NCBI GenBank assembly: GCA_024277935.1 | Contig: JAJRUF010000133.1 | Location: 1 to 64,000, forward strand | Origin: Gammaproteobacteria bacterium | GTDB taxonomy: Bacteria; Pseudomonadota; Gammaproteobacteria; Methylococcales; Methylomonadaceae | Reading direction: 5' to 3' | Length of the DNA: 64,000 bases | Notes under the pieces: model-generated | What the model was told of the DNA's origin: nothing | Databases searched by the model: none | Seen by the model: only the letters and a program-made list of their open reading frames with translations | Position numbers and translations under genes: made by a program | Part shown: piece after piece, positions 1 to 64,000 of the stretch | How the letters are laid out: each line of letters opens with the position of its first letter | Numbering within the stretch: the first letter of the stretch is position 1

Positions 1-149
1 ACACTTTTTAGTGTGAGAAAATAAACATATCATTGTAGGATGCGCTGAGGAACGAAGCGCATCAGCTAAACTTCATTTGATGCGCCTCCTAACGTCGGCA
101 CATCCTACAGAAATATCAAGACAAAAGTGTAAACTGAAAGATGCCCTAT
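1..149. repeat. MITE-like element copy 1 (truncated by window start)
   Basis: ACACTTTTTAGTGTGAGAAAATAA...ACAAAAGTGTAAACTGAAAGATGCC, shared with 3326-3475. Confidence 0.7.
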
Positions 150-245
150 CGGGCATAAAAAAAGCAGCTCAGAATTAACTGGAACTGCTTAATTATTTAT
201 ATAAAAAATAAAAACCGGTTTTTAACAAACCACAGTTTATAAACT

Positions 246-271
246 GTAGAGCGGACTTTAGTCCACTCTAC
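246..271. repeat. Palindromic hairpin, family B
   Basis: GTAGAGCGGACTTTAGTCCACTCTAC. Confidence 0.65.
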
Positions 272-277
272 AAAGTT

Positions 278-841
278 TTATCTTTTATGCTTTTTATCAA
301 ACTCAGCGATTAAAGCAACAGGCTTTTTCTTTTTGTTTGACTTGTTCAATACAAAGACCACTGTTTCACCCTTTGGTCCCGCACCAATTTGAGTAAAACG
401 GTATGGTGCCTCTCCCACTGCTAAAAATGACTTCAAATCAGCCCATTGACTAAATACATAGAGGCGACCTTCATCAACGACTTCACCATAAAAGCCATCA
501 GCAATACCTTCTGCCTTTCCATCATACATATCAACACCGCCTAAACCCGAGCGCATTTTTTTATCTTTTTTTGTTAAACCAAAAACAATGGTTTCACCTT
601 TAGGGCCAGCGCCAATACGCGTTAAACGAAAAGAAGTTTCGCCAAGCTGGTTGAAACCATCATAGGTTTTATAATCATCAAAAATATAAATACGGCCATC
701 TTTAGTTACTTGATAATAATCATCCACATTATAGTGAGGCTCTGCTAAAGCAGCTTGGCTCATCATGGTAATTGATAGAACAGATAAAACATAAGAAATT
801 TTCTTAAACACAAACACTCTCCAATACTTTAGTAATATCAA
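278..841 (-). CDS. Predicted exported protein with two tandem copies of a ~55-aa domain
   Basis: ORF track; N-terminal hydrophobic signal-like segment (ISYVLSVLSITMMSQAALAEP); internal duplication around IGAGPKGET(I/V)VF. Confidence 0.75.
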   Translation of the reverse strand: MILLKYWRVFVFKKISYVLSVLSITMMSQAALAEPHYNVDDYYQVTKDGRIYIFDDYKTYDGFNQLGETSFRLTRIGAGPKGETIVFGLTKKDKKMRSGLGGVDMYDGKAEGIADGFYGEVVDEGRLYVFSQWADLKSFLAVGEAPYRFTQIGAGPKGETVVFVLNKSNKKKKPVALIAEFDKKHKR

Positions 842-936
842 AATTGTCTCATTTTAATATGACAGATTTATGACAACCTATTTCAGCTATATTTGTAGAG
901 CGGACTAAAGCCAGCTCTATAAATAGAGACTGTGGT

Positions 937-1683
937 TTATTGTTTAAAAAAGCTAGAAACTTCTTTCCAAAGAGATTGATAAGCCTCTACTGAACGCGAT
1001 TTTTTTATATACCCCAATAAAGGCATCCGCTCATACCCCATACGCTCAATATCACTAGCATAGGGAATAATACTTGCTAAAATATCAGGGTGCTTTTCGG
1101 CTAATGACTCAATAATATCCCGGTGCATTTTTTTACGTCTATCCGCCATAGAAAAGAAAGGCAATAATTTTATATGTTTTAAATTATTATCTTTAATATA
1201 TTTTTTTAATTGCTCCAAAGTCCTTAAAGATAAGGGGGTTGGAATAATAGGTGACAGTAAAAAATCAGAAGCTTCAAATATTGCTTCTGATAATAATGAG
1301 ATATTAGGTGGGCAATCAAGAACAATAATATCGTATTCTTTAGTTAAAGGAGCCAGTAACTTTTTTAAACGTTGCGTTGGCTTTTTTCGCTCATCCAAAA
1401 CCAAATCCAGATTTCTAAAGGAGAAATCTGCAGGTAATAGATCTAAATTCTCAAAGTCAGTCGCTTTAATTAAACCGTCCAACTCCCTTGCTCCCGCAAT
1501 TAAATCTTTACTCCCTCCTTTAACTTTGGGCTTAATTCTAAAATAATAACTACTTGCTCCTTGAGGGTCTAAATCCCAAACTAAGGTTTTATAATTATTC
1601 TGTGCGGCTAGAAAAGCAATATTAACTGCTGTGGATGTTTTTCCAACTCCACCTTTAATATTATAGGTTGCAATAATTGTCAT
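937..1683 (-). CDS. ParA/MinD-family ATPase
   Basis: Deviant Walker A KGGVGKTSTAVNIA, Walker A' DLDPQG, Walker B IIVLDCPP. Confidence 0.92.
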   Translation of the reverse strand: MTIIATYNIKGGVGKTSTAVNIAFLAAQNNYKTLVWDLDPQGASSYYFRIKPKVKGGSKDLIAGARELDGLIKATDFENLDLLPADFSFRNLDLVLDERKKPTQRLKKLLAPLTKEYDIIVLDCPPNISLLSEAIFEASDFLLSPIIPTPLSLRTLEQLKKYIKDNNLKHIKLLPFFSMADRRKKMHRDIIESLAEKHPDILASIIPYASDIERMGYERMPLLGYIKKSRSVEAYQSLWKEVSSFFKQ

Positions 1684-1694
1684 TAATATTCCCT

Positions 1695-3227
1695 CTAGGC
1701 TTTATTGCTAAATAATTGTTTAAAGAGTCTCATATTCTCTGCATCAGTAAATAATTTAAATTGCTCGGCAAAATGATTCCGTGCATTACACTTCATGGTA
1801 TCGAGGAATTGTACTAAAACACCCATGGCTAACAGCGTATTAGAAGGTGTTTTTTGACACATCATTTCCTGGCTAAATTCTTTAATACTTATTTCTTGAA
1901 CTTCATAATCCTGAAAATCACCTAGTACTGCTTGAAAACCTTTTAACACTTTAATACTTTCCTTAATTTCACTTTGCGGATAAAGACTTTGAAAAAACTC
2001 CATTAAATAGCGTAATTTTTTACAGGTTTTTCTTAAGTCATGCAATGCTATAGCAGGTGATTTATCGCTAATAGCAGAGCCTTCTTTTAATACACGCTGA
2101 TAAACTTTCCAAATCCGAATATCGGCCAACTGTTTAATGGCTTGATTGGTCTGACTAGCCCGTACTTTTTTGGCCGAGGGTTCATTTAAATACTGTTCCC
2201 AAGCAAACAGTTGCTTAATATATTTTGGACTTTTTAAATGTTCTGCCAATTCCTTTTGAGCCTGTTGCTGCTTTTGCTTTAAAAAAGCATAAAAGGGAGT
2301 AAGATCATCACGCAATGTTAAAGGGAGTGCTTGTTGATATTTCTGATAACTTAATAAATAGACATCAAGGTCACGAGTAGGACTGGTAATTTGTCCAAGC
2401 CATGCAAAAAAATCAGCATATTGAGCAACAGTTTCAGCAGGCAAAGTATTTTTAATTTGACTTAGCCCTGCACGCGTCCGTCTAACTGCAACACGAAAAT
2501 CATGCAGAAATTCCGTATCTATATCTTCTATAGTGCCCGCTTCATTAATTTGTATAGCCTGTAACAATTGTTTAAATATCTTTTTTGTTGCTAACTCTGC
2601 TCTCATTTCTGGCTTTAACTGAATAGCCAGTTTAGAGCTATAATCTTTGGGCTTTCTACCTTGTTGCTTTAATGCTTCGCTTATCACAGAGCAAGTTGAC
2701 TGTTTTATAGCGAGTGTATTTTGCAAAATATCTACAATTTTTTTATGTGCTTTCTCATACCCTTTTAATGGAATCAAATGAATACGATTATTTAACAGCT
2801 CATAATTATCTATTTGAAGTCGTAATACGGTTTTTTGATCTTTATTTAAAATATTAATACGAGAAACTTCAACGGGTAGTTGACAAAGAGGGAGTAACGC
2901 TCTCATTTCCAAAACAGTTGCAATAGATTTTTTAAATCGTCCATCAACAAATTGCTGACTAAATTTAGGGACAGATGCGACCTCCTCAACAGCCATTAGA
3001 TGACCACTTTTCCTATCAACCAATGAAAGCTGAGAAAGGTTTTGGGAATGATTGAATTCACAAATCATTCCAGCATTATATAACCGCCAGTCAAAGCTAT
3101 CATAAAATGTTTTTATGCTGTATTCCTGAGTGGTAATTTGCAAGTCGACTTGCTTACCTAACTTGGCAATAAATTTTTTTACTGTCAGATTTGCGGGGAG
3201 TTCGAAATATAACGAGTTTTCTGTCAT
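1695..3227 (-). CDS. CYTH-like/CHAD domain protein
   Basis: C-terminal CHAD signatures FLHDFRVAVRRTRAGL and ALHDLRKTCKKLRYLMEFF; N-terminal degenerate CYTH-like region (YDSFDWRLYNAGM). Confidence 0.88.
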   Translation of the reverse strand: MTENSLYFELPANLTVKKFIAKLGKQVDLQITTQEYSIKTFYDSFDWRLYNAGMICEFNHSQNLSQLSLVDRKSGHLMAVEEVASVPKFSQQFVDGRFKKSIATVLEMRALLPLCQLPVEVSRINILNKDQKTVLRLQIDNYELLNNRIHLIPLKGYEKAHKKIVDILQNTLAIKQSTCSVISEALKQQGRKPKDYSSKLAIQLKPEMRAELATKKIFKQLLQAIQINEAGTIEDIDTEFLHDFRVAVRRTRAGLSQIKNTLPAETVAQYADFFAWLGQITSPTRDLDVYLLSYQKYQQALPLTLRDDLTPFYAFLKQKQQQAQKELAEHLKSPKYIKQLFAWEQYLNEPSAKKVRASQTNQAIKQLADIRIWKVYQRVLKEGSAISDKSPAIALHDLRKTCKKLRYLMEFFQSLYPQSEIKESIKVLKGFQAVLGDFQDYEVQEISIKEFSQEMMCQKTPSNTLLAMGVLVQFLDTMKCNARNHFAEQFKLFTDAENMRLFKQLFSNKA

Positions 3228-3325
3228 TATTGGTTGATAAAGTTACGAGAAATTAATAAATATTAACATGCATAGCCACAAAGGATTATGACAGAAATAT
3301 TGCAGTGTCAACTGAAAAGAAAATA

Positions 3326-3475
3326 TCGGCATCTTTCATTTTAACTCTAAAGTAGCTTACACTTTTTAGTGTGAGAAAATAAGCGCACCAGCTAAACTTC
3401 ATTTGATGCGCCTCCTAACGACCGACGGCACATCCTACAGAAACACCAATACAAAAGTGGAAACTGAAAGATACC
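3326..3475. repeat. MITE-like element copy 2
   Basis: Termini GGCATCTTTCATTTTAAC...TTACACTTTTTAGTGTGA and ACAAAAGTGGAAACTGAAAGATACC; lacks ~30 nt of copy 1. Confidence 0.7.
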
Positions 3476-3584
3476 AAAATATCTTGTTGAAATTATAAAA
3501 TATGATTGAAGGGAGGTTAATGATACTCGGAAGTATTAGGCTGGATTCTGGCTTCAAAGTAGCAAACAATATGTACTCTAACAT

Positions 3585-3615
3585 TTGGAAGTGAGGCTAA
3601 AGCCTCACTTCCAAA
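3585..3615. repeat. Palindromic hairpin, family C
   Basis: TTGGAAGTGAGGCTAAAGCCTCACTTCCAA. Confidence 0.75.
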
Positions 3616-3636
3616 GTTTATTGCTTTAAAAAATTA

Positions 3637-3837
3637 TTAAGCGGCCTTCTTTACTGCCTTTTTTGCAACTTTCTTTGCGGCTTTTTTATTGCTCGCTTTT
3701 TTGCTTATAACTGCTTTTGTTGCTTTCTTTATAACGGCTTTAGCATTTTTCTTAGCAACCACTTTTTTAGCAACTGCTTTTTTTGTCGCTTTCTTTGCAA
3801 TTTTTAGGGCTACCTTTTTCTTAACTACTTTTGACAT
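3637..3837 (-). CDS. Histone H1-like Lys/Ala-repeat protein
   Basis: 66 aa composed almost entirely of K/A/V repeats (KKAVAKKVVAKK...KKVAKKAVKKAA). Confidence 0.75.
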   Translation of the reverse strand: MSKVVKKKVALKIAKKATKKAVAKKVVAKKNAKAVIKKATKAVISKKASNKKAAKKVAKKAVKKAA

Positions 3838-3979
3838 AATTTTTCTCCATGTAATAAAAATAACTTACTAATAGTAATAAGTTATAGAGAATAATATTGT
3901 TTATATTTATAAAAGTCAACATATTAAGGATAAAAGTTATAAAATATAGCGAATATACATAACTAATCTGGAATACATT

Positions 3980-4246
3980 ATGAGTTTTATTGAGTTCAAG
4001 AAGCTATTACTTGATGCAGAAATCAGTCTACCCAAGTTTAGTAAATTAATAAAAGTAAGTGATAAAAACTTACAGTCTTATAAGAAAAAGGATGAAGTAC
4101 CCAATACAATAGCTGTCATTGCACGTTGCTTTGCAGAAATGAATAAATTAGAGGTTGATTATCGTTTACTTATTGAAAACCTGGAACTCACTGCAAAAAC
4201 AAAAAAAGGAGCAGGTTTTGCTAATAAAGAGAGTCTAAAAAAGTAA
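3980..4246 (+). CDS. Small protein, possible helix-turn-helix
   Basis: 88-aa ORF divergent from the H1-like gene; XRE-like pattern (LPKFSKLIKVSDKNLQSYKKKDEVPNTIAVIARCF). Confidence 0.55.
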   Translation: MSFIEFKKLLLDAEISLPKFSKLIKVSDKNLQSYKKKDEVPNTIAVIARCFAEMNKLEVDYRLLIENLELTAKTKKGAGFANKESLKK

Positions 4247-4285
4247 AGTTTTTTCACACTCATGTAATAAATAATAATTATTCTA

Positions 4286-4447
4286 AGGAACGTGTATGGA
4301 ATAACTTCCCGAAATTATAACGTAGGATTTTTGTTTCAGGTGAAATGATCTCATGAGGCGCATAGCTGGCTACGCAACGAATGAGAGCATTGCACCTGGA
4401 GCAAAAAGACAAGTTAGAAATCGGTAAGTTGTTTCATGCACGTTCCT
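4286..4447. mobile_element. MITE-like element, family D
   Basis: AGGAACGTGTATGGAATAACTTCCC...GGTAAGTTGTTTCATGCACGTTCCT; inverted copy at 45182-45342. Confidence 0.8.
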
Positions 4448-4485
4448 AAACACCCATTATTTGTATAACTTTTAGACACAAAAAT

Positions 4486-4677
4486 ATGACCGACCCTGAT
4501 CAACAGCGAGATGATTTTTTAACCGAATTACATGAATTGTTTTTATTAAAAAAAGGTTTCGGTGCATACGCATATATCTCCACCTCTGAGGCGATGAATT
4601 TATTTGAGCAATATTTAGATTCAGATAAACCTCTTGATTTGTTTATTAATCAATATATTAAAACCATTAAGGGCTAA
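4486..4677 (+). CDS. Hypothetical protein
   Basis: 63-aa ORF only. Confidence 0.4.
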   Translation: MTDPDQQRDDFLTELHELFLLKKGFGAYAYISTSEAMNLFEQYLDSDKPLDLFINQYIKTIKG

Positions 4678-4808
4678 GAGCAAGTTTCCGCAGTTTGTAG
4701 AGTGATCTTTAGTCCACCCCCCTACATCCTATAGCCTAATAACCCTGTAAGTCTTTGTTTTGCTATTCTCTGATTGATAGATAAAAGCCGCGAAATTCGC
4801 TTCTTACT

Positions 4809-6542
4809 TTATGCAACCAGCTCTCGTTCAATATAACGTTGCTTTTTCTTGGCTGTTATTTTATCAAGTTCAATCATTACCAAACTATCAATACAGTTAT
4901 TAAAATCAGGATCAATATTAAAGTCTATAAAATGACAGCCTTTATCAACACATAACTCAACATATTGTTTGTACAAGGTCGGTACTTTTACACCCAATTT
5001 TTTTAATTCACTATTTAAAATTTTAAAACTGGTTTTATAATCTTCATTAAACTCTGCTTCAGCAAACTTCTGCGCTTGTTCAGAAATTATAAAGGGCATT
5101 TTTGCAACAGCAAGGTTTAAATCGGAACCAAACTGCTGTTTATAAAAGCTGATAATCACTTCTTTTGCTTTTTGAGGGTAAGCATTAGTCATACTGACCG
5201 GGCCAAATAAATATTTAATATCAGGCTGTTCTCTCAAGTAAGCCCCAATACCATACCAAAGATAATCAAGACTCCGTTTACCCCAATAACGAGGTTGCAC
5301 AAAACTACGACCTAATTCAATACTATTAGGTAAATAGCTTTGAAACTCTGCATTCAAATTAAACAGTGTATGTGTATAAAACCCTTCTACGCCTTTACTC
5401 TGCATAATTTTATGTCCTTCACCTATCCGGTAAGAACCAACAATTTCAAGATCATACTCATCCCATAACACTAAATGACTATAATAAACATCATATTTAT
5501 CTAAGTCATAAGCTTCACCCGTACCCTCTTCAACGGTACGAAAGGTTAGTTCTCGTAAACGTGCAATTTCTTGCATTACTGGGCAGTCATCTTGATATTT
5601 ATATAAAAATATCTTCTTGCCATCTCTGGTTTCTCCTAGCAAACGCGAGAGGTATAAGGCTTTTTTTATGGCTTTACTGTCAACAGGGTGTGCAACAGTT
5701 TCAATCGTTTCAAATAAAGGCTTTTTAGCTTTTTTACCTAGGTTTTGTACATGACGGCGAAATTTTTGAGTTAACTGCTTATTGTCTTCCTTTGTATTTT
5801 TTATTGCTTGATAAGGAATGGGGGAACCGACTCTAAATTTAAGCTCCTGATCCTTTTTATTAAACATTTCAGACACTAACATAACTGTCCCTAATGGTTT
5901 ATATAGCGAGGATAAGAGGTAAAATAAAGTAGAATTAGAGGCTTTGATATAAATGGGTAAAATAGGACATTGTGCTTTTTTAGCTAACTTAACAAACCCG
6001 GTTTTCCACTTGCCATCACGAACACCTTTAGGTGTAATGCGCGAGACTTCTCCTGCTGGAAAAATAATCACAGCCTCCTCGCTCTCTAAAGCAGCTAACA
6101 TCGCTTTGTAAGCTTTTTTATGGTTGGCATTTTGAGATAAAATATCAACAGGTAAAAAAACTGACTCTAAAGGTTTCATATAAGAGAGTACCTTATTGGC
6201 CACAATACGCACATCTGGCCTAACAGAGCGAATAAGTTTTACTAGTGCTAACCCATCCAAGGTACCAATGGGGTGGTTCGCCACTATTAATAAGCGACCT
6301 TCTGATGGGATATTAGAGTATGATTTTGGTGATATTTGATAACTAAATTGAAAATAATTAAGTAATTTATCTAAAAAAGCAAACCCTCGTAGGTGCTGAT
6401 TCTTAAGAAGAACGCTATTAAAATCTTCTTCATGTAATACTTTTTTGATTATCTTTAATAGTAATTTATTATTTTTGCCGATTTTTAATTTCGGGTATGT
6501 TTCTCGAACTATTTTTTCAGCATTTATCATATAAGCATTCAC
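4809..6542 (-). CDS. Bifunctional acyltransferase: N-terminal PlsC-like domain plus C-terminal OlsB/GNAT-like domain (OlsF-like)
   Basis: PlsC-like VANHPIGTLDGLAL and FPAGEVSR; C-terminal LRELTFRTVEEGTGEAYDLDKYD and ELGRSFVQPRYWGKRSLDYLWYGIGAYL typical of hemolysin/OlsB acyltransferases. Confidence 0.82.
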   Translation of the reverse strand: MNAYMINAEKIVRETYPKLKIGKNNKLLLKIIKKVLHEEDFNSVLLKNQHLRGFAFLDKLLNYFQFSYQISPKSYSNIPSEGRLLIVANHPIGTLDGLALVKLIRSVRPDVRIVANKVLSYMKPLESVFLPVDILSQNANHKKAYKAMLAALESEEAVIIFPAGEVSRITPKGVRDGKWKTGFVKLAKKAQCPILPIYIKASNSTLFYLLSSLYKPLGTVMLVSEMFNKKDQELKFRVGSPIPYQAIKNTKEDNKQLTQKFRRHVQNLGKKAKKPLFETIETVAHPVDSKAIKKALYLSRLLGETRDGKKIFLYKYQDDCPVMQEIARLRELTFRTVEEGTGEAYDLDKYDVYYSHLVLWDEYDLEIVGSYRIGEGHKIMQSKGVEGFYTHTLFNLNAEFQSYLPNSIELGRSFVQPRYWGKRSLDYLWYGIGAYLREQPDIKYLFGPVSMTNAYPQKAKEVIISFYKQQFGSDLNLAVAKMPFIISEQAQKFAEAEFNEDYKTSFKILNSELKKLGVKVPTLYKQYVELCVDKGCHFIDFNIDPDFNNCIDSLVMIELDKITAKKKQRYIERELVA

Positions 6543-6633
6543 TTAAAATTTTAATTATTGATAACGGTATAAAAGAAATTTTCCCCCCGTGTGAGTGGAA
6601 AATATTAATTCCCACCCAAAAGAACACTATTGC

Positions 6634-6798
6634 TAGGAGGCTGTCCGAGAATAGAAACCGTCGCGAGGGAAAGCCCTTTTGAGTCAGTTTTTTCGTTCAT
6701 TTGAGGCGAATAGTTGTGCTATTTAACGAAAATGAACGGGAAAAGTGGCCAAAAGGGATTTTTCCGTAGCAGGTTCTCTATTCTCGGACAGCCTCCTA
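6634..6798. mobile_element. MITE-like palindromic element
   Basis: Terminal inverted repeats GGAGGCTGTCCGAGAATAGA...TCTATTCTCGGACAGCCTCC; nested inverted repeats (CCCTTTTG/CAAAAGGG, GTTCATTT/AAATGAAC); flanking TA suggests a TA/CTAR-type target duplication. Confidence 0.7.
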
Positions 6799-7002
6799 AT
6801 CATACCCAGCCATATTATGTATTTTTTCTTTCGTTTTACGAGGCCGAACAGGTGTGTGCTCAGTAAAATAATAATCCTCTAACTCATCAAGCCCTCTTTC
6901 AATCAATTCTTGAATAAAAAAATCTTTAGATTTTCCCACCTCAGAAGCCAAAAAATTAAGTCTATGTTCTGTTTCTGTCGTTAATTTTATTGAAGTTTCC
7001 AT
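6796..7002 (-). CDS. Ribbon-helix-helix/RelB-like antitoxin-type protein
   Basis: METSIKLTTETEHRLNFLASEVGKSKDFFIQELIERGLDELEDYY; start set at the internal Met. Confidence 0.6.
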   Translation of the reverse strand: METSIKLTTETEHRLNFLASEVGKSKDFFIQELIERGLDELEDYYFTEHTPVRPRKTKEKIHNMAGYD

Positions 7003-7179
7003 TTTGCAAATCAATTTATAAATCATATAAATTCGCTACTTTAATGGCATAAAGTTACAGCTTTATGACAAGCACTACTGTTTCACACTTACCCGAATTG
7101 TCATCAATTATTCATCTAATCGTTACCACAATGTCATAAAAAATTGTTATTTTCCTATTTAACCAAAGTGGAGGGCAAT

Positions 7180-7986
7180 ATGACAATTCATTATCAAACT
7201 GTTTGGATTTCAGATACACATTTAGGTACAAAAGGCTGTAAAGCAGAATATTTACGTGATTTTCTAGATCATGTTGATTGTAATACGCTTTATTTAGTGG
7301 GCGATATTATTGATTTGTGGAGCTGGAATGTAAAATCTGGTTTTTATTGGCCAATCTTACACAGCGATATTGTGCAACGCGTGATCAATAAAGCAAAAAC
7401 AGGTACTCGGGTCATTTATATTCCAGGAAACCATGATGAACAACTAAGAAAACATGCCGGTACATTATTTAACGGAGTTGAAATTGAACTTAATGCTATT
7501 CATACAACAAAAGATGGTCGCCGGTTCCTTGTTATGCATGGTGATGAGTTTGACAGCATTGTTTGTCACAACAAAAGTATTGCATATATTGGCGGTGAAG
7601 CTTATGAAATTCTTTTAATCCTTAACCGTTGGTTTAATAATATTAGAAACAAATTGGGTTATAAATATTGGTCATTATCAGCTTATTTAAAAACAAAAGT
7701 TAAAAATATTGTGCAAGTGATGGATAACTACCAACATGTATTAAGTTTAGAAGCTCAAAAACAGCAAGTAGATGGCATAATTTGTGGACATATTCATCAT
7801 GCTGATATTAAACAGATGGAATTTAGCAAAACCTACTGTAATACAGGTGATTGGGTAGAAAGTTGTACTGCACTAGTAGAAGACGAAGCAGGCAGCTTAT
7901 CAATTATTCATTGGCTAGAAGATAGCTACCAATTATTAGATACCCTTCCTCAAGATGCAGTTGTTGAATTAGAACAAACGGCTTAA
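7180..7986 (+). CDS. LpxH-like metallophosphoesterase (UDP-2,3-diacylglucosamine diphosphatase family)
   Basis: ISDTHLGTKGCKAEYL, GDIIDLW, GNHDE, MHGDEFD, CGHIHHADI; internal ATG preceded by AGTGGAGGGC. Confidence 0.87.
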   Translation: MTIHYQTVWISDTHLGTKGCKAEYLRDFLDHVDCNTLYLVGDIIDLWSWNVKSGFYWPILHSDIVQRVINKAKTGTRVIYIPGNHDEQLRKHAGTLFNGVEIELNAIHTTKDGRRFLVMHGDEFDSIVCHNKSIAYIGGEAYEILLILNRWFNNIRNKLGYKYWSLSAYLKTKVKNIVQVMDNYQHVLSLEAQKQQVDGIICGHIHHADIKQMEFSKTYCNTGDWVESCTALVEDEAGSLSIIHWLEDSYQLLDTLPQDAVVELEQTA

Positions 7987-7988
7987 GA

Positions 7989-8231
7989 ATGCTTAAAAAA
8001 ACCTTATTAATGTCAACAGGCAGTACACTTTTTTTTATTGGGCTTATTTTATTTCCACTCCCTGTCCCTTTTGGCTTGCCGGTCATGCTTATTGGCCTAA
8101 GTATTATGTTTAAAGCCTCTAATAGTTTTAAGCGCAAGGCCATTCGTTTATTCGATAAACACAGATACAGCCGTCAGGCTTGGCAAAAGGTCAAGGGATA
8201 CCGGAAAAACCAAAAACGCTTTAAAAAATAA
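7989..8231 (+). CDS. Small membrane protein
   Basis: 80-aa ORF with hydrophobic hairpin (FPLPVPFGLPVMLIGLSIMF), 2 bp after the preceding gene. Confidence 0.6.
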   Translation: MLKKTLLMSTGSTLFFIGLILFPLPVPFGLPVMLIGLSIMFKASNSFKRKAIRLFDKHRYSRQAWQKVKGYRKNQKRFKK

Positions 8232-8357
8232 TAAAGTTATTTTAGTGACCTTTCCTTTTTAATTTTCAGCAAAAAAAACCATTAATTGCAACACCATCAA
8301 ACCTCTTTGCACGTTATACTAATGGGCCTAAGAAAATAACAATTATTTCACAAAATC

Positions 8358-8600
8358 ATGGCAGAACCTTTATCCAGCAACGCAGTACTTTACGCTATCT
8401 TATCTTTAAACAGTGAGATAGCTTTACAAAAAGAATATATTGATAGCTCAGGCCTTTCTGGCGAAGAAAAAGACAATGAAGAAGGGATTCTTGATGATTT
8501 AGAACAAGCCTTTATGGAGTTTATAGATTTATATAAAACGCATACCCATAAAGACAAAGCCCTTCCCTCGATTGAAGAATTATTAAATAGCGAGCTTTAA
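8358..8600 (+). CDS. Hypothetical protein
   Basis: 80-aa ORF directly upstream of the arsC-like gene. Confidence 0.6.
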   Translation: MAEPLSSNAVLYAILSLNSEIALQKEYIDSSGLSGEEKDNEEGILDDLEQAFMEFIDLYKTHTHKDKALPSIEELLNSEL

Positions 8601-8601
8601 T

Positions 8602-10073
<1,472 letters not shown>

Positions 10074-10158
10074 TAAGCACCTTCCTCCCTTCACTAAAGA
10101 GAGGGGGAATTTTCTCTGCTATGCCTATTAACTAGCCACAGATCACTGTAGAGTAAAT

Positions 10159-10229
10159 GTAGGGTGTGCTGACGATAGGAAGCGCACCGCTTGTAATTGA
10201 TGCGCTTCCTATCGTCAGCACATCCTACA
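10159..10229. repeat. Palindromic repeat, family A
   Basis: GTAGGGTGTGCTGACGATAGGAAGCGCACC...GATGCGCTTCCTATCGTCAGCACATCCTAC. Confidence 0.8.
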
Positions 10230-10355
10230 TATTTTCTTAAATTTAAGACTGGTGAGCTAAGTAAGAGAACATAAAAGCTCTAATATTTTTATCACAGAAC
10301 TCACCGAGAACACAGAGTTTTGGATTGTTAAACCTCTTTGCTCTCCATAGCTCCA

Positions 10356-10381
10356 TAGAGACAAGGCATGTCTTGTCTCTA
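10356..10381. repeat. Palindromic hairpin, family F
   Basis: TAGAGACAAGGCATGTCTTGTCTCTA. Confidence 0.6.
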
Positions 10382-10518
10382 CAATTCAGATAATAGCCTT
10401 ATTGTCATCAAATCTTAAAAAAACATTCACACCTCTGTCATATTTCAACCCTAATATCACCTTATAAATTAGAAAAGAATTAAACTGAATTTTAAAATGG
10501 GCTATTCAGAAAAAAGAG

Positions 10519-11052
10519 GTGGTAAAAATGAAACTAATCTATTCGGTACATAAATATGATGTATTTATGTTTACATATTTGATAAATAGCCGTATTTACA
10601 AATATCTATCAATCTTATCTCGTTATATTTCTAAAACAGCAGATGGTCCTTTGTATTTACTGTTAGCCGCTTTTCTTTATGGGTATCAGGGGCAAGATAG
10701 CTTATTTTTAAAAACCTTATTACTGTCTTTTTTAATTGAAAGACCTATCTATTTTATATTAAAGAATGGTTTTAAACGCAACCGCCCTGCCGTTGCTTTA
10801 GAAAATTTTACCAGTCAGATTACCCCCTCTGACCAGTTTAGTTTTCCATCAGGCCATACTTCAGCCGCTTTTATGGTGGCAACGATAACAGGGTATTTTA
10901 TACCCGTTTTATTGCTACCACTATTAATTTGGTCAACCTTAGTTGGCTTTTCCCGTGTTGTACTTGGGGTTCATTTTCCAACAGACACTCTAATGGGCAT
11001 GATTCTTGGTGTTAGTGTTGCAATTTATAGCTTAAATCAAATTATTGTATGA
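10519..11052 (+). CDS. PAP2-family phosphatase
   Basis: KNGFKRNRPA, SFPSGHTSAAF, SRVVLGVHFPTD. Confidence 0.9.
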   Translation: MVKMKLIYSVHKYDVFMFTYLINSRIYKYLSILSRYISKTADGPLYLLLAAFLYGYQGQDSLFLKTLLLSFLIERPIYFILKNGFKRNRPAVALENFTSQITPSDQFSFPSGHTSAAFMVATITGYFIPVLLLPLLIWSTLVGFSRVVLGVHFPTDTLMGMILGVSVAIYSLNQIIV

Positions 11053-12089
11053 AAATATTTTACGGTGTTCAAGGTACAGGCAATGGTCATATCACCCGTG
11101 CAAGAGTTATGGCAAAGGAACTGAAATTAGCGGGTATTGATGTCAGTTTTCAATTTACCGGTCGAGAGGCAAATGAATACTTTGATATGGAGGTATTCAA
11201 TGGTTATCAACACAAGACAGGTTTAACCTTTAATACCAATAAAGGTCAAGTAAGTTATTTAAAAACGGCTATAGAATCCAGCCCTGTACGCTTTGTTAAA
11301 GATGTAAAACAACTAGACTTAACGGATTATGACTTAGTGATTAGTGATTTTGAACCCGTGACCGCCTGGGCTGCTAAAAGTCAGAAAAAACAAGTGCTAG
11401 GTATTGGGCATCAGTATGCCTTTAATCATCAAATACCGCGAGCCGGAGCTGATCCTTTAGCAAATACAGTTATGCGTTATTTTGCACCTGCTGATATTGG
11501 GGTCGGTCTGCACTGGCATCATTTCAATCAACCCATATTACCGCCCATTATAGAAACCCCCGAATTATCATCAACCGTTATAAAAAATAAAATTTTGGTT
11601 TATTTACCTTTTGAATCTCAAGAAGCTGTTATTAAATTGTTAAGCCCCTATACAGATTACCAATTTTATATGTATTCCCCAGTTCCTATTGAAAGTAAAC
11701 ACTCGCATATTATTTATAACCCACTTTCAAGAGATGGTTTTCAAAAAGATTTATCTGATTGCGTGGGAATTATAAGTAATGCAGGCTTTGAGCTGGCCAG
11801 CGAAGCTTTAAAATTAGGTAAAAAAATCCTGGCCAAGCCTTTACATGCCCAAATGGAACAAATTTCTAATGCAGCCGCATTAAAACAACTCAATTATGGC
11901 CAGACTATGATGGATATGGACCCAGCCATCATAAAAAACTGGCTTGAAGATGATAATGCAATAAAAATTAACTACCCCAATGTAGCTAGGCTAATTGTTG
12001 ATTGGATACAGCAGGGGATGCCGCCTCTGGATAAAGAATATACTAATAAGGTATGGGATAAAGTGGATGTCATAAAGCTAAAGATTTAA
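11049..12089 (+). CDS. Glycosyltransferase (MJ1255/VC2487-like family)
   Basis: IFYGVQGTGNGHITRARVMAKEL; ISNAGFELASEALKLGKKILAKPLHAQMEQ; 4-bp overlap with PAP2 gene. Confidence 0.83.
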   Translation: MKIFYGVQGTGNGHITRARVMAKELKLAGIDVSFQFTGREANEYFDMEVFNGYQHKTGLTFNTNKGQVSYLKTAIESSPVRFVKDVKQLDLTDYDLVISDFEPVTAWAAKSQKKQVLGIGHQYAFNHQIPRAGADPLANTVMRYFAPADIGVGLHWHHFNQPILPPIIETPELSSTVIKNKILVYLPFESQEAVIKLLSPYTDYQFYMYSPVPIESKHSHIIYNPLSRDGFQKDLSDCVGIISNAGFELASEALKLGKKILAKPLHAQMEQISNAAALKQLNYGQTMMDMDPAIIKNWLEDDNAIKINYPNVARLIVDWIQQGMPPLDKEYTNKVWDKVDVIKLKI

Positions 12090-12139
12090 ACCACACTCAT
12101 AAGCAGGTATTTAATTAATGAACTAAGTTTTCAGCGGTT

Positions 12140-12206
12140 GTAGAGCCGGCTTTAGCCCTCAATGACTTAAAACATTGATTTAATAGCGGACTAAAGTCCG
12201 CTCTAC
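12140..12206. repeat. Palindromic repeat, family B
   Basis: GTAGAGCCGGCTTTAGCC...GCGGACTAAAGTCCGCTCTAC. Confidence 0.65.
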
Positions 12207-12336
12207 AAATTATAAAGTGCGGTTTACTCATCATCGTGCAGAATTTACAGTTACTTAAGCTTTATCTTATATACTCCTTTTGCTATTGTAGTTTAAAGCA
12301 TACAGCTTATAACCATAACAAGTAAAAGGGGAAAGA

Positions 12337-12729
12337 ATGAGTTTTACAGCAACACTGGCAAAAATAGTCATAAAAATGACTCCCAATAAGTTAATTATAT
12401 GGGTTGCTAATATTGTATTAAAAGATATTGCTGAGTTAACAGGGTTTAACTTTGATATAGAAACACGAAGTGCTTATATACAAATACAACTTGTAGGCGA
12501 GTCAGAAACTATTGATGTTTGGCTTAATGGTTTTGGAATTATTTCTACTGAAGAAACTTACCAGTTTATTATTGAAAAAGCTGAGTCAAATCGTCTTTGG
12601 TTGGCAAATTTATTAGCTCGTTTTGTAGGCAAAAAATGGAAAATTCCAGTACCAGAAAATTTAGCACCACAATTTAAATTTGTTGCAGAGCTTCTTGCCA
12701 AAGAACCGGATCAATCATTAGAAAATTAA
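12337..12729 (+). CDS. Hypothetical protein
   Basis: 130-aa ORF; preceding AAAGGGGAAAGA is RBS-like. Confidence 0.6.
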   Translation: MSFTATLAKIVIKMTPNKLIIWVANIVLKDIAELTGFNFDIETRSAYIQIQLVGESETIDVWLNGFGIISTEETYQFIIEKAESNRLWLANLLARFVGKKWKIPVPENLAPQFKFVAELLAKEPDQSLEN

Positions 12730-12736
12730 GTATTTA

Positions 12737-12782
12737 GTAGGAGTGACTTTAGCCGCGACATCGTGGCTAAAGCCATTCCTAC
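12737..12782. repeat. Palindromic hairpin, family E
   Basis: GTAGGAGTGACTTTAGCCGCGACATCGTGGCTAAAGCCATTCCTAC. Confidence 0.65.
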
Positions 12783-12799
12783 ATAGTAGATAAAACATC

Positions 12800-13035
12800 T
12801 TAACTTAAGTGCAAATGAGGATATTTCTTATCTGTATTTGAATGTTTTTTATATGGTAGATACCCGTATTGCTGATTTTGTCTGTAATAATTGTTTAATA
12901 AATTAGACCTTTTCTTGTTTCTATTTATTTCTTCAGACTCCCTAATAACCTTACTATCATTTTGATCGCAAACTTGACGAATTATATCTCTTGTTTGTTC
13001 TCCTATCTCCTTGGTTAAGACTTCATAGATAAGAG
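12800..13035 (-). pseudogene. Possible gene remnant (open frame of ~75 codons with no clear start)
   Basis: Frame reads LIYEVLTKEIGEQTRDIIRQVCDQNDSKVIRESEEINRNKKRSNLLNNYYRQNQQYGYLPYKKHSNTDKKYPHLHLS* with an upstream TAG. Confidence 0.3.
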
Positions 13036-13093
13036 TATACTAAAAGTCTTGCACTAAAGTGCATAGTTTTAACTAAACGGTTTAGAAAACAAA

Positions 13094-14371
13094 ATGAAAA
13101 TAGCGTTACTAGCAGGCACTCAATCAGGCTGTGGAAAAACAACGGCTATGTTGGCTTTGCTACAATATTTAAAAACTCAAAAACTGAATATTTGTTCATT
13201 TAAAGCTGGGCCAGATTTCCTTGACCCACTTTGGCACCAGTTAATAACAGAGCGAACCAGTTATAACCTTGATACAAGAATGGTGGGATTGGAGCAATCA
13301 CAACAATTGATAAACAAGCAAAATCAGCAAGTTGATCTCGCTTTAATTGAAGGTGTAATGGGCTTGTTTGATGGACGAACAGGCGTAGGGATGGATGGTT
13401 CCAGTGCCGATTTAGCAAAAGGCTTGAATTGCCCCGTTATTCTAGTTGTAAATGCTAAAGGGATGAGTGGCTCGATTGTACCCTTAGTCAGTGGGTATTG
13501 TGATTATGCACAGAAAATGGGTGTGACTATTTCCGGTATTATTGCTAATCGAGTAGGGAGTGAGCACCATGCAGACCTGTTAAAAAACTTTTTAACAGAT
13601 TATGCTATGCCTCCTTTAGTAGCATGGATAGGAAAGGATGCGCCTATCTTAGTAGAACGTCATTTAGGCTTAATAACGCCAGATAATGTTGAAATTCCAG
13701 ATTTTTCAAGATATTTTAATGTTGATAAACAGGCATTATCGACTGCTTTTTCTGACTGGAATGCAGTCGAAATAATAAAGAAGCAAGCTATTAAACCGTT
13801 ACGAGGAAAAAAAATTGCTATTGCTAAAGATGCCGCTTGTTGCTTTATTTATCCAGCTAATATCGACTTTTTAATTGAACAAGGCGCAGAACTAGAATAT
13901 TTTTCTGTCATCGCTGGAGATGCTGTTCCAGACAATGCCAATGCTGTTTGGTTACCAGGAGGGTATCCTGAACTTTATGCTGAGCAATTATCTATTTCGG
14001 CAAGCTGGGATTCGCTTAATAAATTTATACAAGCAGGTCAGCCCTTATTAGCAGAGTGTGGTGGCTTAATGCTATTAGGTAAACAGTTAACTGACCATGA
14101 TGGGGTGGTATGGCCGATGGCTGGAATTTTATCTTATCAGTCTAAAATGCAGAAAAAATTAGCATCATTAGGCTATAGAGAAGATATTAGTGGAATAAGA
14201 GGACATGAGTTTCATTATTCAACCAGAGAAAGTGAGGAACAATTCAAAAGCTGTTTTGACTGCTCGCGAGGTGATAAAGGCATACGTTATAAAAATTTAC
14301 GGGCATCGTATATTCATTGGTATTTTGCAAGCAAACCTGAAGTAATAACTTCTTGGTTTTTAAATTTATAA
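13094..14371 (+). CDS. cobB: Cobyrinate a,c-diamide synthase
   Basis: GTQSGCGKTTAMLAL, FKAGPDFLDP, EGVMGLFDG, LPGGYPELYAEQL, LAECGGLMLLG. Confidence 0.93.
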   Translation: MKIALLAGTQSGCGKTTAMLALLQYLKTQKLNICSFKAGPDFLDPLWHQLITERTSYNLDTRMVGLEQSQQLINKQNQQVDLALIEGVMGLFDGRTGVGMDGSSADLAKGLNCPVILVVNAKGMSGSIVPLVSGYCDYAQKMGVTISGIIANRVGSEHHADLLKNFLTDYAMPPLVAWIGKDAPILVERHLGLITPDNVEIPDFSRYFNVDKQALSTAFSDWNAVEIIKKQAIKPLRGKKIAIAKDAACCFIYPANIDFLIEQGAELEYFSVIAGDAVPDNANAVWLPGGYPELYAEQLSISASWDSLNKFIQAGQPLLAECGGLMLLGKQLTDHDGVVWPMAGILSYQSKMQKKLASLGYREDISGIRGHEFHYSTRESEEQFKSCFDCSRGDKGIRYKNLRASYIHWYFASKPEVITSWFLNL

Positions 14372-14415
14372 CATTGAGGCAACGGGAAGAAAATAAGGTA
14401 AAAGGTAAAATTAAA

Positions 14416-15036
14416 ATGACTAACAATAAAGGAACAAAAGATTGGATTTTAGACCACGCTCTTAGATATATCTATATTAATGAAGTTATTTTTGTAACTT
14501 TAGTAATGTTGTGTTTTATTGGTGAATTGGTAGCAGAATTTGCAGACCGAGGAGTTGTTCTGTTTTATTGGCTTTGTATGACACCTGTATTTTTTATCTG
14601 CTCTTTAATCAGCGAAAAAGTTAAGTCACTTAAAACTGGGGTTAAAAAACTACATTTGATGCGGATTGAAATTTTATATTGGGGCAGTGCAATGACGGCA
14701 GTCATTTTAATATTCTTATTATGGCATGCAGAATCTATTCAAGCGGGAGCGGCTGCAATGAGTATTCATATTATTTTGGCACATACCTTGTTTTTAAGCG
14801 GAATTGTACTTGGGGTTCAATATTATCTAGTAGGTATATTTTTATTCGTAACGGCTGCTTTAACTATTTTTATGAGTGGAACATTTGGTATCGACCTGGT
14901 TTTGATGTTACCCGTGATAGGCTTAGGTTTTTATTTAGAAAAACAGTATTTATTTCCTACCTTAAAAAGAACACATGATTTTACTCAGGAAATAAGTGAC
15001 CTAAAAAAAGCTCAGGACAATAAGGATAATCCCTAG
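14416..15036 (+). CDS. Integral membrane protein
   Basis: Several hydrophobic segments (VILIFLLWHAE, LVLMLPVIGLGFYL); start placed at MTNNKGTKDW. Confidence 0.6.
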   Translation: MTNNKGTKDWILDHALRYIYINEVIFVTLVMLCFIGELVAEFADRGVVLFYWLCMTPVFFICSLISEKVKSLKTGVKKLHLMRIEILYWGSAMTAVILIFLLWHAESIQAGAAAMSIHIILAHTLFLSGIVLGVQYYLVGIFLFVTAALTIFMSGTFGIDLVLMLPVIGLGFYLEKQYLFPTLKRTHDFTQEISDLKKAQDNKDNP

Positions 15037-15165
15037 CTTGGATATTGAACCCCAAATATAATTCCGTACCCAACTGATTTTTCCTGGTTGGAGAAAAAAT
15101 TAAGCAAGTAAATTGAAAACATTATAAAATCCAGCTAACAAAGGTAACATAGCCATTTAATTATC

Positions 15166-15738
15166 ATGGGAAAAAAAGGAAAAAAACCACTTGCTCCAGA
15201 AGATTCAAGTTTGTTTAGGCAAGCTATAGGTAAGGTTAAAGCAGTAGAAAGCAATACTTTACCGTTATTCCCTGATGAAAAACCTAAACCTTATCCTCAA
15301 AATAAAGCCTTAGAATCCATTAAACTTTTTGATTCAGCTGATATAGAGGTTGAAAAACTCTATCAAGAAGATAGTGTCAGCTTTATTGCCCCAGGCTTGC
15401 AAAAAAATGTGTTAAAAAAACTGCGTAAAGGGTACTACGGCTTTGATGCAAGTATTGATTTGCATGGTTTAACTAGCAAGGAAGCTAAATATCAATTAAC
15501 TAAATTTTTACATTTCAGTATTGAAGATGGCTATCGCTGCGTGCATATTATTCATGGTAAAGGTTACGGCTCAATGAATATGCAGCCTGTATTGAAAAAT
15601 GATATTAATATCTGGTTACGCCAACATAGCAATGTACAGGCATTCTGCTCCACCCCCACTAAAGATGGCGGAACAGGTGCTGTATTCGTACTGCTAAAAC
15701 TTGCAGATAAATACAGTGAAGAGGAAAGCATGCAATAA
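15166..15738 (+). CDS. Smr-domain protein
   Basis: IDLHGLTSKEAKYQL, VHIIHGKGYGS, FCSTPTKDGGTGAVFVLL. Confidence 0.9.
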   Translation: MGKKGKKPLAPEDSSLFRQAIGKVKAVESNTLPLFPDEKPKPYPQNKALESIKLFDSADIEVEKLYQEDSVSFIAPGLQKNVLKKLRKGYYGFDASIDLHGLTSKEAKYQLTKFLHFSIEDGYRCVHIIHGKGYGSMNMQPVLKNDINIWLRQHSNVQAFCSTPTKDGGTGAVFVLLKLADKYSEEESMQ

Positions 15739-15948
15739 AGCTTAAACTTATACATAAGCAGAAACATTAGGGAGATGGAAAAAATTAATTATCCAGAATT
15801 AAACGACTCATTCAACACATGACAAACCTTGTGTAGACTGAACGAAAGGTACGCAATGCATACCCTACACCCTACTACAAGGTTTCGTGTTACATGGGTT
15901 GTAAAAAAAAATTACCTAGAAAAATCATTGAATCTGGCTTACCAGCTT

Positions 15949-18900
15949 TTAAAAGACTGGACGATTATTTATTTCCATATCCCTTTGAGCTATAAACTCT
16001 TCAGCTGGCATAGGCCGCCCATAATAGTAACCTTGATAATTTTTACAACCTTTTTCTTTTAAAAAATGGGCTTGCTCTTTAGTTTCAACACCTTCAGCAA
16101 TAACATTCAAGCCTAAATTATTAGCCATATTAATAATGGTTTCCACAATGATGGTATCTCCTGAATCAATATTAATGTCTCGAACAAAACTTTGATCAAT
16201 TTTTAACTGGTCTAAAGGTAATTGTTTTAAATAAGACAATGATGAATACCCCGTCCCAAAATCATCAATAGAAATCTTAATCCCTAATGCTTTAAGAGCA
16301 TTCATCTTATTAATCGTATCGTTAATATCATCAGCAACAATACTTTCTGTTAGTTCTATGGTTAATTGATTAGCGGCAATTCTATGTTGAATAATTGCCG
16401 CACTCACTTCCTCAACAAAATCTTGTTGTTTAAATTGACGTGAACTGACATTTATCGCAATATGGTCTAAGGTAATACCTAAGCTTTCCCATTCGTGTAT
16501 TTGTCGGCAGGCTTCATTCATCACCCATTTCCCAACGGGTAAAATCAAACTGCTTTCTTCAGCAATGGGAATAAAATCGGCTGGTGAAATTAACCCTTTT
16601 TCAGGGTGTACCCACCGAATTAAAGCTTCCGCACTCACAATATTTCCTAATTCATCAACTTGTGGTTGATAAAATAAATGCAATTGATGGTTACTAATAG
16701 CCAACCTTAATTCATTCTCTAATAATAAACGCTTATCTGCTGCTTCTTGCATACTGGAGTGATAAAAACTAATACAGTTTTTGCCTTTTTCTTTTGAAAG
16801 GTACATCGCTGTATCAGCCTGTTGCAAAATAGCATCAGCTTCATCACTATCTTCCGGAAAAATAGCCACACCAAGACTACAACTAAAGGTATGCTCAATA
16901 TTATTAATAACATAAGGTTTATTAAGCAAAACCCTAATTTTCTCAGCTACAAAAATAGCTTTATCAGCGGCAGACTCAGCGGTTTCACCTTGCATGGGAA
17001 GCAGCACAACAAACTCATCCCCCCCTAGCCGTGAAGCAGTATCTCCATCTCTTAAAACTGATTTTAAGCGTTGACTGACCTGTACCAGTAATTCATCACC
17101 TACATGATGACCTAAGGAATCGTTTAATAATTTAAACCTATCTAAATCTAAAAAAATAATAGCACCAAAATATTGTGTTCTTTTTGCTTCAATAATCTCT
17201 TGCTGGATACGATCTAGTAATAAGCGACGGTTAGGTAAGTTAGTTAGTGGATCATAAAAAGCTAAACTTCTAATTTTATCTTCTGAAGCTTTTTTAACGG
17301 TAATGTCAGAAAATATACCGACATAATGAGTGACATTATCATTATGATCTTTTACTGCCGTAATGGTAATCCATTCAGGGAAAATTTCTCCATTTTTTCT
17401 TCGGTTCCAAATTTCGCCTTCAAATCGCCCTTTTTCATTCAATTGTTTCCATAAATCAGCATAAAAGGCAGCATCTTGATGACCTGATTTAAGAAAGCTC
17501 ATATGTTGTCCGACAGACTCTTCTTCGCTGTACCCTGTTATTACTGTAAAAGCATGATTTACTTTTAGTACGATTGAGTTTGCATCTGCAATCGTTATAC
17601 CTTCAAGCGTTTCAAATGTTGTTGCTGCTAAGCGAGTGTCTTCTTCCGCTTTATGTTGAGCACTAATATCAATCATCACACCCACTAATTCAGAAGCGAC
17701 TCCATTGTCTAACACAACATTAACCATATCCTTGATCCAGACTATTTCACCTGTTTTTTTAAGCATACGATATTCAAAATCATACTTTTGGGATACTTTA
17801 ACTGCATTCAATGTATAGTTACGTGCTTGTTGCCGATCATTAGAGTGAATATGATTAATCCAAAAATCTTTTTCAAACCATTGTTCATTTGAATATCCCA
17901 GTAAATTTTCGGCTTCATTACTAACAAAGGTAAATTCCCCCAAGGCTAAATCATACCGCCAGACTATTGCAGACTGAGTTTGAACAAGTTTTCTAAATTG
18001 AAACTCACTATCCTGTAACTTCTTGTTTGTACTGGCTAACGCCTGGTTTGTTTTATTTAAAATATAGTTAATTTGTTCCAAATCTTTGGTTTTATTATCA
18101 ACCGATTTTTTAATAATAAAACTTCTTCCTGATAACGCTAGTAAGAATGCAGAAAACATTGTCATCAGTATAAGCACTGATAACAAAACTACCCATGTTG
18201 CCCTACTTTTGCCCGAATAAGGTTTAACAGGTGAGGAATAGATAGCCCATTGTCTATCTGCAATACTTATTTGTTGTGGGAAACTATTTTTTTTACTTGA
18301 TATATCTTCCTTCTGGTTACTATAAAGCAACTGCGATTTGTCACTTATTGTCTGATCATAAATACTCAAAAAAACTTTGCGCCTATCAAGGTCAGTTAAT
18401 GTTGTCTTAATAAGGTCTTCCAGATATAAAACACTAGCGACATAACCTGTGGGAGTATGATCTTTAATCACTGGCTCGCCCAGTGAACGATTATTTTTAT
18501 ATACGGGTTGATAAATAACAAACCCTAGGCCTTTGCTTTTACCTTGTATTAATTCAATGCCTGGGGTGATAACAATATCTTTTATTGTTATCGCTTTAGA
18601 CAAGGTTTCTGCTACATTGCTATCAGACAATATATTCATTCCCAAAGCCTTTTTATTTCTTGCTAAGGGCTCAATATAAGTAATAACAGCATACTTCTTA
18701 TATTGAGGTACTTTTGTTAAAGGTATTTGTTTATCAAAAATTTTAAAATCATTAAATCCTTCATCCTTAACGTCTTGTACAAACTGTTGTCTTTCTGATT
18801 GCCCCACATACTGAACCCAAGCCAAAGCTTGAATATCATTTTCAAGTTTTAATGTACGTTTGGTAAATTCACGAAATTGTAATCGACTAACATATTGAGT

Positions 18901-19713
18901 ATGCTCAAAAAAATTAGCAATCATATAAAGGCTTTCCTGATGCTTATCAATACGATTTTTTAACTTATTGAATAAATCAGTGGTGTAATTTTCAAATTGA
19001 ACAGTTTTCTGTTTTTGCTCTTGCTCATTAGCATAAGAAAAAATGACCACAACCAAAAAACTAGCAACCAGAAGAGGAATAGCCACAGAATTTAACTTTG
19101 CTCCCCACTGCTCTCTCGGCTTTGCAAAAAAAACCAGAGTAATCGGTGCAAAAAGAATGATACCAATAGAATCACCTAGCCACCAAGTAAGCCAGTTAGT
19201 AAAAAATTGTTCACCTGAAATATAACCCGCCAGGAATAAGCCACTTACCCCGATACTTGCTCCTACAATACAGCTGAATGCCCCACCAAAACATAAAAGC
19301 TTACAAATCTGTTTAGGCGTTTGAAATGAATTAGGCTGTGACGATGATTTTGTAATTAAAAAATACCCAATAAGTGCCTGTAAAACAGCACCAAAACTAA
19401 TCATTGAAATTAATAAAGCAGAACTTAGAATAGTATGGGTATTGGTAGAATCAAAAACTACCCAGACATTAATAATAAAAGCCCCTATAAATATTCCAGG
19501 CCAAACATTACGTCCCCAGATTAAACATGCTGCCAAGGCAATACCCGCAGATGGCCAAATAGATGTTGCATCACTGACTTGATCGGTTAATAAGTCAGCT
19601 AAAAGGCCAAAAATAGCATAACTGATAGCAATAAAAAAATTTACAACTACAATTGACTCAGTTTGGTGGTTTTTTAAACTAGCATTTAAAGTAATTCTAT
19701 TTTTCATAACCAC
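15949..19713 (-). CDS. MASE1-CHASE-PAS-PAS-GGDEF-EAL signalling protein
   Basis: N-terminal MASE1-like membrane domain (SIWPSAGIALAACLIWG); PAS/PAC segments; SRLGGDEFVVLL; EALIRWVHPEKGLISPADFIP; SIDDFGTGYSSLSYLKQLPLDQLKID. Confidence 0.93.
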   Translation of the reverse strand: MVMKNRITLNASLKNHQTESIVVVNFFIAISYAIFGLLADLLTDQVSDATSIWPSAGIALAACLIWGRNVWPGIFIGAFIINVWVVFDSTNTHTILSSALLISMISFGAVLQALIGYFLITKSSSQPNSFQTPKQICKLLCFGGAFSCIVGASIGVSGLFLAGYISGEQFFTNWLTWWLGDSIGIILFAPITLVFFAKPREQWGAKLNSVAIPLLVASFLVVVIFSYANEQEQKQKTVQFENYTTDLFNKLKNRIDKHQESLYMIANFFEHTQYVSRLQFREFTKRTLKLENDIQALAWVQYVGQSERQQFVQDVKDEGFNDFKIFDKQIPLTKVPQYKKYAVITYIEPLARNKKALGMNILSDSNVAETLSKAITIKDIVITPGIELIQGKSKGLGFVIYQPVYKNNRSLGEPVIKDHTPTGYVASVLYLEDLIKTTLTDLDRRKVFLSIYDQTISDKSQLLYSNQKEDISSKKNSFPQQISIADRQWAIYSSPVKPYSGKSRATWVVLLSVLILMTMFSAFLLALSGRSFIIKKSVDNKTKDLEQINYILNKTNQALASTNKKLQDSEFQFRKLVQTQSAIVWRYDLALGEFTFVSNEAENLLGYSNEQWFEKDFWINHIHSNDRQQARNYTLNAVKVSQKYDFEYRMLKKTGEIVWIKDMVNVVLDNGVASELVGVMIDISAQHKAEEDTRLAATTFETLEGITIADANSIVLKVNHAFTVITGYSEEESVGQHMSFLKSGHQDAAFYADLWKQLNEKGRFEGEIWNRRKNGEIFPEWITITAVKDHNDNVTHYVGIFSDITVKKASEDKIRSLAFYDPLTNLPNRRLLLDRIQQEIIEAKRTQYFGAIIFLDLDRFKLLNDSLGHHVGDELLVQVSQRLKSVLRDGDTASRLGGDEFVVLLPMQGETAESAADKAIFVAEKIRVLLNKPYVINNIEHTFSCSLGVAIFPEDSDEADAILQQADTAMYLSKEKGKNCISFYHSSMQEAADKRLLLENELRLAISNHQLHLFYQPQVDELGNIVSAEALIRWVHPEKGLISPADFIPIAEESSLILPVGKWVMNEACRQIHEWESLGITLDHIAINVSSRQFKQQDFVEEVSAAIIQHRIAANQLTIELTESIVADDINDTINKMNALKALGIKISIDDFGTGYSSLSYLKQLPLDQLKIDQSFVRDINIDSGDTIIVETIINMANNLGLNVIAEGVETKEQAHFLKEKGCKNYQGYYYGRPMPAEEFIAQRDMEINNRPVF

Positions 19714-20056
19714 CCAAGTAGATGATTAATAGACCTATCTACAAATAATACTAAATTCATATTCTAACTCTAGTTAATTAAAAAAAACCTCATATACCTC
19801 TAGAATTGTAGGGTAATATCACAAAATGTAAAGGGTAATTGCTCTAAAAATATAAGTAATTACTTACAAAATAATCGGGGACTTTATCACCCTTTTAACT
19901 TTTTCTTTTCGAAATTTTCTATGTCACCGTTAAGTGTTAAAAAGTTGAAGACACTGTTAAAAAGCCTTCTCCTGCTGAATACCCACACGGATGTGGGTAA
20001 GTAGCGAATTAGGCTGATTTCGGCCATCAATAAGGGAGTAATAGTGGTATAGCCAA

Positions 20057-21565
20057 TCATTTCAATATTGCCCAAAGCTGAGATTGTTTCTCTACTGCCA
20101 AAACCTTTTGTGTTGCTTGCACCCCTGAAACACTAACGCCATAAACACCTCCACCGGGCGATGCCCAATGTCCGGCAAAGTAAAGCCCTTGAATGGGTGT
20201 TTGATTTTGTATTCGTGCGGGTCCTACTTGTGCGGGTGTTACATCCCAGCCGTAAGCTGAGCCTTGATGATTTTGCGTATAACGTTGCATAGTATCAGGA
20301 GAGCCCCCTTCTATATATAACAGATGGTTTTTTAAACCTGGAATTAATTTTTCTGCAATATCCAACATTGTCTGCATAATAATAGGTTTTTGTTGTTTCC
20401 ATTGTTCAGTAGCTTGATAAGGTAACAATGTGGTTAACATCATCACATGCTCGCCTGATGGTGCCAACTCGGGATCAACCAAAGAGGGAACTGTTAAACT
20501 TATCCAACTAATATCCCCCCCCTGAGTTCTGGAGTAATTTTTATCATGGTCATAGTCTTGGTAACAAAATGATTCATGCGCTATACCCATTGCTTTTATA
20601 TCTATATTTGTTGCAATATACACCACAAAAATTGATAAGGAATGTTGCATTTTTTTTGCACGCTGTAAATAACGTGGAGGAAAATATTGCTCACCTACCA
20701 TGTTATAAACTGTTTGTTTAAAGTCTGCGTTTGAAATCACTGTGTTGGTATTAAATTGTTGACCTTTAACCATGACACCGACTACTCGCCCATCCTCTAT
20801 AATGATTTTATCGACCTTAGAGCGGTATCTAATCTCTCCCTTATAATCTTCTAACCCTTTAACTAAGGTATTCGCTAATTGCTGAAACCCGCCTTTACAA
20901 TAATAAGAGCCATCCACCATATAACCCATTAACATAGTACTCCAGTAAACAAAGGAAACTTGAGAGGGGGGTAATCCTAAGTAAGGCCAATGGGTAGAAA
21001 ATACGGCAAGTAATTTTGGATCAGTTATAAATTTTGTAGCGACTTCAGCCAATGTAGATTTTCTATATTTGTATAAAGCGGGCATTAATTGTTGAACAGC
21101 ATTGTAATCAGCTTCTGTCATCATCTCCTCAGCTAAAGCAATTTCTTCTGCTAGCTGTAAACAAAGTTCTGTTAGGCTCTTTATTCCTTCTGCTTCTTTG
21201 GGAAATTGTTTAGATAATAGTGTAATAAAATCATTTATATTTTGTGGCAGACTCAGTTTTAAGCCTGGGTAATGAGCATCACTAAAAGGGTTAATATTAA
21301 TAAACTCAATATCATCTAAAACACCTATAGCCTGTAGTGTTTTATAAATAACTTGACCACCATTATAGCCACCTGGCCCACAGCCACTAATCAAATGTAC
21401 ACCTGAATCAAAGTGGTATTTTTTGCGTTTAAAGCCATGCGCATAGCCACCAGGTCTATCATGTGCTTCCAAAACCAACAAGGACTTACCTGCTTTGGCT
21501 AATAATGCGGCTGATGTAAGCCCACCAATCCCACTACCAATAACAATAACATCGTATTGCCTCAC
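20057..21565 (-). CDS. CrtI/CRTISO-like FAD-dependent oxidoreductase
   Basis: DVIVIGSGIGGLTSAALLAKAGKSLLVLEAHDRPGGYAHGF; C-terminal GLYFAGHWASPGGGVYGVSVSGVQATQ; probable GTG start overlapping upstream stop (GTGA). Confidence 0.85.
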   Translation of the reverse strand: MRQYDVIVIGSGIGGLTSAALLAKAGKSLLVLEAHDRPGGYAHGFKRKKYHFDSGVHLISGCGPGGYNGGQVIYKTLQAIGVLDDIEFININPFSDAHYPGLKLSLPQNINDFITLLSKQFPKEAEGIKSLTELCLQLAEEIALAEEMMTEADYNAVQQLMPALYKYRKSTLAEVATKFITDPKLLAVFSTHWPYLGLPPSQVSFVYWSTMLMGYMVDGSYYCKGGFQQLANTLVKGLEDYKGEIRYRSKVDKIIIEDGRVVGVMVKGQQFNTNTVISNADFKQTVYNMVGEQYFPPRYLQRAKKMQHSLSIFVVYIATNIDIKAMGIAHESFCYQDYDHDKNYSRTQGGDISWISLTVPSLVDPELAPSGEHVMMLTTLLPYQATEQWKQQKPIIMQTMLDIAEKLIPGLKNHLLYIEGGSPDTMQRYTQNHQGSAYGWDVTPAQVGPARIQNQTPIQGLYFAGHWASPGGGVYGVSVSGVQATQKVLAVEKQSQLWAILK

Positions 21566-21984
21566 GGTTTTTCTAGCCCTAATTTTTCCCATAAAATAAC
21601 AGGAGATTCGTAACACATTTCTTCAGTCGCCATATCAACGGCAACTTGACAGGTATAGCCTCGGGTTAATCGGGTGCCTGATACTTTATCAACGATTTTA
21701 TAATTAATTTTTAAACGGTTTTCCCATTCACTCATCTCGGCATAAACCATAATTTTCTGCCCAAATTTCGCAGGTCTTGCATAACGAATACGAATATCAA
21801 TAACAGGCCAAGTGTAGCCGGAATCTCGCATTTGCATATAGTTATAATTAATTTTATCCAGCAATACGCAACGCGCCACTTCAAAATATTTTACATAATG
21901 GCCATGCCAAACAATTTCCATTAAATCGACATCAAAAAATGGCACTTCAATTTCAACTTCACAGGCTGCAATAGCTTCACTCAT
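21562..21984 (-). CDS. Acyl-CoA thioesterase (4HBT/hotdog, APE-cluster type)
   Basis: PFFDVDLMEIVWHGHYVKYFEVARCVLLD. Confidence 0.88.
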   Translation of the reverse strand: MSEAIAACEVEIEVPFFDVDLMEIVWHGHYVKYFEVARCVLLDKINYNYMQMRDSGYTWPVIDIRIRYARPAKFGQKIMVYAEMSEWENRLKINYKIVDKVSGTRLTRGYTCQVAVDMATEEMCYESPVILWEKLGLEKP

Positions 21985-23506
21985 AAAGACTCCAGTGTCT
22001 TTCTCGAATTAATTGCAAAACCAACCTTAACTCCTGCTCCATAGCTCTATCCGTTATTAAAGGCTCAACTTTTTCCCTTATTTGAGTGACTGTTATTTGT
22101 AAATCAGGGCTTAATAATTGTTGCTTAGCTCTCAGCTCCACACCTTGAACAACAGCCAATAACAGAGCGGATGCAACCTGTTCTGTTAATTCTAGAACTC
22201 TAATACAATCTCTTGCAGCAATAGTCCCCATACTGACTTTATCTTGGTTATGACACTCGGTTGAGCGTGAAAAAACACTGGCTGGCATAGTGTTTTTTAA
22301 AGCTTCTGCTGTCCAGGCTGATACCGCTATTTGTACGGCCTTAAAGCCATGATTTAGCATTGCCTGCTCTGCCTGTGCTCCTGATAGGTTAGCCGGCAAG
22401 CCATGATTAAACTTAGGATCCATCAATTGTGCCATTTGCCTATCCATCAGGTCAGCTAAATTTGCAATCACTATTTTCATGCTATCCATAGCAAAAGCAA
22501 TATGCCCTCCATAAAAGTGCCCCCCATGCAAAACATGTTCACCTTCTGCATCAATGATTGGATTATCATTAGCACTGTTTAATTCATTCTCAATAAATTG
22601 CTTACACCAAGGTAGAGTATCTTCTAGCACGCCAATAATATGAGGTGCACAGCGTAACGAATACCGGTCTTGTAACCGGCTATCATTACGAGGGGCTGCG
22701 GCTGATAATTGCAAATCAAGCCGTATTCTCTGGGCTACTTTTATCTGTCCATTATGTGGTTTAACTGAAAATAATTTCTGATCAAAATGGTAGGCATTTC
22801 CCTTGAGAGCAACCGAGGCTAAACTGCTAATACGAGTACATAACTGAGATAAATACGCCGCCCGTTGATAAGCTAAACAAGCAACGGCGGTCATGACCGC
22901 CGTACCATTCATAATCGCTAAACCTTCTTTAGGTTTTAACACCAAAGGACTTATCTGTAATTGCTTAAAAACATCGGCAGTTGCCTGGACTTTTCCCTGA
23001 TAAAGCACCTCTCTTTCACCCGCCAAGACCGCAGCTAAATAAGATAAGGGGGTTAAATCGCCACTGGCTCCAACTGAACCCTCTTCTGGGATTAATGGCA
23101 AAATATCTTGCTGTATTAATCCTGTTATTTGTTGTAATAATAAATAACGTACTCCAGAAAAACCTTGTGCCAGGCTATTTAACCGCACCAGCATAATCGC
23201 GCGTGTTTGTTCGCTAGCAAAATGTTTGCCTAAGCCACACCCATGAAAAGTATAAAGGTGTTTAGGTAGTTCTGCTACATTTTGCAATGGAATGGAGACA
23301 GTGCAAGAGTCACCATAACCTGTCGTTACGCCATAGACACAGCCCTCTTCTTGAAGGAGTGTATCTATAAAGTGAGCACCCTTATCAATTCTCCTTATAA
23401 ACGTTGTTTCATTACTTAAAGCAAGTGTTTGCTTTTGTTCGGCAACGGCACAAATATCTTCAATACTCAATAGTTGACCATCAACTATTACTGTCTGTTT
23501 ACTCAT
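21977..23506 (-). CDS. HAL/PAL/TAL-type aromatic amino acid ammonia lyase
   Basis: GSVGASGDLTPLSYLAAVLAGE (ASG MIO triad); YGVTTGYGDS; QDRYSLRCAPHIIGV. Confidence 0.93.
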   Translation of the reverse strand: MSKQTVIVDGQLLSIEDICAVAEQKQTLALSNETTFIRRIDKGAHFIDTLLQEEGCVYGVTTGYGDSCTVSIPLQNVAELPKHLYTFHGCGLGKHFASEQTRAIMLVRLNSLAQGFSGVRYLLLQQITGLIQQDILPLIPEEGSVGASGDLTPLSYLAAVLAGEREVLYQGKVQATADVFKQLQISPLVLKPKEGLAIMNGTAVMTAVACLAYQRAAYLSQLCTRISSLASVALKGNAYHFDQKLFSVKPHNGQIKVAQRIRLDLQLSAAAPRNDSRLQDRYSLRCAPHIIGVLEDTLPWCKQFIENELNSANDNPIIDAEGEHVLHGGHFYGGHIAFAMDSMKIVIANLADLMDRQMAQLMDPKFNHGLPANLSGAQAEQAMLNHGFKAVQIAVSAWTAEALKNTMPASVFSRSTECHNQDKVSMGTIAARDCIRVLELTEQVASALLLAVVQGVELRAKQQLLSPDLQITVTQIREKVEPLITDRAMEQELRLVLQLIRERHWSLYE

Positions 23507-24422
23507 CGTTTAGTTGCCAAAAATCATAAAAATTAAACCATTGTAAAGGTGCTTTGACACAATAATATTGTAGTCTTTCTGCATATTTTTCAATGCATTG
23601 CTGTATTGTGGCTGTTCGTTGTTTTCTTGGAATATTAAAACCATCACTAAAATGATCAAAATAAACAACCTGCTTACTCTGTTCTTTTAAGCAAAATAAA
23701 GTGAACACAGGGCATTTTAACAGTAATGCCAAAATAAAAGGGCCTTGTGGAAATAATGCTGGATGTCCTAAAAAATCAGCTTGAGCAACACGACCTTTAG
23801 TCCCAACAGGCGTTCGGTCAGCTGCAACAATAACTAACTCCCCGGCTGTTATTTTTTCATCTAATAGCATGGCTGTTGAAGCATTAACGCTAGTCACCTG
23901 AATTAAATTGACAGTTTCAGCACCGGCATATTTATTTAATACCTTATTAAATTTCTCAGTATGTTGAGTATGTACTAAGACATTGATAGTAATATTTTTG
24001 CGTAGTTTAGCAATCACTCTACAAACTTCTAAATTTCCTAAATGCGAACCTAAAAGAAATACGCCCTGCCCTGCTTCCAGGTGTTTTATAACGGACTCAC
24101 GCCCATGCGTTTCAACCTCATCCAACGTTAAACTACCACTCCAGGCTGCTAATTTATCAATTAAAGCATTGGCAAAACTAATAAAGTGGTGATAACTTCC
24201 AGCCCTTCCTGTTTTAATATCTAAATGCTGGTTAAAATTAGAAACTCTTGCTAAATATTGTTGGCTAGCCTCTCGACCTTTAGTATTTATCAGCCAATAA
24301 TAGCTTACAACGGGATAAAGAAACACCTGTAAAACTCTACGACCAAAAATCAAGTATATTTTTAACAGCAACCCCATACCCCAGACAATGCCATCCTCTT
24401 CAATTTTTGACCAATGACTCAC
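23499..24422 (-). CDS. LpxL-like acyltransferase (APE-cluster type)
   Basis: GVFLLGSHLGNLEVCR; AADRTPVGTKGRVAQADFLGHPALFPQGPFILALLLKCPVFTLF. Confidence 0.85.
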   Translation of the reverse strand: MSHWSKIEEDGIVWGMGLLLKIYLIFGRRVLQVFLYPVVSYYWLINTKGREASQQYLARVSNFNQHLDIKTGRAGSYHHFISFANALIDKLAAWSGSLTLDEVETHGRESVIKHLEAGQGVFLLGSHLGNLEVCRVIAKLRKNITINVLVHTQHTEKFNKVLNKYAGAETVNLIQVTSVNASTAMLLDEKITAGELVIVAADRTPVGTKGRVAQADFLGHPALFPQGPFILALLLKCPVFTLFCLKEQSKQVVYFDHFSDGFNIPRKQRTATIQQCIEKYAERLQYYCVKAPLQWFNFYDFWQLNDE

Positions 24423-25153
24423 TTTAGTTTCCTTATTAGCAATAATGGCGATCGCATTAACATGCCAAAAAATAATTGGCTATGTTTTTTAGTAATTAAA
24501 ATATTATCTTGTAACATTTTAAAGTGTGAGACCCCATCTATAGGATATTGTACTGCCGTTGGAATATTAACGACATCCAACCCTTGCCAATACAGGCGTA
24601 CAACTATCTCCACATCAAAATTCATCGCTTGCCCTAACCTTGTCTTTTTTAATAACTCATTAACGGCAGGCAAAGGATAACAGCGATAACCACAAAGCCC
24701 ATCTTTAATAGCAAAAGAAAGGGTATGAATCCAAATCCAAAAGTTAGTAATTTTTCGCCCATATAATCTTTTTTTAGGGACAGATTGATCAAAAACAGGT
24801 TGCCCTAAAATTAACCGCTCAGGATATTGCTCACTTGCAGCAATAAACCGCTCTATATCCTTTACCTGATGCTGGCCATCTGCATCAATTTGAATAGCAT
24901 GGCTATACCCTTGCTTAAAGGCTAAATTAAATCCATCAATAACTGCTGCACCTTTACCGCCATTTTCTTTTCTTTCTAGCAAGCTTAACCATTGACTTTC
25001 TTGCTCCGCAATTTGTTGTAATACAGCCGAACACTCTGGCGAACTGCCATCATTGACTAGAAAGCAATATAGACCTTTAAGTTTAAGCTGTTCAACCACT
25101 CTAGTAATAGCATGATGATGGTTGTAAACGGGGATAATAACGCAAATTTTCAC
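24419..25153 (-). CDS. Family 2 glycosyltransferase
   Basis: VIIPVYNHHHAITRVVEQL, LVNDGSSPE, GYSHAIQIDADGQHQ. Confidence 0.9.
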   Translation of the reverse strand: MKICVIIPVYNHHHAITRVVEQLKLKGLYCFLVNDGSSPECSAVLQQIAEQESQWLSLLERKENGGKGAAVIDGFNLAFKQGYSHAIQIDADGQHQVKDIERFIAASEQYPERLILGQPVFDQSVPKKRLYGRKITNFWIWIHTLSFAIKDGLCGYRCYPLPAVNELLKKTRLGQAMNFDVEIVVRLYWQGLDVVNIPTAVQYPIDGVSHFKMLQDNILITKKHSQLFFGMLMRSPLLLIRKLK

Positions 25154-26853
25154 GGACTTTCTCCATAGACCATTCGGCCAGAACTGTGTGAATATGAGCC
25201 TGAGGTTATTTCAAAATATAACTTTCCAGTCTCAGCTTTCCAGCTTAAATGAATGTCGACAAGCATATTTGGCTCAATAATTTTTTTGAATTTAACCACT
25301 TCCATACGCAAAAAAGGAAGGCTAATATTAAAAAACATTTTAGCCAGTTGTTCAGCCCAAGCTAACTGAGTAACACCAGGAAGTATAGGCTGTTCAGGAA
25401 AATGACCGTCAAAATACAGTAAACCAGGCGAAACGCGACATTGTAATACAATATTTTGATCTTGATAATTGCAAGATAGAATTTGAGGGGAATAAAATGG
25501 ATCTAATGACAATAATTGAATCAGTAATTGTTGATTTATTTTACCTTGAGATGTTAATGGTAAAGTATTTATAAATAACCATTTTTTAGGTAAAACAACC
25601 GTCTCAAAGCGGCTCATTAATTGTTTTCTTAGCTGCCTAATAAAATTAGTCCGTCCCTGTTGTTGCAGAAACGCTTCACCCTTGAGTGTTAATACTAAAA
25701 CGACTGCAACTTTATCTCTTTTAGCTACTATTAATAAGCTATAGCATTGCTCTATCCACTTTACAGCTGTTAATGCAGACTCAAGTTCATCCAAGGATAA
25801 GCGTTTTTCTTCAATTTTCACAATCCGATCTAGCCGCCCTAATAATTCAAACTGCTTATTTTTTAATAATTTAAGCTTATCATCCATCTTATATGGTTTT
25901 TCCCCTGCTAAATAAGCTGAAGATAAATAATGGTCGCCTAATTGATCTATTGAAATATCAATACCATCAAATGTTGTCCATAAAGCATTTTCAATACTTT
26001 GTCGCCAGGCCATCCCACCCGTTTCAGAGCTGCCATATATTTCTAACACTTTATGCTGGCTGTTTAGATAGATTTGTTCTGCAGTTACTATAGGTAGAAC
26101 ACCGCCTGAACTAAACAGTGCTTTAAGCTGGCTTAACTGCCTCCAAGGCGTTAGCTCATCTAGTCGTTTTAACTGAGCAGGGCTTGCAACCCAATAAGCT
26201 GAAATATTATCAGCTACTTTTAATAAAGGCTCAGGGCTAAGAAACATTTCGCTATAAAAACATCGTCCCACCACTAATGGCCATAAAACACGAAATAATA
26301 AGCCGTAGATATGTTGATGGCTTACCGTCGCTAATACTTGGGCATTACCTAATAACTCTCCCCAACAACTTTCCAACAGATCTATTTCAGTTTGTAATTG
26401 CTGTAATGTTTTATGGATTGTTTTTGCCTGACCCGTTGATCCTGAGGTAAAAATAGTAAACCCAGCCTTATTTAAATCTAATGGTTTTAATTTAAATTCA
26501 TCTACCTTATTTGACTCTATAACTGTTTCAGAACCATTCCAGTCACCCAGTAATACACAACCTTGTAAAGTTAATTGTTTTGCAATTTCCGGTTTATTAT
26601 TAGCCGCAATCCAGACCTTTTTATCACAATGCAACAAGGCAAATAAACTTACGCAGAAGGGGTAAGCCTGTTCATAATAAAGAGCAAATGTATGTTGTTT
26701 TAATTGACAAAAACTAGCCGCTAATTGTTGTACATCGGCATAAAATCGAGCCTGACTAATATAGTCTCCTTGATAAAAAGCGACTTTGTTTTTTGTATTC
26801 GGATATCGTGTTTTTTCAAAAAGCAGAGCTAAATTCTTTTGCTTGGGAATCAT
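25150..26853 (-). CDS. AMP-binding acyl/aryl-CoA ligase with C-terminal hotdog dehydratase domain
   Basis: FTIFTSGSTGQAKTIHKTLQQL; LEIYGSSETGGMAWRQ; GRLDRIVKIEEKRLSL; C-terminal LLYFDGHFPEQPILPGVTQLAWAEQLA. Confidence 0.9.
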   Translation of the reverse strand: MIPKQKNLALLFEKTRYPNTKNKVAFYQGDYISQARFYADVQQLAASFCQLKQHTFALYYEQAYPFCVSLFALLHCDKKVWIAANNKPEIAKQLTLQGCVLLGDWNGSETVIESNKVDEFKLKPLDLNKAGFTIFTSGSTGQAKTIHKTLQQLQTEIDLLESCWGELLGNAQVLATVSHQHIYGLLFRVLWPLVVGRCFYSEMFLSPEPLLKVADNISAYWVASPAQLKRLDELTPWRQLSQLKALFSSGGVLPIVTAEQIYLNSQHKVLEIYGSSETGGMAWRQSIENALWTTFDGIDISIDQLGDHYLSSAYLAGEKPYKMDDKLKLLKNKQFELLGRLDRIVKIEEKRLSLDELESALTAVKWIEQCYSLLIVAKRDKVAVVLVLTLKGEAFLQQQGRTNFIRQLRKQLMSRFETVVLPKKWLFINTLPLTSQGKINQQLLIQLLSLDPFYSPQILSCNYQDQNIVLQCRVSPGLLYFDGHFPEQPILPGVTQLAWAEQLAKMFFNISLPFLRMEVVKFKKIIEPNMLVDIHLSWKAETGKLYFEITSGSYSHSSGRMVYGESP

Positions 26854-26886
26854 ATTTCAGCAAATTACAGTTAATAATTATAATGG

Positions 26887-26954
26887 GTAGGATGTGCTGA
26901 GGAACGAAGCGCATCTTTTGCAATTGATGCGCTTCGTTCCTCAGCACATCCTAC
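26887..26954. repeat. Perfect 29-bp inverted repeat, family A
   Basis: GTAGGATGTGCTGAGGAACGAAGCGCATC-N10-GATGCGCTTCGTTCCTCAGCACATCCTAC. Confidence 0.9.
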
Positions 26955-26965
26955 ATCAACTTACT

Positions 26966-27214
26966 TCACTTATTGCTTATTTTATAAACAGCTTCAACTA
27001 CATCATTAATTGTTCGGGCATTTTTAAAATCTTCAGGCCTTACCGCTTTACCCGTTATCTCTTTCAGCTTTACAATCATATCTACCGCATCAATACTGTC
27101 AAAATCTAATTCTTCACTTAATCGAGCTTCCAGAGTTACCAGTTCGGGCTCAATTTCAAACATTTCCAGCATAATGTCTTTTATAAGTAGCAAAATATCT
27201 TCACGACTGGTCAT
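26966..27214 (-). CDS. Acyl carrier protein
   Basis: LSEELDFDSIDAVDMIVKLKE. Confidence 0.9.
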   Translation of the reverse strand: MTSREDILLLIKDIMLEMFEIEPELVTLEARLSEELDFDSIDAVDMIVKLKEITGKAVRPEDFKNARTINDVVEAVYKISNK

Positions 27215-27477
27215 ACTTTCCTCATTTGTTCAGATTCAATAAATTGAGCCAAGGAAGCGACTGATGCAAAAATATTAACCACATCATCTTTGTCTTGATC
27301 AATCCGAACATCATATTTTTTCCTAATGGCTAAGCCTAATTCAAGCGCATCAATAGAGTCTAGCCCAAGCCCTTCATTAAACAATGCTTCTTCACTATTT
27401 ATATCTTCAATACTCAAATCTTCTAAATCTAAACAATCAATAATTAATTGTTTTAATTCATTTTCCATATTACTCAT
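27211..27477 (-). CDS. Acyl carrier protein
   Basis: FNEGLGLDSIDALELGLAI; start at MSNMENELKQL; 4-bp overlap with the next ACP. Confidence 0.88.
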   Translation of the reverse strand: MSNMENELKQLIIDCLDLEDLSIEDINSEEALFNEGLGLDSIDALELGLAIRKKYDVRIDQDKDDVVNIFASVASLAQFIESEQMRKV

Positions 27478-28237
27478 TGCACTCTCGTTGCTTTTCAAAA
27501 TAATTCTGTAAATAGCGATTAAACCGCCTAACGGCAATACTTGATGGCTGTATTGCAAGAAAATCATCCAACACAATATCTTCTATTTGTATAGACAAAT
27601 GGAATTTTTGTTCAGGTATTTGATACCATTTTTACACTTTAGTTAAAGTACTTGGGTCACAGCTTATGGTAACAAGGCTTACCAATGCTTTTGCTTGTAA
27701 TGCAATATGTGCAGCACTTCTTTGAAATTTATATTTTACCCCAGGTTCTGAGCGCGTACCTTCGGGGAAAATAATCATTGTTCCCCCTGCTTTTAAGCAA
27801 GCAACGCTGTCACTAATCATTTTTACAGAATCCCCATTACTAATATACCCTGCATTAACAACAGGGCCTTTGGTAAAAGGGTTATGCCACAACTTTTGTT
27901 TTACAATACAATTAGCCGCTGGAATTCTACTGATTAAAAAAACGATGTCAATTAAAGTCGGGTGATTAGCAATAATCAATTGGCCTGGTTTATTAAGCTT
28001 TTCCAAGCCTTTAACTTCATAAGTCATAATGCCAATTTTATGCATTAAACCGATAAAGATATAAAAACTATAATGTATCCACCATTGCGCTCTCAGTTCC
28101 CCCTGATGTTTATTTTTAGATACCCACCTCAATACAGGGAAAATAAAAACTCTTAAAAAAATACCCCCTAAACCAAAAACACTAAAACTTAAACCTGTCG
28201 CAAATAATCGCCAGTAATAGTTGAGTAGTTTGTTCAT
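27470..28237 (-). pseudogene. 1-acyl-glycerol-3-phosphate-type acyltransferase (APE cluster) with an in-frame TAA at 27632-27634
   Basis: LIIANHPTLIDIVFLISR, IIFPEGTRSEPG; after ...DPSTLTKV-TAA the same frame continues KWYQIPEQKFHLSIQIEDIVLDDFLAIQPSSIAVRRFNRYLQNYFEKQRECNE*, ending in an 8-bp overlap with the ACP start. Confidence 0.75.
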
Positions 28238-28327
28238 CTAAATGGAAGCAGATTTAATAATCGGCTAAGTTTAACACATTACAATTGTATTAAAGCTTAT
28301 TGATACAGTTTAAGGATCACGTACATC

Positions 28328-29020
28328 TTAAACTTGTTGTTTTTCCCAACACCAACTATGTCTTGGTGTGTGTAATAATAAACTGTCTTGCTGACTGGCT
28401 AAAAAATCAACCAATAGAGGTAACTGTACAGGCTGTTCCCCATCATCCCCGGTATTATTCTGATAACTAAAGCACATCGGTATACCTGCGCCTTTTTTAG
28501 AAACCGTTAATGCAACGGCACAACTTTCATTTACTGTTAACTGATAAGGTTTATCAGGATAAAAATCGACTAAAGGTTCATCATACAAAACAATTAAAAC
28601 TTGCTTTTCCCCTTCGTCAAGTAAGCCCATCGCTTCAATAAAAGCCGCAGCAATACCTTCTTCTCCTGGGGCAATCACTGTACTTTGAATCTTATTTTCA
28701 TACGCCATAGAAAATAACCCTGCGATGGCATTATGTACGGACAAACTAAAGGCTGTAGGTGATATTTCTTCACCTGCCTCAATCACTTCCATCATTTTAA
28801 ATGATTTAGCGAGTTCACCATGAGTAGAGCTAAAAACAGCAGGAATTTTTGAATGCTCTTCAAGACATGGAATTGCGGCACAAAAAACAATTCTGGCAAG
28901 TGGGCTTAAACGCCTTTTTAACATTTTAGGAATTGAAGATAGCAACTCAGCCTGAGAGGTAGCATCACTCGTTAAAGAAGGCCAAACATTCCATTTACCC
29001 AATATAAAGTTATGTTGCAT
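28328..29020 (-). CDS. Beta-ketoacyl synthase-like chain-length factor (APE cluster)
   Basis: RRLSPLARIVFCAAIPCLE, FSSTHGELAKSFKMMEVIEAGEEISPTAFSLSVHNAIAGLFSMA. Confidence 0.85.
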   Translation of the reverse strand: MQHNFILGKWNVWPSLTSDATSQAELLSSIPKMLKRRLSPLARIVFCAAIPCLEEHSKIPAVFSSTHGELAKSFKMMEVIEAGEEISPTAFSLSVHNAIAGLFSMAYENKIQSTVIAPGEEGIAAAFIEAMGLLDEGEKQVLIVLYDEPLVDFYPDKPYQLTVNESCAVALTVSKKGAGIPMCFSYQNNTGDDGEQPVQLPLLVDFLASQQDSLLLHTPRHSWCWEKQQV

Positions 29021-29236
29021 AGTGATATAAAAGAATTGATTTTTAATGATAGTAAATTAATAACAAAAATTTAGTTTTTAGCTCCCATTATAAAAGAAGG
29101 AAGTTGCACCAGCGAATTGATTGTAAACCAATGGGAAACAACCATTCAATAAATCTAAACAAAAAAATATTTATTTTATTTTTTTCTTAACTCAATTATA
29201 AAATAGCTAAGTTGTTCTTGAATAAAGAGTTATTTT

Positions 29237-29448
29237 TTATGCACAGCACCTGTGGATAACTTTGTGGATAAGCTCTCAATATCCCTCCCAAGCCCTTTGA
29301 ATCCAGCTAATGAATTAAATTGTCTCTTTTTTATACAAAATAAATTAAATTCTTTTATTTCAGCCAGTTACATTTGTCAACAGTCTGAACAATTAATTTT
29401 TTATGCTAAAAAATTGACAAATTAAATATTATATTTTTTTGTGCATAA
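29237..29448. promoter_or_regulatory. Cluster of consensus DnaA boxes in an AT-rich intergenic region
   Basis: TTATGCACA 29237-29245; TGTGGATAA 29251-29259 and 29263-29271; TGTGCATAA 29440-29448, all matching TTWTNCACA on one strand. Confidence 0.6.
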
Positions 29449-29582
29449 GTTTTTTAATATACCTTTCAAATCCCTACTTTTACGATGCTTTCAACTTTAT
29501 TATCACAAGGAGTGAGACTTAAGAGTGCCCAGGAAAATATGGATTTTGGTAAAATTCGCCTGTCTACTGGAATTTCCTACTT

Positions 29583-29742
29583 AGGGAGTTTGATGGAATA
29601 AAGTTACCTATATTGTGAAGAATTTTTGTTTCTGACCAAGCTATCTCAAGAGGCGCATAGCAGGCTACGCAACGATTGAGATCGTTTGGTCAGGAGCAAA
29701 AAGGCAAGCAAGATGGATAACTTTATTTCTTCAGACTCCCTT
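29583..29742. mobile_element. MITE-like element, family D (variant termini)
   Basis: AGGGAGTTTGATGGAATAAAGTTACC...GATAACTTTATTTCTTCAGACTCCCT; core AGGCGCATAGCAGGCTACGCAACGA shared with copies at 4.3 and 45.2 kb. Confidence 0.7.
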
Positions 29743-29751
29743 TTACACCTT

Positions 29752-30464
29752 TTATTCATCATTCCAAAGGCAAACCCCACTGCTTTGCTTTATCGCTTCC
29801 AAACGGTTTCTATGGGCATCACGTTCTTCTGTTGTGCAAGAAATCACTTTTAATTTTGCTCTATCAGATGACAAGCGAACATCACCTTGCTTAGCTACAT
29901 TTTCTGTCTCATTAAAATCCATTAATGAATACTGCCCTCCTGTCATCACCAAATAGACATCGGCTAATATCTCGGCATCTAATAAAGCACCGTGTAATTC
30001 TCGGTGACTATTATCAATTCCAAAACGCTTACACAAAGCATCTAAACTTGCTCTGGCCCCAGGGTATTTATTTCGTGCAAAAGGTAAAGTATCAAACACA
30101 GTGCTATGCTGTTCTACAGTCGTTTTTTGCCTTTTAGTAATGATAATTCATGGTTTAAAAAACCAACATCGAATGGTGCATTATGAATAACCAGTTCAGC
30201 ACCTTCCGTAAAAGCTAAATAATCATCAACAATATCTTGAAAGCGAGGCTTATCTTGCAAAAATTCATTTGTGATTCCATGCACTTCAATAGCACCCGCA
30301 TCAATTTCTCGGTCAGGGTTTAGATACACATGAAAAGTATTTTTAGTTAATCGCCTATCAATTAGTTCAACACAGCCAATCTCAATTATTTTATGCCCTT
30401 CACGAGGATTTAGTCCTGTTGTTTCGGTGTCTAATACGACTTGTCTAACTGGAGATTTACTCAT
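29752..30464 (-). pseudogene. dnaQ: DNA polymerase III epsilon subunit, split by a 1-nt frameshift
   Basis: N-part VVLDTETTGLNPREGHKIIEIGCVEL...HNAPFDVGFLNHELSLLKGKKRL*; C-part TTVEQHSTVFDTLPFARNKYPGARASLDALCKRFGIDNSHRELHGALLDAEILADVYL in the -1 frame; A6 run at 30123-30128. Confidence 0.88.
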
Positions 30465-31594
30465 AGTTTTTTTACCTGCCAAATAACAAATTTTTTATTA
30501 GCTGCAATTTCTTTACAATTCGAAAACAATCTTTTTAGATTAATAGGGTAGCCTAAATGGCGGTTGCCAATAACCCATAAACTCCCACCTTGTCTTAAGA
30601 CTCTATAAGACTGTTTAAACATGGATATTGCAATTTGGTCACCCACAGTATTTTGTTGATGAAAAGGAGGGTTACAAATGATTAAATCAGCCATCCTTGC
30701 TTCAAATTCAGTTAACCCATCTGTAATATAAAATTCAGCTTTTCTATTAGGGTATGCATGGTTAAAATTTTCTTTTGCTGATGCCACTGCCATATATGAC
30801 TCATCTACAAAATGAATCAAAGTAGCAGGGTGGCTTTCGGCTAACATTAAGCCAACCACTCCATTCCCACAACCAAGGTCGATAATATCGTTTGCTGTTG
30901 TATTTTTAGGTAAATGCTCTAATAAGAACCGAGTACCTATATCTAAACTGGCTCTCGAAAATATATTGGCATGATTACAAATACGATATGAAGTATTTTC
31001 TAAGGTATAGTAGCTAGGGTATGGATTTTTAAATTTTTGCTGTTCAGCCATAACATCAACAAAAATTAAACGTGCTTTTTTCTTTGCCTGAGAGGGCTTT
31101 GTAGGACCAATATATTTTTCCAACATCTTCCAGACATTTGTAGACATTGCTTTCACCATACCGGCAGCCACAATGATAGTATTTTCCGTAATAACCGCTT
31201 GTAAATGGATTAATTGATCCTCTAGTAATGCCAGGGTTTTAGGTATTTTTATCAATACCAGATCAAATGTTTGATTAGGCCAGTTTATAGAGCTGTTTAA
31301 TTGAATTTGACTTTGAGTTATTCCATTTGCTTTAAGGTTTAGTCGAGTTGCTTGTTGAGAGAGCCATGAATCTGAAATAGCAACAAGATTATAGTTATTT
31401 AGAACGGTTACTAATGCTCCAAACTTATCATTTAAAATAAGTAGCCTACTCTCTTCAGCCAAACTTTCTTGCTCAGATACATATTGCAATAAATACTCAT
31501 CAGCAGCATCCCAGGCTCTTAAAGTTTCATTCTTTCTATAAGGTAAGCGTTGTATTTCAAATGTTCCTTGCGGCACATTAAGTAATGTTTCCAT
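30461..31594 (-). CDS. rlmG: 23S rRNA (guanine-N2)-methyltransferase, RlmG-like
   Basis: IDLGCGNGVVGLMLAE; LIICNPPFHQQNTVGDQIAISMF. Confidence 0.85.
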   Translation of the reverse strand: METLLNVPQGTFEIQRLPYRKNETLRAWDAADEYLLQYVSEQESLAEESRLLILNDKFGALVTVLNNYNLVAISDSWLSQQATRLNLKANGITQSQIQLNSSINWPNQTFDLVLIKIPKTLALLEDQLIHLQAVITENTIIVAAGMVKAMSTNVWKMLEKYIGPTKPSQAKKKARLIFVDVMAEQQKFKNPYPSYYTLENTSYRICNHANIFSRASLDIGTRFLLEHLPKNTTANDIIDLGCGNGVVGLMLAESHPATLIHFVDESYMAVASAKENFNHAYPNRKAEFYITDGLTEFEARMADLIICNPPFHQQNTVGDQIAISMFKQSYRVLRQGGSLWVIGNRHLGYPINLKRLFSNCKEIAANKKFVIWQVKKL

Positions 31595-31668
31595 AAACTG
31601 TTAGTCATTTTTTACTGAGTCGCATTATAACGTAGTAAAATAAGCTTTTTTATCAAGAAAATTATATC

Positions 31669-32589
31669 ATGCATATTCAGTGGTACCCCGGTCATATGCA
31701 TAAGGCCAACAAAGAAATCAAACAAGTACTTCCACAGATAAACCTTATCATTGAAGTATTAGATGCTCGCATACCTTTTAGCAGTCAAAACCCGTTACTT
31801 CAATCCTTACGAGGTGATAAACCCTGTATTAGAGTACTTAGCAAAACTGATTTAGCTGACCCCGAAATAACTTTACTTTGGCAAAATTATCTGGAACGCG
31901 AACAAGGCGTTAAAACATTAGCCGTCACTACTCAGCAACCCGAAAAAATTAAACAAATCACCCAACTCTGCCAACGGATGATTCCAGAAAAAGGGAGCAA
32001 TGATAAAACCATAAAAACCATGATTATGGGAATTCCTAATGTGGGAAAATCGACTATTATTAATATTCTTGCTAATCGTATTATTGCAATTACTGGCAAT
32101 GAGCCGGCTGTTACTAAACGTCAGCAACGTATAAAACTAGATAATAATATTGTATTATCTGATACTCCCGGTGTACTTTGGCCTAATGTTGAAAACAAAA
32201 ATAGTAGTTATCGTTTAGCTGTAACAGGGGCTATAAAAGATACGGCTATTGATTATACTGATATTGCTTTTTTTGCTGCTGAATATTTATTAGAATTTTA
32301 CCCTGAGCAGTTAAAAACACGGTTTCAATTAGATTCATTACCCGATAATGAAACTGAACTGATGGAGGCAATTGGTCGTAAACGTGGTTGCTTACGTGCT
32401 GGAAAACAAGTTGATATGGAAAAGACCAGTAAAATACTGGTCTCAGAGTTTCGCGCGGGAACCATTGGCGGTATAAGCTTAGAAAAACCAGAAATAATTG
32501 AACAAGAATTAGCTGAGCTGGCAATAATTCAACAACAAAAAGTGGATAAAAAAACGAAGCGTAAAAAGAAATGGAAGGAATCCAGGTAA
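31669..32589 (+). CDS. ylqF: Ribosome biogenesis GTPase YlqF/RbgA family
   Basis: QWYPGHMHKANKEI; circularly permuted GTPase motifs SKTDLAD, MGIPNVGKSTIIN, DTPGVLWP. Confidence 0.92.
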   Translation: MHIQWYPGHMHKANKEIKQVLPQINLIIEVLDARIPFSSQNPLLQSLRGDKPCIRVLSKTDLADPEITLLWQNYLEREQGVKTLAVTTQQPEKIKQITQLCQRMIPEKGSNDKTIKTMIMGIPNVGKSTIINILANRIIAITGNEPAVTKRQQRIKLDNNIVLSDTPGVLWPNVENKNSSYRLAVTGAIKDTAIDYTDIAFFAAEYLLEFYPEQLKTRFQLDSLPDNETELMEAIGRKRGCLRAGKQVDMEKTSKILVSEFRAGTIGGISLEKPEIIEQELAELAIIQQQKVDKKTKRKKKWKESR

Positions 32590-32624
32590 TCGTCCCACCT
32601 AAAAATCAGCTATGAAAGTAGAAA

Positions 32625-32660
32625 GTAGGATGTGCTGACGCTAGGAAGCGCATCAATTGC
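32625..32660. repeat. Half copy of palindromic family A
   Basis: GTAGGATGTGCTGACGCTAGGAAGCGCATCAATTGC. Confidence 0.6.
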
Positions 32661-32695
32661 GAATGAGCTCACCCCACTCCTACAGTGTTTCGTTC

Positions 32696-33367
32696 CTATT
32701 GGTACTCTGTTGGATCTTCAACCAGCGCCTCTTTAAACCCGACCTTTCGCAATCGACAAGCATCACATATCCCACAAGCACGACCGTCTTTATCTGCTGA
32801 ATAACAAGAAACCGTATGCTGATAGTCAACACCTAAAATAATACCTTGTTTGATAATATCAGCTTTACTTAAATTAATAAGTGGAGCGTGTATTTTAATT
32901 TCTTTACCTTCCACGCCTGCTTTTGTTGCTAGATTAGCCAAAGACTGGAAGGCTTCAATAAAAGCGGGCCTACAATCAGGATAACCTGAATAATCAACCG
33001 CATTAACACCAATAAAAATATCGTGGGCAACTAAAACTTCAGCCCAACCCAATGCAAAGGATAAAAAAATAGTATTTCTTGCCGGTACATAAGTAACAGG
33101 AATACCTTGTTGTGGAGTATTCGGAACAGCAATATGATCATCTGTTAGTGCAGAACCACCAATGGATCCTAAACCTAAATTAATCACTTTATGCATCACA
33201 ACTTGATAGTGTTGTGCAATTTTTTTTGCAGCATTAAGTTCAGCATTATGACGCTGGCCATAATCAAAACTTAAAGCATAACATTGGTAACCTTGTTTTT
33301 TAGCTTGTGCTAAAACAGTAATTGAATCTAATCCTCCTGATAAAAGGATAATAGCTTTCTTTTGCAT
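32696..33367 (-). CDS. queC: 7-cyano-7-deazaguanine synthase
   Basis: [17 protein letters not shown]-terminal Cys motif [20 protein letters not shown]. Confidence 0.95.
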
Positions 33368-33377
33368 GTATTATTTT

Positions 33378-34022
33378 TCACTTCCCTTGGGCATCATCCC
33401 AAAGATATTTATGTAATTGAATTTGAAATCGTACAGGTAAATTATCATTAATAATATTTTCAGCCAATAGTGTTGGATTCATTTTACCCATAACGGGGGA
33501 GAATAAAATTTCACAGCGACTCGCTAGATCATATTGCTGAATAATGGCTTTAGACCATTGGTAATCCGTATCATCAGCAATAACAAACTTAAGCTGATCT
33601 GTAGCCGATAAATATTGAATATTTTGGTAAATATTCTTATCCATCTCACCTGAAGCAGGTGTTTTTATATCCATGACCTTAACGGCTCGGTTATCAACCG
33701 AGGAAATATCAATGGCACCACTGGTTTCTAAAGAGACAATATAGCCTTTATCCAAAAGTTGCCTGATCAATTCATGGGAATTAACTTGGGCTAAAGGCTC
33801 CCCCCCTGTCACGGTAATATATTTAGCTTTATATTGATCAACTTGGTCAATTATTGCTGGTATCGTCTGTTTTTCTCCGCCCGAAAAAGCATAAGCAGTA
33901 TCACAATAGCGACACCTAAGTGGGCAGCCTGTTAAGCGGATAAATACTGTTGGCAAACCAACGGTATTACTTTCACCTTGTAAAGAATAAAAAATTTCTG
34001 TAATACGTAATAATTTATCCAT
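33378..34022 (-). CDS. queE: 7-carboxy-7-deazaguanine synthase
   Basis: EIFYSLQGESNTVGLPTVFIRLTGCPLRCRYCDTAYAF; VTGGEPLAQ. Confidence 0.95.
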   Translation of the reverse strand: MDKLLRITEIFYSLQGESNTVGLPTVFIRLTGCPLRCRYCDTAYAFSGGEKQTIPAIIDQVDQYKAKYITVTGGEPLAQVNSHELIRQLLDKGYIVSLETSGAIDISSVDNRAVKVMDIKTPASGEMDKNIYQNIQYLSATDQLKFVIADDTDYQWSKAIIQQYDLASRCEILFSPVMGKMNPTLLAENIINDNLPVRFQIQLHKYLWDDAQGK

Positions 34023-34825
34023 TAACGTTGCATTTCTACCATTTGCTGTAGCTTTTTGGTTGCTAAATGCGCAGCTGTTGTCTGTGGGTGAGCCGCTGTG
34101 ATTTGAGTAAAGTAATCTCGCGCTTTCGCCATGTTTTTTTCTTCAAACTCAATATAACCTAATTTTAACAAAGCATCTGGCACTTTTGGACTTCCAGCAT
34201 ATTTCATCACGACTTTAAGAAATGCTGCTTTAGCAGGTTCCATTTCTTGGTTGGCTTTAAAAGCTTCACCTATCCAATATTGTGCATTATCAGCATATTC
34301 GCTAGCTGGAAAATCTGCAATTAATGCATTAAAGGCAGAGATTGCTTGGTTATTATGTCCATTTCTTAATAGTTCATAAGCTTCCTGGTAACGCTGTTTA
34401 TCTGTAATAACAGGCTTTTCTACCATCGTTTTTGCATGACTGACATTTTCCTTCGTTTTAATGACTGAGCTCGTTTGTGCAGCGGTCAAAGAGCTTTCTT
34501 CACCTGCAATATTTTGTGCTTGCCCTTTAACTTTTGTTAGCTCTTGTAAACGTAAATCCAGGTCGGAATAAATATTTCCTTGTCGTTTTTTTAAATTAGC
34601 AATAGTATGGTTTTGCTCTTCAACAACACCTCTAAGCTGCTGAACTTCTACTTGTAATTGTTCTAAGCGACCTAATATTTCATAAATCACATTTGCAGAA
34701 GCTGCTGACCTGCCTAGCCCTGTGCCTTGAGGATAAACAGAGTTATCAACGACCGGTGGTAATACTCTTGAGGCTGCATACACACTGGAACATGAACACA
34801 ACAGCATAAGCATAATCTTTTTCAT
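34022..34825 (-). CDS. ybgF: Tol-Pal coordinator YbgF/CpoB
   Basis: Signal peptide, coiled coil, C-terminal TPRs (YQEAYELLRNGHNNQAISAFNALIADFPASEYADNAQYWIGEA); adjacent to pal. Confidence 0.92.
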   Translation of the reverse strand: MKKIMLMLLCSCSSVYAASRVLPPVVDNSVYPQGTGLGRSAASANVIYEILGRLEQLQVEVQQLRGVVEEQNHTIANLKKRQGNIYSDLDLRLQELTKVKGQAQNIAGEESSLTAAQTSSVIKTKENVSHAKTMVEKPVITDKQRYQEAYELLRNGHNNQAISAFNALIADFPASEYADNAQYWIGEAFKANQEMEPAKAAFLKVVMKYAGSPKVPDALLKLGYIEFEEKNMAKARDYFTQITAAHPQTTAAHLATKKLQQMVEMQR

Positions 34826-35422
34826 TTATTTCACCTGATAAGCAAATTCAACACGACGATTCAGTTGCCAAGAAGCTTCACCTGAACCTTCAGAAGCCGG
34901 TTTTTCTTCACCATAACTGACAACATCTAATTGCTGATTAGGTACTCCTTGTGCAGTTAGCAATCTATAAACAGACTTAGCACGCTGCTCACCTAAAGCA
35001 ATATTATATTCTCTGGAGCCCTGTTCATCAGTATGCCCTTCTAAAATAACTCGCTGTCCTGGGTGTTGCAGTAGATATTGTGCATGCGCTGCAATAACAG
35101 GGATAAAATCTTGTTGAACCTGACTACTATCATGCTTAAAATAAATAGTCTGCTTTGATAAAAGGTTCGCAGGGTCGCTAAATTCAGAGCCTAAACTGCT
35201 TAATGAATTCATAGCATTAGCCTTTAACTCACTTTCTGTTAAACCCTGTGTTAATAACTGATCCCCAGAAATAGAATTATTATCTAAACCGCTTGTTACC
35301 AGTGTTTCTTGCTCATTTTGTAAACCAGACTCTAGCAGATCACCTTTTTTTTCTTCTGAAGTACAAGCTGTTAAGATCACAGTGCTGATTACAAAAGTTA
35401 ACGCTAATTTATTAAATTTCAT
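34826..35422 (-). CDS. pal: Peptidoglycan-associated lipoprotein
   Basis: Lipobox ILTAC; OmpA-like ILEGHTDEQGSREYNIALGEQRAKSV. Confidence 0.94.
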   Translation of the reverse strand: MKFNKLALTFVISTVILTACTSEEKKGDLLESGLQNEQETLVTSGLDNNSISGDQLLTQGLTESELKANAMNSLSSLGSEFSDPANLLSKQTIYFKHDSSQVQQDFIPVIAAHAQYLLQHPGQRVILEGHTDEQGSREYNIALGEQRAKSVYRLLTAQGVPNQQLDVVSYGEEKPASEGSGEASWQLNRRVEFAYQVK

Positions 35423-35464
35423 TTTTTTAATCTCTTTACTTAAAGTGCTTCAATTTATTAAAGC

Positions 35465-36766
35465 TTAATGTGACCAAGCGGGTTCACGAACATTTCCTCT
35501 ATCAAAAGTAAAACTTTGGTGCATTCTACCATCAGCAGAGACAGCAGATAAAATGCTCTTTCCTGCTTTTTTGGCTGCATATAACACCATATCACCATTT
35601 GCCGAAAAACTAGGAGATTCATCAAATTTTCCTTCTGTTAATACATTGAGTGTATGAGTTGCCATATCCAATATAGCTATTCTATAATCGCCCTTATTGG
35701 CATGAACCATAACCACACTTTTGCCATCAGCGGAAAACTGCCCCCGGGCATTATAATCTCCATCAAAAGTCAAGCGGCTAGACCTTCCCCCTTGAGAGGA
35801 AATCAAATATAACTGTGGTTTGCCGCCCCTATTAGAGGTATAAATAATTGATTGTCCATCAGGTGACCATGAAGGCTCAGTATCAATAGCATAGCTTTTT
35901 GTCAGCCTCAATAATTGTTTATTCTGTAAATTTAAAATAAAAATATCAGGACTGCCTTCTTTAGATAAAGTTAAAGCTAATTTTGTACCATCAGGTGAGA
36001 AAGCAGGCGCGCCATTAATACCTTTATAAGAAACTAATTTAGTTCTTTTACCATCCGCTAGACGCTGTATATAGATTGCCGATTTTTTATGTTCAAATGA
36101 AACATAAGCTATTTTTTTTCCATCAGGTGACCAACTGGGTGACATTAAAGGCTCCCATGATGAAGCAATGGCTCTTGGGTTAAATCCATCGGCATCAGCG
36201 ACTAACAATTTGTATAACTTTCTTTTACCAGGTCCCATTCTTGTTGTTGCAATATAGGCAATACGACGACTAAAATCACCTTTTTTACCGGTTAATTTTT
36301 GATAAACCAAATCACTAATATGATGAGCTGTTCGTCTTAATTCATTTTTTTTAACGCTTAGGCGATAACCCAGCAGACCTTCCTGTTTGTTGACATCAAA
36401 CATTTGGAACTGCACTTCATACTGCCCCAACACTTCATTTACACTACCAACAACTAAATAATCCTGGCCCAAAGCTTGCCAGTTTCTAAAGTTAACTCTA
36501 TCCCCTGTTGTCGGTTTAGTCAGCATATCACGTTCATTTAAAGCTTTAAATAATCCGCTACGAGTCAAATCAGCACTAATAATGGGTGCTAATTTAATGG
36601 CTAACCCTGATGTTGCTGAACCTTGATAAGAAAAAGGTGCAATAGCTAAAGGAATCGCAGACTCAACGCCTTTAGTAATTTCTATGGTTAATTCAGCATG
36701 CGCTAAAGGAGAGAGCAGTGAGGCTAAACCAATAAGACACAATCTTGTTAATAAATTAGCAATCAT
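35465..36766 (-). CDS. tolB: Tol-Pal protein TolB
   Basis: Repeated WSPDG(K/Q) beta-propeller motifs; operon position. Confidence 0.94.
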   Translation of the reverse strand: MIANLLTRLCLIGLASLLSPLAHAELTIEITKGVESAIPLAIAPFSYQGSATSGLAIKLAPIISADLTRSGLFKALNERDMLTKPTTGDRVNFRNWQALGQDYLVVGSVNEVLGQYEVQFQMFDVNKQEGLLGYRLSVKKNELRRTAHHISDLVYQKLTGKKGDFSRRIAYIATTRMGPGKRKLYKLLVADADGFNPRAIASSWEPLMSPSWSPDGKKIAYVSFEHKKSAIYIQRLADGKRTKLVSYKGINGAPAFSPDGTKLALTLSKEGSPDIFILNLQNKQLLRLTKSYAIDTEPSWSPDGQSIIYTSNRGGKPQLYLISSQGGRSSRLTFDGDYNARGQFSADGKSVVMVHANKGDYRIAILDMATHTLNVLTEGKFDESPSFSANGDMVLYAAKKAGKSILSAVSADGRMHQSFTFDRGNVREPAWSH

Positions 36767-36768
36767 AT

Positions 36769-37677
36769 TTAAATTATCTTGTCAGGGTTAAAATCAAAAG
36801 TAAATACTCTAAAATGTTTGCTGAACAAGGCTCTATTTTTAGGTACGGGTAATGGTGAGGCTTTACGCACTGCATTTGCAGCCGATCTATCAAAAATACT
36901 ATCCCCACTGCTTTTAACAACTTGAACATCCATTACGTCACCAGTAGGTAATAGTTTTACTCTTATCATACATCTTAAACCTTTATTCGATGTAATAGGA
37001 CGAATCCAACGGCTATTAACGCTTTGTTGAATAGCTGCAGTTATTGAGATCGTCGTTTTCTTATCCTGCGCTATTTGTGCAATTTCTGCTGCCTGTTGTT
37101 TTTTCAATTGTGCCGCTTTTTCTTGAACCTCACGCTGTCTTTTTGCAACTTCTTGCTGTTTTTTTACTAATAATTCGTGTTGTCTTTTTTGTTCAGCTTT
37201 CATCGCTAGTTCAGCTGCTTTTTGTTTTGCTTTCTTTAACTCATCTAAACGTTTTTGAGCGGCCCGCTTTTGCTTTTTGATTTTTGCCAAGCGAGCAGCT
37301 TCTATAACTTTTTGTTTATTTAATTCTTTAAGCCTTTGCTGTTCTTTTAAAGCTAACTTTTTAGCCTTTTTCTCTTCTTGCTGCCTTTTATGTTTAGTTT
37401 CTTGTAAAAGTTTTTGCTCTTTTTTCCGCTTATTTTCTAAATCTTTTTGTTGCTTGTTCTGAGCAATACGTTTACTTTCTGCTTGAGCTTTTAATCGATT
37501 AGCTTCTTGTTGTATTTTCTCATCATCTAAAATGGATGCCTTAATTATTTCTGGTAAAGGTTTTTGCTTAGTTACTTCTGGCTCATCCGCTATATTAATT
37601 CCAAATGCGCCGAATAAAATTAAGTGTAATATTAAAGCAAGCGCAAAGTACAGACCAAATTTTTGAATCATTATCAT
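36769..37677 (-). CDS. tolA: TolA
   Basis: N-terminal TM, long K/E/A/Q coiled coil, C-terminal TolA/TonB-like domain. Confidence 0.9.
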   Translation of the reverse strand: MIMIQKFGLYFALALILHLILFGAFGINIADEPEVTKQKPLPEIIKASILDDEKIQQEANRLKAQAESKRIAQNKQQKDLENKRKKEQKLLQETKHKRQQEEKKAKKLALKEQQRLKELNKQKVIEAARLAKIKKQKRAAQKRLDELKKAKQKAAELAMKAEQKRQHELLVKKQQEVAKRQREVQEKAAQLKKQQAAEIAQIAQDKKTTISITAAIQQSVNSRWIRPITSNKGLRCMIRVKLLPTGDVMDVQVVKSSGDSIFDRSAANAVRKASPLPVPKNRALFSKHFRVFTFDFNPDKII

Positions 37678-37680
37678 CTT

Positions 37681-38106
37681 TTATTGTTCAAACGAACGTG
37701 TCATTAAGCCTACACTCGGTACACCTGCATTTTTTAAAGCAGCCATAACACTCACGACTTTGCCATAGGCAACCGTTAGATCACCTCTAATATAAACAGG
37801 AGTCCCTGGTTTATTTCTTAACACAGCCGCAACACGATAAAGCAAAGCTTCTGCCGTGACCGGCTCATCGTTTTGTTCACCAATATCAATAAAATATTGC
37901 CCTTGTTTATCGACCGAAACAATAATGGGTGTCTGGTCTTTTTGTTCAACAGGCGCGGTATCCGCTTGTGGCAAATCAACATCAACACCTGTTTGGACCA
38001 AAGGTGCTGTAATCATAAAAATAATAAGTAAAACTAGAGTCACATCAATATAAGGTACAACATTGATCTCTGACATTGGTTTGCTACGTTTAACTCGGCG
38101 CGCCAT
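37681..38106 (-). CDS. tolR: TolR
   Basis: MSEINVVPYIDVTLVLLIIFMITAPLVQTGVDVDLPQA. Confidence 0.95.
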   Translation of the reverse strand: MARRVKRSKPMSEINVVPYIDVTLVLLIIFMITAPLVQTGVDVDLPQADTAPVEQKDQTPIIVSVDKQGQYFIDIGEQNDEPVTAEALLYRVAAVLRNKPGTPVYIRGDLTVAYGKVVSVMAALKNAGVPSVGLMTRSFEQ

Positions 38107-38777
38107 TAACTATGCGCCTGTCTCTGTAATAACACTACAAATTCATCCACGAACAGTTCATACCGTCCTGCTAATTTATCGAGCCGTGTAGTAAAAAAGT
38201 TATAACTAACAACGGCAGGGATAGCGGCAAATAATCCAATAGCTGTTGCAATTAAGGCTTCTGCTATACCGGGAGCAACAAGCGATAAAGTAGCCTGTTT
38301 AACATCTCCTAATGCTCTAAACGAATTCATAATTCCCCAGACAGTACCAAATAACCCAACATAAGGACTTGTTGACCCGACCGTTGCCAGAAAAGGTAAG
38401 GTTTCTTCCAAACGGTCTAACTCACGAACCATTGCTATATTCATTACCCTTTGTGCACTTTCAACTTGTATAACTGAATTAGCCCCTTTTTGTTGCATTC
38501 TGGAAAACTCTTTATAACCATCCAAAAATATTTTTTCTATTCCCTCCGCTTCAAATTCACTGTCCGCTATTTGTTTATATAATACGGTTAAATCCTGGCC
38601 AGACCAAAATTCCTGTTCAAACTCATCAGTAACCTGAAAAGCCTGTTTAAATTCTTTACGCTTATAAAAAATAAAAGTCCAGGAAATAACAGAAGCTACC
38701 AATAAAATAAACATGACAAATTGCACAACAAAGCTAGCATTTGTAATTAGGTGAAAAACTGAATAATCGTTATTCAT
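38106..38777 (-). CDS. tolQ: TolQ
   Basis: FLATVGSTSPYVGLFGTVWGIMNSFRALG; GIAEALIATAIGLFAAIPAVVSYN. Confidence 0.95.
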   Translation of the reverse strand: MNNDYSVFHLITNASFVVQFVMFILLVASVISWTFIFYKRKEFKQAFQVTDEFEQEFWSGQDLTVLYKQIADSEFEAEGIEKIFLDGYKEFSRMQQKGANSVIQVESAQRVMNIAMVRELDRLEETLPFLATVGSTSPYVGLFGTVWGIMNSFRALGDVKQATLSLVAPGIAEALIATAIGLFAAIPAVVSYNFFTTRLDKLAGRYELFVDEFVVLLQRQAHS

Positions 38778-39169
38778 AGTAATTGTTGTAATAAATTATC
38801 GGGGATAGCTTTCGGCTTCATGCTTACTGCATCTAAACAGGCTATGCGTATATTTCCTTTACACAACACAATGCCATCACGTGTAATCATTTGTGCAAAA
38901 TTTAAACTCACTTTTTTTGCTTGTATAACCTGGGCTGTTGCTTCAAGAACATCGTTAAAGCGAGCAGGTGTTAAATAATCCAGTTGAACTGCTCTGACCA
39001 CAAAAATAACCTTTTGTTCAGCAATTAACTTATCTTGCTCAAAACCTTTATCCCGAAGCATTTCAGTTCTGGCTCGTTCAAAAAATTTTAAATAGTTTGC
39101 ATAAAATACCACGCCACCCGCATCGGTATCTTCATAGTAAACCCTGATGGGCCAATGGAATATTGTCAT
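38774..39169 (-). CDS. ybgC: Tol-Pal-associated acyl-CoA thioesterase
   Basis: RVYYEDTDAGGVVFYANYLKFFERARTEMLR. Confidence 0.95.
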   Translation of the reverse strand: MTIFHWPIRVYYEDTDAGGVVFYANYLKFFERARTEMLRDKGFEQDKLIAEQKVIFVVRAVQLDYLTPARFNDVLEATAQVIQAKKVSLNFAQMITRDGIVLCKGNIRIACLDAVSMKPKAIPDNLLQQLL

Positions 39170-39236
39170 TTTAACAACCGGTTTTTTTGTAAAATAATGG
39201 AGGCAAGTGTCCCATAAATAAAAATTACAGAGAAAA

Positions 39237-40271
39237 CTATTTAAAAAGATCAGAACTTTCTGCTTCTTGCTCTGGTATTTTTAATCCAAAATGCAGATAT
39301 GCTTTTTGAGTCACTACACGGCCTCTAGGCGTTCGCATTAGAAAACCTTGTTGCAATAAAAAAGGTTCTAGTACATCTTCAATTGTGCCCCGCTCTTCAC
39401 TAATAACTGCCGCCAAAGTATCTAGCCCTACGGGGCCACCTTCAAAATTATCAATCATTGCTAATAGTAACTTTCTGTCTAAAGAGTCAAAACCATTATT
39501 ATCAATTTTTAGCATTTTCAAAGCTAGAGCGGCAATATCACTAGAAATAACACCATTTCCTTTTACTTCTGCATAATCTCGCACTCGACGTAGCAATCGA
39601 TTAGCAATTCTAGGTGTTCCACGCGAACGTCTAGCAATTTCATCTGCACCCGTTGGCTCAATACTAATACCTAATACTTTTGCAGAACGAGTCACTATAG
39701 TTGATAATTCTTTGACAGAATAAAACTCTAGCCGTTGAACAATACCAAAGCGGTCTCTTAAAGGTGAGGTAAGCAATCCTGCACGCGTTGTTGCCCCCAC
39801 TAAAGTAAAGGGTGGTAAGTCTAATTTTATTGACCTTGCTGCCGGTCCTTCACCAATCATAATATCAATCTGATAATCTTCCATAGCGGGGTATAGAATT
39901 TCTTCGACCGCTGGACTTAAGCGGTGAATTTCATCAATAAAGAGTACATCATGAGCTTCAAGATTAGTTAATAGTGCAGCTAAATCGCCCGCCTTATCTA
40001 AAACCGGCCCTGAAGTTTGACGAATATTAACCCCCATTTCTGTGGCAATAATATTAGACAGTGTCGTTTTGCCTAGCCCGGGCGGCCCAAAAATCAGTAC
40101 ATGATCTAAAGCTTCACTTCGTACGGTGGCCGCTTTAATAAAAATTTCCATCTGTAAACACAATTCTTCCTGGCCTATATAATCCGCTAAACGCTTAGGC
40201 CGAATCGCTCTATCTTGACGCTCTTCATCAGTAGAACCCGCTGCTGAAATCAAGCGATCACTTTCAATCAT
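39237..40271 (-). CDS. ruvB: Holliday junction helicase RuvB
   Basis: [45 protein letters not shown]. Confidence 0.97.
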
Positions 40272-40867
40272 CTTGCCGCTGTTCCTTGTAAGGCAAGTTT
40301 TATAATATCTTCACAAGTTTTATGTTCTTGGGCAATATTCTGTACCATCTTACTGGCATCCTGCGGCTTATAACCTAAAGCACATAATGCGCTTATCGCT
40401 TCTTGCTTTGGGTTTACCTGTAATTGAGTAGCAACACCTTGGTTTAAATCTGCAGAACCATTGGTATCAGGTAACCTATCCCTCATCTCAATAACCAGCC
40501 GTTCAGCTGTTTTCTTGCCTATACCGGGTAAACGTACTAAAGCTTGCACATCATTATCATGAATACAACGATGAAATTCTTCCGAGCTTTGTCCAGAAAG
40601 AATAGTCAGTGCTAATTTAGGCCCTACACCATTCACTTTAATTAAGGCTCTAAACATTTTACGGTCAGGTTCGGTGGAAAATGCAAATAGAATATGTGCA
40701 TCTTCTCTAATCACTAAATGGGTAAAAAGTAACACTTCTGAACCTAAAGCAGGCAAATCATAAAATGTGGTCATCGGTGCTTCCAGCTCATAGCCCACAC
40801 CCTGTACGTCAAGTACTAATTGAGGCGGTGTTTTAGAATATACTTTACCTTTAATAAACCCTATCAT
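40268..40867 (-). CDS. ruvA: Holliday junction protein RuvA
   Basis: [27 protein letters not shown]; Hh[21 protein letters not shown]. Confidence 0.96.
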
Positions 40868-41361
40868 AAACTACCTTGTATGCGTTGTTCCGTTTGTTGA
40901 TAATGTGAATGACACAAACTAATACCCAATGCATCACCGGCATCTTCTTGTAACTCACCCTGTAAACATAATAATATTTTCACCATATGCTGAACTTGTG
41001 ACTTATCAGCCCCCCCCTTACCTACTAATGCTTGCTTCACTTGTCTGGCCGCATATTCAGAAACCGGAAGGCCTGCAACCATAGAGGCACATATAGCCGC
41101 GCCTCTAGCTTGGCCTAGTTTTAAAGCAGAATCTGCATTTTTATGCATAAAGACTTGTTCAATGGCCATTTCAGTCGGTTGGTATAAAGCAATAACCTCT
41201 GTCACACCATCAAATATTTGTTTTAACCGCTCAGGAAATAAATTTGCTTTTACTTTGATGCTACCGCTAGCAATATATCGACTACTCCCTCGGCTAGTTT
41301 CTTCAATAATTCCATAACCCGTTATTCTGGAGCCGGGGTCTATACCTAATATTCTTGTCAC
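40864..41361 (-). CDS. ruvC: Holliday junction resolvase RuvC
   Basis: [46 protein letters not shown] start inferred. Confidence 0.94.
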
Positions 41362-41433
41362 TGCTTTATATTTGCCGTACCGACATATTAACCAAAACAC
41401 CCATTATTATACTTCGCCCCTTAATGCCACGAT

Positions 41434-42186
41434 TTACAGCTCTGCAACTTCTGCCATCACTTGTTCTGAAATATCAGCATTTGAATAAACATCTTGTACA
41501 TCATCTAAATCTTCTAAAACATCAATTAAACGCAGCATTTTCTCGGCATTTTTCACATCTAATTCGGTTTTATTTTCAGCATCCATGGTGACTTCTGCGC
41601 TTTCTGGCTCAAAACCTGCGTCGACCATAGCTTGCTTTACTATTAAATAATCTTCAGGGGTTGTTAAAACATCAATAGAACCGTCATCATGGCTTACAAA
41701 ATCATCAGCGCCTGCTTCCATTGCAGCTTCCATTATAGTATCTTCGTCTACAGCATCAGAGTAACTAATAATTCCTACTTTATTAAACATATAAGAAACT
41801 GAACCATCCGTCCCTAAATTCCCCCCTGACTTAGAAAATGCGTGTCTCACTTCAGCAACTGTACGATTTTTATTATCCGTTAAACAATCCACCATAACAG
41901 CAGTTCCACCGGGGCCGTACCCTTCGTATCGGACTTCCTCATAAACAATACCATCCATCGTGCCAGTAGCTTTTTTTATAGTGTTATCTATCGTGTCCCT
42001 TTTCATATTAGCGCCTAGCGCCTTATCAATGGCAGAACGTAAACTAGGGTTACTTGCAGGGTCTCCACCACTCGCTTTTGCTGCAACAGAAATTTCACGA
42101 ATAATTTTAGTAAAAATCTTTCCACGCTTAGCATCTTGAGCACCTTTACGATGCTTAATATTAGCCCACTTACTATGTCCTGCCAT
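41434..42186 (-). CDS. yebC: YebC/PmpR-family regulator
   Basis: [32 protein letters not shown]. Confidence 0.96.
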
Positions 42187-42231
42187 TTTCCATCTCTCCA
42201 ATTTTTTTAAAACTATGCACGAAAAATTTCT

Positions 42232-42353
42232 GTAGAGCGGACTTCAGTCCGCTATAAACGTGCACTGATTATTCATAAAAGGTACACAAAACAACCTGGG
42301 AATCAGCCAAGCTATTTTGTGCATATTTCATAGCGGACTGAAGTCCGCTCTAC
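42232..42353. repeat. Inverted-repeat-bounded element, family B
   Basis: GTAGAGCGGACTTCAGTCCGCTA...TAGCGGACTGAAGTCCGCTCTAC (23-bp arms). Confidence 0.8.
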
Positions 42354-42357
42354 ATTG

Positions 42358-42999
42358 TTATATCAAATGTGGTAAAACAGCCATTAATGATGTTTCTTTA
42401 ACAAACACATCAGCCTGTTGAACAACGATTTCTCTTTGTATAACACCACCGAAACCAATTACTTTAGCCCCTGCATTTTTTGCTTCTAAGTCTGTTTTAC
42501 CATCACCAACCATTGCCATCATCAGGTTTTCTGCTTTTATTTGCTTACAAATAATCGCTTTTCCACCATTTTTGGCAAGTGGTGATTGTTGGTCAAACGC
42601 TTTATATGACCCATCTTGATTAAACAAAACATCAACTGCATGTACCTTGTCAGCAGATAAACCCAGTTTCTTAGCTAAAGGTAATATTGCCTGACGGATA
42701 CCACCACTAATAATATGAACTTGTTTTCCCTGAGTTAATAGAGTGCTAAAAACCTGTTCCACACCTTCAACTATTTCGGCAATATACAAATCAGCCAGCC
42801 AACTTATTTGTGCTTTGTCAGGTTTAATTAAGGCTAAACGTTTGCCATAAACCTCTTCTAAAGCCAGTTCACCATTCATGGCAGCATTTGTTAATGCTAC
42901 CAGTTGAGCATATAAACCAGAATCACGTCCTAACTCATCAATACCTTCAATTTTGCTTAAGGTACTGTCACAGTCAAAGCAGATGATGTCAAAACTCAT
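42358..42999 (-). CDS. HAD-family phosphoserine phosphatase-like
   Basis: ICFDCDSTLSKIEGIDEL; HIISGGIRQAILPLA; MVGDGKTDLEA; overlaps serA start. Confidence 0.85.
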   Translation of the reverse strand: MSFDIICFDCDSTLSKIEGIDELGRDSGLYAQLVALTNAAMNGELALEEVYGKRLALIKPDKAQISWLADLYIAEIVEGVEQVFSTLLTQGKQVHIISGGIRQAILPLAKKLGLSADKVHAVDVLFNQDGSYKAFDQQSPLAKNGGKAIICKQIKAENLMMAMVGDGKTDLEAKNAGAKVIGFGGVIQREIVVQQADVFVKETSLMAVLPHLI

Positions 43000-44582
43000 A
43001 AATTAATTTGAATAGCGCAATTAACAAATGAAAGATCGGTTACTTTTTCTAAAATATCAGCCGGTAAAGGGCTGGAAACACTAATCACAGCCATTGCTTT
43101 ATCACTAGCATCAGGTACGCCTACCTGCATTCTTGAAATATTAATATTAGCTTCACCAAGAATAGTACTAATAGCAGAAATCACACCCGGTTTATCATTA
43201 TGTTCTGTCACTAATAAAGTGCCTTCAGGGACTACTTCAATTTCAAACTGATTAACATTAACAATACGTGGGTCACGGTCACCTAATAATGTACCAACCA
43301 CTGAAACTGTTTTATCCGCACAAATAGCAACTAATTTAACTAAAGACACATACCCTTCAGACTCTTCAGTTTTAGACTCTACTAAAGAAATACCTTGTTT
43401 TTTAGCTATATTCTCAGCATTAACACTATTAACAGGTGTTGACATTTGACCGGCCAGAATACCAACCAGTGCTTCAACTGAAACAGGTCTGACTTCTGCT
43501 TCTGCTGCTTCACCAAACAAAGAGACTTCCAAGGTTTTAATCGACTCGCCTGCTAAATCAACCAACATTTTCCCCATTACATTGGCCAGCATCATAAATG
43601 GGCGTGATTTTTTCAATGCTTCAGCAGAAATCTTGGTTGACAGGTTTAAAGCATTAATTGCTTCACCCGTTTTTAAATAAGTAACCGCTTGTATTGCAAT
43701 TTCGACACTCACAGCCACTTGTGCTTCGCGAGTTGAAGCACCAAGGTGTGGTGTAAAGGTTATATTATCTAGTTCAAATAATGGAGAATCTTTAGGTGGC
43801 TCCTGTTCATACACATCTAATGCTGCTTTAGCTATTTCGCCATTTTTAAGAGCTTCATATAAAGCCGCTTCATCCACTAAGCCACCACGCGCACAGTTAA
43901 TTAACATGGCTGTTTTCTTCATCATTTTTAATTGATCAGCACCGATAATTCCGCGTGTTTTTTCAATCATAGGACAATGTAATGTTAAGTAATCAGCTTC
44001 TTTAACTAAAGTATCCAGGTCAACTGGTTGAGCCCCATATTGATCAAAAATTTCTTCTGCCACGAAAGGGTCATAGGCAATAACGCGCATACCTAAACCA
44101 CAAGCACGTTTTGCAGCCAATCGACCAATCGTTCCAAAGCCTAAAATAGCAAAAGTTTTATGATTAATTTCTGCGCCCACTAATTGAGACCGCTCCCATT
44201 TACCAGCACGAACCGATGCACTTGCTTCTGGCAGGTTACGACTTAAGGAAAACATATGTGCTATTGCTAACTCAGCCGTTGTTGTCGCATTAGCATCAGG
44301 TGTATTCATAACGATAACACCTTGCTCAGTTGCAGCAGGAATATCGACATTATCAACACCAATACCTGCACGCCCCACAACTTTTAGCTTAGTTGCTGCT
44401 TGTAAGACCCTTTTTGTCACTTTAGTATCACTACGGATTAACAAGGCATCATAATCACCAATAATCTCACACAACTGATCTTCGTTCATCCCTACTTGAA
44501 TATGAACCTGAATACCAGATTGTTCATTTAAATAGTTAATACCGTCGTCAGCCAATTTGTCAGAAACAAGAATCTTTTTCAT
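42996..44582 (-). CDS. serA: D-3-phosphoglycerate dehydrogenase
   Basis: KVVGRAGIGVDNVDIPAATEQGVIVMNTPDANA; ILGFGTIGRLAA; C-terminal ACT domain. Confidence 0.95.
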   Translation of the reverse strand: MKKILVSDKLADDGINYLNEQSGIQVHIQVGMNEDQLCEIIGDYDALLIRSDTKVTKRVLQAATKLKVVGRAGIGVDNVDIPAATEQGVIVMNTPDANATTTAELAIAHMFSLSRNLPEASASVRAGKWERSQLVGAEINHKTFAILGFGTIGRLAAKRACGLGMRVIAYDPFVAEEIFDQYGAQPVDLDTLVKEADYLTLHCPMIEKTRGIIGADQLKMMKKTAMLINCARGGLVDEAALYEALKNGEIAKAALDVYEQEPPKDSPLFELDNITFTPHLGASTREAQVAVSVEIAIQAVTYLKTGEAINALNLSTKISAEALKKSRPFMMLANVMGKMLVDLAGESIKTLEVSLFGEAAEAEVRPVSVEALVGILAGQMSTPVNSVNAENIAKKQGISLVESKTEESEGYVSLVKLVAICADKTVSVVGTLLGDRDPRIVNVNQFEIEVVPEGTLLVTEHNDKPGVISAISTILGEANINISRMQVGVPDASDKAMAVISVSSPLPADILEKVTDLSFVNCAIQINL

Positions 44583-44690
44583 GTTTTATAGAGTAGTTAA
44601 AGGTTTGTAAAATAAACCGTATAGTTTATCAGCTTTAGCTAAATTCTAATAATCAAACAAGAAAAAACCAAGCCTTTTTATAGCGTAATT

Positions 44691-45152
44691 TTATTTACCC
44701 CAAGGCATAATAGGTACTGTTGATATACTGTTTGCAGGGGCTCCATCAATAAGTTTTCGGCTAATAGCAACATAAATTAAAGTTTTTCGTTTTTTATCAA
44801 ATAACCTTGTTACTCGCGTTTGTTTAAAAAACAGAGAAGTATCACTACTAAATGCCGTTTCTTGCTCAGGTAGTTTCTCAGTGATCGTAATGGGACCCAC
44901 CTGACGACAGGCAATTGACAACTGCGAAGGATCTTCCGCCAGCCCAAAAGCACCTTTTATCCCACCTTTTTTAGCCTGACTAATATGGCAACTAACCCCT
45001 TGCACCTTTGGATCATCAAATGCTTGAACACAAACCTTATGATTTGCACCAATTAACTTCCAGGATGTAGTGATACAAGCGATAGTTTCAGCCTGGACAT
45101 TATTAATAATAATACCAATCCATAATAAATTTAGTAAAATTAGTTTTTTCAT
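44691..45152 (-). CDS. creA: CreA-family protein
   Basis: Signal peptide; VQAFDDPKVQGVSCHISQAKKGGIKGAFGLAEDPS. Confidence 0.88.
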   Translation of the reverse strand: MKKLILLNLLWIGIIINNVQAETIACITTSWKLIGANHKVCVQAFDDPKVQGVSCHISQAKKGGIKGAFGLAEDPSQLSIACRQVGPITITEKLPEQETAFSSDTSLFFKQTRVTRLFDKKRKTLIYVAISRKLIDGAPANSISTVPIMPWGK

Positions 45153-45181
45153 TTTAGTTTAAACCGTTAATTTAATAAGTT

Positions 45182-45342
45182 AGGAACATGCATGAAACAA
45201 CTTACCGATTTCTAACTTGTCTTTTTGCTTCAGGTGAAATGCTCTCATTCGTTGCGTAGCCAGCTATGCGCCTCATGAGATCATTTCACCTGAAACAAAA
45301 ATCCTACGTTATAATTTCGGGAAGTTATTCCATACCCGTTCT
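45182..45342. mobile_element. MITE-like element, family D
   Basis: AGGAACATGCATGAAACAACTTACC...GGAAGTTATTCCATACCCGTTCT; inverted copy of 4286-4447. Confidence 0.8.
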
Positions 45343-45359
45343 TGTTGCTTGTATACCAG

Positions 45360-45827
45360 CTAACCTCGACCCCGATACGATGGTACGCCTTGCTCAGGAA
45401 CCCAAACACCTTTAGGTATTTCACCTTGAGCAAAAAATACATCAATAGGAATGCCTCCTCGGGGATACCAATAGCCACCAATCCGCAACCATTTTGGGGC
45501 AATTTCCTGTATTAATCTACGCCCAATACTTACAGTGCAATCTTCATGAAAAGCACCATGACTCCTAAACGCACCCAAAAAAAGTTTTAATGATTTACTT
45601 TCAACTAAATGAGCTGATGGAATGTAATCAATCACTAAATGTGCAAAATCTGGCTGTCCAGTAATAGGGCATAGTGAAGTAAATTCTGGTGCTACAAATC
45701 GCACCATATAATCAACTTCAGCTTGAGGGTTTTTTACACTTTCTAATATTGCCTGCTCTGGAGTTTCCGGTAGTTCCGTTTTACCCCCTAGCTGTTGAAG
45801 ATCTTGATAAATAATGCTATCACTCAT
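45360..45827 (-). CDS. queF: NADPH-dependent 7-cyano-7-deazaguanine reductase
   Basis: [49 protein letters not shown]. Confidence 0.95.
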
Positions 45828-45836
45828 TTAATTAAC

Positions 45837-47165
45837 CTATAAAAATGTAAAAATTCTTGTACTGCTGTTAATGCGATAACAAGCTTCCTTATTAATACTA
45901 AAGTATTCCTCACTGACCCATAAATCTGCTACTGCCGCTAACTGGTCATCTAAATAAATTAAAGGAATCATACTCCTTTGCCAGGGTGGAATACCTTTTT
46001 CTTGATATAAGTTCTTTAGCGTATGATGCCCTTTTCTTCCCGGTAACCTTATTTTCTCAGTACCCTGGCGAAATTTAACCACAACTTTAGCATTGTCCCA
46101 GCATTTTTTAGAAATCCCCTGCTCAGAATCAGTAATAAACAAATTTGAACCATTCGCAAGATTTATTCGCCTATTATTATCAGGCCAAGATTGTTCTGTA
46201 AGTACTGGGTTAAAATTAATATCTTGTAAACAGAATAATTTATTTCTATAACGCCTAATACTGTACCCTTGCCCCTTAATTTCAGGATTTTTTGATTCCG
46301 AAGCATTTATTACTTGATTAAAAATGCTGTCAACAAATTTTTCTGCTGGCATTCTTAATTGATTAACTTTAAACCACTGCCTGATTAGCAAAGTTTGTTT
46401 ATGTTTATCAAGTTTTAACAATAGATTAATATCAAGTGTTTGAGTTACTTCATCCGCTATTTGCTTATATAAATTTACCGCCAAATCATCTAACTGAAAA
46501 TGAGCATTAGCACAATGCCTAGCTGAACGCGCTACTGTTCTATCAAGTGCAGGCCATTTTTGCTTTAATTTAGGTATTATTTGATTACGCAAAAAATTAC
46601 GATCAAAATCATCACGTTTATTACTTGGATCTTCAATCCAAGATAATTGATTTGTTATTGCATAATTATCAATATTTTGCTTAGAAATATCTAATAGTGG
46701 CCGATACATATAGCCTTTACCAAAGGCTATATGTATCGGCATTCCAGAAAGACCTTGCACACCAGCCCCTCTAAAAAGCTGCAACAATACTGTTTCCATT
46801 TGGTCCTCTCGATGCTGTGCCAGTAAAACCACATCATTCTGACCTAATAGAGCTTTCAGAGCCTGATAACGGGCATCTCTGGCCAACTCTTCTAAACTTT
46901 TACGACTAGATTTATCTACCTCTACTTTAATACTCCGGAAGCGTACACCTAAAGTTAAAGCGACCACCTGACAGTGCTCTGCCCATGCATCAGCTTCATC
47001 TTGTAAACCATGATTTACATAAACAGCCGTTACTTTGTGCTTTAACTGAGGATTATGGGAAATAAGGTGTAATAAAACATGAGAATCTACTCCACCACTA
47101 TAAGCAATAAAAATCTTATTAGGGTTTAAGGCTAGTAATGCAGTAAAACATTTTGAGTTTGGCAT
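45837..47165 (-). CDS. tilS: tRNA(Ile)-lysidine synthase
   Basis: IAYSGGVDSHVLLHLI; LAQHREDQMETVLLQLFRGAGVQGLSGM. Confidence 0.94.
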   Translation of the reverse strand: MPNSKCFTALLALNPNKIFIAYSGGVDSHVLLHLISHNPQLKHKVTAVYVNHGLQDEADAWAEHCQVVALTLGVRFRSIKVEVDKSSRKSLEELARDARYQALKALLGQNDVVLLAQHREDQMETVLLQLFRGAGVQGLSGMPIHIAFGKGYMYRPLLDISKQNIDNYAITNQLSWIEDPSNKRDDFDRNFLRNQIIPKLKQKWPALDRTVARSARHCANAHFQLDDLAVNLYKQIADEVTQTLDINLLLKLDKHKQTLLIRQWFKVNQLRMPAEKFVDSIFNQVINASESKNPEIKGQGYSIRRYRNKLFCLQDINFNPVLTEQSWPDNNRRINLANGSNLFITDSEQGISKKCWDNAKVVVKFRQGTEKIRLPGRKGHHTLKNLYQEKGIPPWQRSMIPLIYLDDQLAAVADLWVSEEYFSINKEACYRINSSTRIFTFL

Positions 47166-47173
47166 ATTAAACG

Positions 47174-47201
47174 AAAAAGACCGACAAAAGTCGGCCTTTT
47201 T
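47174..47201 (-). terminator. Rho-independent, possibly bidirectional terminator
   Basis: AAAAAGACCGAC-AAAA-GTCGGCCTTTTT between accA and tilS. Confidence 0.75.
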
Positions 47202-47222
47202 AAAACAAGAAAAAATTACAAG

Positions 47223-48191
47223 CTACTTGGTTATTTCTTCAGAAAAAGATCCATACCGCATAATACGTTGATAACGCTCATTAACCAGGTCGTCCATACC
47301 AATCTTTTTCAACTCATCCAAATGCCTAATTAAAGTTTCTCTTAAGCTTAAAGCTGTTTTCTGATAATCCCGATGTCCACCACCTACTGGCTCACGAACA
47401 ACCTCATCTAAAAACCCCTGCTCACGTACTCTATCAGATGTTATCCCCATTGCCTCAGCTGCCAGCTTGGATTTATCAGCACTTTTCCATAAAATAGAAG
47501 CACACCCTTCAGGTGAAATAACCGCATAAGTACTGTATTCCAACATAATAAGCCTATCGCCTACACCAATCGCTAAAGCACCACCAGATCCACCTTCACC
47601 AATCACCACACAAATAACTTGCGTTCTTAGCCTGGACATTTCAAAAAGATTCTTTGCAATAGCTTCACTTTGCCCCCTCTCCTCTGCACCAATTCCAGGA
47701 TATGCCCCCGGTGTGTCGATAAGACATATAACAGGTAATGAAAACCGTTCTGCCATTTTCATAATTCGAAGAGCTTTTCGATAACCTTCTGGGCGTGGCA
47801 TACCAAAGTTACGTCGTATCTTTTCTTTAGTATCTCGACCTTTTTGGTGTCCGATAACAATAATAGGTTGCCCTTCTAGTTTAGCTAAGCCACAAACCAA
47901 AGCAGGGTCATCAGCATACGCTCGATCACCATGTAATTCATGGAAATCTGTAAACATATACTCAATAAAATCCAGCGTATAAGGGCGCTCTGGGTGACGT
48001 GATAATTGAGAAATCTGCCAATCAGATAAATCAGCGAAAATTGAGGCCGTTAAACTCTCACTTTTTTCCTCAAGTTGTTTAAGCGTATCGGAAATATTAA
48101 TATCATTATCAAACTCCACTTTGCGGAGTTCTTCAATCTTCGCTTCTAACTCAGCGATAGGTTGTTCAAAGTCTAGAAATTTTAGATCCAT
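47223..48191 (-). CDS. accA: Acetyl-CoA carboxylase carboxyltransferase subunit alpha
   Basis: [69 protein letters not shown]. Confidence 0.97.
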
Positions 48192-48627
48192 AAATGCCTG
48201 AGAGATAAATTTAATATAATTGACTAATTTTATAGAAAATCTAAAAATAATTCTCAATAATTTATCAAAATTACGATTTTTTACTGATTTTAATAAAACA
48301 GGGATAAAGTTTTATCTTTATTACCTAGGTTAAATAGCTATATTTTATAAAACATCCAATTTTCAACCCATCTAAAATAGCTAAACAAATAGGATTAAAA
48401 CCAGCCCACCCATTTATCAAAAATAATACTGACAAATTTGTCATTCCGTACTAATTCTCTCAAGTTCGATGTAATAGTCCCAACAGCTTAGTTCAGAACT
48501 AAGTATTTAATTGTCAGGTAACTATCTTTATTCTAACTTTTGAAAGTGAGGTTTTTGCCTCTCTTTCAAAAATATCTACATGATGATATTAACAATCCAC
48601 AATCTGTAAGTTGTAGGGCAGGCTTTA

Positions 48628-49722
48628 TTACTTATACTCAGCCGATTGAGCAATACTCTCTAATTTATTTAACACTTCCATACTGGCACTTTCCATCTTT
48701 TCTAAAGCAGATAAAGCCGCTGTTTTATTTTCATTGTTCATACACTCTATAGCATTAACACCACTTTGGTGAACCATCTGGTGAGGAGCTTCTAACTCCC
48801 TAAAGCCACCTAATGAAGAAAATAAATCTTTACCATCACCTTGGTAGTACCATTTGCCCAAGCGACAATCCAGGTGGCTGGCAAAATCATTCTTGGTTTT
48901 AGTTGAAACACCCATAATAACTTTATAAATTTCCATTTTATAAATAAGGTGGTCAAGCTTAACAACCTCAATAAAACTACGTAAAGAACTCCCTGAAATA
49001 ACCGTTTGCATTTCTGTTGACAGGGCAACCAATTGATCCATTTTACTGGATGCATCACTACCCATCTCACTAAAATTACTTGAATCAGCAGCAACTTCAT
49101 CCATTTGCTGTTTTGCATTAGACGTTTCAACTCTAATAGTATTAACAAGGCTTTCAATATCTATTGTTGCATCATTAGTTCTTTTTGCCAAAGTCCTCAC
49201 TTCATCCGCAACGACAGCAAAACCTCTGCCCTGCTCACCTGCTCTAGCAGCTTCAATCGCAGCATTTAACGCCAGTAAATTAGTTTGATCGGAGATATTT
49301 TTAATTAAATTAATAATACCCTCAATATCTCCTGCACTTTTATTTAAGCCTTCTACTGTTTTAGCCGTGGCTTGTGTCTCTGATGCCATGCTTGAAAGTG
49401 AAGATGATATCGTTGCAACCACTTGATGAGTATCCGTTAAAACAACGGCTGTATTAGATGCATTGTCTCGTTCGGTTGCCATTACAGTGGCTAACGATGC
49501 CAGAGAACTTTGCATGGCAATCATTGAACCACCAAATTCTTGAAATAATTGAAACAAGCCTCGATAAAAAGCATCCGAATTATCAGTTGTACTTATTTGC
49601 TGCTCTAATTGTTGCTTTTCAAGCCTTATCCCTTCCATTTCACTTTTAAGGTTTTGATTTTCACCTTTTAACTTTGCGATTTCATTTTCTGCATCAATTA
49701 TTTTTTGTTTATTAAAAAACAT
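48628..49722 (-). CDS. Soluble methyl-accepting chemotaxis protein with C-terminal CZB domain
   Basis: MCP hairpin [43 protein letters not shown]-like [16 protein letters not shown]...[17 protein letters not shown]...PHQMVH; no obvious TM. Confidence 0.88.
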
Positions 49723-49778
49723 TAGATCTCACTTTTTATATTAATTACTTAAGTAGGTAACTATATTTACTCTAACAT

Positions 49779-49839
49779 TTGGAAGTGAGGCTTTAGCCTT
49801 GCCTGAACCTTGCTTGCGAGGCTAAAGCCTCACTTCCAA
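49779..49839. repeat. Palindromic repeat, family C
   Basis: TTGGAAGTGAGGCTTTAGCCTTGCC...GCGAGGCTAAAGCCTCACTTCCAA. Confidence 0.75.
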
Positions 49840-50012
49840 AAATGTTTTAATCAAATTGTTAGGATAATTTTAAACACTTACTTATGCTTAGCTCTAAACT
49901 AAACTATGGTCATATTAAATATAGCCTATGTTTTAATTTTTAACATAAAAAAACTATATTTGTTGTTAGGTGGCTAAGCATTCCGTAGAGATAGGACATG
50001 CTTTTAAGGTAG

Positions 50013-51326
50013 CTAAAACTTTTTTCTTTCCTTATCATCTAATTCTTTCAAATGCTGTAACTTTTGAGAAATTTTGATTTCCAAACCTCGTTGAACAGGG
50101 TGATAATACTGCCTTCCTGCAAACTCATTAGGAAAGTAATTTTCACCGGCTGCATAAGCTTCAGGTTCATTATGTGCATAACGGTACTGCTTTTTATAGC
50201 CTAACGATTTCATAAGTTTAGTCGGTGCATTTCTTAAATGAATAGGCACACCCAAACTAGCACTTTGCCTTACATCACTCATTGCTTGGTTATAAGCCAT
50301 ATAAACCGCATTGCTTTTAGGCGCACAAGCTAAATAAATAACCGCTTGGGCTAATGCCAGTTCACCTTCTGGGCTACCTAAGCGTTCTTGAGCTTCCCAG
50401 GCATTAATGGTAATTTCTAAGGCTCTGGGGTCAGCATTTCCAATATCTTCTGATGCCATTCTAACAATTCTTCGTGCCAAATAAGCCAAGTCACAACCTC
50501 CATCAATCATTCTACATAACCAGTATAAAGAGGCATCAGGCGAACTCCCCCTAACCGATTTATGTAATGCTGATATTTGGTTATAAAACTCTTCACCTTG
50601 CTTATCAAACCGCCTAACGCCACCCGAAAGCACTTCGGTTGCAATTTCTTCAGTAATTTCATGACTAGATTTTGCAGCAGCAAGTTCGACAGCAATTTCT
50701 AATAAATTAAGTAACCTCCGCGCATCGCCATCGGCTGTACTCGCAAATTGTTGTTTTAAGTCTTCCGATATTTTAATACCTAAACTAGCAAGACCTTTAT
50801 CTTTATCCTGCAAAGCTTGGTTTAATACTTCAACCAAGTCATCTTGAGTTAATGCGTTAAGCACATAAACTCTTGCTCTCGATAATAAAGCATTATTAAG
50901 TGCAAAAGAGGGATTCTCTGTTGTTGCACCAATAAAATAAAAAGTACCATCTTCAACATGTGGCAAAAAAGCATCTTGCTGGGATTTATTGAAGCGATGA
51001 ACCTCATCTACAAATAAAACCGTCCGTTTATTATGTTGTAATTGGGTTTTCTTAGCGTCAGCAACAGCAGTTCGAATTTCTTTGACACCGGCTAAAACAG
51101 CAGAGATTGATATAAACTCAGCTTCAGAATGCTTTGCTATCATTCTTGCTAAAGTCGTTTTTCCTGTACCTGGGGGTCCCCAAAAAATCATTGAATGTAA
51201 GCATCCAGCAACTACGGCTTCATACAACGGTTTTCCAGGCTTTAAAATATGCTTTTGCCCTATATAATCGTCCACTATAACAGGCCTCATTCGGTCTGCT
51301 AAAGGCTTACTAAAGTCATCAAACAT
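50013..51326 (-). CDS. rarA: Replication-associated recombination protein A
   Basis: LADRMRPVIVDDYIGQKHIL; FWGPPGTGKTTLARMIA; FVDEVHRFNKSQQDAFLP. Confidence 0.95.
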   Translation of the reverse strand: MFDDFSKPLADRMRPVIVDDYIGQKHILKPGKPLYEAVVAGCLHSMIFWGPPGTGKTTLARMIAKHSEAEFISISAVLAGVKEIRTAVADAKKTQLQHNKRTVLFVDEVHRFNKSQQDAFLPHVEDGTFYFIGATTENPSFALNNALLSRARVYVLNALTQDDLVEVLNQALQDKDKGLASLGIKISEDLKQQFASTADGDARRLLNLLEIAVELAAAKSSHEITEEIATEVLSGGVRRFDKQGEEFYNQISALHKSVRGSSPDASLYWLCRMIDGGCDLAYLARRIVRMASEDIGNADPRALEITINAWEAQERLGSPEGELALAQAVIYLACAPKSNAVYMAYNQAMSDVRQSASLGVPIHLRNAPTKLMKSLGYKKQYRYAHNEPEAYAAGENYFPNEFAGRQYYHPVQRGLEIKISQKLQHLKELDDKERKKF

Positions 51327-51356
51327 ATTTATTAGCTCATTAATATTTTTTGAAAA

Positions 51357-51986
51357 TCAATTTTCAAAAACATCAACACCTTCAGGTGCTTTAAACTCAA
51401 AAATTGATGTTTCTAATACAGGATTCACCTTTACCTTGGTAAAATAAATTCTTGTTAGTTGGCCAAAATTATCGCTTAACTCCATTCCCCCTAAAATGCC
51501 ATTATCAAGCCCTAAAAGAATATATTTAAAGCTACTATCTTCATTTTTTGGCGACAATTTTACCCACTGCAAACCTTCATCAATACCTTGTTGCTGAAGA
51601 ATAAAGTTTTCTTCCAGTTCAATCTCACCACTTAGCAATAAAGCAGGAGTTGAACCTAATGAATCATCTATTTTCTTTATTGTTACTTGTTCTAAATCCG
51701 CATCATAAAACCAAACTTTTCCATTACTGGAGACAATTTCCTGAATATAAGGTTTTTTATAGCTCCAACGAAATTTCCCAGGACGACTTAAATAAAACTC
51801 ACCTTCACTGGTTTGCTCTGGGTAGCCCTGTTCATTTAAAACGACTTGTTTGAAATCAGCTGTTAAGGTGGTTGTAGAGGCTAAAAATGACTTTAATTGT
51901 TCGATAGGTTTTGGTGCTGCATTAGCCGTTATTGACGCGATTAAAAAGGCAATAAATGTGAATTGTTTTATTATTTTTTGTGGCAT
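51357..51986 (-). CDS. lolA: Outer-membrane lipoprotein carrier protein LolA
   Basis: Signal peptide; TSEGEFYLSRPGKFRWSYKKPYIQEIVSSNGKVWFYDADLEQVTIKK. Confidence 0.93.
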   Translation of the reverse strand: MPQKIIKQFTFIAFLIASITANAAPKPIEQLKSFLASTTTLTADFKQVVLNEQGYPEQTSEGEFYLSRPGKFRWSYKKPYIQEIVSSNGKVWFYDADLEQVTIKKIDDSLGSTPALLLSGEIELEENFILQQQGIDEGLQWVKLSPKNEDSSFKYILLGLDNGILGGMELSDNFGQLTRIYFTKVKVNPVLETSIFEFKAPEGVDVFEN

Positions 51987-52060
51987 ATTTATAAATTAGA
52001 ATAAGGTAAAAAATGGCTAATAAAATTGGAAAAAACAAATAAGCTGTGTTTTGCATTCAC

Positions 52061-52915
52061 TTATCGTTCTAAAATATCTAGCCCAGCATTATCAGAGACC
52101 CCTTGCTGACTATCTAGTTCCCCTCGCTGTAATCCTACAAAATCAAACAACTGAGTATCTGCCATCTGTGAGGGTGAAATATTTTGCAAACTTGAAAAAA
52201 TAGTTTCCAGTCGGCCTGGAAATTGTTTATCCCAACCCGTCAGCATTTTTTTCATTGCTTGACGTTGCAAGTTTTCTTGAGAGCCACATAAATTACAGGG
52301 AATAATGGGGAATTCCTTAATTGCGGCATATTGACTAATATCTTTTTCTTTACAGTATGCCAGCGGCCTAATTACAATATTTTGTTTATCGTCACTTAAC
52401 AACTTGGGTGGCATTGCTTTTAATTTACCCGCATAAAACATATTTAGAAAATAAGTTTCTAAAATATCATCACGATGATGCCCTAGTGCAATCTTACTTA
52501 TATTATGTTCTTTGGCAAAGGTATATAAAGTACCGCGTCTTAAACGTGAACAAAGACTGCAAGTCGTTTTACCCTCTGGAATAACACGTTTGACAATACT
52601 GTAAGTGTCATATTCAATAATATGGAAAGGAACTTCGATAGAAGTTAAATATTCTGGCAGGATGTGCTCTGGAAACCCGGGTTGTTTTTGGTCTAAATTA
52701 ACGGCAATAATTTCAAAATCAATAGGTGCTGTTTTCTGTAAATGTAACAAAATATCCAGCATAACAAAGGAATCTTTGCCGCCAGATAAGCACACCATTA
52801 TCTTATCGCCCTGCTCGACCATATTATAATCAGCAATTGCTTCGCCAACATTTCGTCGCAGTCGTTTATGTAATTTATTAAATTCAGTTTTGGATTTTTT
52901 TGCTAGAGCGGGCAT
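52061..52915 (-). CDS. ttcA: tRNA 2-thiocytidine biosynthesis protein
   Basis: [56 protein letters not shown]. Confidence 0.95.
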
Positions 52916-52962
52916 ATTTAAGAGCAGGCGAAAGGAGGATCAAAAAAGAAAAGCTACCATAC

Positions 52963-52995
52963 AAAAGGAAGAGTACTTAAATCACTCTTCCTTTT
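52963..52995 (-). terminator. Rho-independent terminator downstream of fabA-fabB
   Basis: AAAAGGAAGAGT-N9-ACTCTTCCTTTT. Confidence 0.65.
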
Positions 52996-53010
52996 ACCTT
53001 GTACCTGCTC

Positions 53011-54225
53011 TTAAGAATACCGCTGAAAAATTAACGTTGCGTTAGTTCCCCCGAAGCCGAAACTATTAGACATAATGGTATTTAATGTCACATTGTCCTG
53101 CCTTTCTCTAACAATAGGAATGCCTTCTGCGCCTGGGTCTAGTTTATTAATATTAGCCGATGCACTTAAAAAGTTTTCTTGCATCATTAATAATGAATAA
53201 ATTGATTCATTAACACCTGCCGCACCTAAAGCATGGCCTGTTAATGATTTAGTTGAACTGACACTGGGTACATTTTCACCAAATACGGTACGTAATGCTT
53301 CTAACTCACGGGTATCACCAACAGGTGTACTTGTTCCATGCGCATTTATATAATCAATTTTCCCATCAACCGTTGCCATTGCCTGTTGCATACAACGAAC
53401 CGCACCTTCACCCGAAGGTTGCACCATATCATAACCATCGGATGTGGCACCATATCCGACTAATTCGGCAATAATATTGGCACCTCGTGCCTTGGCATGT
53501 TCCAGCTCTTCAATCACTAAAACACCGCCACCACCCGCAATAACAAATCCATCACGGGTTTCATCATAAGGCCTTGACGCTGTTTCTGGCGCATCATTAT
53601 ATTTTGAAGATAAAGCGCCCATTGCATCAAACAAAACAGACATTGTCCAATGCAGTTCTTCGCCACCACCGGCAAAAACTACATCCTGTTTGCCTAATTG
53701 AATCAACTCCATCGCATGACCTATACAATGCGCACTGGTTGCACAAGCTGAACTAATTGAATAGTTCACACCTTTAATTTTAAAGGGTGTTGCCAAACAA
53801 GCTGTATTTGTACTCGACATAGTGCGAGGTACCATATAAGGCCCAACCCGTTTAACCCCTTTTTCTCGTAATATATCGGCAGCAGCAACCACATTTGAGG
53901 TTGATGGCCCCCCCGACCCCATCACGATACCCGTACGAAAATTAGAAACTTGGTCTTCAGTTAAACCTGAGTGTTCAACAGCTTGTTGCATCGCAATGTA
54001 ATTATAGGCTGCACCATCACCCATAAAGCGTTTAACTTTACGGTCAATAAACTCACTTAAATCAATATCAACAGAGCCATGAACATGACTTCTAAAGCCC
54101 ATTTCTGCATAAACATCTGCATGAACAATACCTGATTTACCTAATTTTAAAGACTCTGTGACTTCATTGCTATTATTTCCAATGCTAGAAACAATACCCA
54201 AACCTGTTACAACGACTCTTTTCAT
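53011..54225 (-). CDS. fabB: Beta-ketoacyl-ACP synthase I
   Basis: [48 protein letters not shown]; adjacent to fabA. Confidence 0.93.
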
Positions 54226-54235
54226 GATTAATCCT

Positions 54236-54754
54236 CTAGAAATCTTGGGTAGACGTAAATAATCCAACCTTTAAATCAGTTGCTTGATAAATTACTTTTC
54301 CATCGACTTCCATAGTCGCATCAGCAATACCCATAACCAATTTGCGCATAATGACACGCTTTAAATCTAATTTATAAGTCACTTTTTTAGCAGTAGGTAA
54401 TACTTGACCGGTAAATTTAACCTCACCACAACCCAATGCTCGGCCTTTACCTGGGCCACCAGCCCAACAAAGCCAAAACCCAATTAATTGCCACATAGCA
54501 TCGAGGCCTAAACACCCAGGCATTACTGGGTCGCCTTGAAAGTGACAATCAAAAAACCATAAATCTGGTGTTATATCAAGTTCAGCAATTATCTCACCTT
54601 TACCATACTTTCCGCCTTCATCAGTTATTTTAATAACTCGATCCATCATTAACATGGGGGGAAGTGGTAATTGTGCATTGTCGGGACCATAAAGCTCCCC
54701 TCTGCCAGATTTTAGTAACTCTTCACGCGTAAAACTATGCGGCTTTTCCATCAA
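54236..54754 (-). CDS. fabA: 3-hydroxydecanoyl-ACP dehydratase/isomerase
   Basis: [49 protein letters not shown]. Confidence 0.96.
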
Positions 54755-55185
54755 ATATCTACCTAGTTAATTCTTCTTATAAATACACCTGATTACCCAT
54801 AAGTTTCAGTTACTATATATTATATAGTTAAAAGAACCAATTCCACCCACTCATCAGCTCCCTCTAAAGAGGCTTTAAAGCAATAAATCGAGTGTTGGCT
54901 AAAACTTATCCGTAACCAAATAAATATGTGGCTATTATACCTTGCACATTCCCACTACGGAAATTTTTAGTAACGCAGGTAGGTAAAGCACTCTAAAAAC
55001 CGACTTTGAATACTAGGGCATGTGCTTTTTTTGAGTTGCAACTAAAGTTGAGGTTTACTGTATAAAGGACTTTGCTTATTTTTGAACGCTTCTTCGGTTC
55101 AAAAGGGCATATTCGCTACTTGAATCATCCAGGCATGGAAAGTAGCGACGATTTCTCAATCGTGGCTGCCTCCTTATTCTAACAT

Positions 55186-55243
55186 TTGGAAGTGAGGCTT
55201 TAGCCTCGCCTGACTCGTACGAGACTATAGCTCCACTTCCAAA
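55186..55243. repeat. Palindromic repeat, family C
   Basis: TTGGAAGTGAGGCTTTAGCCTCGCC...GAGACTATAGCTCCACTTCCAA. Confidence 0.65.
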
Positions 55244-55312
55244 ATTTACTATTTCGAAATGTTAAAATAATTTTGACCCTCTACTTAATATCAAACTCCA
55301 AAACTTTAGCTA

Positions 55313-56371
55313 TTAATTATCCGAATAGCCTTGTGGATTTTGAGACTGCCACCGCCACGTATCACTCACCATATCCTGAAGATTTTTTTCGGTCTTCCAG
55401 CCCAGCTCTTTGAGTGCAAGTGACGGGTCTGCATAATTTTCAGCAACATCCCCTGTACGGCGAGGAACAAATTGATAGTTTATTTTTTTTCCGGTCAAAT
55501 CTTCAAAACTCTGGATAATTTCTAACACACTATAACCACAACCTGTCCCCAAATTATAAGCTTTACAACCACCAACCCCAGTTAAATCCGCTTCAATTGC
55601 ATTAAGTGCCTTAAGGTGCCCTTTTACAAGGTCAACAACATGAATATAATCTCTAACGCCCGTCCCATCTTTTGTTGGGTAATCGTTCCCAAATACTGAA
55701 AGTTGCTTTAATTTGCCTACAGCCACTTGTGAAACATAAGGTATTAAATTATTAGGGATCCCATTAGGGTCCTCACCTATCATGCCACTTTCATGCGCAC
55801 CAATTGGGTTAAAATACCGTAACAACTTAATATTCCAAGGTATTGTTGAATTGAGCTGTTTATCGGCTGCAGATAAATCTTTAAGAATATCTTCAACCAT
55901 AGCTTTTGATTTACCATAAGGATTAGTTGCACCATAAACGGGTAAATCTTCTGAATATTGAACCGTATCAGGCTCTCCATAAACAGTGGCTGAAGAGCTA
56001 AAAATCAGGTTTTTAACATTAGCTTTCTCCATCACTTCTGTAAGAATCAAGGATCCATAGACATTATTTTGGTAATATCTTAAAGGTTGCTGGCATGATT
56101 CACCGACAGATTTTAGACCAGCAAAATGCATCACAGCATAAATATCATGCTGTAAAAATATTTGTGTTAAACCCTCTTTATTACAAATATCTGTTTCATA
56201 AAAAGTGATGCTCTTAGCGGTAATTGTTTCTACTCGATTAAGTGACTCAGCTTTACTATTAGATAAATTATCAATAACGATAACATCATATCCAGCATTT
56301 AATAATTCAACACATGCATGGCTACCTATATAACCAGCACCGCCTGTAACTAATATTGTTTTATTGTCCAT
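55313..56371 (-). CDS. galE: UDP-glucose 4-epimerase
   Basis: ILVTGGAGYIGSHACVELL; SSSATVYGEP; NPYGKSKAMVE; LLRYFNPIGAHESG. Confidence 0.95.
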   Translation of the reverse strand: MDNKTILVTGGAGYIGSHACVELLNAGYDVIVIDNLSNSKAESLNRVETITAKSITFYETDICNKEGLTQIFLQHDIYAVMHFAGLKSVGESCQQPLRYYQNNVYGSLILTEVMEKANVKNLIFSSSATVYGEPDTVQYSEDLPVYGATNPYGKSKAMVEDILKDLSAADKQLNSTIPWNIKLLRYFNPIGAHESGMIGEDPNGIPNNLIPYVSQVAVGKLKQLSVFGNDYPTKDGTGVRDYIHVVDLVKGHLKALNAIEADLTGVGGCKAYNLGTGCGYSVLEIIQSFEDLTGKKINYQFVPRRTGDVAENYADPSLALKELGWKTEKNLQDMVSDTWRWQSQNPQGYSDN

Positions 56372-56636
56372 ATTATTTTAAATTAAGTAAAAAAGGAGGT
56401 ATTAATCTATACTTTGTATGTGTTTGTGACAGCCTTAAAGTATATATTCTTAGAATCTATTTTAGACCACCAAAAGAGAATAAGGCACCGCTTTTGGTAT
56501 ATTTATTTCCAGTAAGCTTCAAAAAATAGTCTAGAGTACGGTATGATGTTAGAAATTGTCAAAATAAAGAACCTTTAATCAAAAGGTCTTATTTTAAAAA
56601 CCACCTTATTTTATGCTTTCAGCTTACGGTTTTATT

Positions 56637-59030
56637 ATGAAAAAAATATCATCAACACTTATTCTAATAGCTTTATGCCTGAATATTCTTGCTTGTGAAG
56701 AGCGGAAAAAGGGGCAATATTTAGAGCACGGAATCGCTCTTTTTGATCAAGGTAAATATAAAGAATCCGAATTAGAAATTAAAAGTGCCATCCAGGAAGA
56801 CCCTTCTCTGGCAGAACCTTACTATTACTTGGCTTTGCTAGATGAAAAAGGCAAAAAATATAAAGCAATGAAAGCTAATTTGCAGGAAGCAGTTAAATTA
56901 AACCCAGAAAAAACCAAAGTAAAATTAAAACTAAGCAAGGTACTGTTATTGTTTAATGACGTAGAAGGTGCATCAAAGGAAATAGAGGATATATTAGCTA
57001 AAAACCCTGAACAACTTGACGCTCAAGCCATCAAAGCCTCTATTTTAATTAGGCAGAAAAAAAATGACGAAGCACTGGCACTTGTTGATGATATTTTAAA
57101 AAAAGACAGTGAAAATATTGATGCATTATCATTAAAGGTAATGATGCTGATCAAACAAAAATCATTTGATCAAGCATTAGCTATATTATCACCCGCTCTA
57201 CTAAAGAACAGTGAAAATATCTCACTACATTTATTGAAAATCCAGATAGATTCGCAGAAAAATGATACTAATGCTGTGGTAGCAGACTATGAAAAACTAG
57301 TCAAAATGAAACCTGACAATATACAAATTAAATTTACTTTAGCTAAAGTCTATCAAACTGCCAAAAAACCTAAAAAAGCGGAAGAGACTTTAAATCAACT
57401 TATCCAAGATCATCCTAAGTTAATTAAACTAAAAATAGTCCTGTTAAATTTTCTTTATTCTGCCAGTGAAGAAAAAGCGATGGCTAAATTTGATAGTTTT
57501 ATTGCTACAAATAAAGACAATTATAAAAACTTAATAACACTCTCAAAGTGGCTGCTTTTAAGAAACAAGGAAAGCAAAGCTCACGATATTCTTACTTCAG
57601 CATTAGCCAATAGCAATATAGAGGATAAGGACAAAGAGCCTTTAAATCTATTTTTAGCAGAGTTAGCTTTTCGCAATAAAAATACAACAAAGGCTTTAAG
57701 CTATATAGATAAAATATTAAATAACAACTCTGAAAATAACGATGCCAAAGTCTTGAAGTCTGAAATTCAGATGTCTTTAAATCAACTAAGTGAGGCAAAA
57801 AAACTATTAGAAGAGGTACTGTGGCAAAAACCAAAAATGGATTCAGCACTTTCTCTATTAGGAAGAATTAATCAAATTCAGGGTGACTTGGATAAAGCGG
57901 CTATTAATTATGAAAGTGCTTTAAAAATCAACCCCATAAACTTGCAGGCTTTAAATTTTATCGTTAATAAAGAAGTCAGTGAGAACCACTCCCAATATGC
58001 CATTGAGATTTTACAAAGAGCGTTAAGCTTATTACCTAACAACCTTAAAATTTTAACCCAATTAGTTGAATTAAATTTTAATGCTGATAATTATGATCTA
58101 GCTGATAAATATATCACTAAAATTGGATTACAAAAAAACGGTGTATTCTTAGCTGACTATTTAACGGCAACGTCACTTCAACGACAAAAGAAATACCAGG
58201 AAGCCATTATTGCTTACAAAAATTTATTAGCTAAAGCACCTTGGTTAAAAGATGCTTTAACAGGTATGGCTGATTGTTATTTACAATTAAAGCAACCCTC
58301 AAAAATGATGACTTATTTGGATGGCTTAATCAAAAACAACCCAAACAATGTTTTTCCTATTATTTTAAAGAGCCAGCTATTAACTTCTGATAAGAAGTAC
58401 AAAAAAGCCATTAGCCTTATCAACAAAACAATAGAACAACAGCAAACCACAAAAAGCACAGCTCTTTATAGTAAGTTAGGACACTTATACAGTCTTATTG
58501 GGGACAATAAAAATAAATATAAAGCCTATCATAAAGGCCTACAAATTAACCCGAATAATATCAACATCATGCTTAACTTAGCTTCAAGCTATGAAAAAGA
58601 TCATATTTTTGATAAATCAGCTGAACTGTACGAAAAAATATTATCTATTAATCCAAGCCATAATGTGGCAAAAAACAACTTGGCAACAATACTGCTAGAC
58701 CATTTGGGGGGCACTGAAAATATTAACAAAGCCATATAAATTGTCGCCTCTTTTAAACAATCAAAACACCCCTATTTTCTAGATACTTATGGCTGGGCAC
58801 AATTAAAATCAGGTGAACTGGAAAATGCTTTAGCTATCTTTAAAAAAGTCATTATCCTTGCACCTAATACACCTGTATTTCGTTACCATTTGGCTGTTGC
58901 TTATAATCTTTTAGGTGACAAGATGTCTGCTACTTTAGAATTAAAACAGGCTCTATTTTTAGGAAAAGGAAGAAGCTTTGCAGAAAAGGTTTTAATTGAA
59001 AAATTATTAGCTAAACTAAAAAATAAATAA
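56637..59030 (+). pseudogene. PrsT-like TPR lipoprotein of XrtA/PEP-CTERM EPS locus, with an in-frame TAA at 58737-58739
   Basis: Lipoprotein signal (ILACEERKKG), many TPRs; frame continues after TAA as IVASFKQSKHPYFLDTYGWAQLKSGELENALAIFKKVIILAPNTPVFRYHLAVAYNLLGDK... to TAA 59028-59030. Confidence 0.78.
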
Positions 59031-59117
59031 TTTTTACAGAATATTTTACATTAAAGTAAAATATCTAACTATATTTAAGGTATCAAATGAATTATATTTT
59101 TATTGTGGAGTTTCAGT

Positions 59118-59777
59118 ATGTTTAGGTTTAAAACGATAGTCATACTACTATCAACGTTATTTATAATAAGTTGTGCGCACCCTCCCTTAAGTGACAAAGT
59201 AAAAATACCTGATGACTACACATATATTATTGGGCCAGGTGATAATTTAGAGATTTTTGTTTGGGATAACCCAGATATTTCAAAATCTATTACCGTTAGA
59301 CCTGATGGGAAAATTAGCACACCTCTTATTGATGATTTGCTGGTAACAGGAAAAACACCTTCTCAATTGGCAAGAGATATTGAAAAAAGTCTAAGTAAAT
59401 TTGTTAGAGACCCATTAGTTTCAGTTATTGTTAATGGCTTTCAGGGTATTTATGCCCAACAAGTTAGGGTTATAGGTCAAATCAACAGTGGCAGTAGTGG
59501 GATCTCTAGTGGTAGAGGCTCTAGTGGTGGAATATCTAGATATTCTGCAAAAACATTTCCTTATAGAAAAGAAATGACTTTATTAGACCTAATCATTCAG
59601 TTAGGTGGTATTGGACAATATGCAGATGGAAATAGGTCTAGTATTTTAAGAACAATTGACGGCAAAAAATATCAATTTGGTGTAAAAATTGATGATTTAC
59701 TTTAAGATGGTGATTTATCTGCAAATGTCAACATCTTACCCGGTGATATTCTGATTGTACCTGAAGCTTTCTTTTGA
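59118..59777 (+). pseudogene. Wza/EpsE-like polysaccharide export lipoprotein with an in-frame TAA at 59703-59705
   Basis: Lipobox IISC; YIIGPGDNLEIFVWDNPDISKSITVRPDGKISTPLIDDL; same frame after TAA: DGDLSANVNILPGDILIVPEAFF*, the expected family C-terminus. Confidence 0.8.
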
Positions 59778-59849
59778 TATTGAAAAAATATAACAAAATA
59801 TTATTAATAACCCAATTTTTAGCTTGTCGTTCAAAAATAGAAAAATTAT

Positions 59850-61373
59850 ATGTTAGATCAGTTTTCTGAAATTCTTTATTTTGCAAAAGGCATTATTCGT
59901 CATAAATGGATAATCACTGTTGTTGCTTGGGTTATTTGTATTGGTGGATGGGCATTTGTCTATAAAATGCCTAATATCTATCAATCTTCTGCCAAAGTTC
60001 ATGTTGATACCCGAACCATGCTTAGACCTCTATTGCGAGGCTTGGCTATTCAATCCGATGTTCGAGGTTTAGTTTCAATTATGAAGAAGCTTATGTTTAC
60101 TCAAGAAAACATGCTGCGAATTGCTGAAACAGCAGGCATGGATGTTAACCGCTCCTCTGAACCTAAAATTCACTCCGTTATAAATAAATTAAAAGAATCT
60201 CTTAAAATTAGTGGGGGACGCGGAGAAATGTTTTCTATTACTTATGAATCTAAAGATCCTCAGAATGCTAAAAATGTTGTTCAAGCTGTTTTATCTATTT
60301 TTTCAGAACAAGCTCAAAGCTCTACTCTAGGTGATGTAGATTCTGCTCAAAGGTTTATTGATAATCAAATTAGAGAATATGAACAAAGGCTTCGAAATGC
60401 AGAGAGAGCAAAAGAAAATTTTAAAAGAGACAATATAGGCTTACTTCCAGGACAAGCAGGAGAAGGACAGGTTAATATTATTCAAGCTGTTAGGCAGAAA
60501 ATAGAAGTTTCTAAAATGAAACTTTCTGAAATTTTATCCCGAAAACAGGTGTTAAAAAGCCAACTAAAAGAAGCACTTGCATCAGGTGAGAAATGGGGCT
60601 TAACGGGTGAGGAGGCTGATAATTCATTTGAAGGAATCCGAATTTCACAATTGAAAAAAAGAAAAAATGAATTACTACTTAAATACACAGAAAACCACCC
60701 TAATATTGCTTCTATTAACGCTGAACTCAAAGCGTTGAAAAAACGTAAAGAGGAACAGGAAAAAGAAGATGGCGCCTCATCAATGGCAATGGCTAGCCCT
60801 TATGTACAGTCGATTAAAATTGAGCTTAACAAGATTGATACAGAAATAGCAACTATTAACGCAAGAATCTATTCTCTAAAAAACAAGCTTACCAAAGAGG
60901 ACGAGCAGTTTAATACTCGCTTATCAGTAGAAACAGAAATGGAAAATCTTAATAGAGACTATGACACCATTAAAAAGAACTACCTGGCTCTAATAGACCG
61001 TAGAGAACAGGCTCGCATGTCGAGTAGCGTTGATACACAGGTTTCTGCATTAAAATTTAAAGTAGTTGACCCTGCAAATATGCCTGAGACACCATCTTCA
61101 CCTAAAAGGTTAATTTTATATTCAGCTATTTTAATTATAGGTCTTGCTGCTGGTACTGCCCTTGCACTATTAATGGTGTTTATAAACCCTTCCTTTGTAG
61201 AAGCCAAGCATTTAAGAGATGTAACGGGACTTCCTATCTTAGGGAGCGTTTCTGAAGTTGTTAGTAGTGCTCAAGCTAAGAAAAACCGTAGTCGTTTGAT
61301 TTTATTTACTTTAGCTAATACATTATTATTATTTAGCTACATTGGAATCATGATGTCAAAGACTTTTGCATAG
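59850..61373 (+). CDS. XrtA-system polysaccharide chain-length determinant (Wzz-like)
   Basis: Two terminal TM segments, coiled coil, FKVVDPANMPETPSSPKRLILY. Confidence 0.9.
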   Translation: MLDQFSEILYFAKGIIRHKWIITVVAWVICIGGWAFVYKMPNIYQSSAKVHVDTRTMLRPLLRGLAIQSDVRGLVSIMKKLMFTQENMLRIAETAGMDVNRSSEPKIHSVINKLKESLKISGGRGEMFSITYESKDPQNAKNVVQAVLSIFSEQAQSSTLGDVDSAQRFIDNQIREYEQRLRNAERAKENFKRDNIGLLPGQAGEGQVNIIQAVRQKIEVSKMKLSEILSRKQVLKSQLKEALASGEKWGLTGEEADNSFEGIRISQLKKRKNELLLKYTENHPNIASINAELKALKKRKEEQEKEDGASSMAMASPYVQSIKIELNKIDTEIATINARIYSLKNKLTKEDEQFNTRLSVETEMENLNRDYDTIKKNYLALIDRREQARMSSSVDTQVSALKFKVVDPANMPETPSSPKRLILYSAILIIGLAAGTALALLMVFINPSFVEAKHLRDVTGLPILGSVSEVVSSAQAKKNRSRLILFTLANTLLLFSYIGIMMSKTFA

Positions 61374-61389
61374 TGCCTAGAGGTATTTA

Positions 61390-62247
61390 TTGATGAATAT
61401 GTTAGAAAAAGCTTTTGAAAAGTCTAAATTACTAGAAAGCAAAAAGCTAAAAGATACAGCTTCCGAAAAAGAATATAAAAATGATTCACCCAGAACTGAG
61501 TCACCTGAATACAAAAAACCAGGTGATATTATAAATTTTGATTGGGATTATTTGCATGCACATGGTTTTATTAGGGTTGATGATTCCCACAGTAGAATTG
61601 CCGAAGAATATAGAAACATTAAAAGACCATTAGTTACCAATGCATTAGGTACTAGAAAGCGTGATATTAAAAACTCTAATTTAATTTTAATTACCAGTAG
61701 CGTTCCTGGCGAAGGAAAAACATTCACTTCAATCAACCTTGCACTTAGTATTGCAGCTGAAATGGATAAAAAAGTTTTATTAATTGATGCTGATGTAGCC
61801 AAGCCTTCCATAGCCAAAGTATTAGGTATAAAAAGTAAAATTGGTTTAATCGATTTCCTTGAGACGGATACTCTGCAGTTATCAGATATTATTTTACAAA
61901 CTGAAATTCCGGGGCTTCGAATTATTACCGCTGGAAAAAGTCATAAATTCTCAACTGAGTTATTGGCAAGCGACAAAATGATTGCGCTTTCCAAAGAATT
62001 AAGTTCACGCTACTCGGACAGGATTGTTATTTTTGATACGCCTCCACTACTAGCAACAACTCAAGCTGAAGTTTTAGCAAGTCAAATGGGACAAGTTATT
62101 TTAGTGGTGGCAGCAGAAAAAACACCTCAGAGCTTTGTTCTTGAGTCAACTAAGAAATTACAAAATTGTTCTGATATTGTGCTAGGTGTTTTAAACAAAG
62201 CACAACGAACGCTTAATGCAGGCTATTATGGTTATGGTCATTATTAA
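61390..62247 (+). CDS. XrtA-associated tyrosine autokinase (CpsD/BY-kinase family)
   Basis: SSVPGEGKTFTSINLALSIAAE; KVLLIDADVAKPS; IVIFDTPPLLA; C-terminal Tyr-rich NAGYYGYGHY. Confidence 0.92.
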   Translation: MMNMLEKAFEKSKLLESKKLKDTASEKEYKNDSPRTESPEYKKPGDIINFDWDYLHAHGFIRVDDSHSRIAEEYRNIKRPLVTNALGTRKRDIKNSNLILITSSVPGEGKTFTSINLALSIAAEMDKKVLLIDADVAKPSIAKVLGIKSKIGLIDFLETDTLQLSDIILQTEIPGLRIITAGKSHKFSTELLASDKMIALSKELSSRYSDRIVIFDTPPLLATTQAEVLASQMGQVILVVAAEKTPQSFVLESTKKLQNCSDIVLGVLNKAQRTLNAGYYGYGHY

Positions 62248-62250
62248 TTT

Positions 62251-63750
62251 ATGATGTCTCAATTAACCCGAACTATACTTTTATGCGCGTCTACAGCTTC
62301 AATAGTTGTCTATCAGCAGCCAGCATTTGCTTTAAATTGGTTAATACGCCCTAATATAAATGTTAAGCAAATTTATTCTGATAATATCACTTTATCTGAT
62401 ACCAATAGAGCTTCAGCCTTAGTAACAGAAGTAAATCCTGGGGTATTAATTAATGGTTCTTCATCCAGAAGTTCATTTGATTTAAACTATAATTTACAAG
62501 GGCTTTATAATGCTCGAGGTAGCTCCAGTGTAGAGCTTAACAATCAATTACAAATGAATTCTAATTATGAACTTGTTAAAAAAAGGTTATTTGTAGATTC
62601 CAGCTCCTCTATTAGTCAGCAAAATAATTCTAATAGGCAAATAGCTGGAGACAATATCTCAGGAAGTGGTAATAGCTCAACAATTTCAACATTTAAACTA
62701 TCCCCCTACTGGGCACCCCATTTTAAAGGGTTTGCTGATGGTGAAGTTAGATTAACCTATGATAAAGTTAGTTCATCAGGACAAAACAGCCTATCAAATA
62801 CTAATTCTTTGTCTCAAAATATATCTTTAAACAGTGGACATGATTTTTCATTATTTAGCTGGTCATTTTTATTTAACAATAGCGATAGAAACAATAGTGG
62901 AAGTGAAAATGTCAGTTTTCAGAACTCACAGTTAGAAGTAAGATACGCCATCGGTAGAAAGTATAGTATTTTTGCCCGTGCTGGCTATAGTAATAATTCA
63001 TTTGCCACTAACTCTAATAGCAGTAATAATGGTATTTCTTATACCTTTGGTGGTCAATGGGAACCAAGCCAACGTCTTAGAGTTGAAGCAGGCTATGGTA
63101 ACAATAAATTTATTACTGTTGAAATATCACCCTTTAATCGTTTGCACTGGATAAGCACCTACTCTAATAATGATATAGGGTTAAACACAGGTAATACCTG
63201 GAATACCGAGCTTAACTACAACACTCGTCGAACAGAATGGACAATACGCTACTCTGAGGATACAACAACAACCCAACAGATATTACTTGATCAACAAGTA
63301 GTAAGCACCTCAAACAACACATCCCCTTTATTTTCCCGGAACACAGCACTACCCACATTAACTAATGAAGTTTTTGTAAGCAAAACAGCTGATATTTCAT
63401 TCTCATTTCAAACAGGGAAAAGTAATATTTCAGCGAATGCCTACAGAACCTTAAGAACTTTTGAATTATCAGGTAATGATGAGAAAGTCACTGGCTTATC
63501 AACAAGCTGGAACTGGAAATTTATAAAGCGAACTAGCTCAAACCTACAAATAGGCTGGCAAAAAACCCAATCTGATGGCTTAAATAGCTTTTCTGATAAA
63601 CGGTTTAATTTCTCGGCCTCTGTCACTCGTAATATTTTATCTCGCCTAAATGGCAGTATTGAGTATCGTTTTGTAGATCAAAGTTCATCAGATAGTTTTA
63701 ATAAATATTCAGAAAATAGAATTACTGCCACTCTGACACTCCAATATTAA
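62251..63750 (+). CDS. PEP-CTERM system-associated outer-membrane beta-barrel protein (TIGR03016-like)
   Basis: Signal peptide; WLIRPNINVKQIYSDNITLSD; Ser/Asn-rich alternating strands ending in an aromatic (TATLTLQY); position in the EPS locus. Confidence 0.82.
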   Translation: MMSQLTRTILLCASTASIVVYQQPAFALNWLIRPNINVKQIYSDNITLSDTNRASALVTEVNPGVLINGSSSRSSFDLNYNLQGLYNARGSSSVELNNQLQMNSNYELVKKRLFVDSSSSISQQNNSNRQIAGDNISGSGNSSTISTFKLSPYWAPHFKGFADGEVRLTYDKVSSSGQNSLSNTNSLSQNISLNSGHDFSLFSWSFLFNNSDRNNSGSENVSFQNSQLEVRYAIGRKYSIFARAGYSNNSFATNSNSSNNGISYTFGGQWEPSQRLRVEAGYGNNKFITVEISPFNRLHWISTYSNNDIGLNTGNTWNTELNYNTRRTEWTIRYSEDTTTTQQILLDQQVVSTSNNTSPLFSRNTALPTLTNEVFVSKTADISFSFQTGKSNISANAYRTLRTFELSGNDEKVTGLSTSWNWKFIKRTSSNLQIGWQKTQSDGLNSFSDKRFNFSASVTRNILSRLNGSIEYRFVDQSSSDSFNKYSENRITATLTLQY

Positions 63751-63751
63751 T

Positions 63752-64000
63752 ATGTATAAAAGTTTTTATAGCCTTACTCAAAACCCATTTCAGTTAAATG
63801 CTAACCTAGATTTCTTTTTTGATAGTGCTGGACATAAAAGAGCTAAAGCTTACTTACGCTACGGCTTGGTTCAGGGAGAAGGCTTTGTAGTCGTTACAGG
63901 CATGGCCGGCACTGGAAAAACGATGCTGGTTAAAGAGCTTTTTGAATCATTAAAACAAGATCAAAAAATAATTATTGGGGTCATGGTTACTTCGCAAGTG
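63752..64000 (+). CDS. XrtA-associated ExeA-like ATPase (partial, runs off window)
   Basis: MYKSFYSLTQNPFQLNANLDFFFDSAGHKRAKAYLRYGLVQGEGFVVVTGMAGTGKTMLVKEL. Confidence 0.85.
   Translation, partial: MYKSFYSLTQNPFQLNANLDFFFDSAGHKRAKAYLRYGLVQGEGFVVVTGMAGTGKTMLVKELFESLKQDQKIIIGVMVTSQV

Follow-up and report, generated by a model that had tools for sequence, protein, structure and literature searches.

What does a ParA-family ATPase do when its gene lies beside that of a CHAD-domain protein and no ParB gene is close by? This question is raised by a locus near the start of the window, by which we mean the whole 64,000-nucleotide stretch of Methylomonadaceae DNA that was analysed (contig JAJRUF010000133.1). 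An earlier note on this DNA had called three genes here, parA, a CHAD gene and an H1-like Lys/Ala (K/A) gene, all on one strand, and our annotation, in which this is the minus strand, agrees with it. The features of the locus are as follows.

937 to 1683, minus strand: parA, encoding a Soj-like ParA-family ATPase of 248 aa (Pfam AAA_31, 1e-35), with the signature lysine K10, P-loop K15/T16, Walker A' D37/D39, Walker B D123 and the candidate partner-tracking residue R49
1695 to 3227, minus strand: the CHAD gene, encoding 510 aa with a degenerate TTM/CYTH domain and a CHAD domain, the proposed adaptor for polyphosphate (polyP) granules
2658 to 3227, minus strand: the N-terminal domain of the CHAD protein (residues 1-190), with a predicted TTM/CYTH fold and no ExExK motif
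1698 to 2615, minus strand: the CHAD domain (residues 205-510), with the conserved polyP-contact positions H242, R245, R249, R285, R406 and Y407
3357 to 3475, no strand assigned: a MITE-like dispersed repeat between the K/A gene and the CHAD gene, with a second copy at 1-145
3584 to 3615, no strand assigned: a terminator-like 14-bp hairpin between the K/A and CHAD genes, called on the plus strand
3637 to 3837, minus strand: the H1-like K/A gene, encoding 66 aa and syntenic in some Methylococcales only

The CHAD gene lies upstream of parA across a gap of 11 nt, and the K/A gene lies upstream of the CHAD gene across a gap of 409 nt. The stem of the intervening hairpin is a nearly perfect palindrome, so that it could act on the minus strand as well. 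As the earlier note had stated, neither a ParB nor a replication gene was found beside parA, CHAD or K/A among the neighbours in the window. In the source genome CHAD occurs once and ParA has three matches, of which the two outside this locus are 31-32% identical. The closest named relatives of the parA-CHAD pair belong to Methyloprofundus, Methylomonas and other Methylococcales. Also near the operon are genes for a bifunctional ornithine lipid synthase, OlsF (4809-6542, minus strand), and a RelB-type antitoxin (6796-7026, minus strand). The MITE-like repeat has the ends ACACTTTT/AAAAGTGT, and its 30-base core occurs in 22 genomic copies at no more than two mismatches, compared with 0 for the reversed control.

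The earlier note had proposed counting parA-CHAD adjacency across genomes, and the counts proved to be far above chance. A scan of named genomes with the window ParA gave 59 loci. These came from Methylococcales and from many Chlorobiaceae/Chlorobiales, together with one Opitutae and two MAGs that carry the labels Streptosporangiaceae and Anaerolineaceae, for which mis-binning is possible. In 53 of the 59 loci a CHAD gene lies immediately upstream of parA in the same orientation; the six exceptions are L063, where the contig ends, and three Methylococcales and two Chlorobium loci. Chlorobi were sampled through these named loci only (32 loci). For the Gammaproteobacteria, we drew 321 genomes, for the most part one or two from each family. 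A member of the ParA clade was present in 51 of them, and 49 loci were examined. The automatic rule placed CHAD directly upstream in 33/49 loci, and the addition after inspection of three short CHADs beside ParA (L151, L154 and L163), which the long-CHAD profile passes over, raised this to 36/49, with Pfam confirming the short CHAD in L154 and L163. The remaining thirteen loci without CHAD have lower-scoring ParAs, of about 300 bits or less. In a phylum-wide draw CHAD adjoined parA in just 4 of 44 loci. The commonest spacing was a 4-nt overlap (-4, of the ATGA type), which is the usual sign of translational coupling; 50 of the 86 loci that the automatic rule counted as adjacent have it. Gammaproteobacteria and Chlorobiota share the parA-CHAD pair as a conserved operon, and single matches occur elsewhere. 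The ParA clade is not exclusive to CHAD, since its lower-scoring members, including nearly all of the non-gammaproteobacterial ones in the phylum-wide draw, have no adjacent CHAD gene.

Within the order itself, we sampled 121 genomes and defined a tight ParA clade by at least 58% identity, the next-best ParAs being at about 32%. Of the 121 genomes, 32 have this clade, 33 have a full-length CHAD homologue and 30 have both; the two genes were adjacent in 16 of these 30 and apart in 14. Where the genes are apart, CHAD in most of the sampled Methylococcales adjoins pstS/pst permease genes, and often sixA. Several other neighbourhoods recurred among the loci. A parA with CHAD elsewhere (L055, L257, L259, L180, L172 and others) often adjoins a gene for an MgtE Mg2+ transporter (9 loci), and glycogen phosphorylase is a neighbour in 7 such loci. 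Phylum-draw loci including L219, L229 and L234 hold an orphan ParA sub-clade that has no adjacent CHAD and is often near a TruA-like or RnfH-like gene. In 16 Chlorobi loci, including L057, L069 and L080, the gene immediately upstream of CHAD codes for a repeat-rich protein of about 260-390 aa that is leucine-repeat-like.

The two genes also occur together at the level of whole genomes. Among the 321 Gammaproteobacteria, the ParA clade was found in 33 of 37 genomes with a long CHAD versus 18 of 284 without (Fisher 1.3e-27), and in 37/74 versus 14/247 genomes when any CHAD match was accepted (p 7e-17). Collapsed to families, which corrects partially rather than fully for phylogeny, the figures were 22/25 versus 13/148 (p=6.9e-16; 173 families in total, counted from printed codes). 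Chance adjacency of parA and CHAD is excluded by the linkage counts together with these co-occurrence statistics. The polyphosphate kinase gene, ppk, was near parA in 8 of the 49 gammaproteobacterial loci, two of which share one family, versus 0.19 expected if one ppk per genome is assumed. The corresponding figure for Chlorobi was 13/32 loci versus 0.14 expected, which is not independent evidence because of the close relationship among these loci. According to Pfam, recurrent neighbours include polyphosphate kinase, PhoU, alkaline phosphatase, a PstS-type binding protein, a binding-protein-dependent permease, a histidine phosphatase of the SixA kind and a histidine kinase; the names PstS, PstC, PstA and SixA are our reading of the Pfam matches. 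The parA-CHAD operon is linked to polyP biology. In one further locus (L156:4671-7689), a clade ParA is encoded 8 bp downstream of polyphosphate kinase in a genome that has no CHAD match. In keeping with the phosphate context, folD, ppk, parA and CHAD have been described in Acidithiobacillus as a conserved group, in which the ParA was termed a plasmid-partition protein (PMC10892726, 2024).

The CHAD protein is predicted with high confidence by AlphaFold (mean pLDDT 94.1, pTM 0.90), and its Pfam CHAD match covers residues 217-445 of 510 (1.8e-55). In Foldseek searches, the C-terminal part of the model matches CtCHAD (6qv7/6qva; TM-score 0.93), 6qva being the polyP-bound crystal. Binding of CtCHAD to polyP has been measured, with contacts through H253, R256, R260, R296 and R418/Y419 (Lorenzo-Orts et al., PMC6537752). 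These contacts correspond to the six positions of the window protein listed above, all of which are invariant among 20 homologues. In L059 (Chlorobiales), a protein whose identity to CtCHAD in the crystallised part is 97-98%, as judged from the printed alignment, is encoded 2 nt upstream of parA. We propose that the window CHAD protein is a polyP-granule adaptor, its binding being extrapolated from CtCHAD. The N-terminal part matches TTM/CYTH enzymes in Foldseek, namely SaTTM (TM-score 0.69, E about 2e-5) and also ygiF (5a60). The suggestion in the earlier note that this half lacks an obvious ExExK motif and may be non-catalytic gains support. The TTM/CYTH domain is probably a dead enzyme, because ExExK is absent from the first 60 residues in 37/37 homologues and Pfam CYTH has no match in the window protein or in ten tested relatives. 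No NCBIfam model matches the TTM-CHAD family. A short basic ATPase-stimulating peptide, as found in ParB-type partners, is not obvious at the N-terminus of the CHAD protein.

Across 100 ParA homologues, the ATPase residues K10, K15, T16, D37, D39 and D123 are retained almost without exception. The ParA model (pLDDT 83.1) has its best structural matches in Soj/ParA, with McdA and BcsQ also among the matches. At residue 49, just past Walker A', arginine was found in 49 of 51 CHAD-adjacent ParAs versus 10 of 49 others, and five of those ten are Methylococcales with CHAD elsewhere in the genome; positions 158 and 178 shift between the two groups as well, in a comparison that takes no account of tree structure. 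A quick tree, whose labels come from an earlier and lower adjacency count, puts many of the non-CHAD ParAs in clades of their own, and R49 may therefore partly reflect descent. We regard R49 as a candidate partner-tracking residue, a lead for mutagenesis rather than proof of an interface. The arginines with which Soj binds DNA are not clearly retained in the clade. A basic stretch at ParA 182-188 (RRKKMHR) is conserved in part, but as a hint of DNA binding it is only suggestive.

The K/A gene was examined in the same loci. Its product has no Pfam match and its composition is indeed of the K/A kind. Twelve homologues retain both length and start, and their differences fall mostly at the third codon position (0.458 versus 0.213 and 0.153), so by its pattern of change K/A is a genuine gene. 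Among the named Methylococcales loci, 11 of 24 have it no farther than 4 kb from ParA; the 32 Chlorobi, 49 gammaproteobacterial-draw and 44 phylum-draw loci have none at this distance (0/125). The earlier note had counted K/A as part of its candidate module; we have left it out of the core because of these 125 other loci and because the hairpin and the MITE-like repeat separate it from CHAD in the window. A small gene divergent from K/A (3980-4246, plus strand) is conserved with it in 12 Methylococcales loci and has no significant family match.

Based on these analyses, we think it rather probable that parA and CHAD make up a system that uses the nucleoid to position polyP granules. The observations in its favour are the operon, the co-occurrence, the polyP gene context, the conserved polyP-binding residues and the intact ATPase motifs, from which we infer granule positioning by ParA-CHAD as well as ParA-CHAD binding, DNA binding and ATPase stimulation. 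In the mechanism we propose, the CHAD domain would bind polyP at the granule surface and thereby coat the granule, and the dead TTM domain would present the granule to the ParA ATPase and stimulate it. ATP-bound ParA dimers would bind the nucleoid non-specifically and be released where the granule is, and the resulting ATP-driven diffusion ratchet would space the granules and share them out, like McdAB and ParABS. The earlier note had put forward a CHAD adaptor, a ParA ATPase and an H1-like DNA bridge; the core pair of that proposal draws good support from linkage across phyla, co-occurrence, ppk/pho context and the conserved contact residues, while the H1-like third part is not supported as a member of a conserved module. 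Against positioning we count the fact that in about half of the sampled Methylococcales with both genes these genes lie apart. On the same side we place the clade members that have no adjacent CHAD, the Soj-type arginines that are not clearly retained in ParA, and the N-terminus of the CHAD protein, at which no basic stimulating peptide is obvious.

Other readings of the same data must be weighed. ParA and CHAD could instead form a polyP-linked switch that acts on granule nucleation, granule size or PPK/Pho activity rather than on position, with ParA as a nucleotide-dependent regulator resembling BcsQ, which acts as a regulator for cellulose secretion. The synthesis and signalling genes among the neighbours (ppk, phoU, sensor kinase and pst) would fit such a role, as would L156, where ParA follows ppk at 8 bp and CHAD is not nearby, and the ParA model matches BcsQ too. 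However, the operon partners across phyla are CHAD proteins rather than a kinase, and the best structural matches of ParA are Soj/ParA, so we hold a switch to be unlikely, if still worth serious attention. A passive tether, in which CHAD anchors polyP to nucleoid-bound ParA with no dynamic positioning, would resemble anchors such as AlgP or PhaM, and DNA-binding AlgP does space Pseudomonas aeruginosa granules without a known ATPase (PMC9239181; PMC13052382). Retention of all six ATPase residues in essentially every homologue speaks against a mere anchor, and we consider this explanation quite improbable.

It is more doubtful still that the locus encodes a three-part module with the H1-like K/A protein as a DNA bridge. 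K/A does lie near the operon in nearly half of the named Methylococcales loci, and its pattern of change is that of a coding gene, but it was not found near the operon in any of the other three sets of loci, and in the window a hairpin and a repeat stand between it and CHAD. The possibility to which we give least credence is that ParA serves to partition a plasmid or the chromosome and adjoins CHAD by accident, as the 2024 Acidithiobacillus paper assumed. Its family membership and the name given in that paper (PMC10892726) agree with such a function; nevertheless, no ParB is nearby, two other ParA matches are present in its own genome, and the linkage to CHAD holds across phyla.

The proposed positioning system resembles McdAB in that the gene of a ParA/MinD ATPase is paired with that of a cargo binder without ParB, and McdA is among the matches of the ParA model. 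The cargo binder here is a TTM-CHAD polyP protein and not McdB, however, and in both fold and sequence this ParA is nearer to Soj than to McdA. ParABS differs in its adjacent parB, which is lacking among the window neighbours. The CHAD proteins or phosins (CtCHAD, the Ralstonia eutropha CHAD proteins and PptA) have the same CHAD fold and polyP-contact residues, whereas in the present system CHAD is joined to a degenerate TTM domain and shares its operon with a dedicated ParA; the literature searched yielded no ATPase partner for phosins. Escherichia coli ygiF has the same domain order and folds (5a60) and is an active tripolyphosphatase (PMC6537752), unlike the window TTM-CHAD family, which has no ExExK and is paired with ParA. 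AlgP, the H1-like protein of Pseudomonas, shares the proposed outcome, namely even spacing of granules on the nucleoid, but is a single DNA-binding protein that has no known ATPase and is unrelated to ParA and CHAD. The folD-ppk-parA-CHAD cluster of Acidithiobacillus, matched by its described gene context, very probably contains the same parA-CHAD pair beside ppk; the paper gives it only as the gene context of a single genus, takes parA for a plasmid-partition gene and proposes no positioning role (PMC10892726).

In a 2025 review, AlgP is the sole known factor for polyP-granule placement, the proteins that place granules in Caulobacter are not identified and the need for energy remains to be seen (PMC13052382). 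A ParA proposed for polyP granules was not found in the full-text literature searched, a scope outside which preprints and most subscription papers fall, so that earlier proposals are possible. The parA-CHAD unit is a strong candidate for an energy-driven granule positioner, because in many unrelated bacteria it pairs a polyP binder with the type of ATPase that distributes cargo along the chromosome. We lean, if only slightly, towards the wider reading that this is a widespread ATP-driven system for the positioning and inheritance of polyP granules in several phyla, with a pseudoenzyme-CHAD adaptor, a dedicated ParA clade and a new ParA cargo. Overall, the operon points to one particular ATPase and adaptor, offers a residue that may track the partner, and occurs in many organisms in which the proposal can be studied. 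If the proposal is true, an orphan ParA clade would gain a function, and the polyP-bound structure of CtCHAD would serve as its cargo end.
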